A stretch of DNA of 44,349 nt from Cryomorphaceae bacterium (GTDB lineage Bacteria; Bacteroidota; Bacteroidia; Flavobacteriales; Schleiferiaceae), in assembly GCA_003566715.1 (NCBI GenBank), contig PXCF01000038.1:1-44349 (forward strand), in the 5' to 3' direction. The notes beneath the pieces were generated by a model. That model saw only the letters and a list, made by a program, of their open reading frames with translations, did not search any database and was not told the DNA's origin. Of the stretch, positions 1 through 44,349 are shown one piece after another. The position numbers and the translations under genes are program-made. Position 1 is the stretch's first letter. The number at the start of each line of letters is the position of its first letter.

Positions 1-1060
1 CGGTGATGCCCATACCGCCAAGCATTTGACGTGCCTCGCGGGCTATGTTCAAGGCCATGTCGACGTTGTTGCGCTTGGCCATTGAGATTTGTGCCGAGGT
101 GGCGCGACCTTCGTTTTTCAACACACCCAATCGCCAGGTTAACATTTGTTCCTTGGTAATTTCGGTGATCATCTCGGCGAGTTTCTTTTGTTGCAACTGG
201 AATCCACCGATTGGTTTTCCAAATTGAACGCGCTCTTTAGAATAGCGTAATGCCGTGTCGTAGCAGTCCATCGCTACACCAATCACGCCCCAAGCAATGC
301 CGTAACGCGCAGAATCTAAGCACGACAAGGGCGCGCCCAAACCGCTTTTTCCGGGGAGAAGATTTTCTTTGGGTACTTTTACGTTGTCGAAGACCAACTC
401 GCCGGTGGCGCTGGCGCGCAGACTCCACTTGTTGTGGGTTTCCGGCGTACTGAATCCTTCCATACCGCGCTCTACCAAGATACCGTGAATGCGACCTTCT
501 TCGTTTTTGGCCCAAACCACCGCAACGTCACAGAAAGGTGCGTTGGAAATCCACATTTTGGCACCGTTGAGCAGGTAGTGATCGCCTTTGTCGACGAAAT
601 TGGTGACCATGCCTCCGGGATTGCTGCCAAAGTCGGGCTCGGTCAAACCAAAAGCACCAATCATTTCTCCGCTGGCCAACTTAGGTAAAAACTTGCGTTT
701 TTGCTCCTCACTGCCATACGCGTATATCGGGAACATAACCAAAGACGATTGTACGGAGCAAGTAGAACGAATGCCGCTGTCGCCGCGCTCAATCTCTTGC
801 ATCATCAATCCGTAAGACATTTGATCCAAACCGGCACCGCCATATTCTTCAGGGATGTAAGGCCCAAATGCGACGATTTCGGCAAGCTTGGGAACCAAAT
901 CTTTAGGGAATGCTGCGCGCTGCGCGAAGTCTTCAATGATGGGGCTTACTTCCTTTTTGACAAATGAACGGGTCGCATCGCGCACCATTTTGTGCTCATC
1001 GCTGAGCAATTCGTCCAACTGATAGTAATCCGGTGCTTGAAAGAGATCGTCTTTAGCCAT
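1..1060 (-). CDS. Acyl-CoA dehydrogenase, glutaryl-CoA dehydrogenase type (3' end outside window)
   Basis: The frame reads 353 codons leftward from the ATG at 1058-1060 and runs off the window, so the C-terminus is missing. Visible landmarks are EEYGGAG (about residues 71-77), ERGDSGIRS (91-99), QSSLVMFPIYAYGSEEQ (about 104-120), the FAD-contacting FGLTEPDFGSNP (137-148) and a final ARQMLGGMGI. This order matches the glutaryl-CoA dehydrogenase branch, which oxidatively decarboxylates glutaryl-CoA in lysine and tryptophan breakdown using FAD. The Glu91/Arg98 pair has the same spacing as the Glu/Arg pair that holds the distal carboxylate in that enzyme. The catalytic glutamate lies beyond the window edge and cannot be checked. 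A TACTTTTG box 30 nt upstream supports the start. A related acyl-CoA dehydrogenase with another substrate is possible. Confidence 0.88.
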   Translation of the reverse strand, partial: MAKDDLFQAPDYYQLDELLSDEHKMVRDATRSFVKKEVSPIIEDFAQRAAFPKDLVPKLAEIVAFGPYIPEEYGGAGLDQMSYGLMMQEIERGDSGIRSTCSVQSSLVMFPIYAYGSEEQKRKFLPKLASGEMIGAFGLTEPDFGSNPGGMVTNFVDKGDHYLLNGAKMWISNAPFCDVAVVWAKNEEGRIHGILVERGMEGFSTPETHNKWSLRASATGELVFDNVKVPKENLLPGKSGLGAPLSCLDSARYGIAWGVIGVAMDCYDTALRYSKERVQFGKPIGGFQLQQKKLAEMITEITKEQMLTWRLGVLKNEGRATSAQISMAKRNNVDMALNIAREARQMLGGMGIT

Positions 1061-1089
1061 AGTAAATTGTATAAGTACTTAATTGTCTG

Positions 1090-1097
1090 CAAAAGTA
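1090..1097 (-). promoter_or_regulatory. Bacteroidota -7 box (TACTTTTG) for the acyl-CoA dehydrogenase
   Basis: On the minus strand this reads TACTTTTG, an exact match to the TAnnTTTG consensus. It would start transcription about 23 nt before the ATG at 1060. No convincing -33 TTTG is seen at the usual distance. Confidence 0.45.
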
Positions 1098-1132
1098 AAC
1101 GCCGCAGCGCACACGATGGTTTTGCAAACGTA

Positions 1133-1167
1133 AAAAAATAAAAAACCCGCACATTTTCATGAACGGG
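1133..1167 (-). terminator. Intrinsic terminator after tRNA-Cys
   Basis: Immediately downstream of the tRNA on the minus strand, CCCG and CGGG pair with an inner CAT/ATG around a GAAA loop. A run of U interrupted by one A follows. It would end the tRNA transcript before the acyl-CoA dehydrogenase promoter. Confidence 0.7.
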
Positions 1168-1169
1168 CT

Positions 1170-1243
1170 TGGAGGTTCCGAGCGGATTCGAACCGCTGTA
1201 GATGGTTTTGCAGACCACTGCCTAGCCACTCGGCCACGGAACC
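1170..1243 (-). tRNA. tRNA-Cys (anticodon GCA)
   Basis: The minus strand folds as a full cloverleaf. The acceptor stem is GGTTCCG/CGGAACC. The D arm is GCCGAGTGGCTAGGC. The anticodon loop is CTGCAAA with anticodon GCA, closed by a stem with one G-U pair. The T arm is GCGGTTCGAATCCGC. The discriminator base is U, as expected for cysteine tRNA, and it is followed directly by a CCA that appears to be encoded. A well-spaced promoter lies upstream and an intrinsic terminator downstream, so this looks like a single-gene transcription unit. Confidence 0.95.
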
Positions 1244-1259
1244 TTGATTTTAAGAATGG

Positions 1260-1290
1260 CAAAACTACGAAGGATTTCGTTCTATCCAAA
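1260..1290 (-). promoter_or_regulatory. Promoter of tRNA-Cys (TTTG-N19-TAGTTTTG)
   Basis: On the minus strand a TTTG (1287-1290) is followed after exactly 19 nt by TAGTTTTG (1260-1267). This is the arrangement described for the Bacteroidota primary sigma factor (TTTG near -33, TAnnTTTG near -7). Transcription would start about a dozen nucleotides before the mature 5' end at 1243. It is the cleanest promoter in the window. Confidence 0.72.
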
Positions 1291-1342
1291 TATTAATTTA
1301 GGCTTGTTTGCGAAATCTGATAGATTTTATCTGTAAATTCTC

Positions 1343-1464
1343 GTGGCTAGGCTAGAAAGTTTGAGAGCAAGGCTTACGAAATCTGAAAAAGCGCAGCTTA
1401 CACGACGTAAATGAGCATTTTTCAGATGAGCATAACGAAGCTATCGGACTTTATAGACAGCCAC
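1343..1464. repeat. Dispersed structured repeat, copy 1
   Basis: This 122-bp element is two nested inverted repeats. The outer arms begin GTGGCT...CTAGAAAGT and end ACTTTATAGAC AGCCAC. The inner arms ATCTGAAAAA/TTTTTCAGAT enclose a TTAC-ACGAC-GTAA tip. Copies 2 and 3 in the same orientation are at 3388-3507 and 15745-15862. The element starts one base after the folB stop codon as read on the minus strand. Confidence 0.85.
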
Positions 1465-1465
1465 T

Positions 1466-1822
1466 CTATCTTGTGGTTTTCCACGTTACCGACACATCCT
1501 CTACATCCGCCTCTATAGGCGGACAAAGCTTCGCCACCCGCACCTTCGCCTCTTTCACCAAGCCGTGCTCGGCCATGATGCGCTCGCAAATGCGCCTGGC
1601 TACGTGCTCCAGTAGGGCAGAGCGCGTTTGCATCTCCTCCTTAACAATGCGCGTTAACGATACATAATCCACCGTATCTTCCAACTGATCGCTGTATGAA
1701 GAGGCGGTTAAATCGGCACTTACTTCCACGTCACAGCGGTATTCGCTGCCTATGCGCGCTTCCTCGGGCAAACAACCGTGATAGGCGTAAAGGCGTATGT
1801 TATTGACGACAATTTGTTGCAT
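1466..1822 (-). CDS. folB: Dihydroneopterin aldolase
   Basis: This 118-residue cytoplasmic enzyme cleaves 7,8-dihydroneopterin to 6-hydroxymethyl-7,8-dihydropterin and glycolaldehyde in folate synthesis. The family pattern is clear. Residues 10-22 (RLYAYHGCLPEEA) carry the active-site glutamate region. LLEHVARRI (70-78) carries the conserved glutamate. AKLCPPIEADVEDVSV (97-112) carries the catalytic lysine, probably Lys98. Length is normal for the family. It lies two bases downstream of gltX on the same strand, so the two are almost certainly cotranscribed. The TAG stop at 1466-1468 abuts structured repeat copy 1, which may serve as the 3' end of the transcript. Confidence 0.95.
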   Translation of the reverse strand: MQQIVVNNIRLYAYHGCLPEEARIGSEYRCDVEVSADLTASSYSDQLEDTVDYVSLTRIVKEEMQTRSALLEHVARRICERIMAEHGLVKEAKVRVAKLCPPIEADVEDVSVTWKTTR

Positions 1823-1824
1823 CC

Positions 1825-3342
1825 TTACAAGGGGAATTTTTCTTGAAAACGATGAATGCGCGCAACGGTTTCCTCGGCGCCAATGACAAACATGATGTCG
1901 GGCAATGAAGGGCCAGCCATGCTACCGGTGAGTGCCAATCGCAGACCGGGACCAATTTTTCCAAATCCAATACCGCGCGCCTCGATGAATGCTTTGAGCA
2001 CATGGTCAAAGTCGTCGGCGTTTTCGGGCGACTGACTTTCCAGTTCTTGAGCAAATGCGGCCAATACCTCGCCGGCATCGCCTTTGTAGCGCTTTTGGAC
2101 ACTCTTTTCGTCAAATTCTTCGGGTGCACGTAGGATGTCTAAGGCATCGCGGTGCATATCGTTTACAAATACCGCGCGTTCTTTGAGCAGGGGTATCAAG
2201 TGGATCAATTTATCTTGACCCAACGATATGTTCTCGCCTTCCAAAGACGTGGCAAGTGAGGTGGCCAAACTTGCATTGTCTTGCATGCGCAGGTACTGCT
2301 GGTTAAACCACTTCGTCTTTTCAAAGTCAAAACGCGCCCCGGCTTTGTTGACTTTCTTCAGGTCAAAGGCGTCCACCAATGCACGCATGGAGAAAATCTC
2401 CTGCTCGGTGCCGGGGTTCCAGCCCAAAAAGGCGAGCATGTTGACAAATGCCTCGGGGAAATAGCCGTTTTCTTTGTAACCTGAGTAAACGTCTCCTTCG
2501 GCGGTGGTCCACTGAAGTGGAAATACCGGAAAGCCGAGACGATCGCCATCGCGCTTGCTGAGCTTGCCGTTGCCGTCGGGTTTCAATAGTAAAGGCAGGT
2601 GGGCAAATTGGGGCATCGTGTCTTCCCAGCCTAAGTAGCGGTACAACAAAACGTGCAGTGGCGCCGAGGGCAACCACTCTTCACCGCGAATGACGTGGGT
2701 GATTTTCATCGTGTGGTCGTCCACAATATTCGCCAGGTGATAGGTGGGCATCCCGTCGGATTTAAACAACACCTTGTCGTCCATGTTGCGGGTGTTGACC
2801 GATACCCAGCCGCGTACGATGTCTTCAAACTTCACCTCTTCTTCGCGGGGTAATTTGATGCGAATCACGTACGGATCACCGGCCTCCAAGCGCTTGCTGA
2901 CCTCGGCAGAAGGGAGGGTCAGCGAGTTCTTCATGCGGTCGCGGGTGATGCTGTTGTATTGCCAGTTGGGAAATCCGGATTTTTTGGCGCGTTCACGCAT
3001 GTCTTCCAGCTCCTCAGAGGTGTCGAAAGCGTAGTACGCGTGACCGGATTCTATCAGTTTGTCGGCATATTGACGGTACATGGCCTTGCGTTCGCTCTGG
3101 CGGTAGGGGCCGTATTCGCCACCCGCTACCGGACCTTCGTCGGGCGTAATGCCACACCATTCCATGGATTTTTGAATGTAATCTTCCGCGCCCGGTACAT
3201 ACCGCGTTTGGTCGGTGTCTTCAATGCGCAATATGAATTGTCCGCCGTGTTTTTTGGCGAATAAATAATTGTAAAGCGCTGTACGTACGCCTCCCATATG
3301 GAGGGGGCCGGTTGGCGATGGTGCAAATCTTACGCGTACCAT
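1825..3342 (-). CDS. gltX: Glutamyl-tRNA synthetase
   Basis: This 505-residue class I aminoacyl-tRNA synthetase charges tRNA-Glu, using ATP to activate glutamate. The HIGH-type signature is FAPSPTGPLHMGG at residues 6-18. The glutamate-pocket and GEEW segments follow (GEEWLPSAP about 220-228). The KMSKS-type loop is KLSKR at 260-264. A helical anticodon-binding C-terminal half follows. Length and domain order are typical of bacterial GltX. The ATG at 3340-3342 begins directly before the conserved VRVRFAPSP, so the start is secure. folB follows after 2 bp. The upstream leader appears to contain structured repeat copy 2, which is unusual for a housekeeping gene. Confidence 0.97.
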   Translation of the reverse strand: MVRVRFAPSPTGPLHMGGVRTALYNYLFAKKHGGQFILRIEDTDQTRYVPGAEDYIQKSMEWCGITPDEGPVAGGEYGPYRQSERKAMYRQYADKLIESGHAYYAFDTSEELEDMRERAKKSGFPNWQYNSITRDRMKNSLTLPSAEVSKRLEAGDPYVIRIKLPREEEVKFEDIVRGWVSVNTRNMDDKVLFKSDGMPTYHLANIVDDHTMKITHVIRGEEWLPSAPLHVLLYRYLGWEDTMPQFAHLPLLLKPDGNGKLSKRDGDRLGFPVFPLQWTTAEGDVYSGYKENGYFPEAFVNMLAFLGWNPGTEQEIFSMRALVDAFDLKKVNKAGARFDFEKTKWFNQQYLRMQDNASLATSLATSLEGENISLGQDKLIHLIPLLKERAVFVNDMHRDALDILRAPEEFDEKSVQKRYKGDAGEVLAAFAQELESQSPENADDFDHVLKAFIEARGIGFGKIGPGLRLALTGSMAGPSLPDIMFVIGAEETVARIHRFQEKFPL

Positions 3343-3387
3343 GTAAATTTTTTATATAAGGTTACAGTCTATGCTTTGTTTTACTAA

Positions 3388-3507
3388 TGACTGATCTAGA
3401 ATGTTCGAGAGCAAGGCTTGCGAAATTTGAAAAAGCGCAGTTTACACGAAGTAAATGAGCATTTTTCAAATGAGCATAACGCAACTATCGGACATTACAG
3501 GCAGTCA
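3388..3507. repeat. Dispersed structured repeat, copy 2
   Basis: This is the second member of the family, in the same orientation as copy 1. Outer arms start TGACTG...AGAATGT and end ACATTACAGGCAGTCA. Inner arms are ATTTGAAAAA/TTTTTCAAAT around TTTAC-ACGAA-GTAAA. Compared with copy 1, changes in one arm are matched in the other: ATCTG/CAGAT becomes ATTTG/CAAAT, and AAAGT/ACTTT becomes AATGT/ACATT. It occupies most of the gap between gltX and the divergent plus-strand gene at 3653. Confidence 0.85.
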
Positions 3508-3545
3508 CCGCATAGAAAATGTTATAATTCTTGAAAAATTGGTGG

Positions 3546-3553
3546 CAAAGATA
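3546..3553 (-). promoter_or_regulatory. Possible -7 box (TATCTTTG) for gltX
   Basis: On the minus strand this reads TATCTTTG followed by CC, a common Bacteroidota start-site context. If used, gltX-folB mRNA has a leader of about 195 nt that includes structured repeat copy 2. No -33 TTTG is seen at the standard distance, so this is tentative. Confidence 0.4.
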
Positions 3554-3652
3554 CAAGTTCTTGAATAGTATTACCGTTTTCAAACAAAAAATCCCCATCT
3601 TTGTCAATTGGTTGCGGACATTTTTAAATTCGTCCGTCCAAGACATCCGAAT

Positions 3653-6600
3653 ATGACCGAAGCGCTGTTACAAATACATCGACGAATAGACGACTTCATC
3701 GCCCGTTTTTACAAACGAAAAGCGATGGAGGGCTTGGTGCTTTCGGTGATTTCTGCACTCGCGGGATTTCTCATCATGGGGGTCATCGAATACCTCACGT
3801 GGAGTTCTTCCTCGGTGCGTTTTTGGCTTTGGATATCCTATTTATTGGTGGTGCTGGGTATATTCGCTTGGCGCGTCGTCATGCCTTTCATGCAGTCGAT
3901 GGGATGGGTTACACGCATGGACAGGCGCACAGCCGCAATGTTGCTCACCGCCGAATTACCGGAAATGCGCGACCAGTTGATCAATGTGCTGGACTTGGGA
4001 AATGTCAAGGGCGGTGAATTGCTGATCGCAGCGATTGAGCAAAAGTCGGAGAAACTGGCCACTCTGTCTTTCGTTAAGGCCGTGCGCAAGGAACAACTCA
4101 TGCGCTTCTTAAAAATCAACGCCGCGGTGATTGCCGTGTGGGCGCTGTTGCTCTTGTTTGATTTCGGACAGGCCCTATTGCAATCGGGAACGCGTGTGGT
4201 CAATTACAGTACCCAGTATGAGCGTCCGGCGCCTTTTCAGTGGATTTGGGAAAACAGCGACGTGCAGGTCAAGCACAACGATGCCGTGGAACTCATTTTT
4301 GACACCGAGGGTGACGTAGCGCCGGAAAGTGGTCACATCACCATGAATGGACAGCGCTTTCCTCTACAGCGCAGTCAGGGGCGCTTTGTGTTTGAATTGC
4401 CGCGGGTTAAAGACGCGATTCATTTCAGTGTCCATGCGGCCGGTGTGTCTTCGAAGAATTTCACCTTAACACCCTTGTATTATCCGAGCATCGTCGATAT
4501 CGAGGTGGAGATTGTGCCGCCTAGCTATACCGGCTTGTCGGCCTCTGTGTTTCGCAGCGGAAATGTCACCGTGCCCAAGGGCAGTGTGGTAAAGTGGAAC
4601 GTGCAAACCCGACATACCGATCATGTTTTGATGGAAGCCGATGAACAGCGTGATTCGCTGCATCGCGACGGCAATCGTTTTGTATTTAAAAGACAGGTGC
4701 AGGACGCTATGGACTACACCTTGTTTTTACAAAATCCCGACCAAGACATCGAAGTGAATCAGCCCTATGCCATCAACGTTATCGCCGATAGAATGCCGGA
4801 GTTGGATTTGGAGTGGCTGACCGACGAAGGCGATTTGGACTTTGTGTCAGCATACGGCAGCGCTTCCGACGACTACGGTATCCGCGTGGTAAAGCTCGAG
4901 TACAACGTTGGTGATGGCTTTAAGACCTTAGAGCAAGTAGCAGGAAACGCCCGCCGTCAGGTGCCCCTGCGTTTTACCATTAACCTCAAGGACGACGCCT
5001 TTCCCGAAGGCAAAGAAATTGTGCTGCGTGTGGCCGCTACCGACAACGACGCTTCGGGGGCAAAAACCACCTACAGTTCGACCTATACCACCAGAAAATT
5101 ATCCCGACAAGAACGGGAGGAAAAGCGCAAAGAAACCATTTCACAAAGTGGTGCGGCCGTGGAGAAATTTAACGAAGAACGCCGTCGCCAAAGAGAGGAG
5201 AGTCAGGCCATCATCGACAAGCGCAAGTCGGGCGACCCCATGCAGTTTAAAGACGAAGAGCAATTGAAAGACCTGATGAAGGAGCAAGCAAAGAGCTTGG
5301 ACGAAACCATCGAGGCGCTGGAAGAGTTGCAGCGCGAGTTGGAGCAGTCGGACGACCCGCAAGACCAAGAGATGGCCGAGCGTGTGGAGGAGCAGAAGAG
5401 CGAACTGGAAAAACTGAGAGACGAAATCCGAGATTTGCTCGAAAAAAACAAACCGGAGGAGTTGCTGAAAAAAGCCGAAGAGATTCAGCAAAAAATGGAT
5501 GAGCGTCAGCGCGAGCTAAAGACCGAGCAATTGCAAATGGAGCAGATGAACAACACCCGTGACATGCTTCAAAGCATTGATGAGTTGCGACAAATGGCCG
5601 AAGAGCTTGGCGAGATGGATATGGACGACACGGAATCGGTTGAAAAATTGGAAGAAAAATTTGAGGAATGGGAGAAAATGGCCGACGATGCCATGGAGAA
5701 GTTTCCCGAGATGAAAGACAAGCTCAAAGAGGAGGGGTTTGAAGAAAAGAAGAAGGAGATTAAGGACAAGATTAAGGAGGGTAAAGACGGCGATGATTCG
5801 AAGAAAAAAGACGACGCCCGTGACGACGCCAAGAAGAAAATGGATAAGATGCAGAGCGAGATGATGGACGCGTTTATGGAAACACAGCAGTCGGCCGCCA
5901 AGGAAAACATGGAGCACTTGCGTCAGTTGCTGAAAAATCTCTTGGTGTTGTCTTTTGAGCAAGAAGGTATTTCTGAGGATGCCTCTGGTTTGCGTGCCGA
6001 AGCATCCTTGCTCAAAGGCATTGTGGAACGCCAGCAGAAAATGCAATTGGCCAGCGAGCACGTGATTGACAGCTTGTACGCATTGGCCGAGCGCGTACCG
6101 GAAATCGACGCCAAGGTGCGCAACGAAGCCCGTGAAATGATCAACAACATGGAGCGCGGTAAGTCGGAATTACAAAACGATAAGTTGGGTAAGTTTGGCG
6201 GCCACATCAAAGGCGCCATGAAGTCGTCTAATGAGCTGGCGTTGTTGCTGGACGCCATTTTGCAGCAAATGATGCAGGACATGAGCAACGACATGCCCGG
6301 ACAGCAAAACTGCCAAAAACCGGGAGATGGTCAGCCCGACATCAGTGAACTGCTCGACGAGCAAAAGGGCATGGGCGAGGAAATGGGGCAAGATGAAGAA
6401 GGTTCACAAGACGGCGATGGTGCAGAAAAAGGACAAGATCAACAAAGTGGTGAATCGGGAGAAAGTGGCGATGACGCCAAAGAGCAAGCCGAAGCTGCTC
6501 GCCGATTGCAAATGATGCAGCGACAAGAACAAATCCGGCGCAACCTTTCGCGCATCATGGAAGAAAAAGGCAAGGGCGATCAAGGCAAAGAGTTGGAAGA

Positions 6601-6889
6601 ACTGATGGAAGAGCAGGAGCGTGACATCATTTTGGGTAAATCGCGTAGGGAGTTGCTCGAACGCCAGCGCGAAATAGAAATACGCTTACTCGAACTGGAA
6701 AGCGCCATGCGCAAGCAAGATGAAGACGATCAGCGCGAAGCGGAAACCGCCGAAGAAGAACGCATCATGCCGCGCAATCCCCATGAGGAATACCTGCGCA
6801 AGAAAATGGAAGAAATCGAACGCATTCAACGATCGCCGTTTCGTTTTACGCCTTATTATGAGGAAAAGAGAAGGCGGTTGGTACAGTGA
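3653..6889 (+). CDS. DUF4175-like membrane-anchored coiled-coil protein
   Basis: This 1078-residue protein resembles the large DUF4175 family found in Bacteroidota, whose function is not established. The N-terminus has two membrane spans (about residues 28-48 and 54-75) and a third near 150-170. A probable extracytoplasmic beta-rich region (about 190-480) follows. The last 600 residues are extremely rich in E, K, Q, D and M and should form long helical coiled coils, including runs such as DKIKEGKDGDDSKKKDD and an E/Q/G/D-rich acidic linker near 900-950. The open frame extends 15 codons further up to a TTG at 3608. The ATG at 3653 is preferred because homologue-like sequence begins just after it. 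No terminator is evident downstream. The gene stands alone on its strand. Confidence 0.75.
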   Translation: MTEALLQIHRRIDDFIARFYKRKAMEGLVLSVISALAGFLIMGVIEYLTWSSSSVRFWLWISYLLVVLGIFAWRVVMPFMQSMGWVTRMDRRTAAMLLTAELPEMRDQLINVLDLGNVKGGELLIAAIEQKSEKLATLSFVKAVRKEQLMRFLKINAAVIAVWALLLLFDFGQALLQSGTRVVNYSTQYERPAPFQWIWENSDVQVKHNDAVELIFDTEGDVAPESGHITMNGQRFPLQRSQGRFVFELPRVKDAIHFSVHAAGVSSKNFTLTPLYYPSIVDIEVEIVPPSYTGLSASVFRSGNVTVPKGSVVKWNVQTRHTDHVLMEADEQRDSLHRDGNRFVFKRQVQDAMDYTLFLQNPDQDIEVNQPYAINVIADRMPELDLEWLTDEGDLDFVSAYGSASDDYGIRVVKLEYNVGDGFKTLEQVAGNARRQVPLRFTINLKDDAFPEGKEIVLRVAATDNDASGAKTTYSSTYTTRKLSRQEREEKRKETISQSGAAVEKFNEERRRQREESQAIIDKRKSGDPMQFKDEEQLKDLMKEQAKSLDETIEALEELQRELEQSDDPQDQEMAERVEEQKSELEKLRDEIRDLLEKNKPEELLKKAEEIQQKMDERQRELKTEQLQMEQMNNTRDMLQSIDELRQMAEELGEMDMDDTESVEKLEEKFEEWEKMADDAMEKFPEMKDKLKEEGFEEKKKEIKDKIKEGKDGDDSKKKDDARDDAKKKMDKMQSEMMDAFMETQQSAAKENMEHLRQLLKNLLVLSFEQEGISEDASGLRAEASLLKGIVERQQKMQLASEHVIDSLYALAERVPEIDAKVRNEAREMINNMERGKSELQNDKLGKFGGHIKGAMKSSNELALLLDAILQQMMQDMSNDMPGQQNCQKPGDGQPDISELLDEQKGMGEEMGQDEEGSQDGDGAEKGQDQQSGESGESGDDAKEQAEAARRLQMMQRQEQIRRNLSRIMEEKGKGDQGKELEELMEEQERDIILGKSRRELLERQREIEIRLLELESAMRKQDEDDQREAETAEEERIMPRNPHEEYLRKKMEEIERIQRSPFRFTPYYEEKRRRLVQ

Positions 6890-7025
6890 GATAATTAATA
6901 ATTATTCACGAGGGGTTATAAAAAATCCGTCTTTTTATACATGGCCATTTTGTTGGTTATGAGTAATGAGTGATGAGTGGATGACGAATAGTTGTATAAG
7001 CCTTGTTGATTTATATACATGGCCA

Positions 7026-7199
7026 TTGTAGAGACGCACGGCCGTGCGTCTTTATTTCACCACATTTTTTCACCACATAGGCACATAGAATCACATAGAA
7101 TTGAGACGGAATGTTGCTACGTGTTAAAATAAGAACACATAGGTTAGTCGCCTTTGGCGACTGGGGAGCAGCCTACGTTATTTGATTTTGGGTTACGCA
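7026..7199. repeat. Long direct repeat, copy A
   Basis: This block matches 44185-44349 almost base for base in the same orientation. Only three differences are seen: one C-to-A change in the palindrome, one base in a T run, and an extra 10-bp CACATAGAAT unit here. It contains a perfect 20-bp palindrome (7032-7051, AGACGCACGG and its complement) and the hairpin AGTCGCC-TTT-GGCGACT (7146-7162). The palindrome type, GAGACGCACGGCCGTGCGTC, is of a kind I associate with dispersed repeats in Bacteroidota and cyanobacteria. Confidence 0.9.
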
Positions 7200-7207
7200 T
7201 CATTTTT

Positions 7208-7300
7208 AATCATCCACACCCTTACGGGGTTGGTATGCTGATGGAGCTTGCGCCATTGTGCAATAATCATCTACACCCTTACGGGGTTGGCTGCTATTGG
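7208..7300. repeat. Two tandem-like copies of an AATCATC-ACACCCTTACGGGGTTGG unit
   Basis: The unit at 7208-7243 is repeated at 7265-7300, 57 bp apart, with few changes. Each contains a small CCC-TTAC-GGG hairpin. This may be a REP-like unit that follows the longer repeat block. No associated transposase is present in the window. Confidence 0.7.
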
Positions 7301-7603
7301 GGATTATTGCTAAATGAACAGTCTATTGTCCGCTGTCTATCGTCTGGATAGACCTATCCCTATAAATAGTCTATCGTATTTATACATGAGTTTGCACGGT
7401 AAAAAACGAGTTGTGTCTGCAACTAAATTTCTCGCCCCCGACAACCGACAACCGACTTGCTGTCTTCCCAGCACCCGCGTACGTTCAGGTCATTTGTGCA
7501 ACCGAAGGCTATTTGCGCAGCCATCAGGCCGTCCCGTGCTCGTGTTGAGCATAAAATCAACTTATAATTCAAGTTGACAGGCCACATTTGCATAAAAAAC
7601 CCA

Positions 7604-7611
7604 TAGTTTTG
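7604..7611 (+). promoter_or_regulatory. -7 box (TAGTTTTG) for the CoA-transferase gene
   Basis: TAGTTTTG matches TAnnTTTG and lies 45 nt before the ATG at 7657. A TTTG at 7587-7590 is closer than usual for a -33 element. Confidence 0.42.
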
Positions 7612-7656
7612 CAATAATTTTCACATTCTACATTCTACATTTTACATTTTTGAATC

Positions 7657-8946
7657 ATGCCCACCTACACCACCCGCGAAGAAGCCCTGCAACACATCAA
7701 ATCCGGTGACCGGGTATTCGTACACGGTTCGGCCGCAACGCCGGCGTTTTTGTTGAATGGCTTGGTTAAACGAGCCGATGCGCTTAGACGGGTAGAGCTT
7801 ATCAGCATCAGTACGTTTGGCGATTTGGAAATTACCAAACCGGAATATACCGATAGTTTTTTCTTTAACGCCTTATTCGTATCGGCAAATATCCGTCAGG
7901 CGGTGAATGAAGGTCGCGGCGATTACGTTCCGGTATTTCTCAGCGAAATTCCCCGCTTGTTTGAATCGGGGTTACTGCCGGTAGACGTGGCCTTGCTGCA
8001 CGTGTCGCCGCCGGATGCCCATGGCTATTGCTCCTTGGGTACCTCCGTAGACGTGGCGCGTGCCGGTTTGACACACGCCCGCTACGTCATTGCCCAAGTG
8101 AATCCGCAAATGCCACGTACCCACGGTGACGGACTCATTCACATCAACGAAATTGATGCCTTGGTATCTTGCGATGAAAAGCTGCCGGAGGTGTCTTACG
8201 GTGCCAATCTTTCTGAAAAAGAGCTCCGCATTGGTCAGTATTGTGCGGAATTAATCGAAGATGGCGCGACCCTGCAAATGGGCATCGGCGCTATTCCCGA
8301 TGCGGTGTTGAGTTGTTTGCACAACCACAAGGATTTGGGGGTGCATACGGAGATGTTTTCCGATGGATTGTTGCCGCTGATAGAAAATGGCGTTGTTACC
8401 AATAAGTACAAGAAGCGGCACCCAGGGAAAATCATCACTGCTTTTGCCGCTGGTACGCGAAAGTTATACGATTTTGTGGACGACAATCCCATGGTTAATT
8501 TCTTGTCGGCCGCCTACGTCAACGATTCCGCGGTGATTCGCAAAAATCCCAAGGTAGTGGCGGTCAATAGCGCCATAGAAATCGATTTGTACGGACAGGT
8601 TTGTGCCGATACCATCGGTGAATTTCAGTATTCGGGTGTCGGCGGACAGATGGACTTTATTCGCGGTGCCGCATTATCCGAGGGCGGGAAACCCATCATT
8701 GCCATGAGCAGCACTACTCGTAGAGGGGCGTCTAAGATTGTTCCGTATCTCAAGGCCGGTTCAGCGGTGGTTACCACCCGGGCACACGTCCATTACGTGG
8801 TGACGGAATACGGCGTGGCGTATCTGTTTGGCAAAAACCTCCGACAACGCGCCGAGGCATTGCGCGACATTGCTCACCCGGACCACCGAGAGGATATCGA
8901 CAGAGACATCTACCGACGATTCGACGAAATGCGTGGGATGATGTAG
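7657..8946 (+). CDS. Acetyl-CoA hydrolase/transferase family (4-hydroxybutyrate CoA-transferase-like)
   Basis: This 429-residue cytoplasmic enzyme is predicted to move CoA between acyl-CoA and a carboxylate such as acetate, butyrate or 4-hydroxybutyrate. The N-terminal segment GDRVFVHGSAATP (17-29) and DVALLHVSPPDAHGYCSLG (110-128) are typical of the family. HTEMFSDG (230-237) carries the catalytic glutamate, Glu232, that forms the glutamyl-CoA thioester. MGIGAIPDAVL (208-218) and GVGGQMDFIRGA are the conserved glycine-rich substrate loops. Length is typical. The gene is monocistronic by layout: the next gene converges on it and its stop is only 3 bp away. The exact acyl substrate cannot be told from sequence. 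Confidence 0.88.
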   Translation: MPTYTTREEALQHIKSGDRVFVHGSAATPAFLLNGLVKRADALRRVELISISTFGDLEITKPEYTDSFFFNALFVSANIRQAVNEGRGDYVPVFLSEIPRLFESGLLPVDVALLHVSPPDAHGYCSLGTSVDVARAGLTHARYVIAQVNPQMPRTHGDGLIHINEIDALVSCDEKLPEVSYGANLSEKELRIGQYCAELIEDGATLQMGIGAIPDAVLSCLHNHKDLGVHTEMFSDGLLPLIENGVVTNKYKKRHPGKIITAFAAGTRKLYDFVDDNPMVNFLSAAYVNDSAVIRKNPKVVAVNSAIEIDLYGQVCADTIGEFQYSGVGGQMDFIRGAALSEGGKPIIAMSSTTRRGASKIVPYLKAGSAVVTTRAHVHYVVTEYGVAYLFGKNLRQRAEALRDIAHPDHREDIDRDIYRRFDEMRGMM

Positions 8947-8949
8947 GAA

Positions 8950-9933
8950 TTAAAACGCCGGTTTCTCGGGTCTGTTGTTTAATATCCCTTCGATGGTTTC
9001 CATGACATCGTCGTTGAGAACATCCAATGCCCGTTCGCTCTTGATGGTGTCTTCCAATTGAGACACCTTGCTGGCGCCGAGAATAACCGTGCTTACGTTG
9101 GGGTTCTTTAGGCACCAGGCAACGGATAGTTGCGCCGGGGTGACGCCTAAATCATGAGCCAGTTGCGCGATGTTGCCCGCCTTTTCAAGTTTTTCTTCCA
9201 CGAGATTCTTCTCGCGCAGCCAAGACAAATCTTTGCGATCTAGGCGAGTGCCTTTGATGCCTTTGTCGCTGTACTTACCGGTTAAAACACCACTGGCAAG
9301 TGGCGACCAAATGGTGGTGCCCAATCCGGTTGTTTTAAAAATTTGATCAAATTCCACTTCCATTTTGTGGCGATGGAACATGTTGTACTGTGGTTGTTCC
9401 ATGGTAGGGCCAATCAAGTTGTAACGTTGGGCGGCAACGTGCGCCTCCATAATTTCCTGTGCACTCCACTCGGAAGTGCCCCAGTAAAGAATCTTTCCTT
9501 GCATGATCAACTGGTGCATGGTCCACACCGTTTCTTCGATGGGCGTGTCTTTATCGGGACGGTGACAAAAATACAAGTCCAAATAATCCACTTGCAGGCG
9601 TTTAAGTGCCGCTTCGCACGCTTCGACGAGGTGTTTGCGGTGCAGTCCTCGCTGCGTGGGGCGTTCGCCGCCATCGCCAAAAAACGCCTTGGAGGAAACG
9701 ATATAGCTGTCGCGTTTCCAGCCCAGTTTTTTGAGGAGTTTCCCCATGACGATTTCTGATTTACCGTGGGCGTATATTTCGGCGTTGTCAAAAAAATTGA
9801 CGCCGTTGTCGTAGGCTAAAGTCATTAACGACTCAGCGGTATTATCTTCAATCTGACTACCAAAGGTTATCCAGCTGCCCAGGGAAAGGGCGCTTACTTT
9901 TAATCCTGATTTTCCAAGTTTACGGTATTCCAT
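8950..9933 (-). CDS. Aldo/keto reductase, potassium-channel beta-subunit-like
   Basis: This 327-residue TIM-barrel oxidoreductase is predicted to reduce aldehydes or ketones with NADPH. The start MEYRKLGKSGLKVSALSLG is typical of the Kv-beta/YghZ-type branch. The catalytic residues are Asp49 and Tyr54 (FDNAEIYAHG), Lys82 (SSKAFF) and His124 (YFCHRPD). The C-terminal cofactor loop VSTVILGASKVSQLEDTI is present. It probably detoxifies small carbonyls, but its substrate is unknown. It converges with the CoA-transferase gene with a 3-bp gap, leaving no room for a terminator, so each transcript must run into the other gene. Confidence 0.92.
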   Translation of the reverse strand: MEYRKLGKSGLKVSALSLGSWITFGSQIEDNTAESLMTLAYDNGVNFFDNAEIYAHGKSEIVMGKLLKKLGWKRDSYIVSSKAFFGDGGERPTQRGLHRKHLVEACEAALKRLQVDYLDLYFCHRPDKDTPIEETVWTMHQLIMQGKILYWGTSEWSAQEIMEAHVAAQRYNLIGPTMEQPQYNMFHRHKMEVEFDQIFKTTGLGTTIWSPLASGVLTGKYSDKGIKGTRLDRKDLSWLREKNLVEEKLEKAGNIAQLAHDLGVTPAQLSVAWCLKNPNVSTVILGASKVSQLEDTIKSERALDVLNDDVMETIEGILNNRPEKPAF

Positions 9934-10179
9934 GGTGTAAGTGTTTTAATTGTAACCAATAGGGTGACAGTAAAGTTTATCAATTGAATATAAATCAACA
10001 GTCAATGCTAAATATTGCTCGTTCATATGGGTTGATTATACATATTTTTTAATTTCACAGACTCATTAAAATCGTCGTTGGCTCATTTTCGTATGTTCAT
10101 ATGCAAGAAATCTTTTTTATTTGCGTTCAGTTAGTGATTGACGTTTTCAAAACGAAAATCAATGCTTTTTTGTAATCGG

Positions 10180-10213
10180 AAAATGACTCAACCTTGTTGG
10201 GTCATTTTTTTTT
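10180..10213 (+). terminator. Orphan intrinsic terminator upstream of the type IX substrate gene
   Basis: AAAATGACTCAAC pairs with GTTGGGTCATTTT (one G-U pair) around a CTT loop and is followed by further T residues, nine in all. It is oriented for plus-strand transcription. No plus-strand gene lies upstream, because 8950-9933 is on the minus strand. It must therefore end a short untranslated RNA or an attenuated leader. Confidence 0.75.
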
Positions 10214-10330
10214 AATTAAAACAGATGTCGTTAAATCAATAAAAGAATCGATGACATTAACATTTTGCCGTAAAATAATTTTATCGGGTCTTTGAATCAA
10301 ATGTGTTTTTTTTAGATGCGACTCTGTTAT

Positions 10331-10338
10331 TATATTTG
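10331..10338 (+). promoter_or_regulatory. -7 box (TATATTTG) for the type IX substrate
   Basis: TATATTTG matches TAnnTTTG exactly, about 100 nt before the preferred ATG at 10437, giving a leader of roughly 90 nt. A T-rich run at 10305-10313 takes the place of the -33 TTTG. Confidence 0.42.
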
Positions 10339-10436
10339 TGAGATGAAATGTGAAACCATTACTCGGTTCTATTTGTTATTGGACTTTAAGCTGGGAATTA
10401 ATCACACGTAAAAAATTTTAATAAAAAGTGCTCGAG

Positions 10437-12788
10437 ATGAATAAATTAATTAAGCAAATTGCCTTGACATTCACAATGGTGATGATGGGAAGTTTATTTA
10501 CCCACCAAGCGGAGGGTGCCCACCTTATCGGTGGTGAACTAACTTACGAATACATTGGAGACTCCACGGGGTTGCCCCACCACTACAGAGTGAATTTGGT
10601 ACTACACCGTACCACGAGATGGACAACTTTTGCAGGTGTTACCGGTCCTTCGGTTTGTGTGCGTTCATCTTGCTTCCCTAACCAAAATGTACCTGTTTCT
10701 ATCACCCCAGGGACTCCAGCCGCTGGTCAGCCAGTTCCCGGTCAAACGGAGTGTATTGATGCATCAAGTCCTGGTTTTACGGAAGTTATTGAGCATTTTT
10801 TAACGGGTACAGTGCAACTTGGCGGTACATGTTCTGATTTTCGTTTTTCTTATGCGTTTTTGTGCTGCCGAATAGGTATCAATAATATAACGAACTACTC
10901 TGGTGGTGTTGGAAGTACCAACTACTTAGAAGCTCGTCTGAACAATACTCAGGGCGAGAATACTTCGGCTCAGTTTTTGGCGCCTCCTGCTAAGTCTTTT
11001 TGTACCAATAACTTTTTTAACTGGTCTCAGGCAACGATTGAGCCCGACAATGATTCATTGTTTTACGACTTTGGTGTGGCTATGAACGGTCCCACCTGTG
11101 GCCCCGGAAATTTGATGATCTTCCAAGCGCCATACTCACGAACCAACCCTATCCCTACGGTGAACCCCATATTTATCAATCAACAATTTGGAATATTTGA
11201 GTTTGAAACCACCGGAGCAACCGGAGACTTTATTATTGTTGTAGATGTTTTGGAGTATCGTTTGCACCCAACCGGTAATTTTTATTATGAAGTAGGTCGC
11301 GTCATGCGAGAGATGTTTATTAATATCGTTCCAGGCTGTTTACAAACTGTTCAAGATGGGCCGCAGTTTGATCCCTCAATTCCTGGACAATCATTTGAAA
11401 ACTTCCCTACATCGGTATTAGACATTATAGGACGAGACTATACGCTGCCTAATATGGACTCGGTGGCTGATCCCAATTCACCTTCTGGATATACCTTTAC
11501 AGAAGAATGGCCGGTGATAGAATATCAGTGTTTTGACAGTGTTGTCACTTTGATTTTCTCCCAAAACATTCAGTGTCCTACCATCAGCAACGATGTGTCT
11601 GAATTCAGAATGGTAGCGCCCGATTGCACTTTGGTGCCGATTACAAACATCAATCCACAGTGTAATGCCGCCCTTGAAACACAGGAAATTCTGCTTGGCC
11701 TGCACCAACCCCTCGCCGAAGAAGGTGATTATTTCCTCTACATTAAAGAAGGTACCGATGGAAATACCCTGCTCAATGCCTGTGGATTCCCTATGGCTGA
11801 ATATACGACCATAGTCATACGTGTGGTTAATTGCCCTGATCCTGAATACGATATCAAGAACGTGTCGGTTATCAATGATGACCACATTAGAGTGTTCTGG
11901 GAGCCAGACGGTTCAACATTCCCTTTGCATGCCATCACCGGTTGGTATTTCTTCCGCTCAGATGATGATGGTGCCACCTTTAATCGAGCAGGATCCATTA
12001 CCAATGGTGCCAGTACAGCTACAAATTGGATTGACTATGGTGTAGATAATCAAGATGTAAATTCACAGACTTATCGCTATCAGTTACAAATGGAAGTGGG
12101 AGGAACCTTCTTCTTCATGACGCGAGATATCACCAGTATTCTCCTTGAAGAAGGGGATGACTTTTTACGCGGCTCAAATACCTGGAACATCAACTGGAAT
12201 CAGTACGATGGATGGGTTGCTCCAGAATATCACGTAATGATTTATGACCGGGATTCAAACCCAACTTGGGTTCAACTCAATCAGGCAGGTAACCCAACCA
12301 CGGTTAATTCATTTGATATGCAGCATGCATTCCTAGAAGATCGTCGAGGTAGTGTATTTGGCCTGCGTGTGGATGCCCACGATGCTAGTTCAGCTGGTGG
12401 GACCTATATTTCACAATCGAATGTTCTTTACTTTGAAATTCCTACGGTTCCTATTCCGCCAGATCCCCCAATTACGGAAGTAGATGATCTCAGTATCCCC
12501 AATGTGTTTACACCAAATGGAGATGGAGAAAACGACATCTTCTTAATCCAAGGGGTGAGTCGTTTCCGTACGGCCGAAGTGACCATCACCAACCGTTGGG
12601 GTAACGTGGTGTTCCGCAGCGACAACTTCCAAAACACCAACGGATGGGACGGACGAGATATGAAAACCGGTCAAATGGTGTCCGATGGAACTTACTTCTA
12701 CATCATTCGTTTGAGAGGAAGTAACGACGGATCACCCGACGTAGAAGAAACCGGATCACTCACTATTTTCGGAGCCGGTTCGAGATAG
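10437..12788 (+). CDS. Secreted protein with type B (gliding-motility, CHU_C-like) type IX sorting domain
   Basis: This 783-residue protein starts with a signal peptide (about residues 1-28, hydrophobic IALTFTMVMMGSLF, probable cleavage after HQAEGA). The mature part opens with HLIGGELTYEYIG, a beginning seen in many Bacteroidota surface proteins. Several beta-rich modules follow, with paired cysteines and a fibronectin-type-III-like segment near 470-570. The C-terminal domain (about 690-783) holds VFTPNGDGENDIF, ITNRWGNVVFRS, GWDGRD and SDGTYFYII, the hallmark of the CHU_C/gliding-motility C-terminal domain that directs type IX export and surface attachment. An upstream GTG at 10428 also keeps the frame open, but the ATG gives the better signal peptide. 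A bidirectional terminator follows. Confidence 0.85.
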   Translation: MNKLIKQIALTFTMVMMGSLFTHQAEGAHLIGGELTYEYIGDSTGLPHHYRVNLVLHRTTRWTTFAGVTGPSVCVRSSCFPNQNVPVSITPGTPAAGQPVPGQTECIDASSPGFTEVIEHFLTGTVQLGGTCSDFRFSYAFLCCRIGINNITNYSGGVGSTNYLEARLNNTQGENTSAQFLAPPAKSFCTNNFFNWSQATIEPDNDSLFYDFGVAMNGPTCGPGNLMIFQAPYSRTNPIPTVNPIFINQQFGIFEFETTGATGDFIIVVDVLEYRLHPTGNFYYEVGRVMREMFINIVPGCLQTVQDGPQFDPSIPGQSFENFPTSVLDIIGRDYTLPNMDSVADPNSPSGYTFTEEWPVIEYQCFDSVVTLIFSQNIQCPTISNDVSEFRMVAPDCTLVPITNINPQCNAALETQEILLGLHQPLAEEGDYFLYIKEGTDGNTLLNACGFPMAEYTTIVIRVVNCPDPEYDIKNVSVINDDHIRVFWEPDGSTFPLHAITGWYFFRSDDDGATFNRAGSITNGASTATNWIDYGVDNQDVNSQTYRYQLQMEVGGTFFFMTRDITSILLEEGDDFLRGSNTWNINWNQYDGWVAPEYHVMIYDRDSNPTWVQLNQAGNPTTVNSFDMQHAFLEDRRGSVFGLRVDAHDASSAGGTYISQSNVLYFEIPTVPIPPDPPITEVDDLSIPNVFTPNGDGENDIFLIQGVSRFRTAEVTITNRWGNVVFRSDNFQNTNGWDGRDMKTGQMVSDGTYFYIIRLRGSNDGSPDVEETGSLTIFGAGSR

Positions 12789-12802
12789 TCAGTTCACAAC
12801 AC

Positions 12803-12838
12803 AAAAAAAACCTGAATCATTGATTCAGGTTTTTTTTT
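12803..12838. terminator. Bidirectional intrinsic terminator
   Basis: CCTGAAT and ATTCAGG pair perfectly around CATTG, flanked by eight A on the left and nine T on the right. It therefore works on both strands, for the type IX substrate (plus) and lepA (minus). Confidence 0.92.
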
Positions 12839-12862
12839 GCTTTTAAATGAGGATTGTGATAA

Positions 12863-14659
12863 TTACTCATTCAGTTTAAGTACAGCCATAAATGCTTGCT
12901 GCGGAATCTCTACATTACCCACTTGTCGCATGCGTTTCTTTCCGGCTTTTTGTTTTTCCAAAAGCTTTCTCTTACGACTGATGTCACCACCATAACACTT
13001 TGCAGTAACGTCTTTTCGCAAGGCGCTTACCGTTTCTCTGGCAATGATTTTTGCACCAATAGCCGCCTGTATGGCAATGACAAACTGCTGGCGTGGAATG
13101 AGCTCTTTTAACTTTAAGCACATCTTTTTACCAATTTCAAAGGCATTGCTGCGGTGTATCAGCGCCGATAAGGCGTCTACGGGGTCCCCGTTGATTAACA
13201 CGTCAACTTTTACCAAATCAGAATCTTGATAGTCGATGGGCTGGTAATCAAAAGATGCGTAACCTCGAGAAATGGTTTTTAAACGGTCGTAAAAGTCGAA
13301 AACAATCTCGGAAAGCGGCATATCGAAGGTCAGTTCCACGCGATCAGACGTCAAGTATACCTGATTTTTTAAAATCCCACGTTTTTCAATAGACAAATTC
13401 ATAACGGCCCCAACGTAATCGGCTTTTGTAATGATTTGTGCGCGGATATAAGGTTCTTGTATCCTGTCTAGTTGGGAGGGGTCCGGGAAGTCTGTAGGGT
13501 TGTTGACCGGTACCATTTTGTCGGGATCGCTGTTTAAGAACGATCGATACGACACGTTGGGTACGGTGGTGATTACCGTCATATCAAACTCACGCTCCAA
13601 GCGTTCCTGAATGATTTCCATGTGAAGCATGCCGAGAAATCCGCAACGAAATCCAAATCCCAATGCCGCAGACGACTCCGGTTCAAATATCAGTGAAGCG
13701 TCATTGAGCTGTAGCTTTTCTAAGGAATTGCGCAGTTCTTCAAAGTCTTCCGTATCTACCGGATAAATACCGGCAAATACCATGGGCTTTACGTCTTCAA
13801 ATCCGGCAATGGGCTTATCGGCTGGCCGCTCCACAGTGGTGATGGTATCACCAACTTTTACCTCTCTGGCCTCTTTAATGCCGGAAATGATATAGCCCAC
13901 ATCACCGGCGGAAATTTCGTTTTTTGGCTCTTGCTTAAACTTCAAAGCGCCGATTTCGTCGGCATCGTATTGGCGGCCGGTGTTCATGAACTTTACGCGG
14001 TCTCCCTTGCGAATACGCCCATTTTTGACCTTAAAATACGCTTCAATGCCTCTAAAGGGATTAAAGACACTGTCAAATATGAGCGCTTGTAACGGGGCTT
14101 CCGGGTCTCCTTCGGGTGAGGGAATACGCTCGATAATGGCTTTTAGAATATCTTGAACGCCAACGCCGGTTTTACCACTAGCAGGGATCACATCATCGGG
14201 TGAGCAGCCAAGCAAGTCAACAATTTGATCGGTGACTTCTTCCGGACTGGCACCCGGTAGATCAATTTTGTTGAGCACGGGAATGATTTCCAAGTCGTGT
14301 TCGAGGGCAAGATAAAGATTGGATATGGTTTGGGCTTGAATGCCCTGTGCGGCGTCAACAATCAGTAAGGCGCCCTCGCAAGCAGCGATGGAGCGGCTCA
14401 CTTCGTATGAGAAGTCTACGTGTCCTGGGGTATCGATCAAATTCAGCACGTAACTTTTGCCTTCGTGCTGATAATTCATTTGAATGGCATGACTCTTAAT
14501 GGTGATGCCACGCTCGCGCTCCAAATCCATATTGTCGAGCAGTTGATCCTTTTTTTCGCGTACAGTAACACTCTGTGTTTCGTCGAGTAAGCGGTCGGCT
14601 AAGGTGCTCTTCCCATGGTCAATATGGGCGATGATGCAAAAATTGCGAATATTCTCCAT
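12863..14659 (-). CDS. lepA: Elongation factor 4 (back-translocating GTPase LepA)
   Basis: This 598-residue translational GTPase binds ribosomes and promotes back-translocation or subunit biogenesis. The start [29 protein letters not shown] holds the P-loop (AHIDHGKS 11-18). [15 protein letters not shown] is the G3 motif and NKIDLPGA is G4. The C-terminal domain unique to LepA ends in [18 protein letters not shown] and [17 protein letters not shown], which is diagnostic. The frame is open 19 codons further to 14716. That start is rejected because the conserved N-terminus begins at 14659 and a TATTTTTG promoter box lies within the would-be extension. Confidence 0.97.
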
Positions 14660-14677
14660 GCGTTCTTTTCTATGCGG

Positions 14678-14685
14678 CAAAAATA
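14678..14685 (-). promoter_or_regulatory. -7 box (TATTTTTG) for lepA
   Basis: On the minus strand TATTTTTG lies 18 nt upstream of the ATG at 14659. This gives a leader of about a dozen bases and decides the lepA start. A TTTA at 14703-14706 is a weak -33 candidate. Confidence 0.52.
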
Positions 14686-14764
14686 CTCTACATAATTGGG
14701 TATAAATTGTTCTCACTCATAAATTTTCTACCATAAATAAAAGGCCTTTTTAAAAGCCAAACAA

Positions 14765-14772
14765 TACCTTTG
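14765..14772 (+). promoter_or_regulatory. -7 box (TACCTTTG) for the PfkB kinase gene
   Basis: TACCTTTGCGC lies 16 nt before the ATG at 14789, the typical position for a Bacteroidota promoter with a very short leader. A run of T at 14747-14751 is near the -33 position. Confidence 0.55.
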
Positions 14773-14788
14773 CGCAAATTTAAAAAAT

Positions 14789-15700
14789 ATGCAAGTTCTT
14801 ATTGTTGGTACCGTAGCATTTGACGCCATTGAAACACCTTATGGCAAAACCGATAAAATCATTGGTGGCGCGGCTACTTATATTGGTTTATCCGCATCGG
14901 CACTGTTGGAGGAGACACATTTGGTATCGGTTGTTGGGGACGATTTCCCCCAGGAAACCATCAACTTAATGACCAAAAAAGGCATGGATGTCGAGGGCTT
15001 GCAAATTCGTAAAGGTGAAAAGACCTTCTTTTGGTCGGGAAAATATCACCGCGATATGAATACCCGCGACACCCTTGATACGCAACTGAACGTTTTATCC
15101 AATTTCGATCCCATCGTCCCCGAAAAGTCCAAAAATGCCGATGTGTTGATGCTCGGCAACTTGATGCCGTCGGTACAACAACGCGTTCTTGATCAGATGA
15201 ATCAACGCCCTAAATTGGTGGTTTTAGACACCATGAATTTCTGGATGGACAACTTCCTCGACGATCTTACCACGGCACTTAAAAGTGTAGATGTGCTTAC
15301 CATCAACGACGAAGAAGCCCGTCAGCTATCGGGGGAATACTCCTTGGTAAAAGCAGCACAGAAAATCATGAAAATGGGGCCGAGCTACCTAATTATTAAG
15401 AAGGGCGAGCACGGTGCGATGCTGTTTAATCGTGACAATATTTATTTTGCGCCGGCATTTCCTCTGGCCGATGTATTGGATCCAACCGGTGCGGGAGATT
15501 CTTTTGCCGGTGGCTTTGTAAGCTACTTGGCACACCACGGAGAGATTTCATGGCCGGCTATGAAACGCGCCGTTGCCCACGCCACCGTGATGGCTTCTTT
15601 TTGTGTGGAGAAATTCGGAATAGAACGTCTATTGGAAATTACCCCCGCCGAAATGGAAGAACGCAAACTGGCTCTAGCGGAACTAACCCGCATGGGGTAA
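14789..15700 (+). CDS. PfkB-family carbohydrate/nucleoside kinase
   Basis: This 303-residue ribokinase-fold enzyme is predicted to phosphorylate a sugar or nucleoside with ATP in the cytoplasm. The glycine pair of the substrate lid is GGAATYIGLSAS (26-37). The anion-hole and catalytic-base motif DPTGAGDSFAGGF lies at 231-243 with Asp237 as the predicted base. NDEEARQLSG (173-182) is the usual PfkB mid-domain motif. Length is normal. The short ADP/ATP region after 250 is intact. Substrate cannot be inferred from sequence or neighbours, since the gene is alone between lepA (divergent) and a convergent lipoprotein gene. Structured repeat copy 3 fills its 3' flank. Confidence 0.88.
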   Translation: MQVLIVGTVAFDAIETPYGKTDKIIGGAATYIGLSASALLEETHLVSVVGDDFPQETINLMTKKGMDVEGLQIRKGEKTFFWSGKYHRDMNTRDTLDTQLNVLSNFDPIVPEKSKNADVLMLGNLMPSVQQRVLDQMNQRPKLVVLDTMNFWMDNFLDDLTTALKSVDVLTINDEEARQLSGEYSLVKAAQKIMKMGPSYLIIKKGEHGAMLFNRDNIYFAPAFPLADVLDPTGAGDSFAGGFVSYLAHHGEISWPAMKRAVAHATVMASFCVEKFGIERLLEITPAEMEERKLALAELTRMG

Positions 15701-15744
15701 TATTTTTGTGAGCATAATTTTGCTTACATATTTATATCCCATAT

Positions 15745-15862
15745 GTCTGTTCTATAAAGTTCGAGACCAAGCTTGCGAACATCAAAAATAAAGAAGTTTA
15801 CAAAGGTAAATGACTTTATTTTGGATTGAGTATAACGGAGTTATCGGGCTTTATAGATAGAC
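15745..15862. repeat. Dispersed structured repeat, copy 3
   Basis: This is the most divergent member, in the same orientation as copies 1 and 2. Outer arms CTATAAAGTTCGAG / TATCGGGCTTTATAG are kept. The inner arms are of different sequence (ATCAAAAATAAAG / CTTTATTTTGGAT, one mismatch) but fold the same way around TTTAC-AAAG-GTAAA. The unpaired flanks GCAAG..CTTGCGAA and GAGTATAACG resemble the other copies. It lies between convergent genes and ends four bases before the TAG stop codon (15867-15869) of the minus-strand lipoprotein gene. Confidence 0.8.
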
Positions 15863-15866
15863 TTAT

Positions 15867-17267
15867 CTACCAGAATGCTTTTCGACGCATATCGGGATAA
15901 ATCTCCCGCTGCACATCGCGAACGGCGCGATTGAAGGTTTCTCTGGCTGCGCGTTCTTCATCCAGTTGCACGCCGCGCACGCCATCTATTTGTCGGGAGT
16001 AAATGACTTGTCCGGAGAACTGCTCCAGTAGTTCTATCGTAAAATCCAGGTAGGCTGTAACGAACTGTGTCGATTCTCCGCGACCATTGCCAGCACGTGT
16101 TCTTGCGCGGATATCTAAAATATAGTCCGAACCGGCAGCGGTTCTGTTGACTTCAAAGCCGTCTTTTCGCAGTTCACCGGAGAATGCTGATGCGAGCGGA
16201 TTGCCATCCATGAGTTCATTTTGGAGACGTTCTTCTGAACGAACAAATACTCTAGGGGGAATAATATCGATGGTGGTAGATGCAGAAGGTTCGCGAATTT
16301 GCTCTATCAACGATATGATTAGGGGGCTGTTACTAGATTCTTTGGCCAGTTCTACCAAATCAACGCGCATATGGAGTTGTTCCTGACTGCGTTGACTGAT
16401 GACTCTATCCCAAGAAAAATACACATGCCCATTTCTGTCGGTGGTGCCTCTTTCGCTGTGGTTACGCCTTTCGGTATATGAGAGCTGACAAGGCAGATTG
16501 GTTAGAGGTTGGCGTCCGTGGTTTACTGTAAAAAAGGCCGTAGGTCCTTCCCAAAAGCTGGAGGGAACGCGTATGGCTTGGCCTCGTTTGATTTGTAATA
16601 CATGCTGAGATGGCGTAACGGTCCACTCATCAACGTGTCTTCTAAGGGCGTTCATTAGGTGGTTCGCCAAGAAAATTCTTTCACCATCAACTTCGGTAGA
16701 AAGTGGTTCTCCGAGATATTCCTTTACCGCATCAAGAGCAGAAACGTAACCGATAAATCGCCGCAAAGGATCGGCTTCTTTTTCTGCCCGTTGCCACTGT
16801 AACACGGACATTTCGGTGGCTTTATCGCGTTTTTCTCTTTGAATCCGGGCGTGTTCGGATTTAGACAAGCGATAGAAGTTCCATATTTCGCGTTCATTTT
16901 CCCATACACCTACCAACTCGTAGCCTTCCAGTGAGGCATTGGTAGAGCTCATGATGGTTGATTTGTACGTATCGCGCACACGTTGGTTGCTTTCTGATTG
17001 GAAAAGCAGTGACTGTGCAGAGATCTCAACCGATATTTCACCCGCCAAATCATTTAAGGCGTTGTTGCGCGCCATTTGTGCGTGGTCGTCTCTACCGTGA
17101 ATTTTGTAAGCAAAACCCACCCCGTGAAAATAGCCGGGCGATATGGGCTTCTGTCGTACCCAAGATGGACGAGGGTTGTCGTCAACCATGTTTTTTTCCG
17201 AAATGCTTTTAGAAGAGCCACAACCAAACAGGAGAAAAGCCAATAAAAGTCTGGAAATGATGTGCAT
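15867..17267 (-). CDS. LPP20-like lipoprotein
   Basis: This 466-residue protein has a lipoprotein signal with lipobox LLFGC, Cys16 being the predicted lipidated residue, so it should sit on the periplasmic face of a membrane, probably the outer one. The region after it (about 30-130; RPSWVRQKP, YFHGVGFAYKI, AQMARNNALNDLAGEISVEI) fits the LPP20/FlgP-like fold. A central beta domain (about 210-300) and a C-terminal domain (about 310-455) with an SxQxxD-like repeat of secretory-pathway type follow, and their families are not recognised. Its ATG overlaps the stop of the upstream CsgG-like gene (TAATG), so the two are translationally coupled and likely partners. The function is unknown. Confidence 0.68.
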   Translation of the reverse strand: MHIISRLLLAFLLFGCGSSKSISEKNMVDDNPRPSWVRQKPISPGYFHGVGFAYKIHGRDDHAQMARNNALNDLAGEISVEISAQSLLFQSESNQRVRDTYKSTIMSSTNASLEGYELVGVWENEREIWNFYRLSKSEHARIQREKRDKATEMSVLQWQRAEKEADPLRRFIGYVSALDAVKEYLGEPLSTEVDGERIFLANHLMNALRRHVDEWTVTPSQHVLQIKRGQAIRVPSSFWEGPTAFFTVNHGRQPLTNLPCQLSYTERRNHSERGTTDRNGHVYFSWDRVISQRSQEQLHMRVDLVELAKESSNSPLIISLIEQIREPSASTTIDIIPPRVFVRSEERLQNELMDGNPLASAFSGELRKDGFEVNRTAAGSDYILDIRARTRAGNGRGESTQFVTAYLDFTIELLEQFSGQVIYSRQIDGVRGVQLDEERAARETFNRAVRDVQREIYPDMRRKAFW

Positions 17268-18661
17268 TACGATTCGGGGTTTACATTTTGAAGCTGACGA
17301 GCAACCCGATTGCTCAAATCTCTTAACAATTGTGAGCGCAGGGTGGAAACGGATGTTATTTCATCTGATGCTTGTAATGCGTTGTTGAGTTCTCGCTTGG
17401 CTCGGATCGAATTATAAATTCTATCTTCTTGGGAAGGTCGGTTTTGATGTCTCCAAGTCCCGGCGTAAAGGTGGCGGTGATCGCCTTCAAATCTGGCGTA
17501 TTCGGCTCGGTCGCGTGCACTTAATTCCAGCACGTCGGAGAGCAGTATTTCCCCTGTCGCGGTGCTTACCAACTGAAATTGGAACGTGACCGTCACTTCA
17601 TTTTGCTGGGAAAAGTGTTGGTAAAAGACGCGGTTGTATTGTAGCTGAGATGACGTGACTCCGGTTTTAGGATCGGTAACGTTAACCGGTACACCGTGAA
17701 AGCCTTTGCGGTTCTCCACTTGTGTTTCTCCTTCTACTTCCTTGGCTTCGAGAACCACCCCCCTAAATAGCGCTTTGGCTCCAAGCATTTCCCCGGCCAT
17801 TACTGCCGTACGTTGATCGATGGCGCCTTCCAAAGACAGGCGTTGCTCAGCCAGTATCTTGTCGGTGTTGGTGCGATCGATAAATCGCAAAAAGGGATCG
17901 TCGATGCGTTGTACTTCTGAGAGTAAACGGGCCATGATTAAGGACTCAAGACCGCTGACGGAGGTGCGATTTTCAAATGCCAATACGCCTACGGTAAATA
18001 AGCCGCGCTCTTTTGCTAATCCCCGCAAGCGTCGAGTATCCCTATAATCAGGTGAACGGCTCTCGATTTCTGCGAATAAATAATATGCCTTACGGTATCT
18101 TCCGGCATCGTAAGCCTCTATGGCTTGTTGGTATCGCGGTTCTACAAACGCCAAGTTTTTTAACTCAACAGCATTTTCAAAATCGCTGCGTAATCGGGTG
18201 ATTTCTTTGAGTAGGTCTTCCGCTTCAGCAAAACGCTCGTCGTCAATAAATCGGTTGGCTCTTTCGTATAATTCGTTGAGATGAACCGTTTCGGATTCAA
18301 TAAACATCGGCCGGTAATTGTCGGGAAAAATCAAACGAACGCCATATTGTGCCACCATATCTCTATATCGGGTCGCTAACTCATACTCTCTTACTGCCTT
18401 AGAGTGGTTTCCCGAGGTGTGGGCGAGATAAAAATTTTGCAAATGCTCATCTAAAACAAACTGTCCATCTTGGCGCAGGGCAATTTGCGCCTGAACGTTG
18501 TTTCTGTTGCGACGTAAAGACTCCATAAATCTCTCCGCAGCTTCGCGATGTAAGCCGGCTTCACTTAGTTGTGAGCCAAATTTGTAATAACGGTTTGAGC
18601 CGGAGCAAGCCGTTAGTATAGTCGCTAAAAAAAATATGTAAATGGTCCAACGCATAGGCAT
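17267..18661 (-). CDS. CsgG/LpoB-like lipoprotein with TPR-type repeats
   Basis: This is a 464-residue lipoprotein. From the ATG at 18661 the signal peptide ends in a lipobox (LTAC, Cys19). Residues 20-220 are helical and repeat-like, with TPR character (ALxRxRYRKAYYLFAEIE type). From about 225, VGVLAFENRTSVSG...ARLLSEVQ...FIDRTNTDKILAEQ and GEMLGAKALFRGVV match the CsgG/LpoB-type fold seen in outer-membrane secretion channels and envelope enzyme activators. It overlaps the LPP20-like gene by one base. The open frame continues to 18709, but a TACTTTTG promoter box at 18673-18680 makes the later ATG (or the one at 18655) more likely. It probably forms an outer-membrane complex with its partner. 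That role is inferred. Confidence 0.62.
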   Translation of the reverse strand: MPMRWTIYIFFLATILTACSGSNRYYKFGSQLSEAGLHREAAERFMESLRRNRNNVQAQIALRQDGQFVLDEHLQNFYLAHTSGNHSKAVREYELATRYRDMVAQYGVRLIFPDNYRPMFIESETVHLNELYERANRFIDDERFAEAEDLLKEITRLRSDFENAVELKNLAFVEPRYQQAIEAYDAGRYRKAYYLFAEIESRSPDYRDTRRLRGLAKERGLFTVGVLAFENRTSVSGLESLIMARLLSEVQRIDDPFLRFIDRTNTDKILAEQRLSLEGAIDQRTAVMAGEMLGAKALFRGVVLEAKEVEGETQVENRKGFHGVPVNVTDPKTGVTSSQLQYNRVFYQHFSQQNEVTVTFQFQLVSTATGEILLSDVLELSARDRAEYARFEGDHRHLYAGTWRHQNRPSQEDRIYNSIRAKRELNNALQASDEITSVSTLRSQLLRDLSNRVARQLQNVNPES

Positions 18662-18672
18662 TATTGAGCAGT

Positions 18673-18680
18673 CAAAAGTA
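18673..18680 (-). promoter_or_regulatory. -7 box (TACTTTTG) within the gap before the CsgG-like gene
   Basis: On the minus strand TACTTTTG ends 12 nt before the ATG at 18661. This would give an almost leaderless mRNA and suggests the two lipoprotein genes can be expressed apart from the asmA-like gene upstream. Confidence 0.45.
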
Positions 18681-18742
18681 ATGCCGAAACCGCAAATGTT
18701 CGTGTCCAATTTTTAAAAGGCGATAAAAACATTTGTTTGACA

Positions 18743-21178
18743 TTACCAATCAAATTCAAATTCGTATTCCGGTTTGGGTTTTGGTTTTTCTTCCCCGCGC
18801 AGCTGCCGTCCTTGCTCTCGCATTTGATCGCCAAGTGTGCGTCTGATTTGTCGGTTGTCTAATGAGATTCTCGGGTCAGATGCCGGCCCTTTCATCGTTA
18901 CCCAAAGGCGAGCTCCACTTTCTTGGGAAATGACCATGATGTCGTCAAACGCGCTTTTTTTACGCTTTCTTTCTGCGAATAAGGCTTCACGAAGATCCAT
19001 CCTCACGGTGTAGTCGATGATGTTCTCAAAAGAGTGGGTCCCTTCTAACTCTAAGTTGATAACATTTGAACGGATGTCCATCGTGGGGATGTAAATGATG
19101 CCCTTGTCTATTCTTAATGTATTTGACATTCGGTCGAAGCGTACATCGCGTAACTCTTCCAGTCGGGCAAATCTGGAAAGCGCTTCCATCGGTTCAAAGT
19201 GTACCAAGCGACCTTTGTCTAGCTGCACAGTGGCATCTGCAGATATGCTGTTGGCGGGGATGTCTAAACCCGGCGTGAGCAGCGCTGATAAATTAATGGA
19301 TGCGGTCAATGTGCCGTGCAACTCACGTGCGGTGATCACGTCTTGTCCAAAATTGTTAAATGAAGTGAAAAGAGCATTCATATCAATATTGCTCCCGTCG
19401 GCCAGTAATTGCATTTTGTAGGGCGTTTGTTTGCCATCGATATACAACTCGGCCCTGTTTATTTTGCCCCCAAGTGTTGATATGTTTGATAGCAGCGCTT
19501 GCAGGCCCGAGGGAGATAACAAGCAGGTGCCTTTGGCGCCCTTGGCACGAAATTCCCCAAATTGAAAATCGTCAACTTGAGCATTGAGTTTGGCAGTAAC
19601 GGCCTTGGGGAACGTCATGGAATATGGATCCGTCGACTGACCTTGAGCGGCCAATAATTCGTCCAGTTTCAAATGTTTTGCGTGGGCGTCTGCCTCTAAC
19701 TGCAACTTTTCTCCGGGTACTAAAAGGTAGGGCAATAGGTTTTTTAACCGACCTTTTATGCCCAAATCACTGGAGCCGGCTACGATGGTTAACGTATCAA
19801 AGTACAAATCGTTTTTTTGTAATGAGCACACAGCCGTTACGTTTTTGTACGGTAAATCGCTGTTTTTAAAGTAAAAGGCGCCGTCGTCTATCCGCAAAGT
19901 TCCGGATGACTGAGCCGTCACAAAATCTCTCGCCGTTGGGGTTGATAGCGAGCGAAAGCGATTTTGAAATTGACATTCAAATGACGCATTGCCCTGAACG
20001 TTTTCTAGGGTGTCCAATCCCGTCATCACGAAGAGTTTTTCCAGAGACAACTGCGCGTTGGCATTGAGGGATAGTAGAGGTTGGTTGAAGTCTTCAAGGC
20101 GCATGTCTAATTGAAACCGCCCATCGTCAATCTGACCTTCAAAATTGGCCACCTCAAGCCATCCGTTTCTTGAGCGAACATCGTTGCCGAAGAGCAGTTC
20201 GCCATTGGTGTTGACACGCTCAATGGTTAAATCGCGATCGAGAATGCGTATGGTGCCATTTTTTAAGGTGTAAATCAATTGTCGCTCTGATGTGCTTTGC
20301 TCCGGCAATCGCGCAGCAAACTCTATATCAATGGCACCTTCAACTTCCAGCCAATGCAGCGCTTGACGATAGTTTTCGGGAAGTAAATTAAGAACGGCAG
20401 CGGCATTCAAATGACGGCCTTCAATGTGAACGTCGGTTTCGGAATCCTCAACAAAAACGTACAGGGAGACCGGTTCGCCATCGAGCGAAAAGCGTTTTGA
20501 TTTGACGCTAAAGCCTTCTCCGTCTTTTTGCACGTTGAAATCTGCTTTGATGAAAACAGGCCGATTGTATGTGAAGTCAGAAACTCTTAGGTGGTTGTGA
20601 GATACTTCGCCTTTTCCTTCTACCGATAATTCAGAATCGGAAAAATTGCCCGTAAGTTTGATGCTTTCGATGTAGTCTTCAATAGCAACATCTTTTGAAT
20701 GGTAGCGAAAGCGCACGTCATTGGCAATGACTTCGCGTAAACCAATACTCACCGATGATTCGCTGTCACTGGATTTCCAAAATGACCAATTGTTTTGTCC
20801 GTTTGGCAGTTTGCGCAAATATACCTTGCCCTTGTTCAACGAGACCCCTGAGACGTGTACATCATCTCTCCAAACATCCCACGGTCGAAAACTCAAATAA
20901 GCTTTTTCTACACTGATTAGGGTATCTTTGCTTCCCGCTAAAGCTTCCGGAATAAACACATTGGAAAAGGCCACCGAAATCAAGGGGAATTTTCTAAAAG
21001 AAAGCTCGATATCTGCCACATCGACCTCAACAATCAGCTGTTTATTGATTTGTCCAACAATTGGCTGAATCAGTTTTTCTTGATGATAATATAGATACAC
21101 CATTGTGCCACCGAGAAGCAACATGAGTAAAGTCACGGTGAGCGCAGTAATTTTAAAAATTTTTTTTAGCGTGTGCAT
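18743..21178 (-). CDS. AsmA-family inner-membrane-anchored protein
   Basis: This 811-residue protein has one N-terminal membrane span (about residues 9-31, ITALTVTLLMLLLGGTMVYLY). It is followed by a long repetitive periplasmic region of beta strands typical of the AsmA/TamB-like bridge proteins. The AsmA N-terminal pattern (VEVDVADIELSFRKFPLISVAFSNV) and the AsmA C-terminal-like pattern (TLRIDKGIIYIPTMDIRSNVINLELEGTHSFENIIDYTVRMDLREALF, in parts) are both present. Such proteins are implicated in carrying phospholipids to the outer membrane. The tail is a charged KPKPKPEYEFEFDW. It precedes the two lipoprotein genes on the same strand with 81 bp between, suggesting an envelope-assembly operon. 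Confidence 0.82.
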   Translation of the reverse strand: MHTLKKIFKITALTVTLLMLLLGGTMVYLYYHQEKLIQPIVGQINKQLIVEVDVADIELSFRKFPLISVAFSNVFIPEALAGSKDTLISVEKAYLSFRPWDVWRDDVHVSGVSLNKGKVYLRKLPNGQNNWSFWKSSDSESSVSIGLREVIANDVRFRYHSKDVAIEDYIESIKLTGNFSDSELSVEGKGEVSHNHLRVSDFTYNRPVFIKADFNVQKDGEGFSVKSKRFSLDGEPVSLYVFVEDSETDVHIEGRHLNAAAVLNLLPENYRQALHWLEVEGAIDIEFAARLPEQSTSERQLIYTLKNGTIRILDRDLTIERVNTNGELLFGNDVRSRNGWLEVANFEGQIDDGRFQLDMRLEDFNQPLLSLNANAQLSLEKLFVMTGLDTLENVQGNASFECQFQNRFRSLSTPTARDFVTAQSSGTLRIDDGAFYFKNSDLPYKNVTAVCSLQKNDLYFDTLTIVAGSSDLGIKGRLKNLLPYLLVPGEKLQLEADAHAKHLKLDELLAAQGQSTDPYSMTFPKAVTAKLNAQVDDFQFGEFRAKGAKGTCLLSPSGLQALLSNISTLGGKINRAELYIDGKQTPYKMQLLADGSNIDMNALFTSFNNFGQDVITARELHGTLTASINLSALLTPGLDIPANSISADATVQLDKGRLVHFEPMEALSRFARLEELRDVRFDRMSNTLRIDKGIIYIPTMDIRSNVINLELEGTHSFENIIDYTVRMDLREALFAERKRKKSAFDDIMVISQESGARLWVTMKGPASDPRISLDNRQIRRTLGDQMREQGRQLRGEEKPKPKPEYEFEFDW

Positions 21179-21251
21179 GTTTGCCGTGGTGTCTGTGGTA
21201 GCGTTTTTAAATCATTGCTGTGTCAAATAACACACCATTTTTTGTAAAACG

Positions 21252-21259
21252 CAAAAATA
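21252..21259 (-). promoter_or_regulatory. -7 box (TATTTTTG) for the asmA-like gene
   Basis: On the minus strand TATTTTTGCG lies 73 nt before the ATG at 21178. No TTTG is seen at the -33 position. Confidence 0.42.
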
Positions 21260-21427
21260 GGTCATAATGTATTTGGTCGTTGGGTGAACCTTGTGTTCGC
21301 CCGCCACATTAACCAGCTCCTGTTCTTTTGCCCCCATCGCAGCTATTGTGTTTTGCAGACAATCCATATTTAACGGTCATTTTTGAAATACATGAAAATT
21401 AACCCCCGCCAAACTGATGGTGTACAT

Positions 21428-21435
21428 TATTTTTG
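21428..21435 (+). promoter_or_regulatory. -7 box (TATTTTTG) for the glutamate-dehydrogenase-family gene
   Basis: TATTTTTGGCG is an exact match to TAnnTTTG, 74 nt before the ATG at 21510. The presence of a promoter suggests the broken gene is still transcribed. Confidence 0.42.
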
Positions 21436-21509
21436 GCGCAAATTAAAAAATGAAGCATTTGACCTGACTTAAAAATGCTTCATATTCCAAATCATCAACT
21501 ACTGTATTT

Positions 21510-22736
21510 ATGAACGAGCTTTTGGCCAAATTTGAGCGCACCCCCGCAGAGATTGTTTTTCATTGGAAAGATAGAGAAACGGAAGCTGAGGGTTGGGCGG
21601 TAATCAACAGTTTACGCGGTGGTGCTGCCGGTGGTGGCACCAGGATGCGTCCTGGGCTAAATGAGCGAGAGGTGTTGTCTTTGGCCAAAACCATGGAGAT
21701 CAAATTTACCGTTGCCGGACCACCCATTGGCGGCGCCAAAAGCGGTATCAACTTTGATCCGCACGACCCGCGTAAAAAAGGGGTGTTGGAAAGGTGGTAT
21801 AAGGCGTTGAAACCCTTGCTTAAAAACTATTACGGAACAGGAGGTGATTTAAACGTTGACGAAATTCACGAAGTGATTCCCATGACCGCGAAATTGGGTG
21901 TGCTGCACCCTCAAGAAGGCGTGCTTCAGGGGCATTTCTCACCCGATACAGAAAGCAAAAAGGCAAAGATTAGCCAATTACAAGAAGGGGTATTGTTTCC
22001 CGTAACATCCGAAACGTATGCCCCTATTGAAAATAAAACCTACACCGTGGCCGATATGATCACCGGTTATGGCGTAGCGGAATCCGTCAAGCATTTTTAT
22101 CACATCTACGGCGGAAATATCGCCGGTAAACGCGCCATTGTACAAGGGTGGGGGAATGTTGGTGCCGCTGCTGCGTGGTATCTCTCCAAAATGGGCGTTA
22201 AAATAACGGGTATCATTGACCGCGTTGGTGGTATCATCAATACCGAAGGATTGACGTTCGCAGAAGTCAATGACCTAATGTAGGCAAAAACCGGAAATTA
22301 CTTGGTTGCGGACGACTTGCTGTCTTTTGACGAAACCAATGCGCGCATTTGGGATTGTGGAGCGGAAATTTTTATTCCTGCCGCTGCATCGCGATTATTA
22401 ACCCGTGAACAAATAGAGCGCATGCTCGCCCATGGTTTGGAAGTGATGTCGGCCGGTGCCAATGTGCCTTTTGCCGACGATGAGATATTTGAAGGTCCTA
22501 CCGCACTGTTTGCCGATGCGCGCTTGAGCTGTATCCCTGATTTTATTTCAAATTGTGGCATGGCCCGCGTCTTTGCCTATTTGATGCAAGACAATGCTGC
22601 GGTCAATGAAGCAAGCATTTTTCAAGATGTGTCTGAAGTGATCAACGAGGCTTTGAAAAAATGTTACCAAAAAAACAGCGACAAACTAAAATTAACCGAT
22701 ACAGCGTACCAAATTGCGCTGGAACAACTGATGTAA
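21510..22736 (+). pseudogene. Glu/Leu/Phe/Val dehydrogenase interrupted by an in-frame TAG
   Basis: The locus encodes a complete amino-acid dehydrogenase of about 408 codons, normally catalysing reversible NAD(P)-dependent oxidative deamination of glutamate or branched-chain amino acids. The N-terminal half carries the substrate site GPPIGGAKSG (Lys77) and GGDLNVDE (Asp113). The Rossmann motif QGWGNVGAAAAW is near 210. The second half (from 22284) continues in the same frame with DCGAEIFIPAAASR, SAGANVPFADDEIF and PDFISNCGMARVFAYLM. One TAG at 22281-22283 (codon 258) splits it, giving frames of 257 and about 145 residues. A leucine-like codon is expected there; TTG to TAG is one change. No other lesion is seen, so it is a very recent nonsense mutation, a sequence error or, less likely, a read-through site. 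Confidence 0.85.
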
Positions 22737-22771
22737 GCTTTGCAGAATTAACCACCTAAAACCACCAAACC

Positions 22772-24166
22772 TTGATTGCTGAAATTCTGATGATAGTGGT
22801 GTTTGTCTTGGGCTATTTGGCCATTGCCTTAGAACACCAAATCCACGTTGATAAAGCCGCTAGTGCGTTGATCGCCGGTGTCTTATGCTGGGCGATTTAT
22901 GTGCTTTCAGCCGGGAGCTTCCATACCAATGAAACCATACCGCCACACATGTTTGTGGGCGCTGACGGCAGCGATATTGGGTTTATGGAAGCCGCCATGC
23001 ACTACATTTCTGAGTATCAGCTCTTACACCATTTAAGTGAAATTGCCAGTATACTTTTCTTCCTTATTGGTGCCATGACCATTGTGGAGCTCATCGATAT
23101 TCACAAGGGCTTTTCTCTCATTACCAATAAAATTGAAACGACCTCCAGGCCAAGATTGATGTGGATTGTGTGCATTTTGACCTTTTTCATGTCGGCTGCG
23201 CTCGACAACCTCACCACCACCATTGTGATGGCATCGCTGCTCAAAAAACTCATAGCCAATTACAAAGATCGCTGGCTGTTTGCGGGGATGATTGTGGTTG
23301 CGGCCAACGCGGGAGGGGCGTGGTCACCCATTGGTGATGTGACCACAACGATGCTTTGGATTGGTAAACAAGTGACGGCACAAAACGTCATCATCCGACT
23401 TATTTTGCCAAGTTTGGTTTGTTTGATTGTGCCATTGATGCTTTTAACGCCACGTATAAAGGGAAACATTCGTCGACCTTTGGATGTAGACGGGCACGAC
23501 GACCGCTTACCGGGTCTTACCACCAAGCAGATGCGTAATGTGTTCATCGCCGGTTTGTGCGGTTTGATTTTTGTTCCGGTATTTAAAACCGTTACCCATT
23601 TACCGCCTTTTATGGGAATGATGTTGAGCTTGGGGGTGTTGTGGTTGATTACCGAAATTATGCACCGCAAAAAAAACACCAACGTGCGTAAAAGATTGTC
23701 CGTCATTACCGCCTTGAAAAAGGTGGATTTTGCTTCGGTGCTGTTCTTTTTAGGGATTCTGTTGGCCGTTGGTAGTTTACAGTCGGCCGGACAACTCGGA
23801 GAAATGGCCGCTTGGTTGAATAACACACTTGGCACCGATCAAGAAGGAGGCGTTTACGCGGTTGGTATATTGATCGGATTATTTTCGGCATTGGTTGACA
23901 ATGTGCCTCTCGTGGCGGCATCCATGGGGATGTACGAAATCATGCCTACCGGTTACTTTGCCCAAGATGGACTATTTTGGGAGTTTTTGGCTTATTGTGC
24001 GGGAACAGGTGGAAGTGCTTTAATAATTGGATCAGCTGCCGGCGTTGCCGTGATGGGTATTGAAACCATCACCTTTGGCTGGTATTTGAAGAAGATTGCC
24101 CCTTTGGCACTGATAGGGTATTTCGCCGGTGCCATTTTTTATATATTGGAACATTCCGTTTTTTAG
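22772..24166 (+). CDS. nhaD: Sodium:proton antiporter, NhaD type
   Basis: This 464-residue integral inner-membrane protein has about a dozen hydrophobic spans and exchanges internal Na+ (or Li+) for external H+. The start IVVFVLGYLAIALEHQIHVDKAASALIAGVL, the SAALDNLTTTIVMASLL motif and GGAWSPIGDVTTTMLWIG are characteristic NhaD elements of the ion-transporter superfamily, with conserved acidic residues in the membrane. A second inverted repeat carries SALVDNVPLVAASMGMY and GTGGSALIIGSAAGVAVMG. The frame opens with TTG at 22772. An ATG at 22790 (codon 7) is an equally good start. The gene lies 35 bp after the broken dehydrogenase, so it may rely on that promoter. A function in salt tolerance would suit a marine organism (inferred). 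Confidence 0.92.
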   Translation: MIAEILMIVVFVLGYLAIALEHQIHVDKAASALIAGVLCWAIYVLSAGSFHTNETIPPHMFVGADGSDIGFMEAAMHYISEYQLLHHLSEIASILFFLIGAMTIVELIDIHKGFSLITNKIETTSRPRLMWIVCILTFFMSAALDNLTTTIVMASLLKKLIANYKDRWLFAGMIVVAANAGGAWSPIGDVTTTMLWIGKQVTAQNVIIRLILPSLVCLIVPLMLLTPRIKGNIRRPLDVDGHDDRLPGLTTKQMRNVFIAGLCGLIFVPVFKTVTHLPPFMGMMLSLGVLWLITEIMHRKKNTNVRKRLSVITALKKVDFASVLFFLGILLAVGSLQSAGQLGEMAAWLNNTLGTDQEGGVYAVGILIGLFSALVDNVPLVAASMGMYEIMPTGYFAQDGLFWEFLAYCAGTGGSALIIGSAAGVAVMGIETITFGWYLKKIAPLALIGYFAGAIFYILEHSVF

Positions 24167-24300
24167 TGCTGTATATTACACGCGCTAAAATTTCTTCAAA
24201 AGGCATGGCAGCTCAGTTTCCGTGTGTATTTTTGCTCAGCAATTTGGGATAGCAAAACATTGAGCCGTCCTCTTACATTTACTCTTTTAGAACAACGATT

Positions 24301-25284
24301 ATGAGAGAAGCTACATTTAGAGAAGTCATTGCAGAGGCAATGAGTGAGGAGATGCGTCGCGACGAGAATATTTACTTAATGGGTGAGGAAGTGGCCGAAT
24401 ACAACGGTGCTTATAAAGCCTCAAAAGGTATGCTCGACGAATTTGGCCCCAAGCGCGTCATCGATACCCCCATTTCAGAATTGGGTTTTTCCGGTATTGG
24501 CGTAGGTTCTGCGATGAACGGATTGCGTCCCATCATCGAATTTATGACCTTCAACTTTTCTTTGGTTGCCATCGATCAAATCATCAATAACGCAGCGAAA
24601 ATGAAGCAGATGTCCGGAGGTCAGTTTGATATCCCCATCGTGTTTCGCGGACCAACAGCTTCGGCCGGACAGCTTGGTGCCACGCATTCACAAGCATTCG
24701 AAAGCTGGTACGCCAATTGTCCCGGACTAAAAGTGGTTGTCCCTAGCAATCCTTATGACGCCAAAGGCCTTCTCAAAACGGCTATTCGCGATAACGACCC
24801 GGTTATTTTCATGGAATCTGAGCAGATGTATGGCGATAAAATGGAGGTGCCGGAAGATGAGTACTTGATTGAGCTTGGTAAAGCCGATATCAAAAGAGAA
24901 GGCAGCGATGTAACCATTGTTTCATTTGGAAAAATCATCAAACGCGTCTACGAAGCGGCCAAAGAATTAGAGAAAGACGGTATTTCAGTGGAGATTATTG
25001 ATCTTCGGACCGTTCGCCCCATCGACTATGACACTGTTATTGCCTCGGTAAAAAAGACCAACCGCTTGGTTTGTGTTGAAGAAGCCTGGCCCCTTGGTTC
25101 TATTTCTACAGAGATTGCCTTTGCCGTTCAACGCTTGGCCTTTGACTATCTCGACGCACCGATCCGAAGAATCACCTGTACAGATACCCCTATTGGTTAC
25201 GCCCCCAACTTGGTGGAAGCCTTTCTTCCTGCTACCAAAGACATCGTGCAAGCCTGTAAGGATGTGATGTACGTAAACAGCTAA
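24301..25284 (+). CDS. pdhB: Pyruvate dehydrogenase E1 component, beta subunit
   Basis: This 327-residue subunit pairs with E1-alpha to decarboxylate pyruvate with thiamine diphosphate and hand the acetyl group to lipoyl-E2. Conserved segments are MGEEVAEYNGAYKASKGML (about 27-45), DTPISELGFSGIGVGSAM, RGPTASAGQLGATHSQAFESWYANCPGLKVVVPSNP (in parts) and the C-terminal CVEEAWPLGSISTEIA. GEEVAEYNGAYK marks it as pyruvate- rather than branched-chain-specific. Length is normal. The alpha subunit and E2 are not in the window, which is common in Bacteroidota. ridA starts 10 bp downstream and gcvP follows, so the three may share a transcript. Confidence 0.93.
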   Translation: MREATFREVIAEAMSEEMRRDENIYLMGEEVAEYNGAYKASKGMLDEFGPKRVIDTPISELGFSGIGVGSAMNGLRPIIEFMTFNFSLVAIDQIINNAAKMKQMSGGQFDIPIVFRGPTASAGQLGATHSQAFESWYANCPGLKVVVPSNPYDAKGLLKTAIRDNDPVIFMESEQMYGDKMEVPEDEYLIELGKADIKREGSDVTIVSFGKIIKRVYEAAKELEKDGISVEIIDLRTVRPIDYDTVIASVKKTNRLVCVEEAWPLGSISTEIAFAVQRLAFDYLDAPIRRITCTDTPIGYAPNLVEAFLPATKDIVQACKDVMYVNS

Positions 25285-25294
25285 GCTAATCCGC

Positions 25295-25729
25295 ATGAGT
25301 GACAACAGTCGAATCAATGCCGATAAGGCACCAAAGCCCGTTGGTCTTTATCCCCACGCACGTAAAGTGGGCAATTTACTTTTTTTATCAGGGGTAGGGC
25401 CCCGCGTAGCCGGTAGTGATGCAAACGACAGTGGTGTACCCGGACTAGAACTTGATCACAACGGTAATTTCAAAGCTTTTGACTTTGAGCAGCAGGTGCA
25501 CTCTGTGTTTAATAACGTGAAGCAAGTGCTTGAAGCCAGCGGTTCTTCTTGGGATAAATTGGTAGATGTTACTGTTTTTCTCGTCGATATGAAACGCGAC
25601 TTTCACACCTTTAACCGCATCTACGCGGAATATTTCAAAGACAACCAACCCTGTCGAACGACCGTGGAAATCAGTAGTTTGCCAACGCCAATTGCCATCG
25701 AGTTAAAATGTGTGGCAGAAATTGGCTGA
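25295..25729 (+). CDS. RidA/YjgF-family protein (2-aminomuconate-deaminase-like)
   Basis: This 144-residue small enzyme is of the RidA fold, which forms trimers and hydrolyses reactive enamine/imine intermediates to keto acids and ammonia. The family motif CRTTVEISSLPTPIAIELKCVA has the conserved arginine that binds the substrate carboxylate. NLLFLSGVGPR and FNNVKQVLEASGSSWDKLVDVTVFL are also typical. The insert after SGVGPR is longer than in housekeeping RidA. It resembles the branch annotated as 2-aminomuconate deaminase in the kynurenine route, but no other gene of that route is nearby. It starts 10 bp after pdhB, so coupling with central metabolism is likely. Confidence 0.82.
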   Translation: MSDNSRINADKAPKPVGLYPHARKVGNLLFLSGVGPRVAGSDANDSGVPGLELDHNGNFKAFDFEQQVHSVFNNVKQVLEASGSSWDKLVDVTVFLVDMKRDFHTFNRIYAEYFKDNQPCRTTVEISSLPTPIAIELKCVAEIG

Positions 25730-25789
25730 TGTTGTAAACAGCGCAACCGAATTGCTGTTACCTTTTAAAATCTTTATACTTTTTTGACT

Positions 25790-28648
25790 ATGTCTGAAAA
25801 CACTTTTGCCAATCGTCACATCGGCCCAAGACCGGATGATGTACAGGAAATGTTGCGTACTATGGGCGTCGATTCCGTTGAAGACCTCATTAAAAAAAGC
25901 ATTCCCGATACCATACGTTTAGAAAAACCGCTGGATTTAGAACCTGCTATGGGTGAACATCAATATATGTCTCACCTGCATGATATTGCCTCGCGCAATA
26001 AAGTGTTTACCAACTTTATTGGCATGGGGTATCACGATACCGTTCTTCCTGGCGTCATTCAGCGCAATATTTTAGAAAACCCCGGCTGGTACACTGCCTA
26101 TACACCTTACCAGGCCGAAATTGCGCAAGGTCGTTTAGAGGCGTTGATCAATTACCAAACCATGGTTACACAACTGACCGGTATGGAGTTGGCCAATTCG
26201 TCACTCTTGGATGAACCCACAGCTGCTGCGGAGGCCATGAGTATGTTGTTCAGCGCGCGCAGCAAAGAGCAAAAAGACGCCAATATGTTTTTTGTGTCGC
26301 GTCACTGTTTGCCGCAAACCATCGCTTTGATTGAAACGCGCGCCGAGCCACTGGGTATAGATTTAGTCATCGGTGACCACCAAGAAGTAAACATTGACGA
26401 GCGCTTTTTCGGAGCGTTACTTCAGTATCCTGCCGGCGATGGAGAAATTTTTAATTACAAGGAATTTGTTGCTAAGGCCAAGGAGTTCGGCGTATCCATC
26501 GCGGTGGCTGCCGATATCATGGCGCTTGTGCTGCTAGAGGCGCCCGGACACTGGGGGGCTGACGTTGTGGTGGGGAGTACCCAGCGCTTTGGTATTCCAT
26601 TGGGATATGGCGGGCCACATGCTGCTTATTTTGCCACGCACGAATCGTATAAGCGTCATGTTCCCGGACGAATCATTGGCAAAACCATCGATCGCGAAGG
26701 GAACCCGGCTATGCGGATGGCGCTACAAACCCGTGAACAGCACATCAAGCGCGATCGCGCTACTTCCAATATATGTACGGCACAAGTGCTCTTGGCTGTT
26801 ATGGCCGGTATGTATGCCGTGTATCATGGACCAAAAGGACTTCGTCGAATTGCCACCCGCATTCACCACCATACGGTTAGTTTGGCTGATGGCTTGAAAA
26901 AGCTTGGCTTCAACCTGTTGTCGAGTGAGTTTTTCGACACCATCCAAGTGGAGCTAAACGACATCGATGTATCTCAATTGAGAAAAATTGCGGAATCTAG
27001 AAAAATGAACTTCCGCTATTTCGATAATCACCGTGTGGGGATCAGTTTGAGTGAAACATCGACCATCGATACGGTTAACGAGATATTGGAGGTTTTCTCC
27101 GATGCGTGTGAGATTGAGTCCTTTATTTCGGCCAAAGAACTAGATGTAACCATCATTCCTGATGACTTGCTTCGTCGAGACGATATTCTCAGTTACGACG
27201 TTTTCAACCGCTACCACAGCGAAACGGAAATGATGCGCTACATTAAAAAGTTAGAGCGTCGTGACCTCTCTTTGAATCATTCGATGATTGCATTGGGATC
27301 ATGCACCATGAAGCTCAATGCCGCCGCAGAAATGATTCCCATTACTTGGCCTCAGTGGGCGAATATTCACCCGTTTGCACCACTTAATCAAGCTGAAGGG
27401 TACCAGTTTATCATCAGAGAGATGGAGCGTTACCTTGGGGTAGTTACCGGTTTTGCCGGAGTAAGTCTGCAACCCAATTCCGGTGCCCAAGGCGAGTACG
27501 CCGGCTTGATGGTCATCCGTGCCTATCATCAATCCCGTGGTGATCAACACCGCAATATTGTGTTGATTCCATCCAGTGCCCACGGAACCAATCCGGCGAG
27601 TGCAGTTATGGCGGGGATGAAAGTGGTGGTTGTGAAATGCGACGACCAAGGAAATATTGATGTGGAGGATTTGCGCAACAAAGCAGAAAAATACAGCAAC
27701 GATTTAGCGGCATTGATGATTACCTATCCATCGACCCACGGTGTTTTTGAAGCGGCGGTGAAAGAGATTACCGGAATCATTCACGACCACGGTGGACAAG
27801 TTTACATGGATGGAGCCAATATGAATGCTCAAGTAGGATTGACCAGTCCGGGCAATATTGGTGCTGATGTTTGCCACTTAAACTTGCACAAGACCTTTGC
27901 CATTCCTCATGGAGGAGGTGGACCGGGGATGGGTCCTATTTGTGTGGCGCCACAGTTGGTGCCATTTTTACCCGGACACCCAGTGGTGAAAACTGGCGGG
28001 AAGACAGCCATTAGTCCCATCAGTGGGGCCCCATGGGGTAGCGGATTGATTCTGTTGATTTCTTACGGGTATATGAAAATGTTGGGACCCGACGGGTTGA
28101 CTAAGGCGACGGAGGTGGCTATATTAAATGCCAACTACCTAAAAGCAAGGTTGGAGAATTACTTCCCCGTTTTGTATACCGGGGAGAAAGATTGCGTGGC
28201 GCACGAAATGATCATCGATTGCCGTCCGTTTAAAAAATCTGCCGGCATCGAAGTAACTGATATTGCCAAACGTTTGATGGACTACGGTTATCACGCACCT
28301 ACGGTATCATTCCCCGTGGCCGGTACCATGATGCTAGAGCCCACCGAAAGTGAATCCAAGGAAGAGCTTGATCGCTTTGCAGATGCTTTAATTGGTATTC
28401 GCAAGGAAATGGATGCCATTGAGAGTGGGGAAGCTGATAAAAATAACAATGTCTTAAAGAACGCACCACATACCATGAAAATGGTAACATCAGATCTATG
28501 GGATTTGCCTTATTCCCGCGAAAAAGCAGCTTTTCCCATGGAAGGCATACAAGAAAACAAGTTTTGGCCAAGCGTTCGTCGTGTGGATGATGCCTACGGC
28601 GACAGAAACTTGATGTGTACCTGTGCACCCATGGAATCATACGAATAA
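25790..28648 (+). CDS. gcvP: Glycine dehydrogenase (decarboxylating), glycine cleavage P protein
   Basis: This 952-residue single-chain P protein decarboxylates glycine with pyridoxal phosphate and passes the aminomethyl group to the lipoyl arm of H protein. It begins [12 protein letters not shown]. The N-terminal half carries [18 protein letters not shown] and [21 protein letters not shown]. The C-terminal half carries [29 protein letters not shown], and the PLP site [17 protein letters not shown], Lys701 by codon count. Length is as in the fused bacterial enzyme. The ATG at 25790 is preferred over a TTG two codons upstream. T and H proteins are elsewhere. It lies 60 bp after ridA and ends at a strong terminator. 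Confidence 0.96.
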
Positions 28649-28679
28649 CGCAAGTTATGTATATGCTTATCAGTTAAGT

Positions 28680-28711
28680 AAAAAAACCTCCAAAGCCTTG
28701 GAGGTTTTTTT
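28680..28711 (+). terminator. Intrinsic terminator after gcvP
   Basis: CCTCCAA pairs with TTGGAGG around AGCC, preceded by seven A and followed by seven T. It lies 31 bp past the gcvP stop and closes the pdhB-ridA-gcvP run. Confidence 0.92.
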
Positions 28712-28812
28712 ATTTTCTTATCTATTGTGCGTGTATTAGCCTCCCAATTAAGCAAAAAAAAATTAATTTGTCTTATCTTTCGAGGATGGCGGACATTTTT
28801 TTAGATACATCG

Positions 28813-28842
28813 CTTGTTTATTGGAAAGTTTTTGTACTTTTG
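28813..28842 (+). promoter_or_regulatory. Promoter of the type A type IX substrate (CTTG-N18-TACTTTTG)
   Basis: TACTTTTG at 28835-28842 is preceded by CTTG at 28813-28816 with an 18-nt spacer, near the Bacteroidota pattern. Transcription would start about 23 nt before the ATG at 28872. Confidence 0.58.
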
Positions 28843-28871
28843 ACAAACAGATAAATTAAATTTAATCGACA

Positions 28872-30974
28872 ATGAGAAGAAATTATTTAATCGCAGCTGC
28901 GTTGTTTTCGGGGTTAGCATTTGCCCAACAACCAGTTCAGTTTCCAGAAATGGATGCTACCATTAGCGTTCAAGACGGAGATGACATGCTAAAAAGAGAA
29001 TTTCCGGTAGTTACTAAAGGTGCAGAAACCACTATTTGGTCTGAGGATTTCGCCAATGGCGTTCCTAGTAATTGGACAAGCTTAGGCTTTACAAGGGCTG
29101 GAACTCCAAACCCCAATGCACAATGGGAGTACCGCGGTCCTTCCACCAACCCTGATACCTCTACAGGTTCACGTGGTCTTTTGGCCGGTGCAGGTCTGCC
29201 CATTAATAGCCCAACCAGAGCCAACGGTTTCATGATTTATGATTCCGACTTTAAAGAAACAGCTGGTACCGGCATAGGTAATGGTAATGCAGCCGGTGGT
29301 CACATTGGTGTTTTAATTACAGACACCATTGATTTGACCGGAGAAAACGAAGTTATGTTAGAAATGTATTCTTATGCACGTCTATTTAACTCTCGTCTTT
29401 ACGTTGCTTTCAGTACCAACGGAGGTGCAACATTTCCTGACACCATCGAAATTCACCCGTCTTCAGATTTGGGTGTAAACACGGCAACACCTAGAGATTT
29501 CCGTGTTTTGCGAGACGTATCTTCGATCATCGGTGGACAGTCAAATGTTAGAATGTCTATCATTTTCAGAGCAGAAGAGCGTACAGGTGCATTAAGTCCA
29601 AATACAGACCCTTCCTCAGTTTGGGGATTGTACTTCTGGATGGTTGACGACATTTCGTTAAAAGCGCTGCCTTCAACGTTCTTTACATTTGAAAACACAG
29701 AAGTAACAACAGGTACAGGAACAGTAACCGCTCCTTCTTATGACATTCTCAATGACAACCCGCCTACCTCTTGGGGTGGACCCGGTCACTACGGAATAAC
29801 CACTTTACGTGAGGCGCGTTCAATTGCTTTTGATGCCAATATCCGTAACTTTGGTGCTTCACCGCAAAGCAACGTGGCTTTGGCTGTTGAAATTTGGAGA
29901 AATGGTGTTTTAGATACCATTGTATCACACACACCAGTGCCCATTATGACTCCCGGTGAGTTGAGAACCTTCGCAGATTTCACCACCGACTTCTGGACGC
30001 CAACACAGAAAGGTGAATATCAATTTGTTTACAAAGTAACTTCTGATAGTCTTACTTTGGCTAATAACGGTGGCAATACTGTTGCGTTCCGTCCAGACAC
30101 CATTCCTTTCCTTATCAACGACCAAGTGTGGGGAATGGATTATCGCCGCTTCTTTAACGGATTGGGAACTGGACAGCTTGGTGCAGATGGCTCAGCTATC
30201 GCTGCACGTTACGAAATCAAAGAGGGTGAATTCGACCAAATGTATACCGCTCGCGTAGGACTTAGTGGTGTAACTGAGCCCGGAGCAGAAATTGAGGTTG
30301 AAGTGTTTAAAGTTGAGGACTTCCTTACTGGTGGTACTGGTGGTGCAGTTGCCTTTGCCTTTAAAACCATCACACAAGCAGAAATCGATAACGGATTTAC
30401 CGACGTAGCGTTCTTTGATCCCGCTTTAGGTTCCGGTCAGATTGATATGGCGTGGACGCCACAACAACCGGATTCAGCTTATTGGGTAGTTGTAACGATG
30501 TTCTCATCTCAAGGGAATTTCCCCGTGAGCATTCGCAACGACCAAACGTTCCAAAATACCACACAGTCTTTGATGTTTAACTCAACTCAAGGAAGCTGGT
30601 TTAATGGATATGCTGGTGGCAGCCGTAGCTTGGCTCAGCCGCACATCAGAATGATTGCTTGTTCTTCTACAGATCCCTGTGATGGTACTGGCCCGACCAA
30701 TACCATTACTGAAGTTTCTGATGAACTCGGAATTAAGTACTACCCCAACCCAACCAGTGGTGTTATGATTTTGGACTTCGGTGCTAAGCACGGTGAATTT
30801 GCCAATATTCATATCACTGACATGAGCGGAAAGGTTGTACACGCCGAGCGTGCCAACACCAACAATATCTCACAACACCAAATGAACTTGTCTAACCTAA
30901 GCAATGGTTTGTACTTGTTAAATGTTGAGATGGGTGGCAAGAAATCTACTTATAAAGTGACTGTCGAGAAATAA
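28872..30974 (+). CDS. Secreted protein with type A type IX sorting domain
   Basis: This 700-residue protein has a clear signal peptide (about 1-18, NYLIAAALFSGLAFA, cleavage before QQPVQ). Residues 55-270 fit a jelly-roll MAM/choice-of-anchor-J-like module (WSEDFANGVPSNWTSLG, GGHIGVLITDTIDLTG, FYFWMVDDI-like LYFWMVDDISL). A beta-sandwich region of unknown family follows (about 290-600). The tail from about 620, KYYPNPTSGVMILDF, DMSGKVVHAE, LSNGLYLLNVEMGGKKSTYKVTVEK, is the Por-secretion-type A sorting domain, cleaved on export by the type IX system. A TAA-terminator pair closes the gene. It may be an adhesin or a cell-surface carbohydrate-binding protein. No catalytic motif was recognised. 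Confidence 0.85.
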   Translation: MRRNYLIAAALFSGLAFAQQPVQFPEMDATISVQDGDDMLKREFPVVTKGAETTIWSEDFANGVPSNWTSLGFTRAGTPNPNAQWEYRGPSTNPDTSTGSRGLLAGAGLPINSPTRANGFMIYDSDFKETAGTGIGNGNAAGGHIGVLITDTIDLTGENEVMLEMYSYARLFNSRLYVAFSTNGGATFPDTIEIHPSSDLGVNTATPRDFRVLRDVSSIIGGQSNVRMSIIFRAEERTGALSPNTDPSSVWGLYFWMVDDISLKALPSTFFTFENTEVTTGTGTVTAPSYDILNDNPPTSWGGPGHYGITTLREARSIAFDANIRNFGASPQSNVALAVEIWRNGVLDTIVSHTPVPIMTPGELRTFADFTTDFWTPTQKGEYQFVYKVTSDSLTLANNGGNTVAFRPDTIPFLINDQVWGMDYRRFFNGLGTGQLGADGSAIAARYEIKEGEFDQMYTARVGLSGVTEPGAEIEVEVFKVEDFLTGGTGGAVAFAFKTITQAEIDNGFTDVAFFDPALGSGQIDMAWTPQQPDSAYWVVVTMFSSQGNFPVSIRNDQTFQNTTQSLMFNSTQGSWFNGYAGGSRSLAQPHIRMIACSSTDPCDGTGPTNTITEVSDELGIKYYPNPTSGVMILDFGAKHGEFANIHITDMSGKVVHAERANTNNISQHQMNLSNLSNGLYLLNVEMGGKKSTYKVTVEK

Positions 30975-30993
30975 TCTTCCTCTTGTCTTACAT

Positions 30994-31027
30994 AAAAAAA
31001 GCCCTGCAATTTTGCAGGGCTTTTTTT
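30994..31027. terminator. Bidirectional intrinsic terminator
   Basis: A perfect hairpin, GCCCTGCAA and TTGCAGGGC around TT, is flanked by seven A and seven T. It ends the type IX substrate gene (plus) and rluB (minus). Confidence 0.93.
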
Positions 31028-31045
31028 ATATGTATCATTCTAATT

Positions 31046-31888
31046 CTATTCGTTGTTTTTACCTTGCATTTTCAAGTAATCAACTTCTGATTTGGTAAGA
31101 AATCTATAGTGGCCTCGCGGTAAATTCTTTTTGGTTAAACCGGCAAAATATACGCGATCTAGTTTCACAACTTCGTATCCCAACGCGGCAAAAAGCCTTC
31201 TAATGACGCGGTTTTTACCTATGTGAATGCGAATGCCGACGTGGTTTCTCGCCTTTCCTTCTACCCACGATAACTCGTCAACTTCTACAGGGCCATCTTC
31301 CAGCGTAACACCTTCGATGATTTTTGTGAAATCGGCCTTGCTCAGGTTTTTATCAAGTACCACATCGTATAACTTACTTGCCCCATGCGATGGATGTGTT
31401 AAACGCTTAGCTAGCCCTCCATCATTCGTGAAAAGCAACAGTCCAGTTGTTGACCGATCCAGTCTGCCAACCGGGTAAATTCTTTCCTTACAAGCCTTGC
31501 CAACCAAATCCATCACTGTTTTTCTGGCCTTAGGGTCGTCGGTTGTACTGATAAAACCCTTTGGCTTGTTCAATAAAACGTACTGCTTCTTTTCGCCTTT
31601 AATCAACTCTCCGGCGTAGCGTACCTCGTCGTCGGGTTGAACTTTATACCCCATTGAGGTAACGACTTTGTTATTTACTTGAACCAATCCTGCGGCTATA
31701 AATTCATCGGCCTCACGTCTGGAGCAAATACCTGCCAAGGCAAGGTATCTGTTCAAGCGAACTTCATCTGGATTGCCAGACGGCTCAGGCTTCTTTTTTC
31801 CTTTGCCTACCGGCTTTCTCGTGGGTGGTCCGGAGCGTCGCTTATCTCCTTGATTGGGTTTTCCGCTTTTTGAATTCTTCTTTTCCAT
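31046..31888 (-). CDS. rluB: 23S rRNA pseudouridine synthase of the RsuA/RluB/E/F family
   Basis: This 280-residue enzyme isomerises a uridine in large-subunit rRNA. A Lys/Gly/Pro-rich, probably disordered RNA-binding tail (about 1-45) comes first. An S4 RNA-binding domain follows (VRLNRYLALAGICSRREADEFIAAGLVQVN). The catalytic domain carries GRLDRSTTGLLLFTNDG, where the aspartate is the nucleophile. The RluB/E/F subgroup is suggested by the overall sequence and is not certain. The frame is open to 31912. The ATG at 31888 is chosen because a TACCTTTG promoter box overlaps the longer version. It follows tsaB on the same strand after 54 bp, but with its own promoter. Confidence 0.88.
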   Translation of the reverse strand: MEKKNSKSGKPNQGDKRRSGPPTRKPVGKGKKKPEPSGNPDEVRLNRYLALAGICSRREADEFIAAGLVQVNNKVVTSMGYKVQPDDEVRYAGELIKGEKKQYVLLNKPKGFISTTDDPKARKTVMDLVGKACKERIYPVGRLDRSTTGLLLFTNDGGLAKRLTHPSHGASKLYDVVLDKNLSKADFTKIIEGVTLEDGPVEVDELSWVEGKARNHVGIRIHIGKNRVIRRLFAALGYEVVKLDRVYFAGLTKKNLPRGHYRFLTKSEVDYLKMQGKNNE

Positions 31889-31909
31889 GTGGGTTGGTTT
31901 TACAGTGTG

Positions 31910-31917
31910 CAAAGGTA
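31910..31917 (-). promoter_or_regulatory. -7 box (TACCTTTG) for rluB
   Basis: On the minus strand TACCTTTGC is an exact TAnnTTTG match, 21 nt before the ATG at 31888. It overlaps the position of the upstream alternative start (31912), so that start would lie at or before the transcription start. Confidence 0.52.
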
Positions 31918-31942
31918 TTGTTTATATATAAAGTGCGAATGC

Positions 31943-32623
31943 TTATGACTTTGGCTTTCCGGGGCTGAATTCTTTCCCGTAATTTGGTGCGTAATACGCC
32001 ATATCTACCGATTGACCATCTTTTATCAAGTTCCAACCCAATTGACCGTAGTATGCGGCTGATGGGTGTTGCGGATAAAGAAAGACGTGTTTTCCGTATA
32101 GTCCTTCTAGCTTAGAAGCGGCATCTCCTACTATAGCAATGTTATTGCTATCATCCCTTAAGGTGTCTTCCTCAAAGATGATGGCTTGCATCTCGGATGG
32201 GGCTTGCCTCTTTTTGAAAACTTTGCTAAACGCTTCCATTCTCCGGGCATCAATAACAGACATGCAAATGTCTTCATCTTTACCGTGTTCTTGCCAATAC
32301 GCGTGAAGGGCGTCTAATGGAGAAATGGCATACAATGGCAAGGATAGCGCATAGGCGTAGCCCTTTGCGGCCGATACACCTATGCGTAGTCCGGTGTAAG
32401 AGCCGGGACCATCTCCCACCAATATGGCTTGGAGATCAGAAAAGTGTTTTCCGGCTTTGCTGAGAGCCACTTCTACCAAAGAGTGGAGTCTTTCTGCGTG
32501 AATGTATTTGTTGGCATCGAATTCCTCAACCACCGCAAGACACTGCTCGTTTTTAAAAACAGCTACGGAGCAATTGCGGGTTGCGGTTTCAATGGCCAGC
32601 CAACATACATTATTTGTCGACAT
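31943..32623 (-). CDS. tsaB: tRNA threonylcarbamoyladenosine biosynthesis protein TsaB
   Basis: This 226-residue ASKHA-fold protein pairs with TsaD and TsaE to make the t6A modification at position 37 of ANN-decoding tRNAs. The N-terminal VCWLAIETATRNCSVAV resembles the family phosphate loop. GDGPGSYTGLRIGVSAAKGYAY (about 70-91) is the TsaB hallmark. Length is typical. It sits three bases after the efflux-adaptor gene and shares its strand, so tolC-like, adaptor and tsaB probably form one operon; this order is a recurring one in Flavobacteriales as I recall. It is not itself a transport gene. Confidence 0.93.
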   Translation of the reverse strand: MSTNNVCWLAIETATRNCSVAVFKNEQCLAVVEEFDANKYIHAERLHSLVEVALSKAGKHFSDLQAILVGDGPGSYTGLRIGVSAAKGYAYALSLPLYAISPLDALHAYWQEHGKDEDICMSVIDARRMEAFSKVFKKRQAPSEMQAIIFEEDTLRDDSNNIAIVGDAASKLEGLYGKHVFLYPQHPSAAYYGQLGWNLIKDGQSVDMAYYAPNYGKEFSPGKPKS

Positions 32624-32626
32624 AGA

Positions 32627-33859
32627 TTAAGGCTTTGACTGGACGGGCAAGTCGTTTCGGAGCTCTTGCGAAATAGCACCAAAAGGTCCGGTGATAACGC
32701 TTTCGTTTTCTTCTAATCCATTGATGATGTGAATAAAGGCATCATCCTGAATGCCAACTTCAACCTTTCTCAGCATTGCTTTACCTTCTTGAGATACAAA
32801 TACACAGGTGAACGCATCTTTATCAGAAGCCCTGATGCGGGTGCGCAATCGGTTGTCGCCGGTGGAGTCGGTTCTAGTGGTAACAGCCTGAACCGGAATA
32901 GCAATTACATCAAATACTTTGCGGGTAATGATATCAACAGTGGCTGTCATTCCGTGACGTAGGGGGTGGGTTTGTGTCAAATGTGCGTATGAGTCCGGAT
33001 GGATGTCTATCAATACGTCAAATACGGTGATTTGGTCGGCGCTCACATTTTCGTCTGCACGAGAAGCTATGGCTACCTGTGCCACTTTTCCGTAAAACGT
33101 TTCTTCGGGGTAGGCCTCTACGCGAATCGATACCGAGTCGCCTTTATTGACCCGAATAACTTCATTTTCGTTGACTTCTACTTTTACCTGCATACGCGTA
33201 AGGTCAGAAATGCGCAATAGCTCTGTACCGGCCATTTGAGCAGTCCCCACCACGCGTTCGCCTACTTCCACGTTGAGCATACTAACGATACCCGATGCCG
33301 GAGCGTAAATGGTGGTGCGTTTGAGGTTGTCTTCGGCTTCTTTCTCCGAAGCTTGTGCGCTTTTTACTTGGTATCGGGCGGCGTCTACACCCAACCGTGC
33401 CACGTCGTACTCGCGCTGAATGGCGTCGAACTCCAAATCGGAAATTACACCGTTTTTGTGCAGGGACTTGTTTCTGTTGTAATTGCGTTCTGCCTCGATG
33501 AATTGGGCTTCGGCTTGTTTGAAGGCAGCCCTAGTGTTGTTGGTCGACGCCTTGGCACGCTGCTGCGCAGACTGGTATAAGTCGGGGTTGATTTTGACCA
33601 ATAATTGTCCTCGCTCTACGTAATCGCCTTCGCGAATATGCAGCTCAAAAATTTCACCCGATACCTCTGGAGCTAGCTTTACTTCAGCTGCCGGTCTTAT
33701 TTTTCCCGATGAGTTGACCAATTCAACCAAGTCGCGTTTTTCAACCTTAGAAACTTGAACAGAAATTGCCGTATCACCCCCAAACCATCCTGCAGTTCGA
33801 CCGTATATCAAAATACCAACAACCAAAATCGCCGATAAAATCCAAACAAACTTTTTCAT
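32627..33859 (-). CDS. Efflux RND/ABC transporter periplasmic adaptor subunit (HlyD/MacA type)
   Basis: This 410-residue membrane-fusion protein has one N-terminal span (about 4-20) and then the adaptor core: a barrel-sandwich (LAPEVSGEIFELHIREGDYVERGQLLVKI, about 65-93), a coiled-coil hairpin (about 95-190) and a beta-barrel domain with VGERVVGTAQMAGTELLRISD. It would bridge an inner-membrane pump and the outer-membrane TolC-like duct encoded upstream. No pump ATPase or RND permease is present in this window, so its partner is encoded elsewhere. Downstream, tsaB follows after 3 bp. A MacA-type role in exporting a small molecule or peptide is an inference. Confidence 0.87.
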   Translation of the reverse strand: MKKFVWILSAILVVGILIYGRTAGWFGGDTAISVQVSKVEKRDLVELVNSSGKIRPAAEVKLAPEVSGEIFELHIREGDYVERGQLLVKINPDLYQSAQQRAKASTNNTRAAFKQAEAQFIEAERNYNRNKSLHKNGVISDLEFDAIQREYDVARLGVDAARYQVKSAQASEKEAEDNLKRTTIYAPASGIVSMLNVEVGERVVGTAQMAGTELLRISDLTRMQVKVEVNENEVIRVNKGDSVSIRVEAYPEETFYGKVAQVAIASRADENVSADQITVFDVLIDIHPDSYAHLTQTHPLRHGMTATVDIITRKVFDVIAIPVQAVTTRTDSTGDNRLRTRIRASDKDAFTCVFVSQEGKAMLRKVEVGIQDDAFIHIINGLEENESVITGPFGAISQELRNDLPVQSKP

Positions 33860-33890
33860 AAATTAAGGTTTATGTGGTCATTGCAACTCG

Positions 33891-35321
33891 CTAAAACTTC
33901 AACTCGTTACTTGCGTAAAAGTTAAGCACGTTAATGCTAAATACAAATTCGTAAAGTGAACTGGCCTGTTCGGCTTGAGCTTGTGCCAAAGCATTCTTAG
34001 CGTTTTCGAAGTCGTACTGTTGAATGGCACCTACACGAAAGCGTTCTTGCGCATAATCAAAGGCTTCCTTGCTTGATTTTACCGCTTTTTCTGCTGCGCG
34101 ATAGGATTTCAAACTGGCTTGTGCATCGGCATAAGCGCGTTGCACGTCTTGGCGTACGCGGTTTTTTTCTCGTTCAAATTCCAAATCTGCCATTTGTCTC
34201 TGCAGTTGCGCATTGCGAATATTGTTTCGAATTCTAAGCCTGCTGTAAATAGGGATATTTAAACTCACCCCTACAAACTCGTTCACGTTGTCGTATGCCT
34301 GGTTTAAGAATGGCTTATTTCGAATATCAGAGGGCACCTGTTGCACAGAGAAAACAGGCTGACCGTCACCGGTTTGCCCGATGGGTATAATTTGAGGGAT
34401 TTGTTCGCCAAACTCTACAATTTGATCCGAATAATTGGTAGAAATGGCTCCAATAATACTCAACGTAGGATAGCGCTGCCCTTTAGCAATGCTGATGTCT
34501 TTTTCGGCTTGCTGAATGCCTAAAGTTGCGGCTTTTACGCCAGGTTGAAGCTCCAATGCTCGTTGGAAAATGTAGTCTTCGGTAAACTCGAAAACCTCAC
34601 TATCTGGTAAACCATCAATGGGATTGGTTACGTCAAAACCGTCTAAGTCGGGCAACTGTAGCAACTGAATTAGATCCAGTTTGCTTAACATTAGGTCGTT
34701 TTCATTGCGCACTCGGTTTTGCTCATCTCTGGCCAATTGTGCTTCCAGCTCGTACAAACTTCCACGGGGCTCGGCGCCGGCCTTTACCAAGTCAGACATG
34801 CGTTGTACCTGCAACGTAGAAATACGCTCTTGCTCTCTGGCAATGCGCAGTACCTCTTTGGCCAATAATATTTGCAAATATGCAGCGGTAACATTAAGCG
34901 TGACGTCAATCTCCATTTGGCGGTAACTGGCTTCGCGAATATCTCTTTCTAATCTGGCGCGGTCGATGTTGTTTTTGTTGCGAAAACCATCGAAAAGTGT
35001 CCACTGTGAATTGAGCCCAAAATTGCTGGTTTGACGTGATTGCCTACTGATCAAGTTGGTTACCGGGTCAATGTTTAGACCAAAGTTGAAATTGTAGCCA
35101 AAACTAGCGTTTAGGTCGGGAAATAGATCGGCCCACGCAGCGTTGATGTCGTTTTTCGCCATTTGAATGTTCAAGGCAGATCGACGAACATCAATATTTT
35201 GGTCCAATGCATATTCAACACACTCCTGAAGGCTCCAAGTGCGCTCTGTTACCTGTGCCTTGCTTAGATGTGTAAATGACACAAATACCATAACAAGAAA
35301 CAGCAATCGATATGACAACAT
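33891..35321 (-). CDS. TolC-family outer-membrane efflux protein
   Basis: This 476-residue protein has a signal peptide (MLSYRLLFLVMVFVSFTHLSKAQ) followed by long alternating coiled-coil helices in two repeated halves, typical of TolC-like trimeric ducts (LQECVEYALDQNIDVRRSALNIQMAKNDI at the start, RVGAIQQYDFENAKNALAQAQ near the end). It forms the outer-membrane tunnel for the adaptor encoded 31 bp downstream. The frame opens with TTG at 35327, but the ATG at 35321 is the more credible start. A TACATTTA box lies upstream at 35342-35349 on the minus strand, an imperfect -7 match. Confidence 0.9.
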   Translation of the reverse strand: MLSYRLLFLVMVFVSFTHLSKAQVTERTWSLQECVEYALDQNIDVRRSALNIQMAKNDINAAWADLFPDLNASFGYNFNFGLNIDPVTNLISRQSRQTSNFGLNSQWTLFDGFRNKNNIDRARLERDIREASYRQMEIDVTLNVTAAYLQILLAKEVLRIAREQERISTLQVQRMSDLVKAGAEPRGSLYELEAQLARDEQNRVRNENDLMLSKLDLIQLLQLPDLDGFDVTNPIDGLPDSEVFEFTEDYIFQRALELQPGVKAATLGIQQAEKDISIAKGQRYPTLSIIGAISTNYSDQIVEFGEQIPQIIPIGQTGDGQPVFSVQQVPSDIRNKPFLNQAYDNVNEFVGVSLNIPIYSRLRIRNNIRNAQLQRQMADLEFEREKNRVRQDVQRAYADAQASLKSYRAAEKAVKSSKEAFDYAQERFRVGAIQQYDFENAKNALAQAQAEQASSLYEFVFSINVLNFYASNELKF

Positions 35322-35418
35322 GGGCAAGTGTTTTTAAGCGTGTAAATGTACGTTTTATGATTTAAATGGACACGCAGCTTTTTCAGCATTTTCGTCAAGC
35401 AATATCAATTATTGCACG

Positions 35419-35426
35419 TAGTTTTG
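35419..35426 (+). promoter_or_regulatory. -7 box (TAGTTTTG) for uvrC
   Basis: TAGTTTTG is 20 nt upstream of the ATG at 35446. It is an exact TAnnTTTG match. A -33 TTTG is not evident. Confidence 0.45.
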
Positions 35427-35445
35427 TCATGCGCTAAAGCTTTCT

Positions 35446-37251
35446 ATGAATCAAAAAGACGACATCCAAAACGCCATTCGCTCCCTGCCATCTAGTCCGG
35501 GTGTTTATCAGTATTTTGATAAAAACGATCGACTGCTGTATATCGGTAAAGCAAAAAACCTAAAAAAACGCGTCTCTTCGTACTTCAGTAAAAGACACGA
35601 CAGCGCTCGGATTGCGGTTATGGTAAGAAAAATTGATCGCATTGAGACGGTGGTTACCGAAACAGAGTTTGATGCTTTGCTGTTGGAGAATAACTTGATT
35701 AAAACGCATCAGCCGCGCTACAACATCAATCTCAAAGACGACAAGACCTATCCTTGGATTTGTATCAAAAACGAACGTTTTCCGAGGGTGTTTCCAACCC
35801 GTCAGAAAATTAAGGATGGTTCTGAATACTACGGACCATACGCCTCGGTGCGGGTGATGAAAACGGTGCTTGAATTGGCAAGACAGCTTTACCCCATCAG
35901 AACCTGTAAGTACAATCTCAGCGAAGAAAACATCGACAATGGCAAATTCAAGGTTTGCCTAGAGTTTCATATTGGAAACTGCTTGGGTCCCTGCGAAGGC
36001 CATCAAAGTGAAGAAGATTACAACCAGAGTATTGATGCGGTGAGGAGCTTAATCAAGGGACACCTCAATACTGTGCGCAAGGCGCTGCAGGAGCAGATGC
36101 ACAATCAAGCTGGCCGCTTGGAGTTTGAAGCTGCGCAAAAGACCAAGGAGCGTTTGGAACGCATCGAAAAATATCAAGCCAAATCCGTGGTTAGTCACTC
36201 GGGTATTACAAACGTCGACGTGTTTTCTGCCATCACGGATGCTACCCACGGATATGTCAATTTTTTAAAAATCATCGACGGGGCAGTCATTCAATCACAC
36301 AGTGTAGAATTCAAACGCAAGTTAGAGGAAAGTGAGTCGGAGCTCTTGGCGCTGGCCATTCCCGAAATCCGTCAGCTATACAATTCCGATGCCCCGGAGA
36401 TTTTTGTCTCCCATCCGGTGGACGTGGCTATTCCCAATACACAAATATCCCTGCCGCAGCGCGGTGATAAAAAAAACATTGTTGATTTAAGCCTGAAAAA
36501 CGCCCGATATCACCGTTTGGAGCGCCTAAAAAACATGCAGACCGTAGACCCCGATCGCCACGTAAAGCGCTTGATGCAGCAAATGAAAATCGATTTGAGA
36601 TTGCCCGAGGAGCCGCGACATGCCGAGTGTTTTGATAACTCCAATCTTCACGGAACGAATGCGGTGGCCGCATGTGTGGTTTTTAAAAACGGGAAGCCCA
36701 GTAAAAAAGACTACCGTCACTTCAACATTAAAACTGTAGAAGGCCCCGATGATTTTGCCAGTATGGAAGAGGTTGTTTATCGCCGGTACAAACGCCTGTT
36801 GGAAGAAGAGGCGGAACTGCCGCAGTTGGTGGTGGTCGACGGAGGGAAGGGGCAGTTGAGTGCCGGATTGAGAGCACTGGAGCGCTTAGGACTTCGAGGG
36901 AAAATCACCATCATAGGCATCGCCAAACGTTTGGAAGAGATTTATTATCCCAACGACAGCATTCCCTTGTATCTCGACAAGAAGTCGGAAACATTGAAAG
37001 TGATCCAACAGATGCGCGACGAAGCACACCGCTTTGGCATCACCCATCATCGCAATAAACGCAGTAAGAATACGTTTCGAAGTGAGTTGGAAGATATCAG
37101 TGGTATTGGCCCGGAGAGCGTTAGGCAGTTACTTCGTAGTTTTGGGTCGGTAAAAGGTGTTAGACATGCCGATGAGAAAGCGCTATCCGAAGTGGTTGGT
37201 GCTGCAAAAGCCAAACGTATTTTTCAGAACTTCAATAAAACAGAACAGTGA
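35446..37251 (+). CDS. uvrC: UvrABC system protein C (excinuclease subunit)
   Basis: This 601-residue nuclease makes the two incisions around a DNA lesion during nucleotide-excision repair. The GIY-YIG domain starts with GVYQYFDKNDRLLYIGKAK (19-37). A UvrB-binding UVR motif is near 205-240. The C-terminal endonuclease (RNase-H-like) has RHAECFDNSNLHGTNAVAACVVF and VVVDGGKGQLSAGL with the catalytic acids. Helix-hairpin-helix repeats close it (DISGIGPESVRQLLRSFGSV). Length is typical. Its TGA stop overlaps the GTG start of the next gene. Confidence 0.96.
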   Translation: MNQKDDIQNAIRSLPSSPGVYQYFDKNDRLLYIGKAKNLKKRVSSYFSKRHDSARIAVMVRKIDRIETVVTETEFDALLLENNLIKTHQPRYNINLKDDKTYPWICIKNERFPRVFPTRQKIKDGSEYYGPYASVRVMKTVLELARQLYPIRTCKYNLSEENIDNGKFKVCLEFHIGNCLGPCEGHQSEEDYNQSIDAVRSLIKGHLNTVRKALQEQMHNQAGRLEFEAAQKTKERLERIEKYQAKSVVSHSGITNVDVFSAITDATHGYVNFLKIIDGAVIQSHSVEFKRKLEESESELLALAIPEIRQLYNSDAPEIFVSHPVDVAIPNTQISLPQRGDKKNIVDLSLKNARYHRLERLKNMQTVDPDRHVKRLMQQMKIDLRLPEEPRHAECFDNSNLHGTNAVAACVVFKNGKPSKKDYRHFNIKTVEGPDDFASMEEVVYRRYKRLLEEEAELPQLVVVDGGKGQLSAGLRALERLGLRGKITIIGIAKRLEEIYYPNDSIPLYLDKKSETLKVIQQMRDEAHRFGITHHRNKRSKNTFRSELEDISGIGPESVRQLLRSFGSVKGVRHADEKALSEVVGAAKAKRIFQNFNKTEQ

Positions 37252-39401
37252 AGCACCTTTTAAGCTTTTTTCTCTTTCTTTCTGTAGCTGCCCAAGCCCA
37301 AGAGAAAAAGGTTGGATTGGTGTTTAGTGGTGGTGGTGCCAGATGTATGGCGCAAATAGGTGCATTAAAAGTAATGGAAGAAGAAGGTGTTCAATTTGAT
37401 CACCTTGGGGGCACGAGTATGGGTGCCATTTTTGCCGCATTGGTGGCACAAGGTTATACCAGTGACGACATTCTAAAGCTTATTTTACAAGTGGACTGGC
37501 AGCAGTTGCAGAACGATAACATTCCCCGTGAACGCTTGTCTTACAGCGATAAAAAACGCGATGAAAGGTACGTTTTTAGTCTCGGCATCAAAGATTGGCA
37601 AGTCATGCTGCCTAAAGGACTGAATTCCGGTCACTATGTTTTGCAAAACCTTGATTTTCTCATGCAAAAAGGCAATGATTTTGAAGACTTCAATCAGTTG
37701 CCCATCCCTTTTTTCTGTGTTGCAACCGAACTGATCGAAGGAAAATTACATATTTTTGACAGTGGTAGTTTAACCGCGGCTCTGCGCGCGAGTAGCTCTT
37801 TCCCCTCCATTTTTTTTCCGGTAAAAATGGAAGATAAATTATACGTCGATGGCGGTGTGATCGATAATTTTCCGGTGAAAACCATGAAAGAAAAAGGGGT
37901 TGATATCATCATAGGTGTGGATGTGCAAAATCCTTCGTATTCGATAGATGAGCTCAACAACGCCTTTCGCATACTGGAACAGATTTCCACCCTCAATAAT
38001 TATCACAGCGGTTTAAAAGCAGATTCACTGGTAGATGTGCTGATTAGACTCGAGCAACAAAATGTTGGTCTCTTTGATTTTCATGAAGGCATGAATCTCT
38101 ATGCGTTGGGTTATCAAATGGCTTCTGAGCAAAGAGAAGCACTTCGAAACATAGCCAAACAACAAAAGAAAAGAGAGCTTACTTCGTTGCCACTGCCTTC
38201 CACGGAGGTTTCTATTTCAAGAATTGAGCTGCTTGGCGATCAATCCAAAGACCGGAGATGGTATCGGAGAGAGCTCGGTCTAAATAAGCCAGGCAAGCTG
38301 TCTATTGATAAACTCAATCGCAGAATGGATGAGTGGAAGGGGGGTATGCGCTACGAATCTATTAGCTATCAATTGGTTCAGGATACTGGGGGATATCATA
38401 AATTAATCATCGATGCTAAAATAGATTCCGTGAAAAATCGCCTACACGCTGCCGCGCGTTACGACGATGATTTTGGTGCTGCTTTATTGCTGAGTTATAG
38501 TCGACGCGATTTGTTCTTCGAAAATGCGCATTTGCACTTTGATTTTGCGGTGAGTGAAAATCCTCGAACCTGGCTGGAATACTCTACCAACCTTGGTGCC
38601 ATTCCCAGTGCGGGCATTCGTTTTCGTGCGCATCGATTCCGCCCAAGAATTTATGAAGAAGGTGAGCCGTCATCGGAGTTTCGCTACACAGATGCGTCGG
38701 TAGATTTCTTTTTGCGCTCCACCATTGCCGATGTTTGGGCCATTGGCGGAGGGTTGCAGCTGGAAGAAGTCAATTATGCACGCGTGGTCAACGAATTGCC
38801 TATAACCAATCCTCGATCCGGGTTCATCAATTACTACGCGTTTACCGATTTAGATACCTACGATAGAAACTTCAAGCCAACCAAAGGGTTGCGAATCAAC
38901 GGGATGTACAGAATTATAGCCGAGCGGGTAGACTTAGAAGAGTTTTTTGAGCCAACTTCCGTGTTGAGTGTTTTCTATTCTCAAGCTTTGTCCTGGAGGA
39001 AAAGCATCGGCTTGGAGTGGTGGGCTCGAGGGGCATTTACCATTGGACCGGAAGTGGCCTATCCATACAATATTTTTCTCGGGGGACTGGGTGAAAATTA
39101 CATCAATTACAGCTTTCCTTTTATTGGCTATCGTTTTATGGAGCTAATCGGCCGAAATGCAGCAACGGTTGGGGCAAACTTTTACGTACACTTGGGGAAA
39201 GAAAACTATATCACCGCTAAAGCCAATTGGGGCAAGCTCGAAGCCAGTTATGGCGAACTCTTTGACGATGGGGTCTTGCTCGATGGTTACGGCTTGTCGT
39301 ACGGCCTCAATACACCGATAGGGCCATTGGAAATCAATGTGATGACATCCAGTAACCACTGGAACATCTATACCTATTTTACCCTGGGGTATTGGTTCTA
39401 A
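37248..39401 (+). CDS. Patatin-like phospholipase with C-terminal Omp85-type barrel
   Basis: This 717-residue secreted protein has a signal peptide ending SVAAQAQ. The patatin domain (about 22-260) shows the oxyanion loop SGGGARCMAQIG (27-38), the nucleophile elbow GGTSMGA with Ser57, and DGGVIDNFP with Asp201, the second dyad residue. A POTRA-like linker and a surface-antigen (Omp85/D15) beta-barrel follow (about 380-717), ending in an aromatic FTLGYWF as outer-membrane proteins do. The combination resembles the PlpD type of self-translocating phospholipase. The GTG start at 37248 overlaps the uvrC stop (GTGA) and implies translational coupling. The stop overlaps by 2 bp the stop of the convergent gene. 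Confidence 0.88.
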   Translation: MKHLLSFFLFLSVAAQAQEKKVGLVFSGGGARCMAQIGALKVMEEEGVQFDHLGGTSMGAIFAALVAQGYTSDDILKLILQVDWQQLQNDNIPRERLSYSDKKRDERYVFSLGIKDWQVMLPKGLNSGHYVLQNLDFLMQKGNDFEDFNQLPIPFFCVATELIEGKLHIFDSGSLTAALRASSSFPSIFFPVKMEDKLYVDGGVIDNFPVKTMKEKGVDIIIGVDVQNPSYSIDELNNAFRILEQISTLNNYHSGLKADSLVDVLIRLEQQNVGLFDFHEGMNLYALGYQMASEQREALRNIAKQQKKRELTSLPLPSTEVSISRIELLGDQSKDRRWYRRELGLNKPGKLSIDKLNRRMDEWKGGMRYESISYQLVQDTGGYHKLIIDAKIDSVKNRLHAAARYDDDFGAALLLSYSRRDLFFENAHLHFDFAVSENPRTWLEYSTNLGAIPSAGIRFRAHRFRPRIYEEGEPSSEFRYTDASVDFFLRSTIADVWAIGGGLQLEEVNYARVVNELPITNPRSGFINYYAFTDLDTYDRNFKPTKGLRINGMYRIIAERVDLEEFFEPTSVLSVFYSQALSWRKSIGLEWWARGAFTIGPEVAYPYNIFLGGLGENYINYSFPFIGYRFMELIGRNAATVGANFYVHLGKENYITAKANWGKLEASYGELFDDGVLLDGYGLSYGLNTPIGPLEINVMTSSNHWNIYTYFTLGYWF

Positions 39402-40609
39402 ATGGCTGGGCCATCAACATACCCTTGCAAATGCGAGAAGTGCTTGCCCAATTGACCACGGCCATCCGTAATGGATGCACGTTCAATTCTTTCCTCCGGA
39501 TCTTTGTCTAAAAGTGCAGGCATAACCTCCATCAATAATTCCGCACCAAAGTCTTTCGAAGCATCGCGTGGCAATTCACATGGTAAATTGTCAACCGCCA
39601 TGACGCCAATGCTTCCTTCTGTGCCAAAAGGGACTTCCGCGTGTTGCTGCGGATCGTAACCGTAAAGCGGATCATCGATGGTACTGGGACGCAGCGTAGA
39701 CACCACGGGACCATCGATGTCGCAGCTCACATCGGCGACGATTTTTATGCGGCATGCGGCGCTTCGTGCATCGTCGTTGGTAAAGATAAAGGGCGACCGG
39801 CTATCCCAGTAATGACAAGGAATGTACATGTCGGCCGCTTGGGTGAACGGGGTAAATCGCGCAATATGTCCAACCGGATTGTTGTAAAAAGCGGCCTTGT
39901 CAAAGGGCTTATTGTCGGAACGAAAAAAGTAATGGTTGACTTCCAGGCAGGTATAAACCGGTGCGTTGTAGTCGCGGTCAAGAAATTCCAACGGACTCAC
40001 CTTTTCAACCCCCAAATCTTTGAGCACCTCTTGCGCGCCTTGGGAAACGCGCCCGGTACCGGTAATCACAATTTTAAAATTGTTGGGCAGCTTGGCTTTA
40101 TCCAGCTCGGCATTCATCTCTGCGCGATCGTAACACAAATGCGCCGGGGTTAAAGTATAGTCACTGGTGCGAACGCCCCAAGCGCGTATGCCGTTGTAGG
40201 CGCCAACAATCCCGGCATAGCGTCCGAAGGCCACCACGCGACTGCCGTTTTTTCTGGTCAAGACTTCGTAGTCGACCAAGCGGATGTTCTTGTCTAAAAC
40301 CGCACGCAATAATTCGCGGTTATAGGGCTGTTCTTTGATGGTGTGGGAAAAGAAAAAATAGGTCTTATCGGCATGTAATTGCTCAATGGGCACTTCTTTG
40401 ACGCCCATCAACACATCGCAGCTACTGATGTCGTTGACCACTTCCAGACCGGCTTCTCGGTATTCATCGTCGGTATACGCGCGAATGTTGCTCGATTCAA
40501 TCAAAACCTTTACGCGGAAGGTCTTTTGTAATTCTGCCGCTTGCTCCGGGGTAAACGGCACGCGTTTATCCGGCGGTGTTTTGCCTTCGCGAATAATGCC
40601 GATGGTCAT
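39398..40609 (-). CDS. NAD(P)-dependent oxidoreductase, saccharopine dehydrogenase (LYS1)/alanine dehydrogenase-like
   Basis: This 403-residue two-domain dehydrogenase is of the AlaDH/PNT/LYS1 fold. The N-terminus GIIREGKTPPDKRVPFTPEQAAEL matches the substrate domain, with the RVPFTPEQ motif. VITGTGRVSQGAQEVLKDLGV (about residues 181-201) is the Rossmann NAD motif. ADVSCDIDGPVVSTLRPSTIDDPLYGYDP is characteristic of saccharopine-dehydrogenase-type members common in Bacteroidota. The physiological reaction, probably an amino-acid NAD(P)-linked step, is not proven. It is the last gene after purL and the tiny ORF on the same strand, 6 nt after the latter. The substrate is uncertain. Confidence 0.78.
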   Translation of the reverse strand: MTIGIIREGKTPPDKRVPFTPEQAAELQKTFRVKVLIESSNIRAYTDDEYREAGLEVVNDISSCDVLMGVKEVPIEQLHADKTYFFFSHTIKEQPYNRELLRAVLDKNIRLVDYEVLTRKNGSRVVAFGRYAGIVGAYNGIRAWGVRTSDYTLTPAHLCYDRAEMNAELDKAKLPNNFKIVITGTGRVSQGAQEVLKDLGVEKVSPLEFLDRDYNAPVYTCLEVNHYFFRSDNKPFDKAAFYNNPVGHIARFTPFTQAADMYIPCHYWDSRSPFIFTNDDARSAACRIKIVADVSCDIDGPVVSTLRPSTIDDPLYGYDPQQHAEVPFGTEGSIGVMAVDNLPCELPRDASKDFGAELLMEVMPALLDKDPEERIERASITDGRGQLGKHFSHLQGYVDGPAI

Positions 40610-40615
40610 ATTTTA

Positions 40616-40699
40616 TCAATATTGGTCACCACCGCTTCTGCGACGCAAAAGTGCAAGCACGATGATGGTTAAACAAACGATGGCAACTATTTGAATCAT
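40616..40699 (-). CDS. Predicted 27-residue small membrane protein
   Basis: This is a very short ORF between purL and the saccharopine-dehydrogenase-like gene. It starts with ATG at 40697-40699, 13 nt after the purL stop, and ends in TGA at 40616-40618, 6 nt before the next ATG. Residues 2-18 (IQIVAIVCLTIIVLALL) form one strongly hydrophobic helix. The basic RRR at 19-21 and a polar tail SGGDQY follow. A hydrophobic helix then a positive cluster suggests an N-out/C-in single-pass inner-membrane protein. Tight packing supports translation. There is no homologue I recognise and no known function, so it may be a chance ORF. Confidence 0.5.
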   Translation of the reverse strand: MIQIVAIVCLTIIVLALLRRRSGGDQY

Positions 40700-40712
40700 G
40701 TCAATTGAATTA

Positions 40713-42947
40713 TTATCCGTCTATAAGTTTGCCCAAAGCGTTCTCGTGAATGTCTTTGTAGGTGCTAACATGTCCCCAGTCTTCATCGTCGATGCGGATG
40801 TTGCCCTTGGTCACGTGCCCGAGTAAATCAAACGCCACACCATTGAGCATCATGTTGTCGATGAAGTCGGCCTCGTCTTCTTGTTTGACGGTAACCACCA
40901 CGCGACTCTGTCCTTCGCCAAAGAGGTAGGCGTCGCGACGAATTTCCGCCGGTGTAGTGATGTCAAAGCCCATATTGCCGGGCATGGATTTTTCCATGAG
41001 GCAGGTAAATAGTCCACCTTCCGATACGTCGTGGGCCGATTGAATCAAACCGGCACGGATGGTCATTTTTAATTGCTCTTGAAGCGCGTTCTCTGCTTCC
41101 AGACTAAAGCTTGGCACTGGCGATTTTTCTATCCCGTGATAATGCACCAAATACTGCGAGGAGTTGATGTCTTCACGCGCTTGTCCAATCAAGAATACCA
41201 AGTCTCCTTTTTGCTTAAAAGGAATGGTGGTGATGTGTTTTTTGTCTTCAATGATGCCAATCATACCGATGGTTGGGGTAGGGAATACCGGCTCGGTTTT
41301 GTCTTTGAGGACGGTTTGATTATAAAAACTCACGTTTCCTCCGGTGACGGGGGTTTTAAACATTTCGCAGGCAGTGGTCATTCCTTTAATGGCCGATACA
41401 AACTGCCAGTACACCTCTTTGTTGTAAGGGTTGCCAAAGTTCAAACAATTGGTTACCGCAGAAGGCAATCCGCCGGAACAAACAATGTTTCTCGCGGCTT
41501 CGCTCACGGCGATCATGGTGCCTACTTCCGGGTCGGCAAAGACATAGCGACTGTTGCAGTCGACGGTCATGGCCAAAGCGCGGTTGGTGTCTTTGATGTT
41601 TACCACAGCGGCATCGGTGGGGTTGTTGGTGCTCATGTTGACCGTGCCCACCATGGAGTCGTATTGCTCGTAAATCATTTTACGCGAGGCCAAATTGGGT
41701 AATCCCATCATGAATTCCCCGACTTTTTTCAAGTCTTTAGGCTCTTCTACGTCGTTGATGTCAAAATTTTGTAATTCTTCAAAGTAGGCTGCCTTGCGGT
41801 ATTCGCGGTAGTAAACGGGTGCGCCACCGCCTAATACGAGTGATTCAGCAGGTGCTTCAGCTACTTTGTCGCCATGCCAGAAGAATTCCAATTGCTCACC
41901 TTCGGTCACTTCGCCGATGTGTGCACAATTGAGATCCCACTTATCAAAAATGGCTTTTACGGCCTCTTCTTTTCCTTTTTCGATGACCACCAACATGCGC
42001 TCTTGCGATTCCGATAAGAGAATTTCCCAAGGCTCCATTTTGTCTTGACGCAAAGGAACACGGTCGAGTTGGATAACCATTCCGCATTTGCCGGCAGCGC
42101 TCATTTCAGCGGTTGAGCAGATGATGCCCGCTGCACCCATGTCTTGCATACCCACGATGTAACCGGTGGTGGCCAATTCGAGGGTGGCTTCGAGTAATAA
42201 TTTTTCTTGGAACGGGTCGCCCACTTGTACGGCCGGTATGTCGTTGGCCGAGTCTTCGCTCAAGTCTTTAGACGCAAACGATGCGCCGTGGATACCGTCT
42301 TTTCCGGTAGCTGATCCTACAATGTAAACGGGGTTTCCGGGTCCTTTAGAGGTGGCGGAAATCATTTTGCCCACCTCCATGATGCCGGCAGAAAATGCGT
42401 TGACCAATGGGTTTTGGTTGTAGCAATCGTCGAAATAGACTTCACCGCCAACGGTAGGAATACCGAAGGCATTGCCGTAATCGCCGATGCCTTTGACGAC
42501 CCCTTTGACCAGCCATTTGGTGCGGTCGAGGTTGGGATTGCCAAAGCGAAGTGAGTTCATTTGGGCAATGGGGCGGGCGCCCATGGTAAAAATGTCGCGG
42601 TTAATACCACCTACGCCGGTAGCGGCACCTTGGTAAGGCTCCAAAGCCGATGGGTGGTTGTGTGATTCGATCTTAAAGGCGCAAGCCAGTCCTTCGCCAA
42701 TATCGACCAATCCAGCGTTTTCTTCACCGGCTTTAACCAGCATGTGTGGACCGTCTTTGGGTAATGTTTTCAACCAAATAATGGAGTTTTTATACGAACA
42801 GTGCTCGCTCCACATGGCTGAGTACATGGCCAATTCGGTGTAATTGGGCTCTCTTCCGAGAATGCCAATAATCTTGTTAAATTCTTCCTCGTTGATTCCG
42901 AGGGTGGAGGCGGTCGTCAAATCGACGGTTGGGTATGTGGTATTCAT
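40713..42947 (-). CDS. purL: Phosphoribosylformylglycinamidine synthase subunit PurL (small type)
   Basis: This 744-residue ATP-dependent ligase converts FGAR to FGAM in purine synthesis. It has the small PurL layout of Bacillus: [14 protein letters not shown] (about 43-56), [26 protein letters not shown] (in parts) for substrate and nucleotide, and a second AIRS-like half. It lacks the glutaminase domain of the long enzyme and therefore needs PurQ and PurS, which are not in the window. The frame is open to 43043. The ATG at 42947 fits the conserved N-terminus and lies 31 nt after a TACCTTTG -7 box. A small ORF and a dehydrogenase gene follow on the same strand. Confidence 0.95.
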
Positions 42948-42958
42948 ACGTAATTTTG
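42928..42958 (+). promoter_or_regulatory. Promoter of the PagL-like gene (GTTG-N19-TAATTTTG)
   Basis: TAATTTTG at 42951-42958 is preceded by GTTG at 42928-42931 with a 19-nt spacer. The -33 part lies inside the first codons of purL. Transcription would start near 42965, 26 nt before the ATG at 42991. Confidence 0.5.
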
Positions 42959-42977
42959 CTTGCTGATGATCAGATGG

Positions 42978-42985
42978 CAAAGGTA
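42978..42985 (-). promoter_or_regulatory. -7 box (TACCTTTG) for purL
   Basis: On the minus strand TACCTTTGCC is an exact TAnnTTTG match. Transcription would start near 42971, 24 nt before the ATG at 42947, which decides the purL start. It overlaps the transcribed leader of the PagL-like gene. Confidence 0.55.
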
Positions 42986-42990
42986 CAATC

Positions 42991-44127
42991 ATGCGCGCAG
43001 CCCACATAACTAAAATTTGGCTTTTCTCACTATTGATGTGCACAACGTTGGTGGAGGCACAAATCAGTTGGCAAGTCCACGGAGGTGTGTCGACCTTTCG
43101 GCCACACCGTTCAGAGATGCACCTGAGTCAGCGCGGTTTTGGGCACATCGATGCATCACTGATCTATTATCCAAAAGGCAATAAAGCTTGGTCGGCCGAT
43201 AACAAAGCCCCTCGTGTGGGATTGCGTTATGCCTATTTCGCCTTTCCCGATGAGGCCATGGGACAAGCACACGGATTAAACGCCTTCTTGAGCAAGGATT
43301 TTATAAGACGCAACAACTGGAGGTGGTACTGGCAGGCAGGATTTGGTTTGGGGTACCTCACTCGTGTTTACGACGAGACCAATAACCCCCGACAAAATGC
43401 CATCAGTTCAAATCTCAATGTGTACGGCGATGCGCGAATGGGGGTGGCGTATGCATATAGCGGACAAGAGATTCACTTGGGTGTCCTTGCTTTTCACTTT
43501 TCAAATGCGGCCAATAAACTTCCCAACAGCGGTATGAATTTCGTTGGTGCCTATCTGGGTTGGAGTCCAAAAGTCAAGGTCAATAAACCCGAGCTATCGC
43601 CACAAATGCCCGACAAGCGTTATGAATGGTTGTTTGGTTTGAATGCCTGGGCACGTCAAGCATCTCCCGGAAGACCTCATGATTTTGTTTCCAACGGATT
43701 CGTGGAACTCAATAGACGAATGACACCCAGCTACCAATTGGGTTTAGGCGTCAATCTATTTTATGAAGGTTACGAAAAGGCCTATGATCGTTGGGCGAGC
43801 TTCTGGGGCGATGGCGGTCACCCAACCTATGACTGGCAAGAGCTCTTGGCCTCAGGTGTTTACATTAACAACGAATGGATGATGGATCGCTTTTCTACCT
43901 ACTTGCACTTTGGCGTTTACACCCACGGGCACCAGCAAACCATGACAGCCGTTGCCGATTACGGAGATGGGCCATTCGAACACCAAACCGTTTTTATCCG
44001 CTCCGATATTTTCCATCGACTGGGCTTTAGGTACCGATTGACCGATCATTTGACCTGTAATTTATCGATGCTTACGCATTTTTTTAAGGCGCGTTATACG
44101 GAGGTGGGGATTGCGTTGAGGTTGTGA
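42991..44127 (+). CDS. Acyloxyacyl hydrolase, PagL-like lipid A deacylase
   Basis: This 378-residue protein has a signal peptide (about 1-23, [15 protein letters not shown], then QISWQ) and a beta-barrel-like sequence. The motif [19 protein letters not shown] followed by [10 protein letters not shown] resembles the PagL active-site region, in which a His-Ser pair (here His169 and Ser171) removes a 3-O-acyl chain from lipid A. The C-terminal 190 residues, longer than in PagL of proteobacteria, may form a second barrel half as in many Bacteroidota relatives. It is divergent from purL with only 43 bp between the start codons. A repeat block begins 57 bp after the stop. Confidence 0.8.
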
Positions 44128-44184
44128 TTTTAGATATATAATTTTTTGTTGGTATGTGCGTTTTCGTTTTTTTTTAAAGCGCCT

Positions 44185-44349
44185 TTGTAGAGACGCACGG
44201 CAGTGCGTCTTTATTTCACCACATTTTTTTCACCACATAGGCACATAGAATTGAGACGGAATGTTGCTACGTGTTAAAATAAGAACACATAGGTTAGTCG
44301 CCTTTGGCGACTGGGGAGCAGCCTACGTTATTTGATTTTGGGTTACGCA
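44185..44349. repeat. Long direct repeat, copy B (truncated by window end)
   Basis: This is the same sequence and orientation as 7026-7199, nearly identical, and still matching at the last base of the window. It carries the imperfect form of the palindrome (GCACGGCAGTGC, one change) and the AGTCGCC-TTT-GGCGACT hairpin at 44296-44312. No gene is seen in 44128-44349. Confidence 0.9.

Follow-up and report, generated by a model that had tools for sequence, protein, structure and literature searches.

A strand-specific, covarying hairpin element with inverted termini, often placed at stop codons in Cryomorphaceae genomes

The contig PXCF01000038.1 of a Cryomorphaceae bacterium, analysed over its whole length of 44,349 nt (the window), carries a repeat of about 120 bp whose copies differ in the sequence of their stems, which raises the question of what this repeat is and why its arms stay complementary. 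An earlier note had considered a non-autonomous mobile element, similar to REP sequences with RAYT transposases, or a structured RNA. The three copies it had described were all present on the plus strand at the places given, with hairpin cores at 1343-1465 (copy 1; R1 match of 123.4 bits), 3387-3509 (copy 2; 122.3 bits) and 15743-15865 (copy 3; 109.5 bits), and the quoted stem differences are in the sequence. The left boundary had been set too short, however: the flanks of about 140 listed copies revealed an element extending some 21 nt further to the left. Against dinucleotide shuffles, the folding of copies 1, 2 and 3 gave z values of -5.8, -6.6 and -6.8.

Two of the window copies meet the end of a gene. 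The right end of copy 1 abuts the stop codon (TAG, 1466-1468) of folB, encoding dihydroneopterin aldolase on the minus strand (1466-1822; NCBIfam TIGR00525, 89.8 bits, profile positions 2-113 of 116), with the natural C-terminus WKTTR* compared to WEEKR* and WEISR* in relatives. Copy 3 abuts with its right end the stop codon of an unnamed minus-strand gene of 466 amino acids (15867-17267) that had no NCBIfam match. Copy 2 is located away from a stop codon, between the divergent gltX and the gene at 3608-6889. Copies 1 and 2 were both missing from the orthologous contig of the related genome G004, where the locus of copy 1 is empty, and in G001 copy 2 survives as a middle-deleted remnant. Alignment to young copies placed a decayed outer left terminus of copy 1, the equivalent of GAGCYTGTCCATAAAGTCAAA, on the plus strand at 1322-1342, a weak assignment with 7 mismatches in 17 positions. 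The left termini of the window copies are decayed, so these copies are old. The window contains a second, unrelated repeat at 7010-7199 and 44169-44349, with 108 identical bp at 7092-7199 and 44242-44349 (the contig end); a TAGAGACGCACGGC palindrome precedes the identical stretch.

The family is larger than the three copies of the window. A DNA search of the 2.46-Mb source genome found 45 matching places, and a covariance model seeded with 24 copies of this genome listed 58 matches, among them reverse-strand echoes of the same palindromes; both results together indicate about 45 copies. The search of related genomes proposed in the earlier note placed the element in nine of 88 family genomes: all five of the own genus with roughly 10-46 matches apiece, three genomes from genus g3 and a single one from g7. 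The element was not found in the remaining 79 family genomes nor in 23 genomes from other families of the order. Named carriers are metagenome-assembled genomes (MAGs) of Cryomorphaceae or Flavobacteriales, and this distribution points to a narrow lineage as the source of the element. At the gathering score, Rfam 15 matched a tRNA alone within the window, and around copies 1 and 2 nothing relevant was obtained at E<=10. As far as our literature and database searches reach, the family is previously undescribed. Four copies (L003, L195, L052, L066) lie about 10-15 nt or less from tRNA genes.

The hairpin consists of an inner stem of 12-14 bp, flanked by two internal loops with 5'-GA-3' opposite 5'-GA-3' and topped by a GTTTAC-NNNN-GTAAAT hairpin. 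The sequence of the inner stem varies widely among copies, from AT-rich to GCAGCGCCTGAAG/CTTCAGGCGCTGC, and its pairing is nearly always kept; 392 Watson-Crick pairs were observed in the inner stem compared to 277 with partners shuffled among copies. The columns of the GA loops are invariant or nearly so, and a T.G mismatch at 19/106 is conserved to nearly the same extent. In 15 copies that align without gaps (45 pairs, 675 cells), 95.7% of the cells were paired, and sliding the partners by 1-3 columns reduced this value to 32-42%. Two-sided changes occurred at 19 of the 45 pairs (shuffled mean 9.4) and in 56 cells (shuffled mean 13.6), a count reached in none of 500 shuffles. The covariation of the stems, claimed in the earlier note from three copies, is very strong. 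An origin of the inner stem in the flanking DNA was rejected: the sole long matches were other copies nearby. More than half of the anchored copies carry a CCCCGATAGCTATCGGGG palindrome at the left of the inner loop, replacing the base of the left inner stem (L007, L008, L015, L019, L023, L026-L028 and many copies in G002 and G003), and a different, right-side insert, GCCCTAAAACCTTCGGTAAGGGCAG, is present in the G002 copies L164, L156, L165 and L166.

Covariation, GA loops and folding energies together support selection on structure, as the earlier note had proposed, and for one strand in particular. Of 99 copies, 93 folded better as the plus strand under RNA parameters and 97 under DNA parameters; shuffled sequences had a strand bias of the same sign that was smaller (-2.9 versus -8.0 kcal/mol). 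Tandem G.A mismatches stabilise the plus strand only, since the opposite strand would have TC opposite TC, and their conservation shows that the plus strand is the folded one. Counts of G.T versus A.C pairs were discarded as a sole criterion: a clear excess in 24 source-genome copies became weak with 99 copies (76 versus 92 over all outer pairs except 19/21; 76 versus 49 if the subfamily pair 7/32 is dropped as well), so that the strand claim rests on the folding energies and the GA loops. Pairing was maintained at orthologous sites as well. The orthologous copies L003 and L195 are three two-sided changes apart in the inner stem with pairing kept, to which gene conversion between copies could have contributed. 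A copy at the folE stop codon differs by at least two two-sided changes, involving both stems, among three g3 genomes. This copy (L085:785-1498, L086:1626-2342, L170), retained in three genomes of another genus, is a candidate for a domesticated copy.

The left end GAGCYTGTCCATAAAGTC mirrors the right end GTGGCTGTCTATAAAGTCC, whose inverted counterpart in the left extension is GAGCYTGTCCATAAAGTCAAA; the two ends read TAGAGCYTGTCCATAAAGTC and GGACTTTATAGACAGNCACTA, and the termini GAGCCTGTCCATAAAGTC and GTGGCTGTCTATAAAGTC form imperfect inverted repeats, alike at 15 of 18 consensus positions. With a core of 124-138 bp and the additional 21 bp or so, the full element measures about 145-160 bp and has no coding capacity. 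Outside both ends the sequence is TANNTA; of 68 readable copies, 50 had an identical NN left and right, compared to a mean of 16.6 and a maximum of 27 after shuffling. A target duplication of TA only, as for IS630-type elements, was rejected because it leaves the matching NN unexplained. Deviations of the outer TA from the consensus often affect a single side, so the duplication may be just the 2-bp NN; its length may be 2 bp or 6 bp. Some copies stand in direct tandem with a shared core, and comparison of orthologous sites reveals many that are broken or gone. The structural features of a MITE were found: short length, no coding sequence, high copy number, terminal inverted repeats and a target site duplication. 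Inverted termini, matching NN and loci without copies argue for a non-autonomous, MITE-like mobile element; with the copy number and the tandem copies, they support the mobile alternative of the earlier note.

A mobilising partner was sought by its ends. No autonomous element with the same ends was found in a non-exhaustive search of MAG assemblies, which often lose such elements, and matches to the terminal pattern were known, deleted or decayed copies. Loci of DDE_Tnp_1, rve and Y1 transposases (PF01609, PF00665, PF01797) were dismissed as they lacked the element's ends, DDE_Tnp_1_2 (PF13586) was absent, and tyrosine-recombinase loci had no convincing element copy. Phage contigs had no core match, and three terminal matches inside a phage coding gene were attributed to chance. 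An IS91-like transposase preceded by a tyrosine integrase (L295:679-2706, L298:278-2187, L292:1-375) was rejected as partner since neither ends nor sequence are shared; a fragment of its integrase is also situated at a contig end of the source genome. At L246 (G002:C160) an rve-type transposase apparently interrupts a short-chain dehydrogenase gene.

The placement of the copies is strongly biased. In 61 of 134 copies (46%) the right end is at most 3 nt from the stop codon of a gene on the opposite strand. These are 61 of the 86 copies whose right-hand gene runs toward the element; the genes are unrelated and belong to three genera. The left end is at a stop codon in only about nine copies, several of them with stops at both sides. 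Among noncoding or stop-overlapping TANNTA sites in sampled sequence, about 19 of about 278 (7%) touch a stop, which sets an expectation of about 3.5% per orientation; the observed placement exceeds it about 13-fold. This effect is large, although the ORFs were called mechanically and the copies are not independent. Partial copies consisting of the right end alone, without hairpin, are at stop codons, too. To reconstruct the empty sites in silico, the element and one TANNTA were removed at 44 sites with a recognisable left end. In 43 of them the position of the stop codon did not change: it lay within TANNTA, or its third base was regained on removal. The protein is left whole, as TAA or TAG is provided by the target itself or by the G at the end of the element. 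The open reading frames of icd, sucB, ftsY, queA, folE, sufB, gdhA, ettA and others extend into the final few positions of their NCBIfam profiles, so these ends are genuine; the sampled C-termini of abutted genes are intact, and together with the reconstructed sites this ruled out a truncation of genes by insertion. Full-text searches brought up no description of elements that insert on native stops with a single orientation, weak evidence given the incomplete coverage of the literature by these searches.

Several known systems share single traits with this element. In integrons, the attC site directly follows a stop codon; it is an imperfect palindrome whose antisense strand folds better. Our element resembles it in spirit, being likewise a palindrome after a stop codon with the better-folded strand antisense to the abutting gene. 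It differs in occurring as scattered single copies with a duplicated core, and an assignment to attC failed: RYYYAAC/GTTRRRY boxes were present in 0 of 99 copies, and no integron integrase exceeded the cut-off in nine genomes (best 136.6 versus 265 bits). RUP, BOX, Correia/NEMIS and ERIC-type MITEs are intergenic high-copy repeats of about 100-160 bp without a gene, forming a hairpin on the transcript strand, and in RUP and BOX the termini are inverted and the target is duplicated (PMC3049150, PMC10969869). Size, lack of a gene, high copy number, intergenic location and hairpin are common to these families and the present one, which differs by its unrelated sequence, by an inner stem that varies and covaries while the GA loops on either side are invariant and, in the literature compared, by its location within 3 nt of native stops in one orientation. 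MITEs near gene 3' ends have been described in reviews and family papers (PMC10969869, PMC5896051, PMC3049150). SPRITE of Streptococcus pneumoniae is a small repeat enriched near gene 3' ends; it has an 18-bp stem and a T-rich tract, and a target duplication is not established for it (PMC3049150); the element studied here shares this enrichment, but it is a long imperfect hairpin without a terminator-like match at copy 1. In Coxiella, QMITE1 and QMITE2 often overlap gene 3' ends by 2-50 bp, and QMITE2 has a GTAG REP (PMC5896051). These MITE-type repeats are also found at gene 3' ends, yet the variable overlap and the GTAG REP of QMITE2 set them apart.

The likeness to REP sequences suggested in the earlier note found no support. 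Dispersed palindromic repeats and Y1 genes in some related genomes would fit a REPIN moved by a RAYT transposase. However, no Y1 gene (PF01797) was present in the source genome, G001 or G004, RAYT loci elsewhere lacked the element's ends, the hairpin-foot tags were nearly missing (GTAG in 4 of 99 copies, CGTC in 0 of 99), and our element has inverted termini and a target duplication; this origin is largely refuted and has next to no probability left. It is very unlikely that the post-stop copies are domesticated hairpins, kept for ending or stabilising the upstream mRNA. The 61 copies directly after stop codons in one orientation would agree with such a role, and the terminator-like repeats of pneumococcus near gene 3' ends are a precedent (PMC3049150). 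Yet the strand that folds better is the antisense one of the abutting gene, so the mRNA would contain the worse-folding one, no intrinsic terminator (a short G+C-rich stem followed by a T run) was found at copy 1, and solitary right ends without hairpin are at stops as well. Moreover, pairing is kept equally in stop-abutting and other copies, a point against explaining the structure by a 3'-UTR function.

An ordinary DDE-type MITE whose arms match through template switching in the palindrome, copying arm to arm, would need no selection. Inverted termini and target duplication are in line with it, and quasi-palindrome correction is an established mutation process. Such correction would erase the nearly invariant mismatches (the two GA/GA loops and T.G at 19/106) and would favour neither strand; the mismatches persist, so it is disfavoured and we rate this account as quite unlikely. 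A structured RNA of the plus strand, e.g., an antisense or small RNA, spread by transposition and kept for a host function with the mobile ends as mere vehicle, would explain the strong covariation, the strand specificity and the compensation seen between orthologous copies, among them the one at the folE stop codon of three genomes. The missing Rfam match, the presence of copies in every gene context, the many copies broken or lost at orthologous sites and the lack of a promoter-like site at copy 1 oppose it, and we regard it as unlikely.

We consider it likely that the repeat is a non-autonomous, MITE-like element that inserts at native stop codons and depends for its movement on a recombinase or transposase from another source, with the folded plus strand as the presumed recognised form. 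Copies at stop codons have their right end toward the gene, and the protein is left intact. While the element moves, the recombinase would recognise the plus strand in its folded form, most likely in single-stranded DNA. Such a recognition would account for the equal pairing of copies at stop codons and in other places, and for the fact that it is not the mRNA of the abutting gene but the antisense strand that folds. Double-stranded DDE transposition typically comes with inverted termini and a target duplication and requires no hairpin, which counts against a single-stranded step. We infer that the strand folds either as single-stranded DNA in mobility or as RNA; in the most economical reading it is the element itself that has need of the folded plus strand, probably for moving.

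Small mobile repeats have a part in shaping the intergenic DNA of bacteria, and their avoidance of harm to genes is usually credited to selection after random insertion. The placement at stop codons in one orientation with an intact protein suggests a rule for choosing targets or else very sharp filtering. A conserved, strand-specific, covarying hairpin offers a direct means to judge whether movement uses a folded single strand as its substrate. That the element is an orientation-specific mobile hairpin which targets stop codons and is recognised as a folded single strand by a recombinase is a tentative proposal, possible rather than probable. If true, it would define a class in which a folded-strand substrate, as in attC or IS200-like systems, is combined with inverted termini and duplication of the target core, the stop codon being used as a safe landing site.
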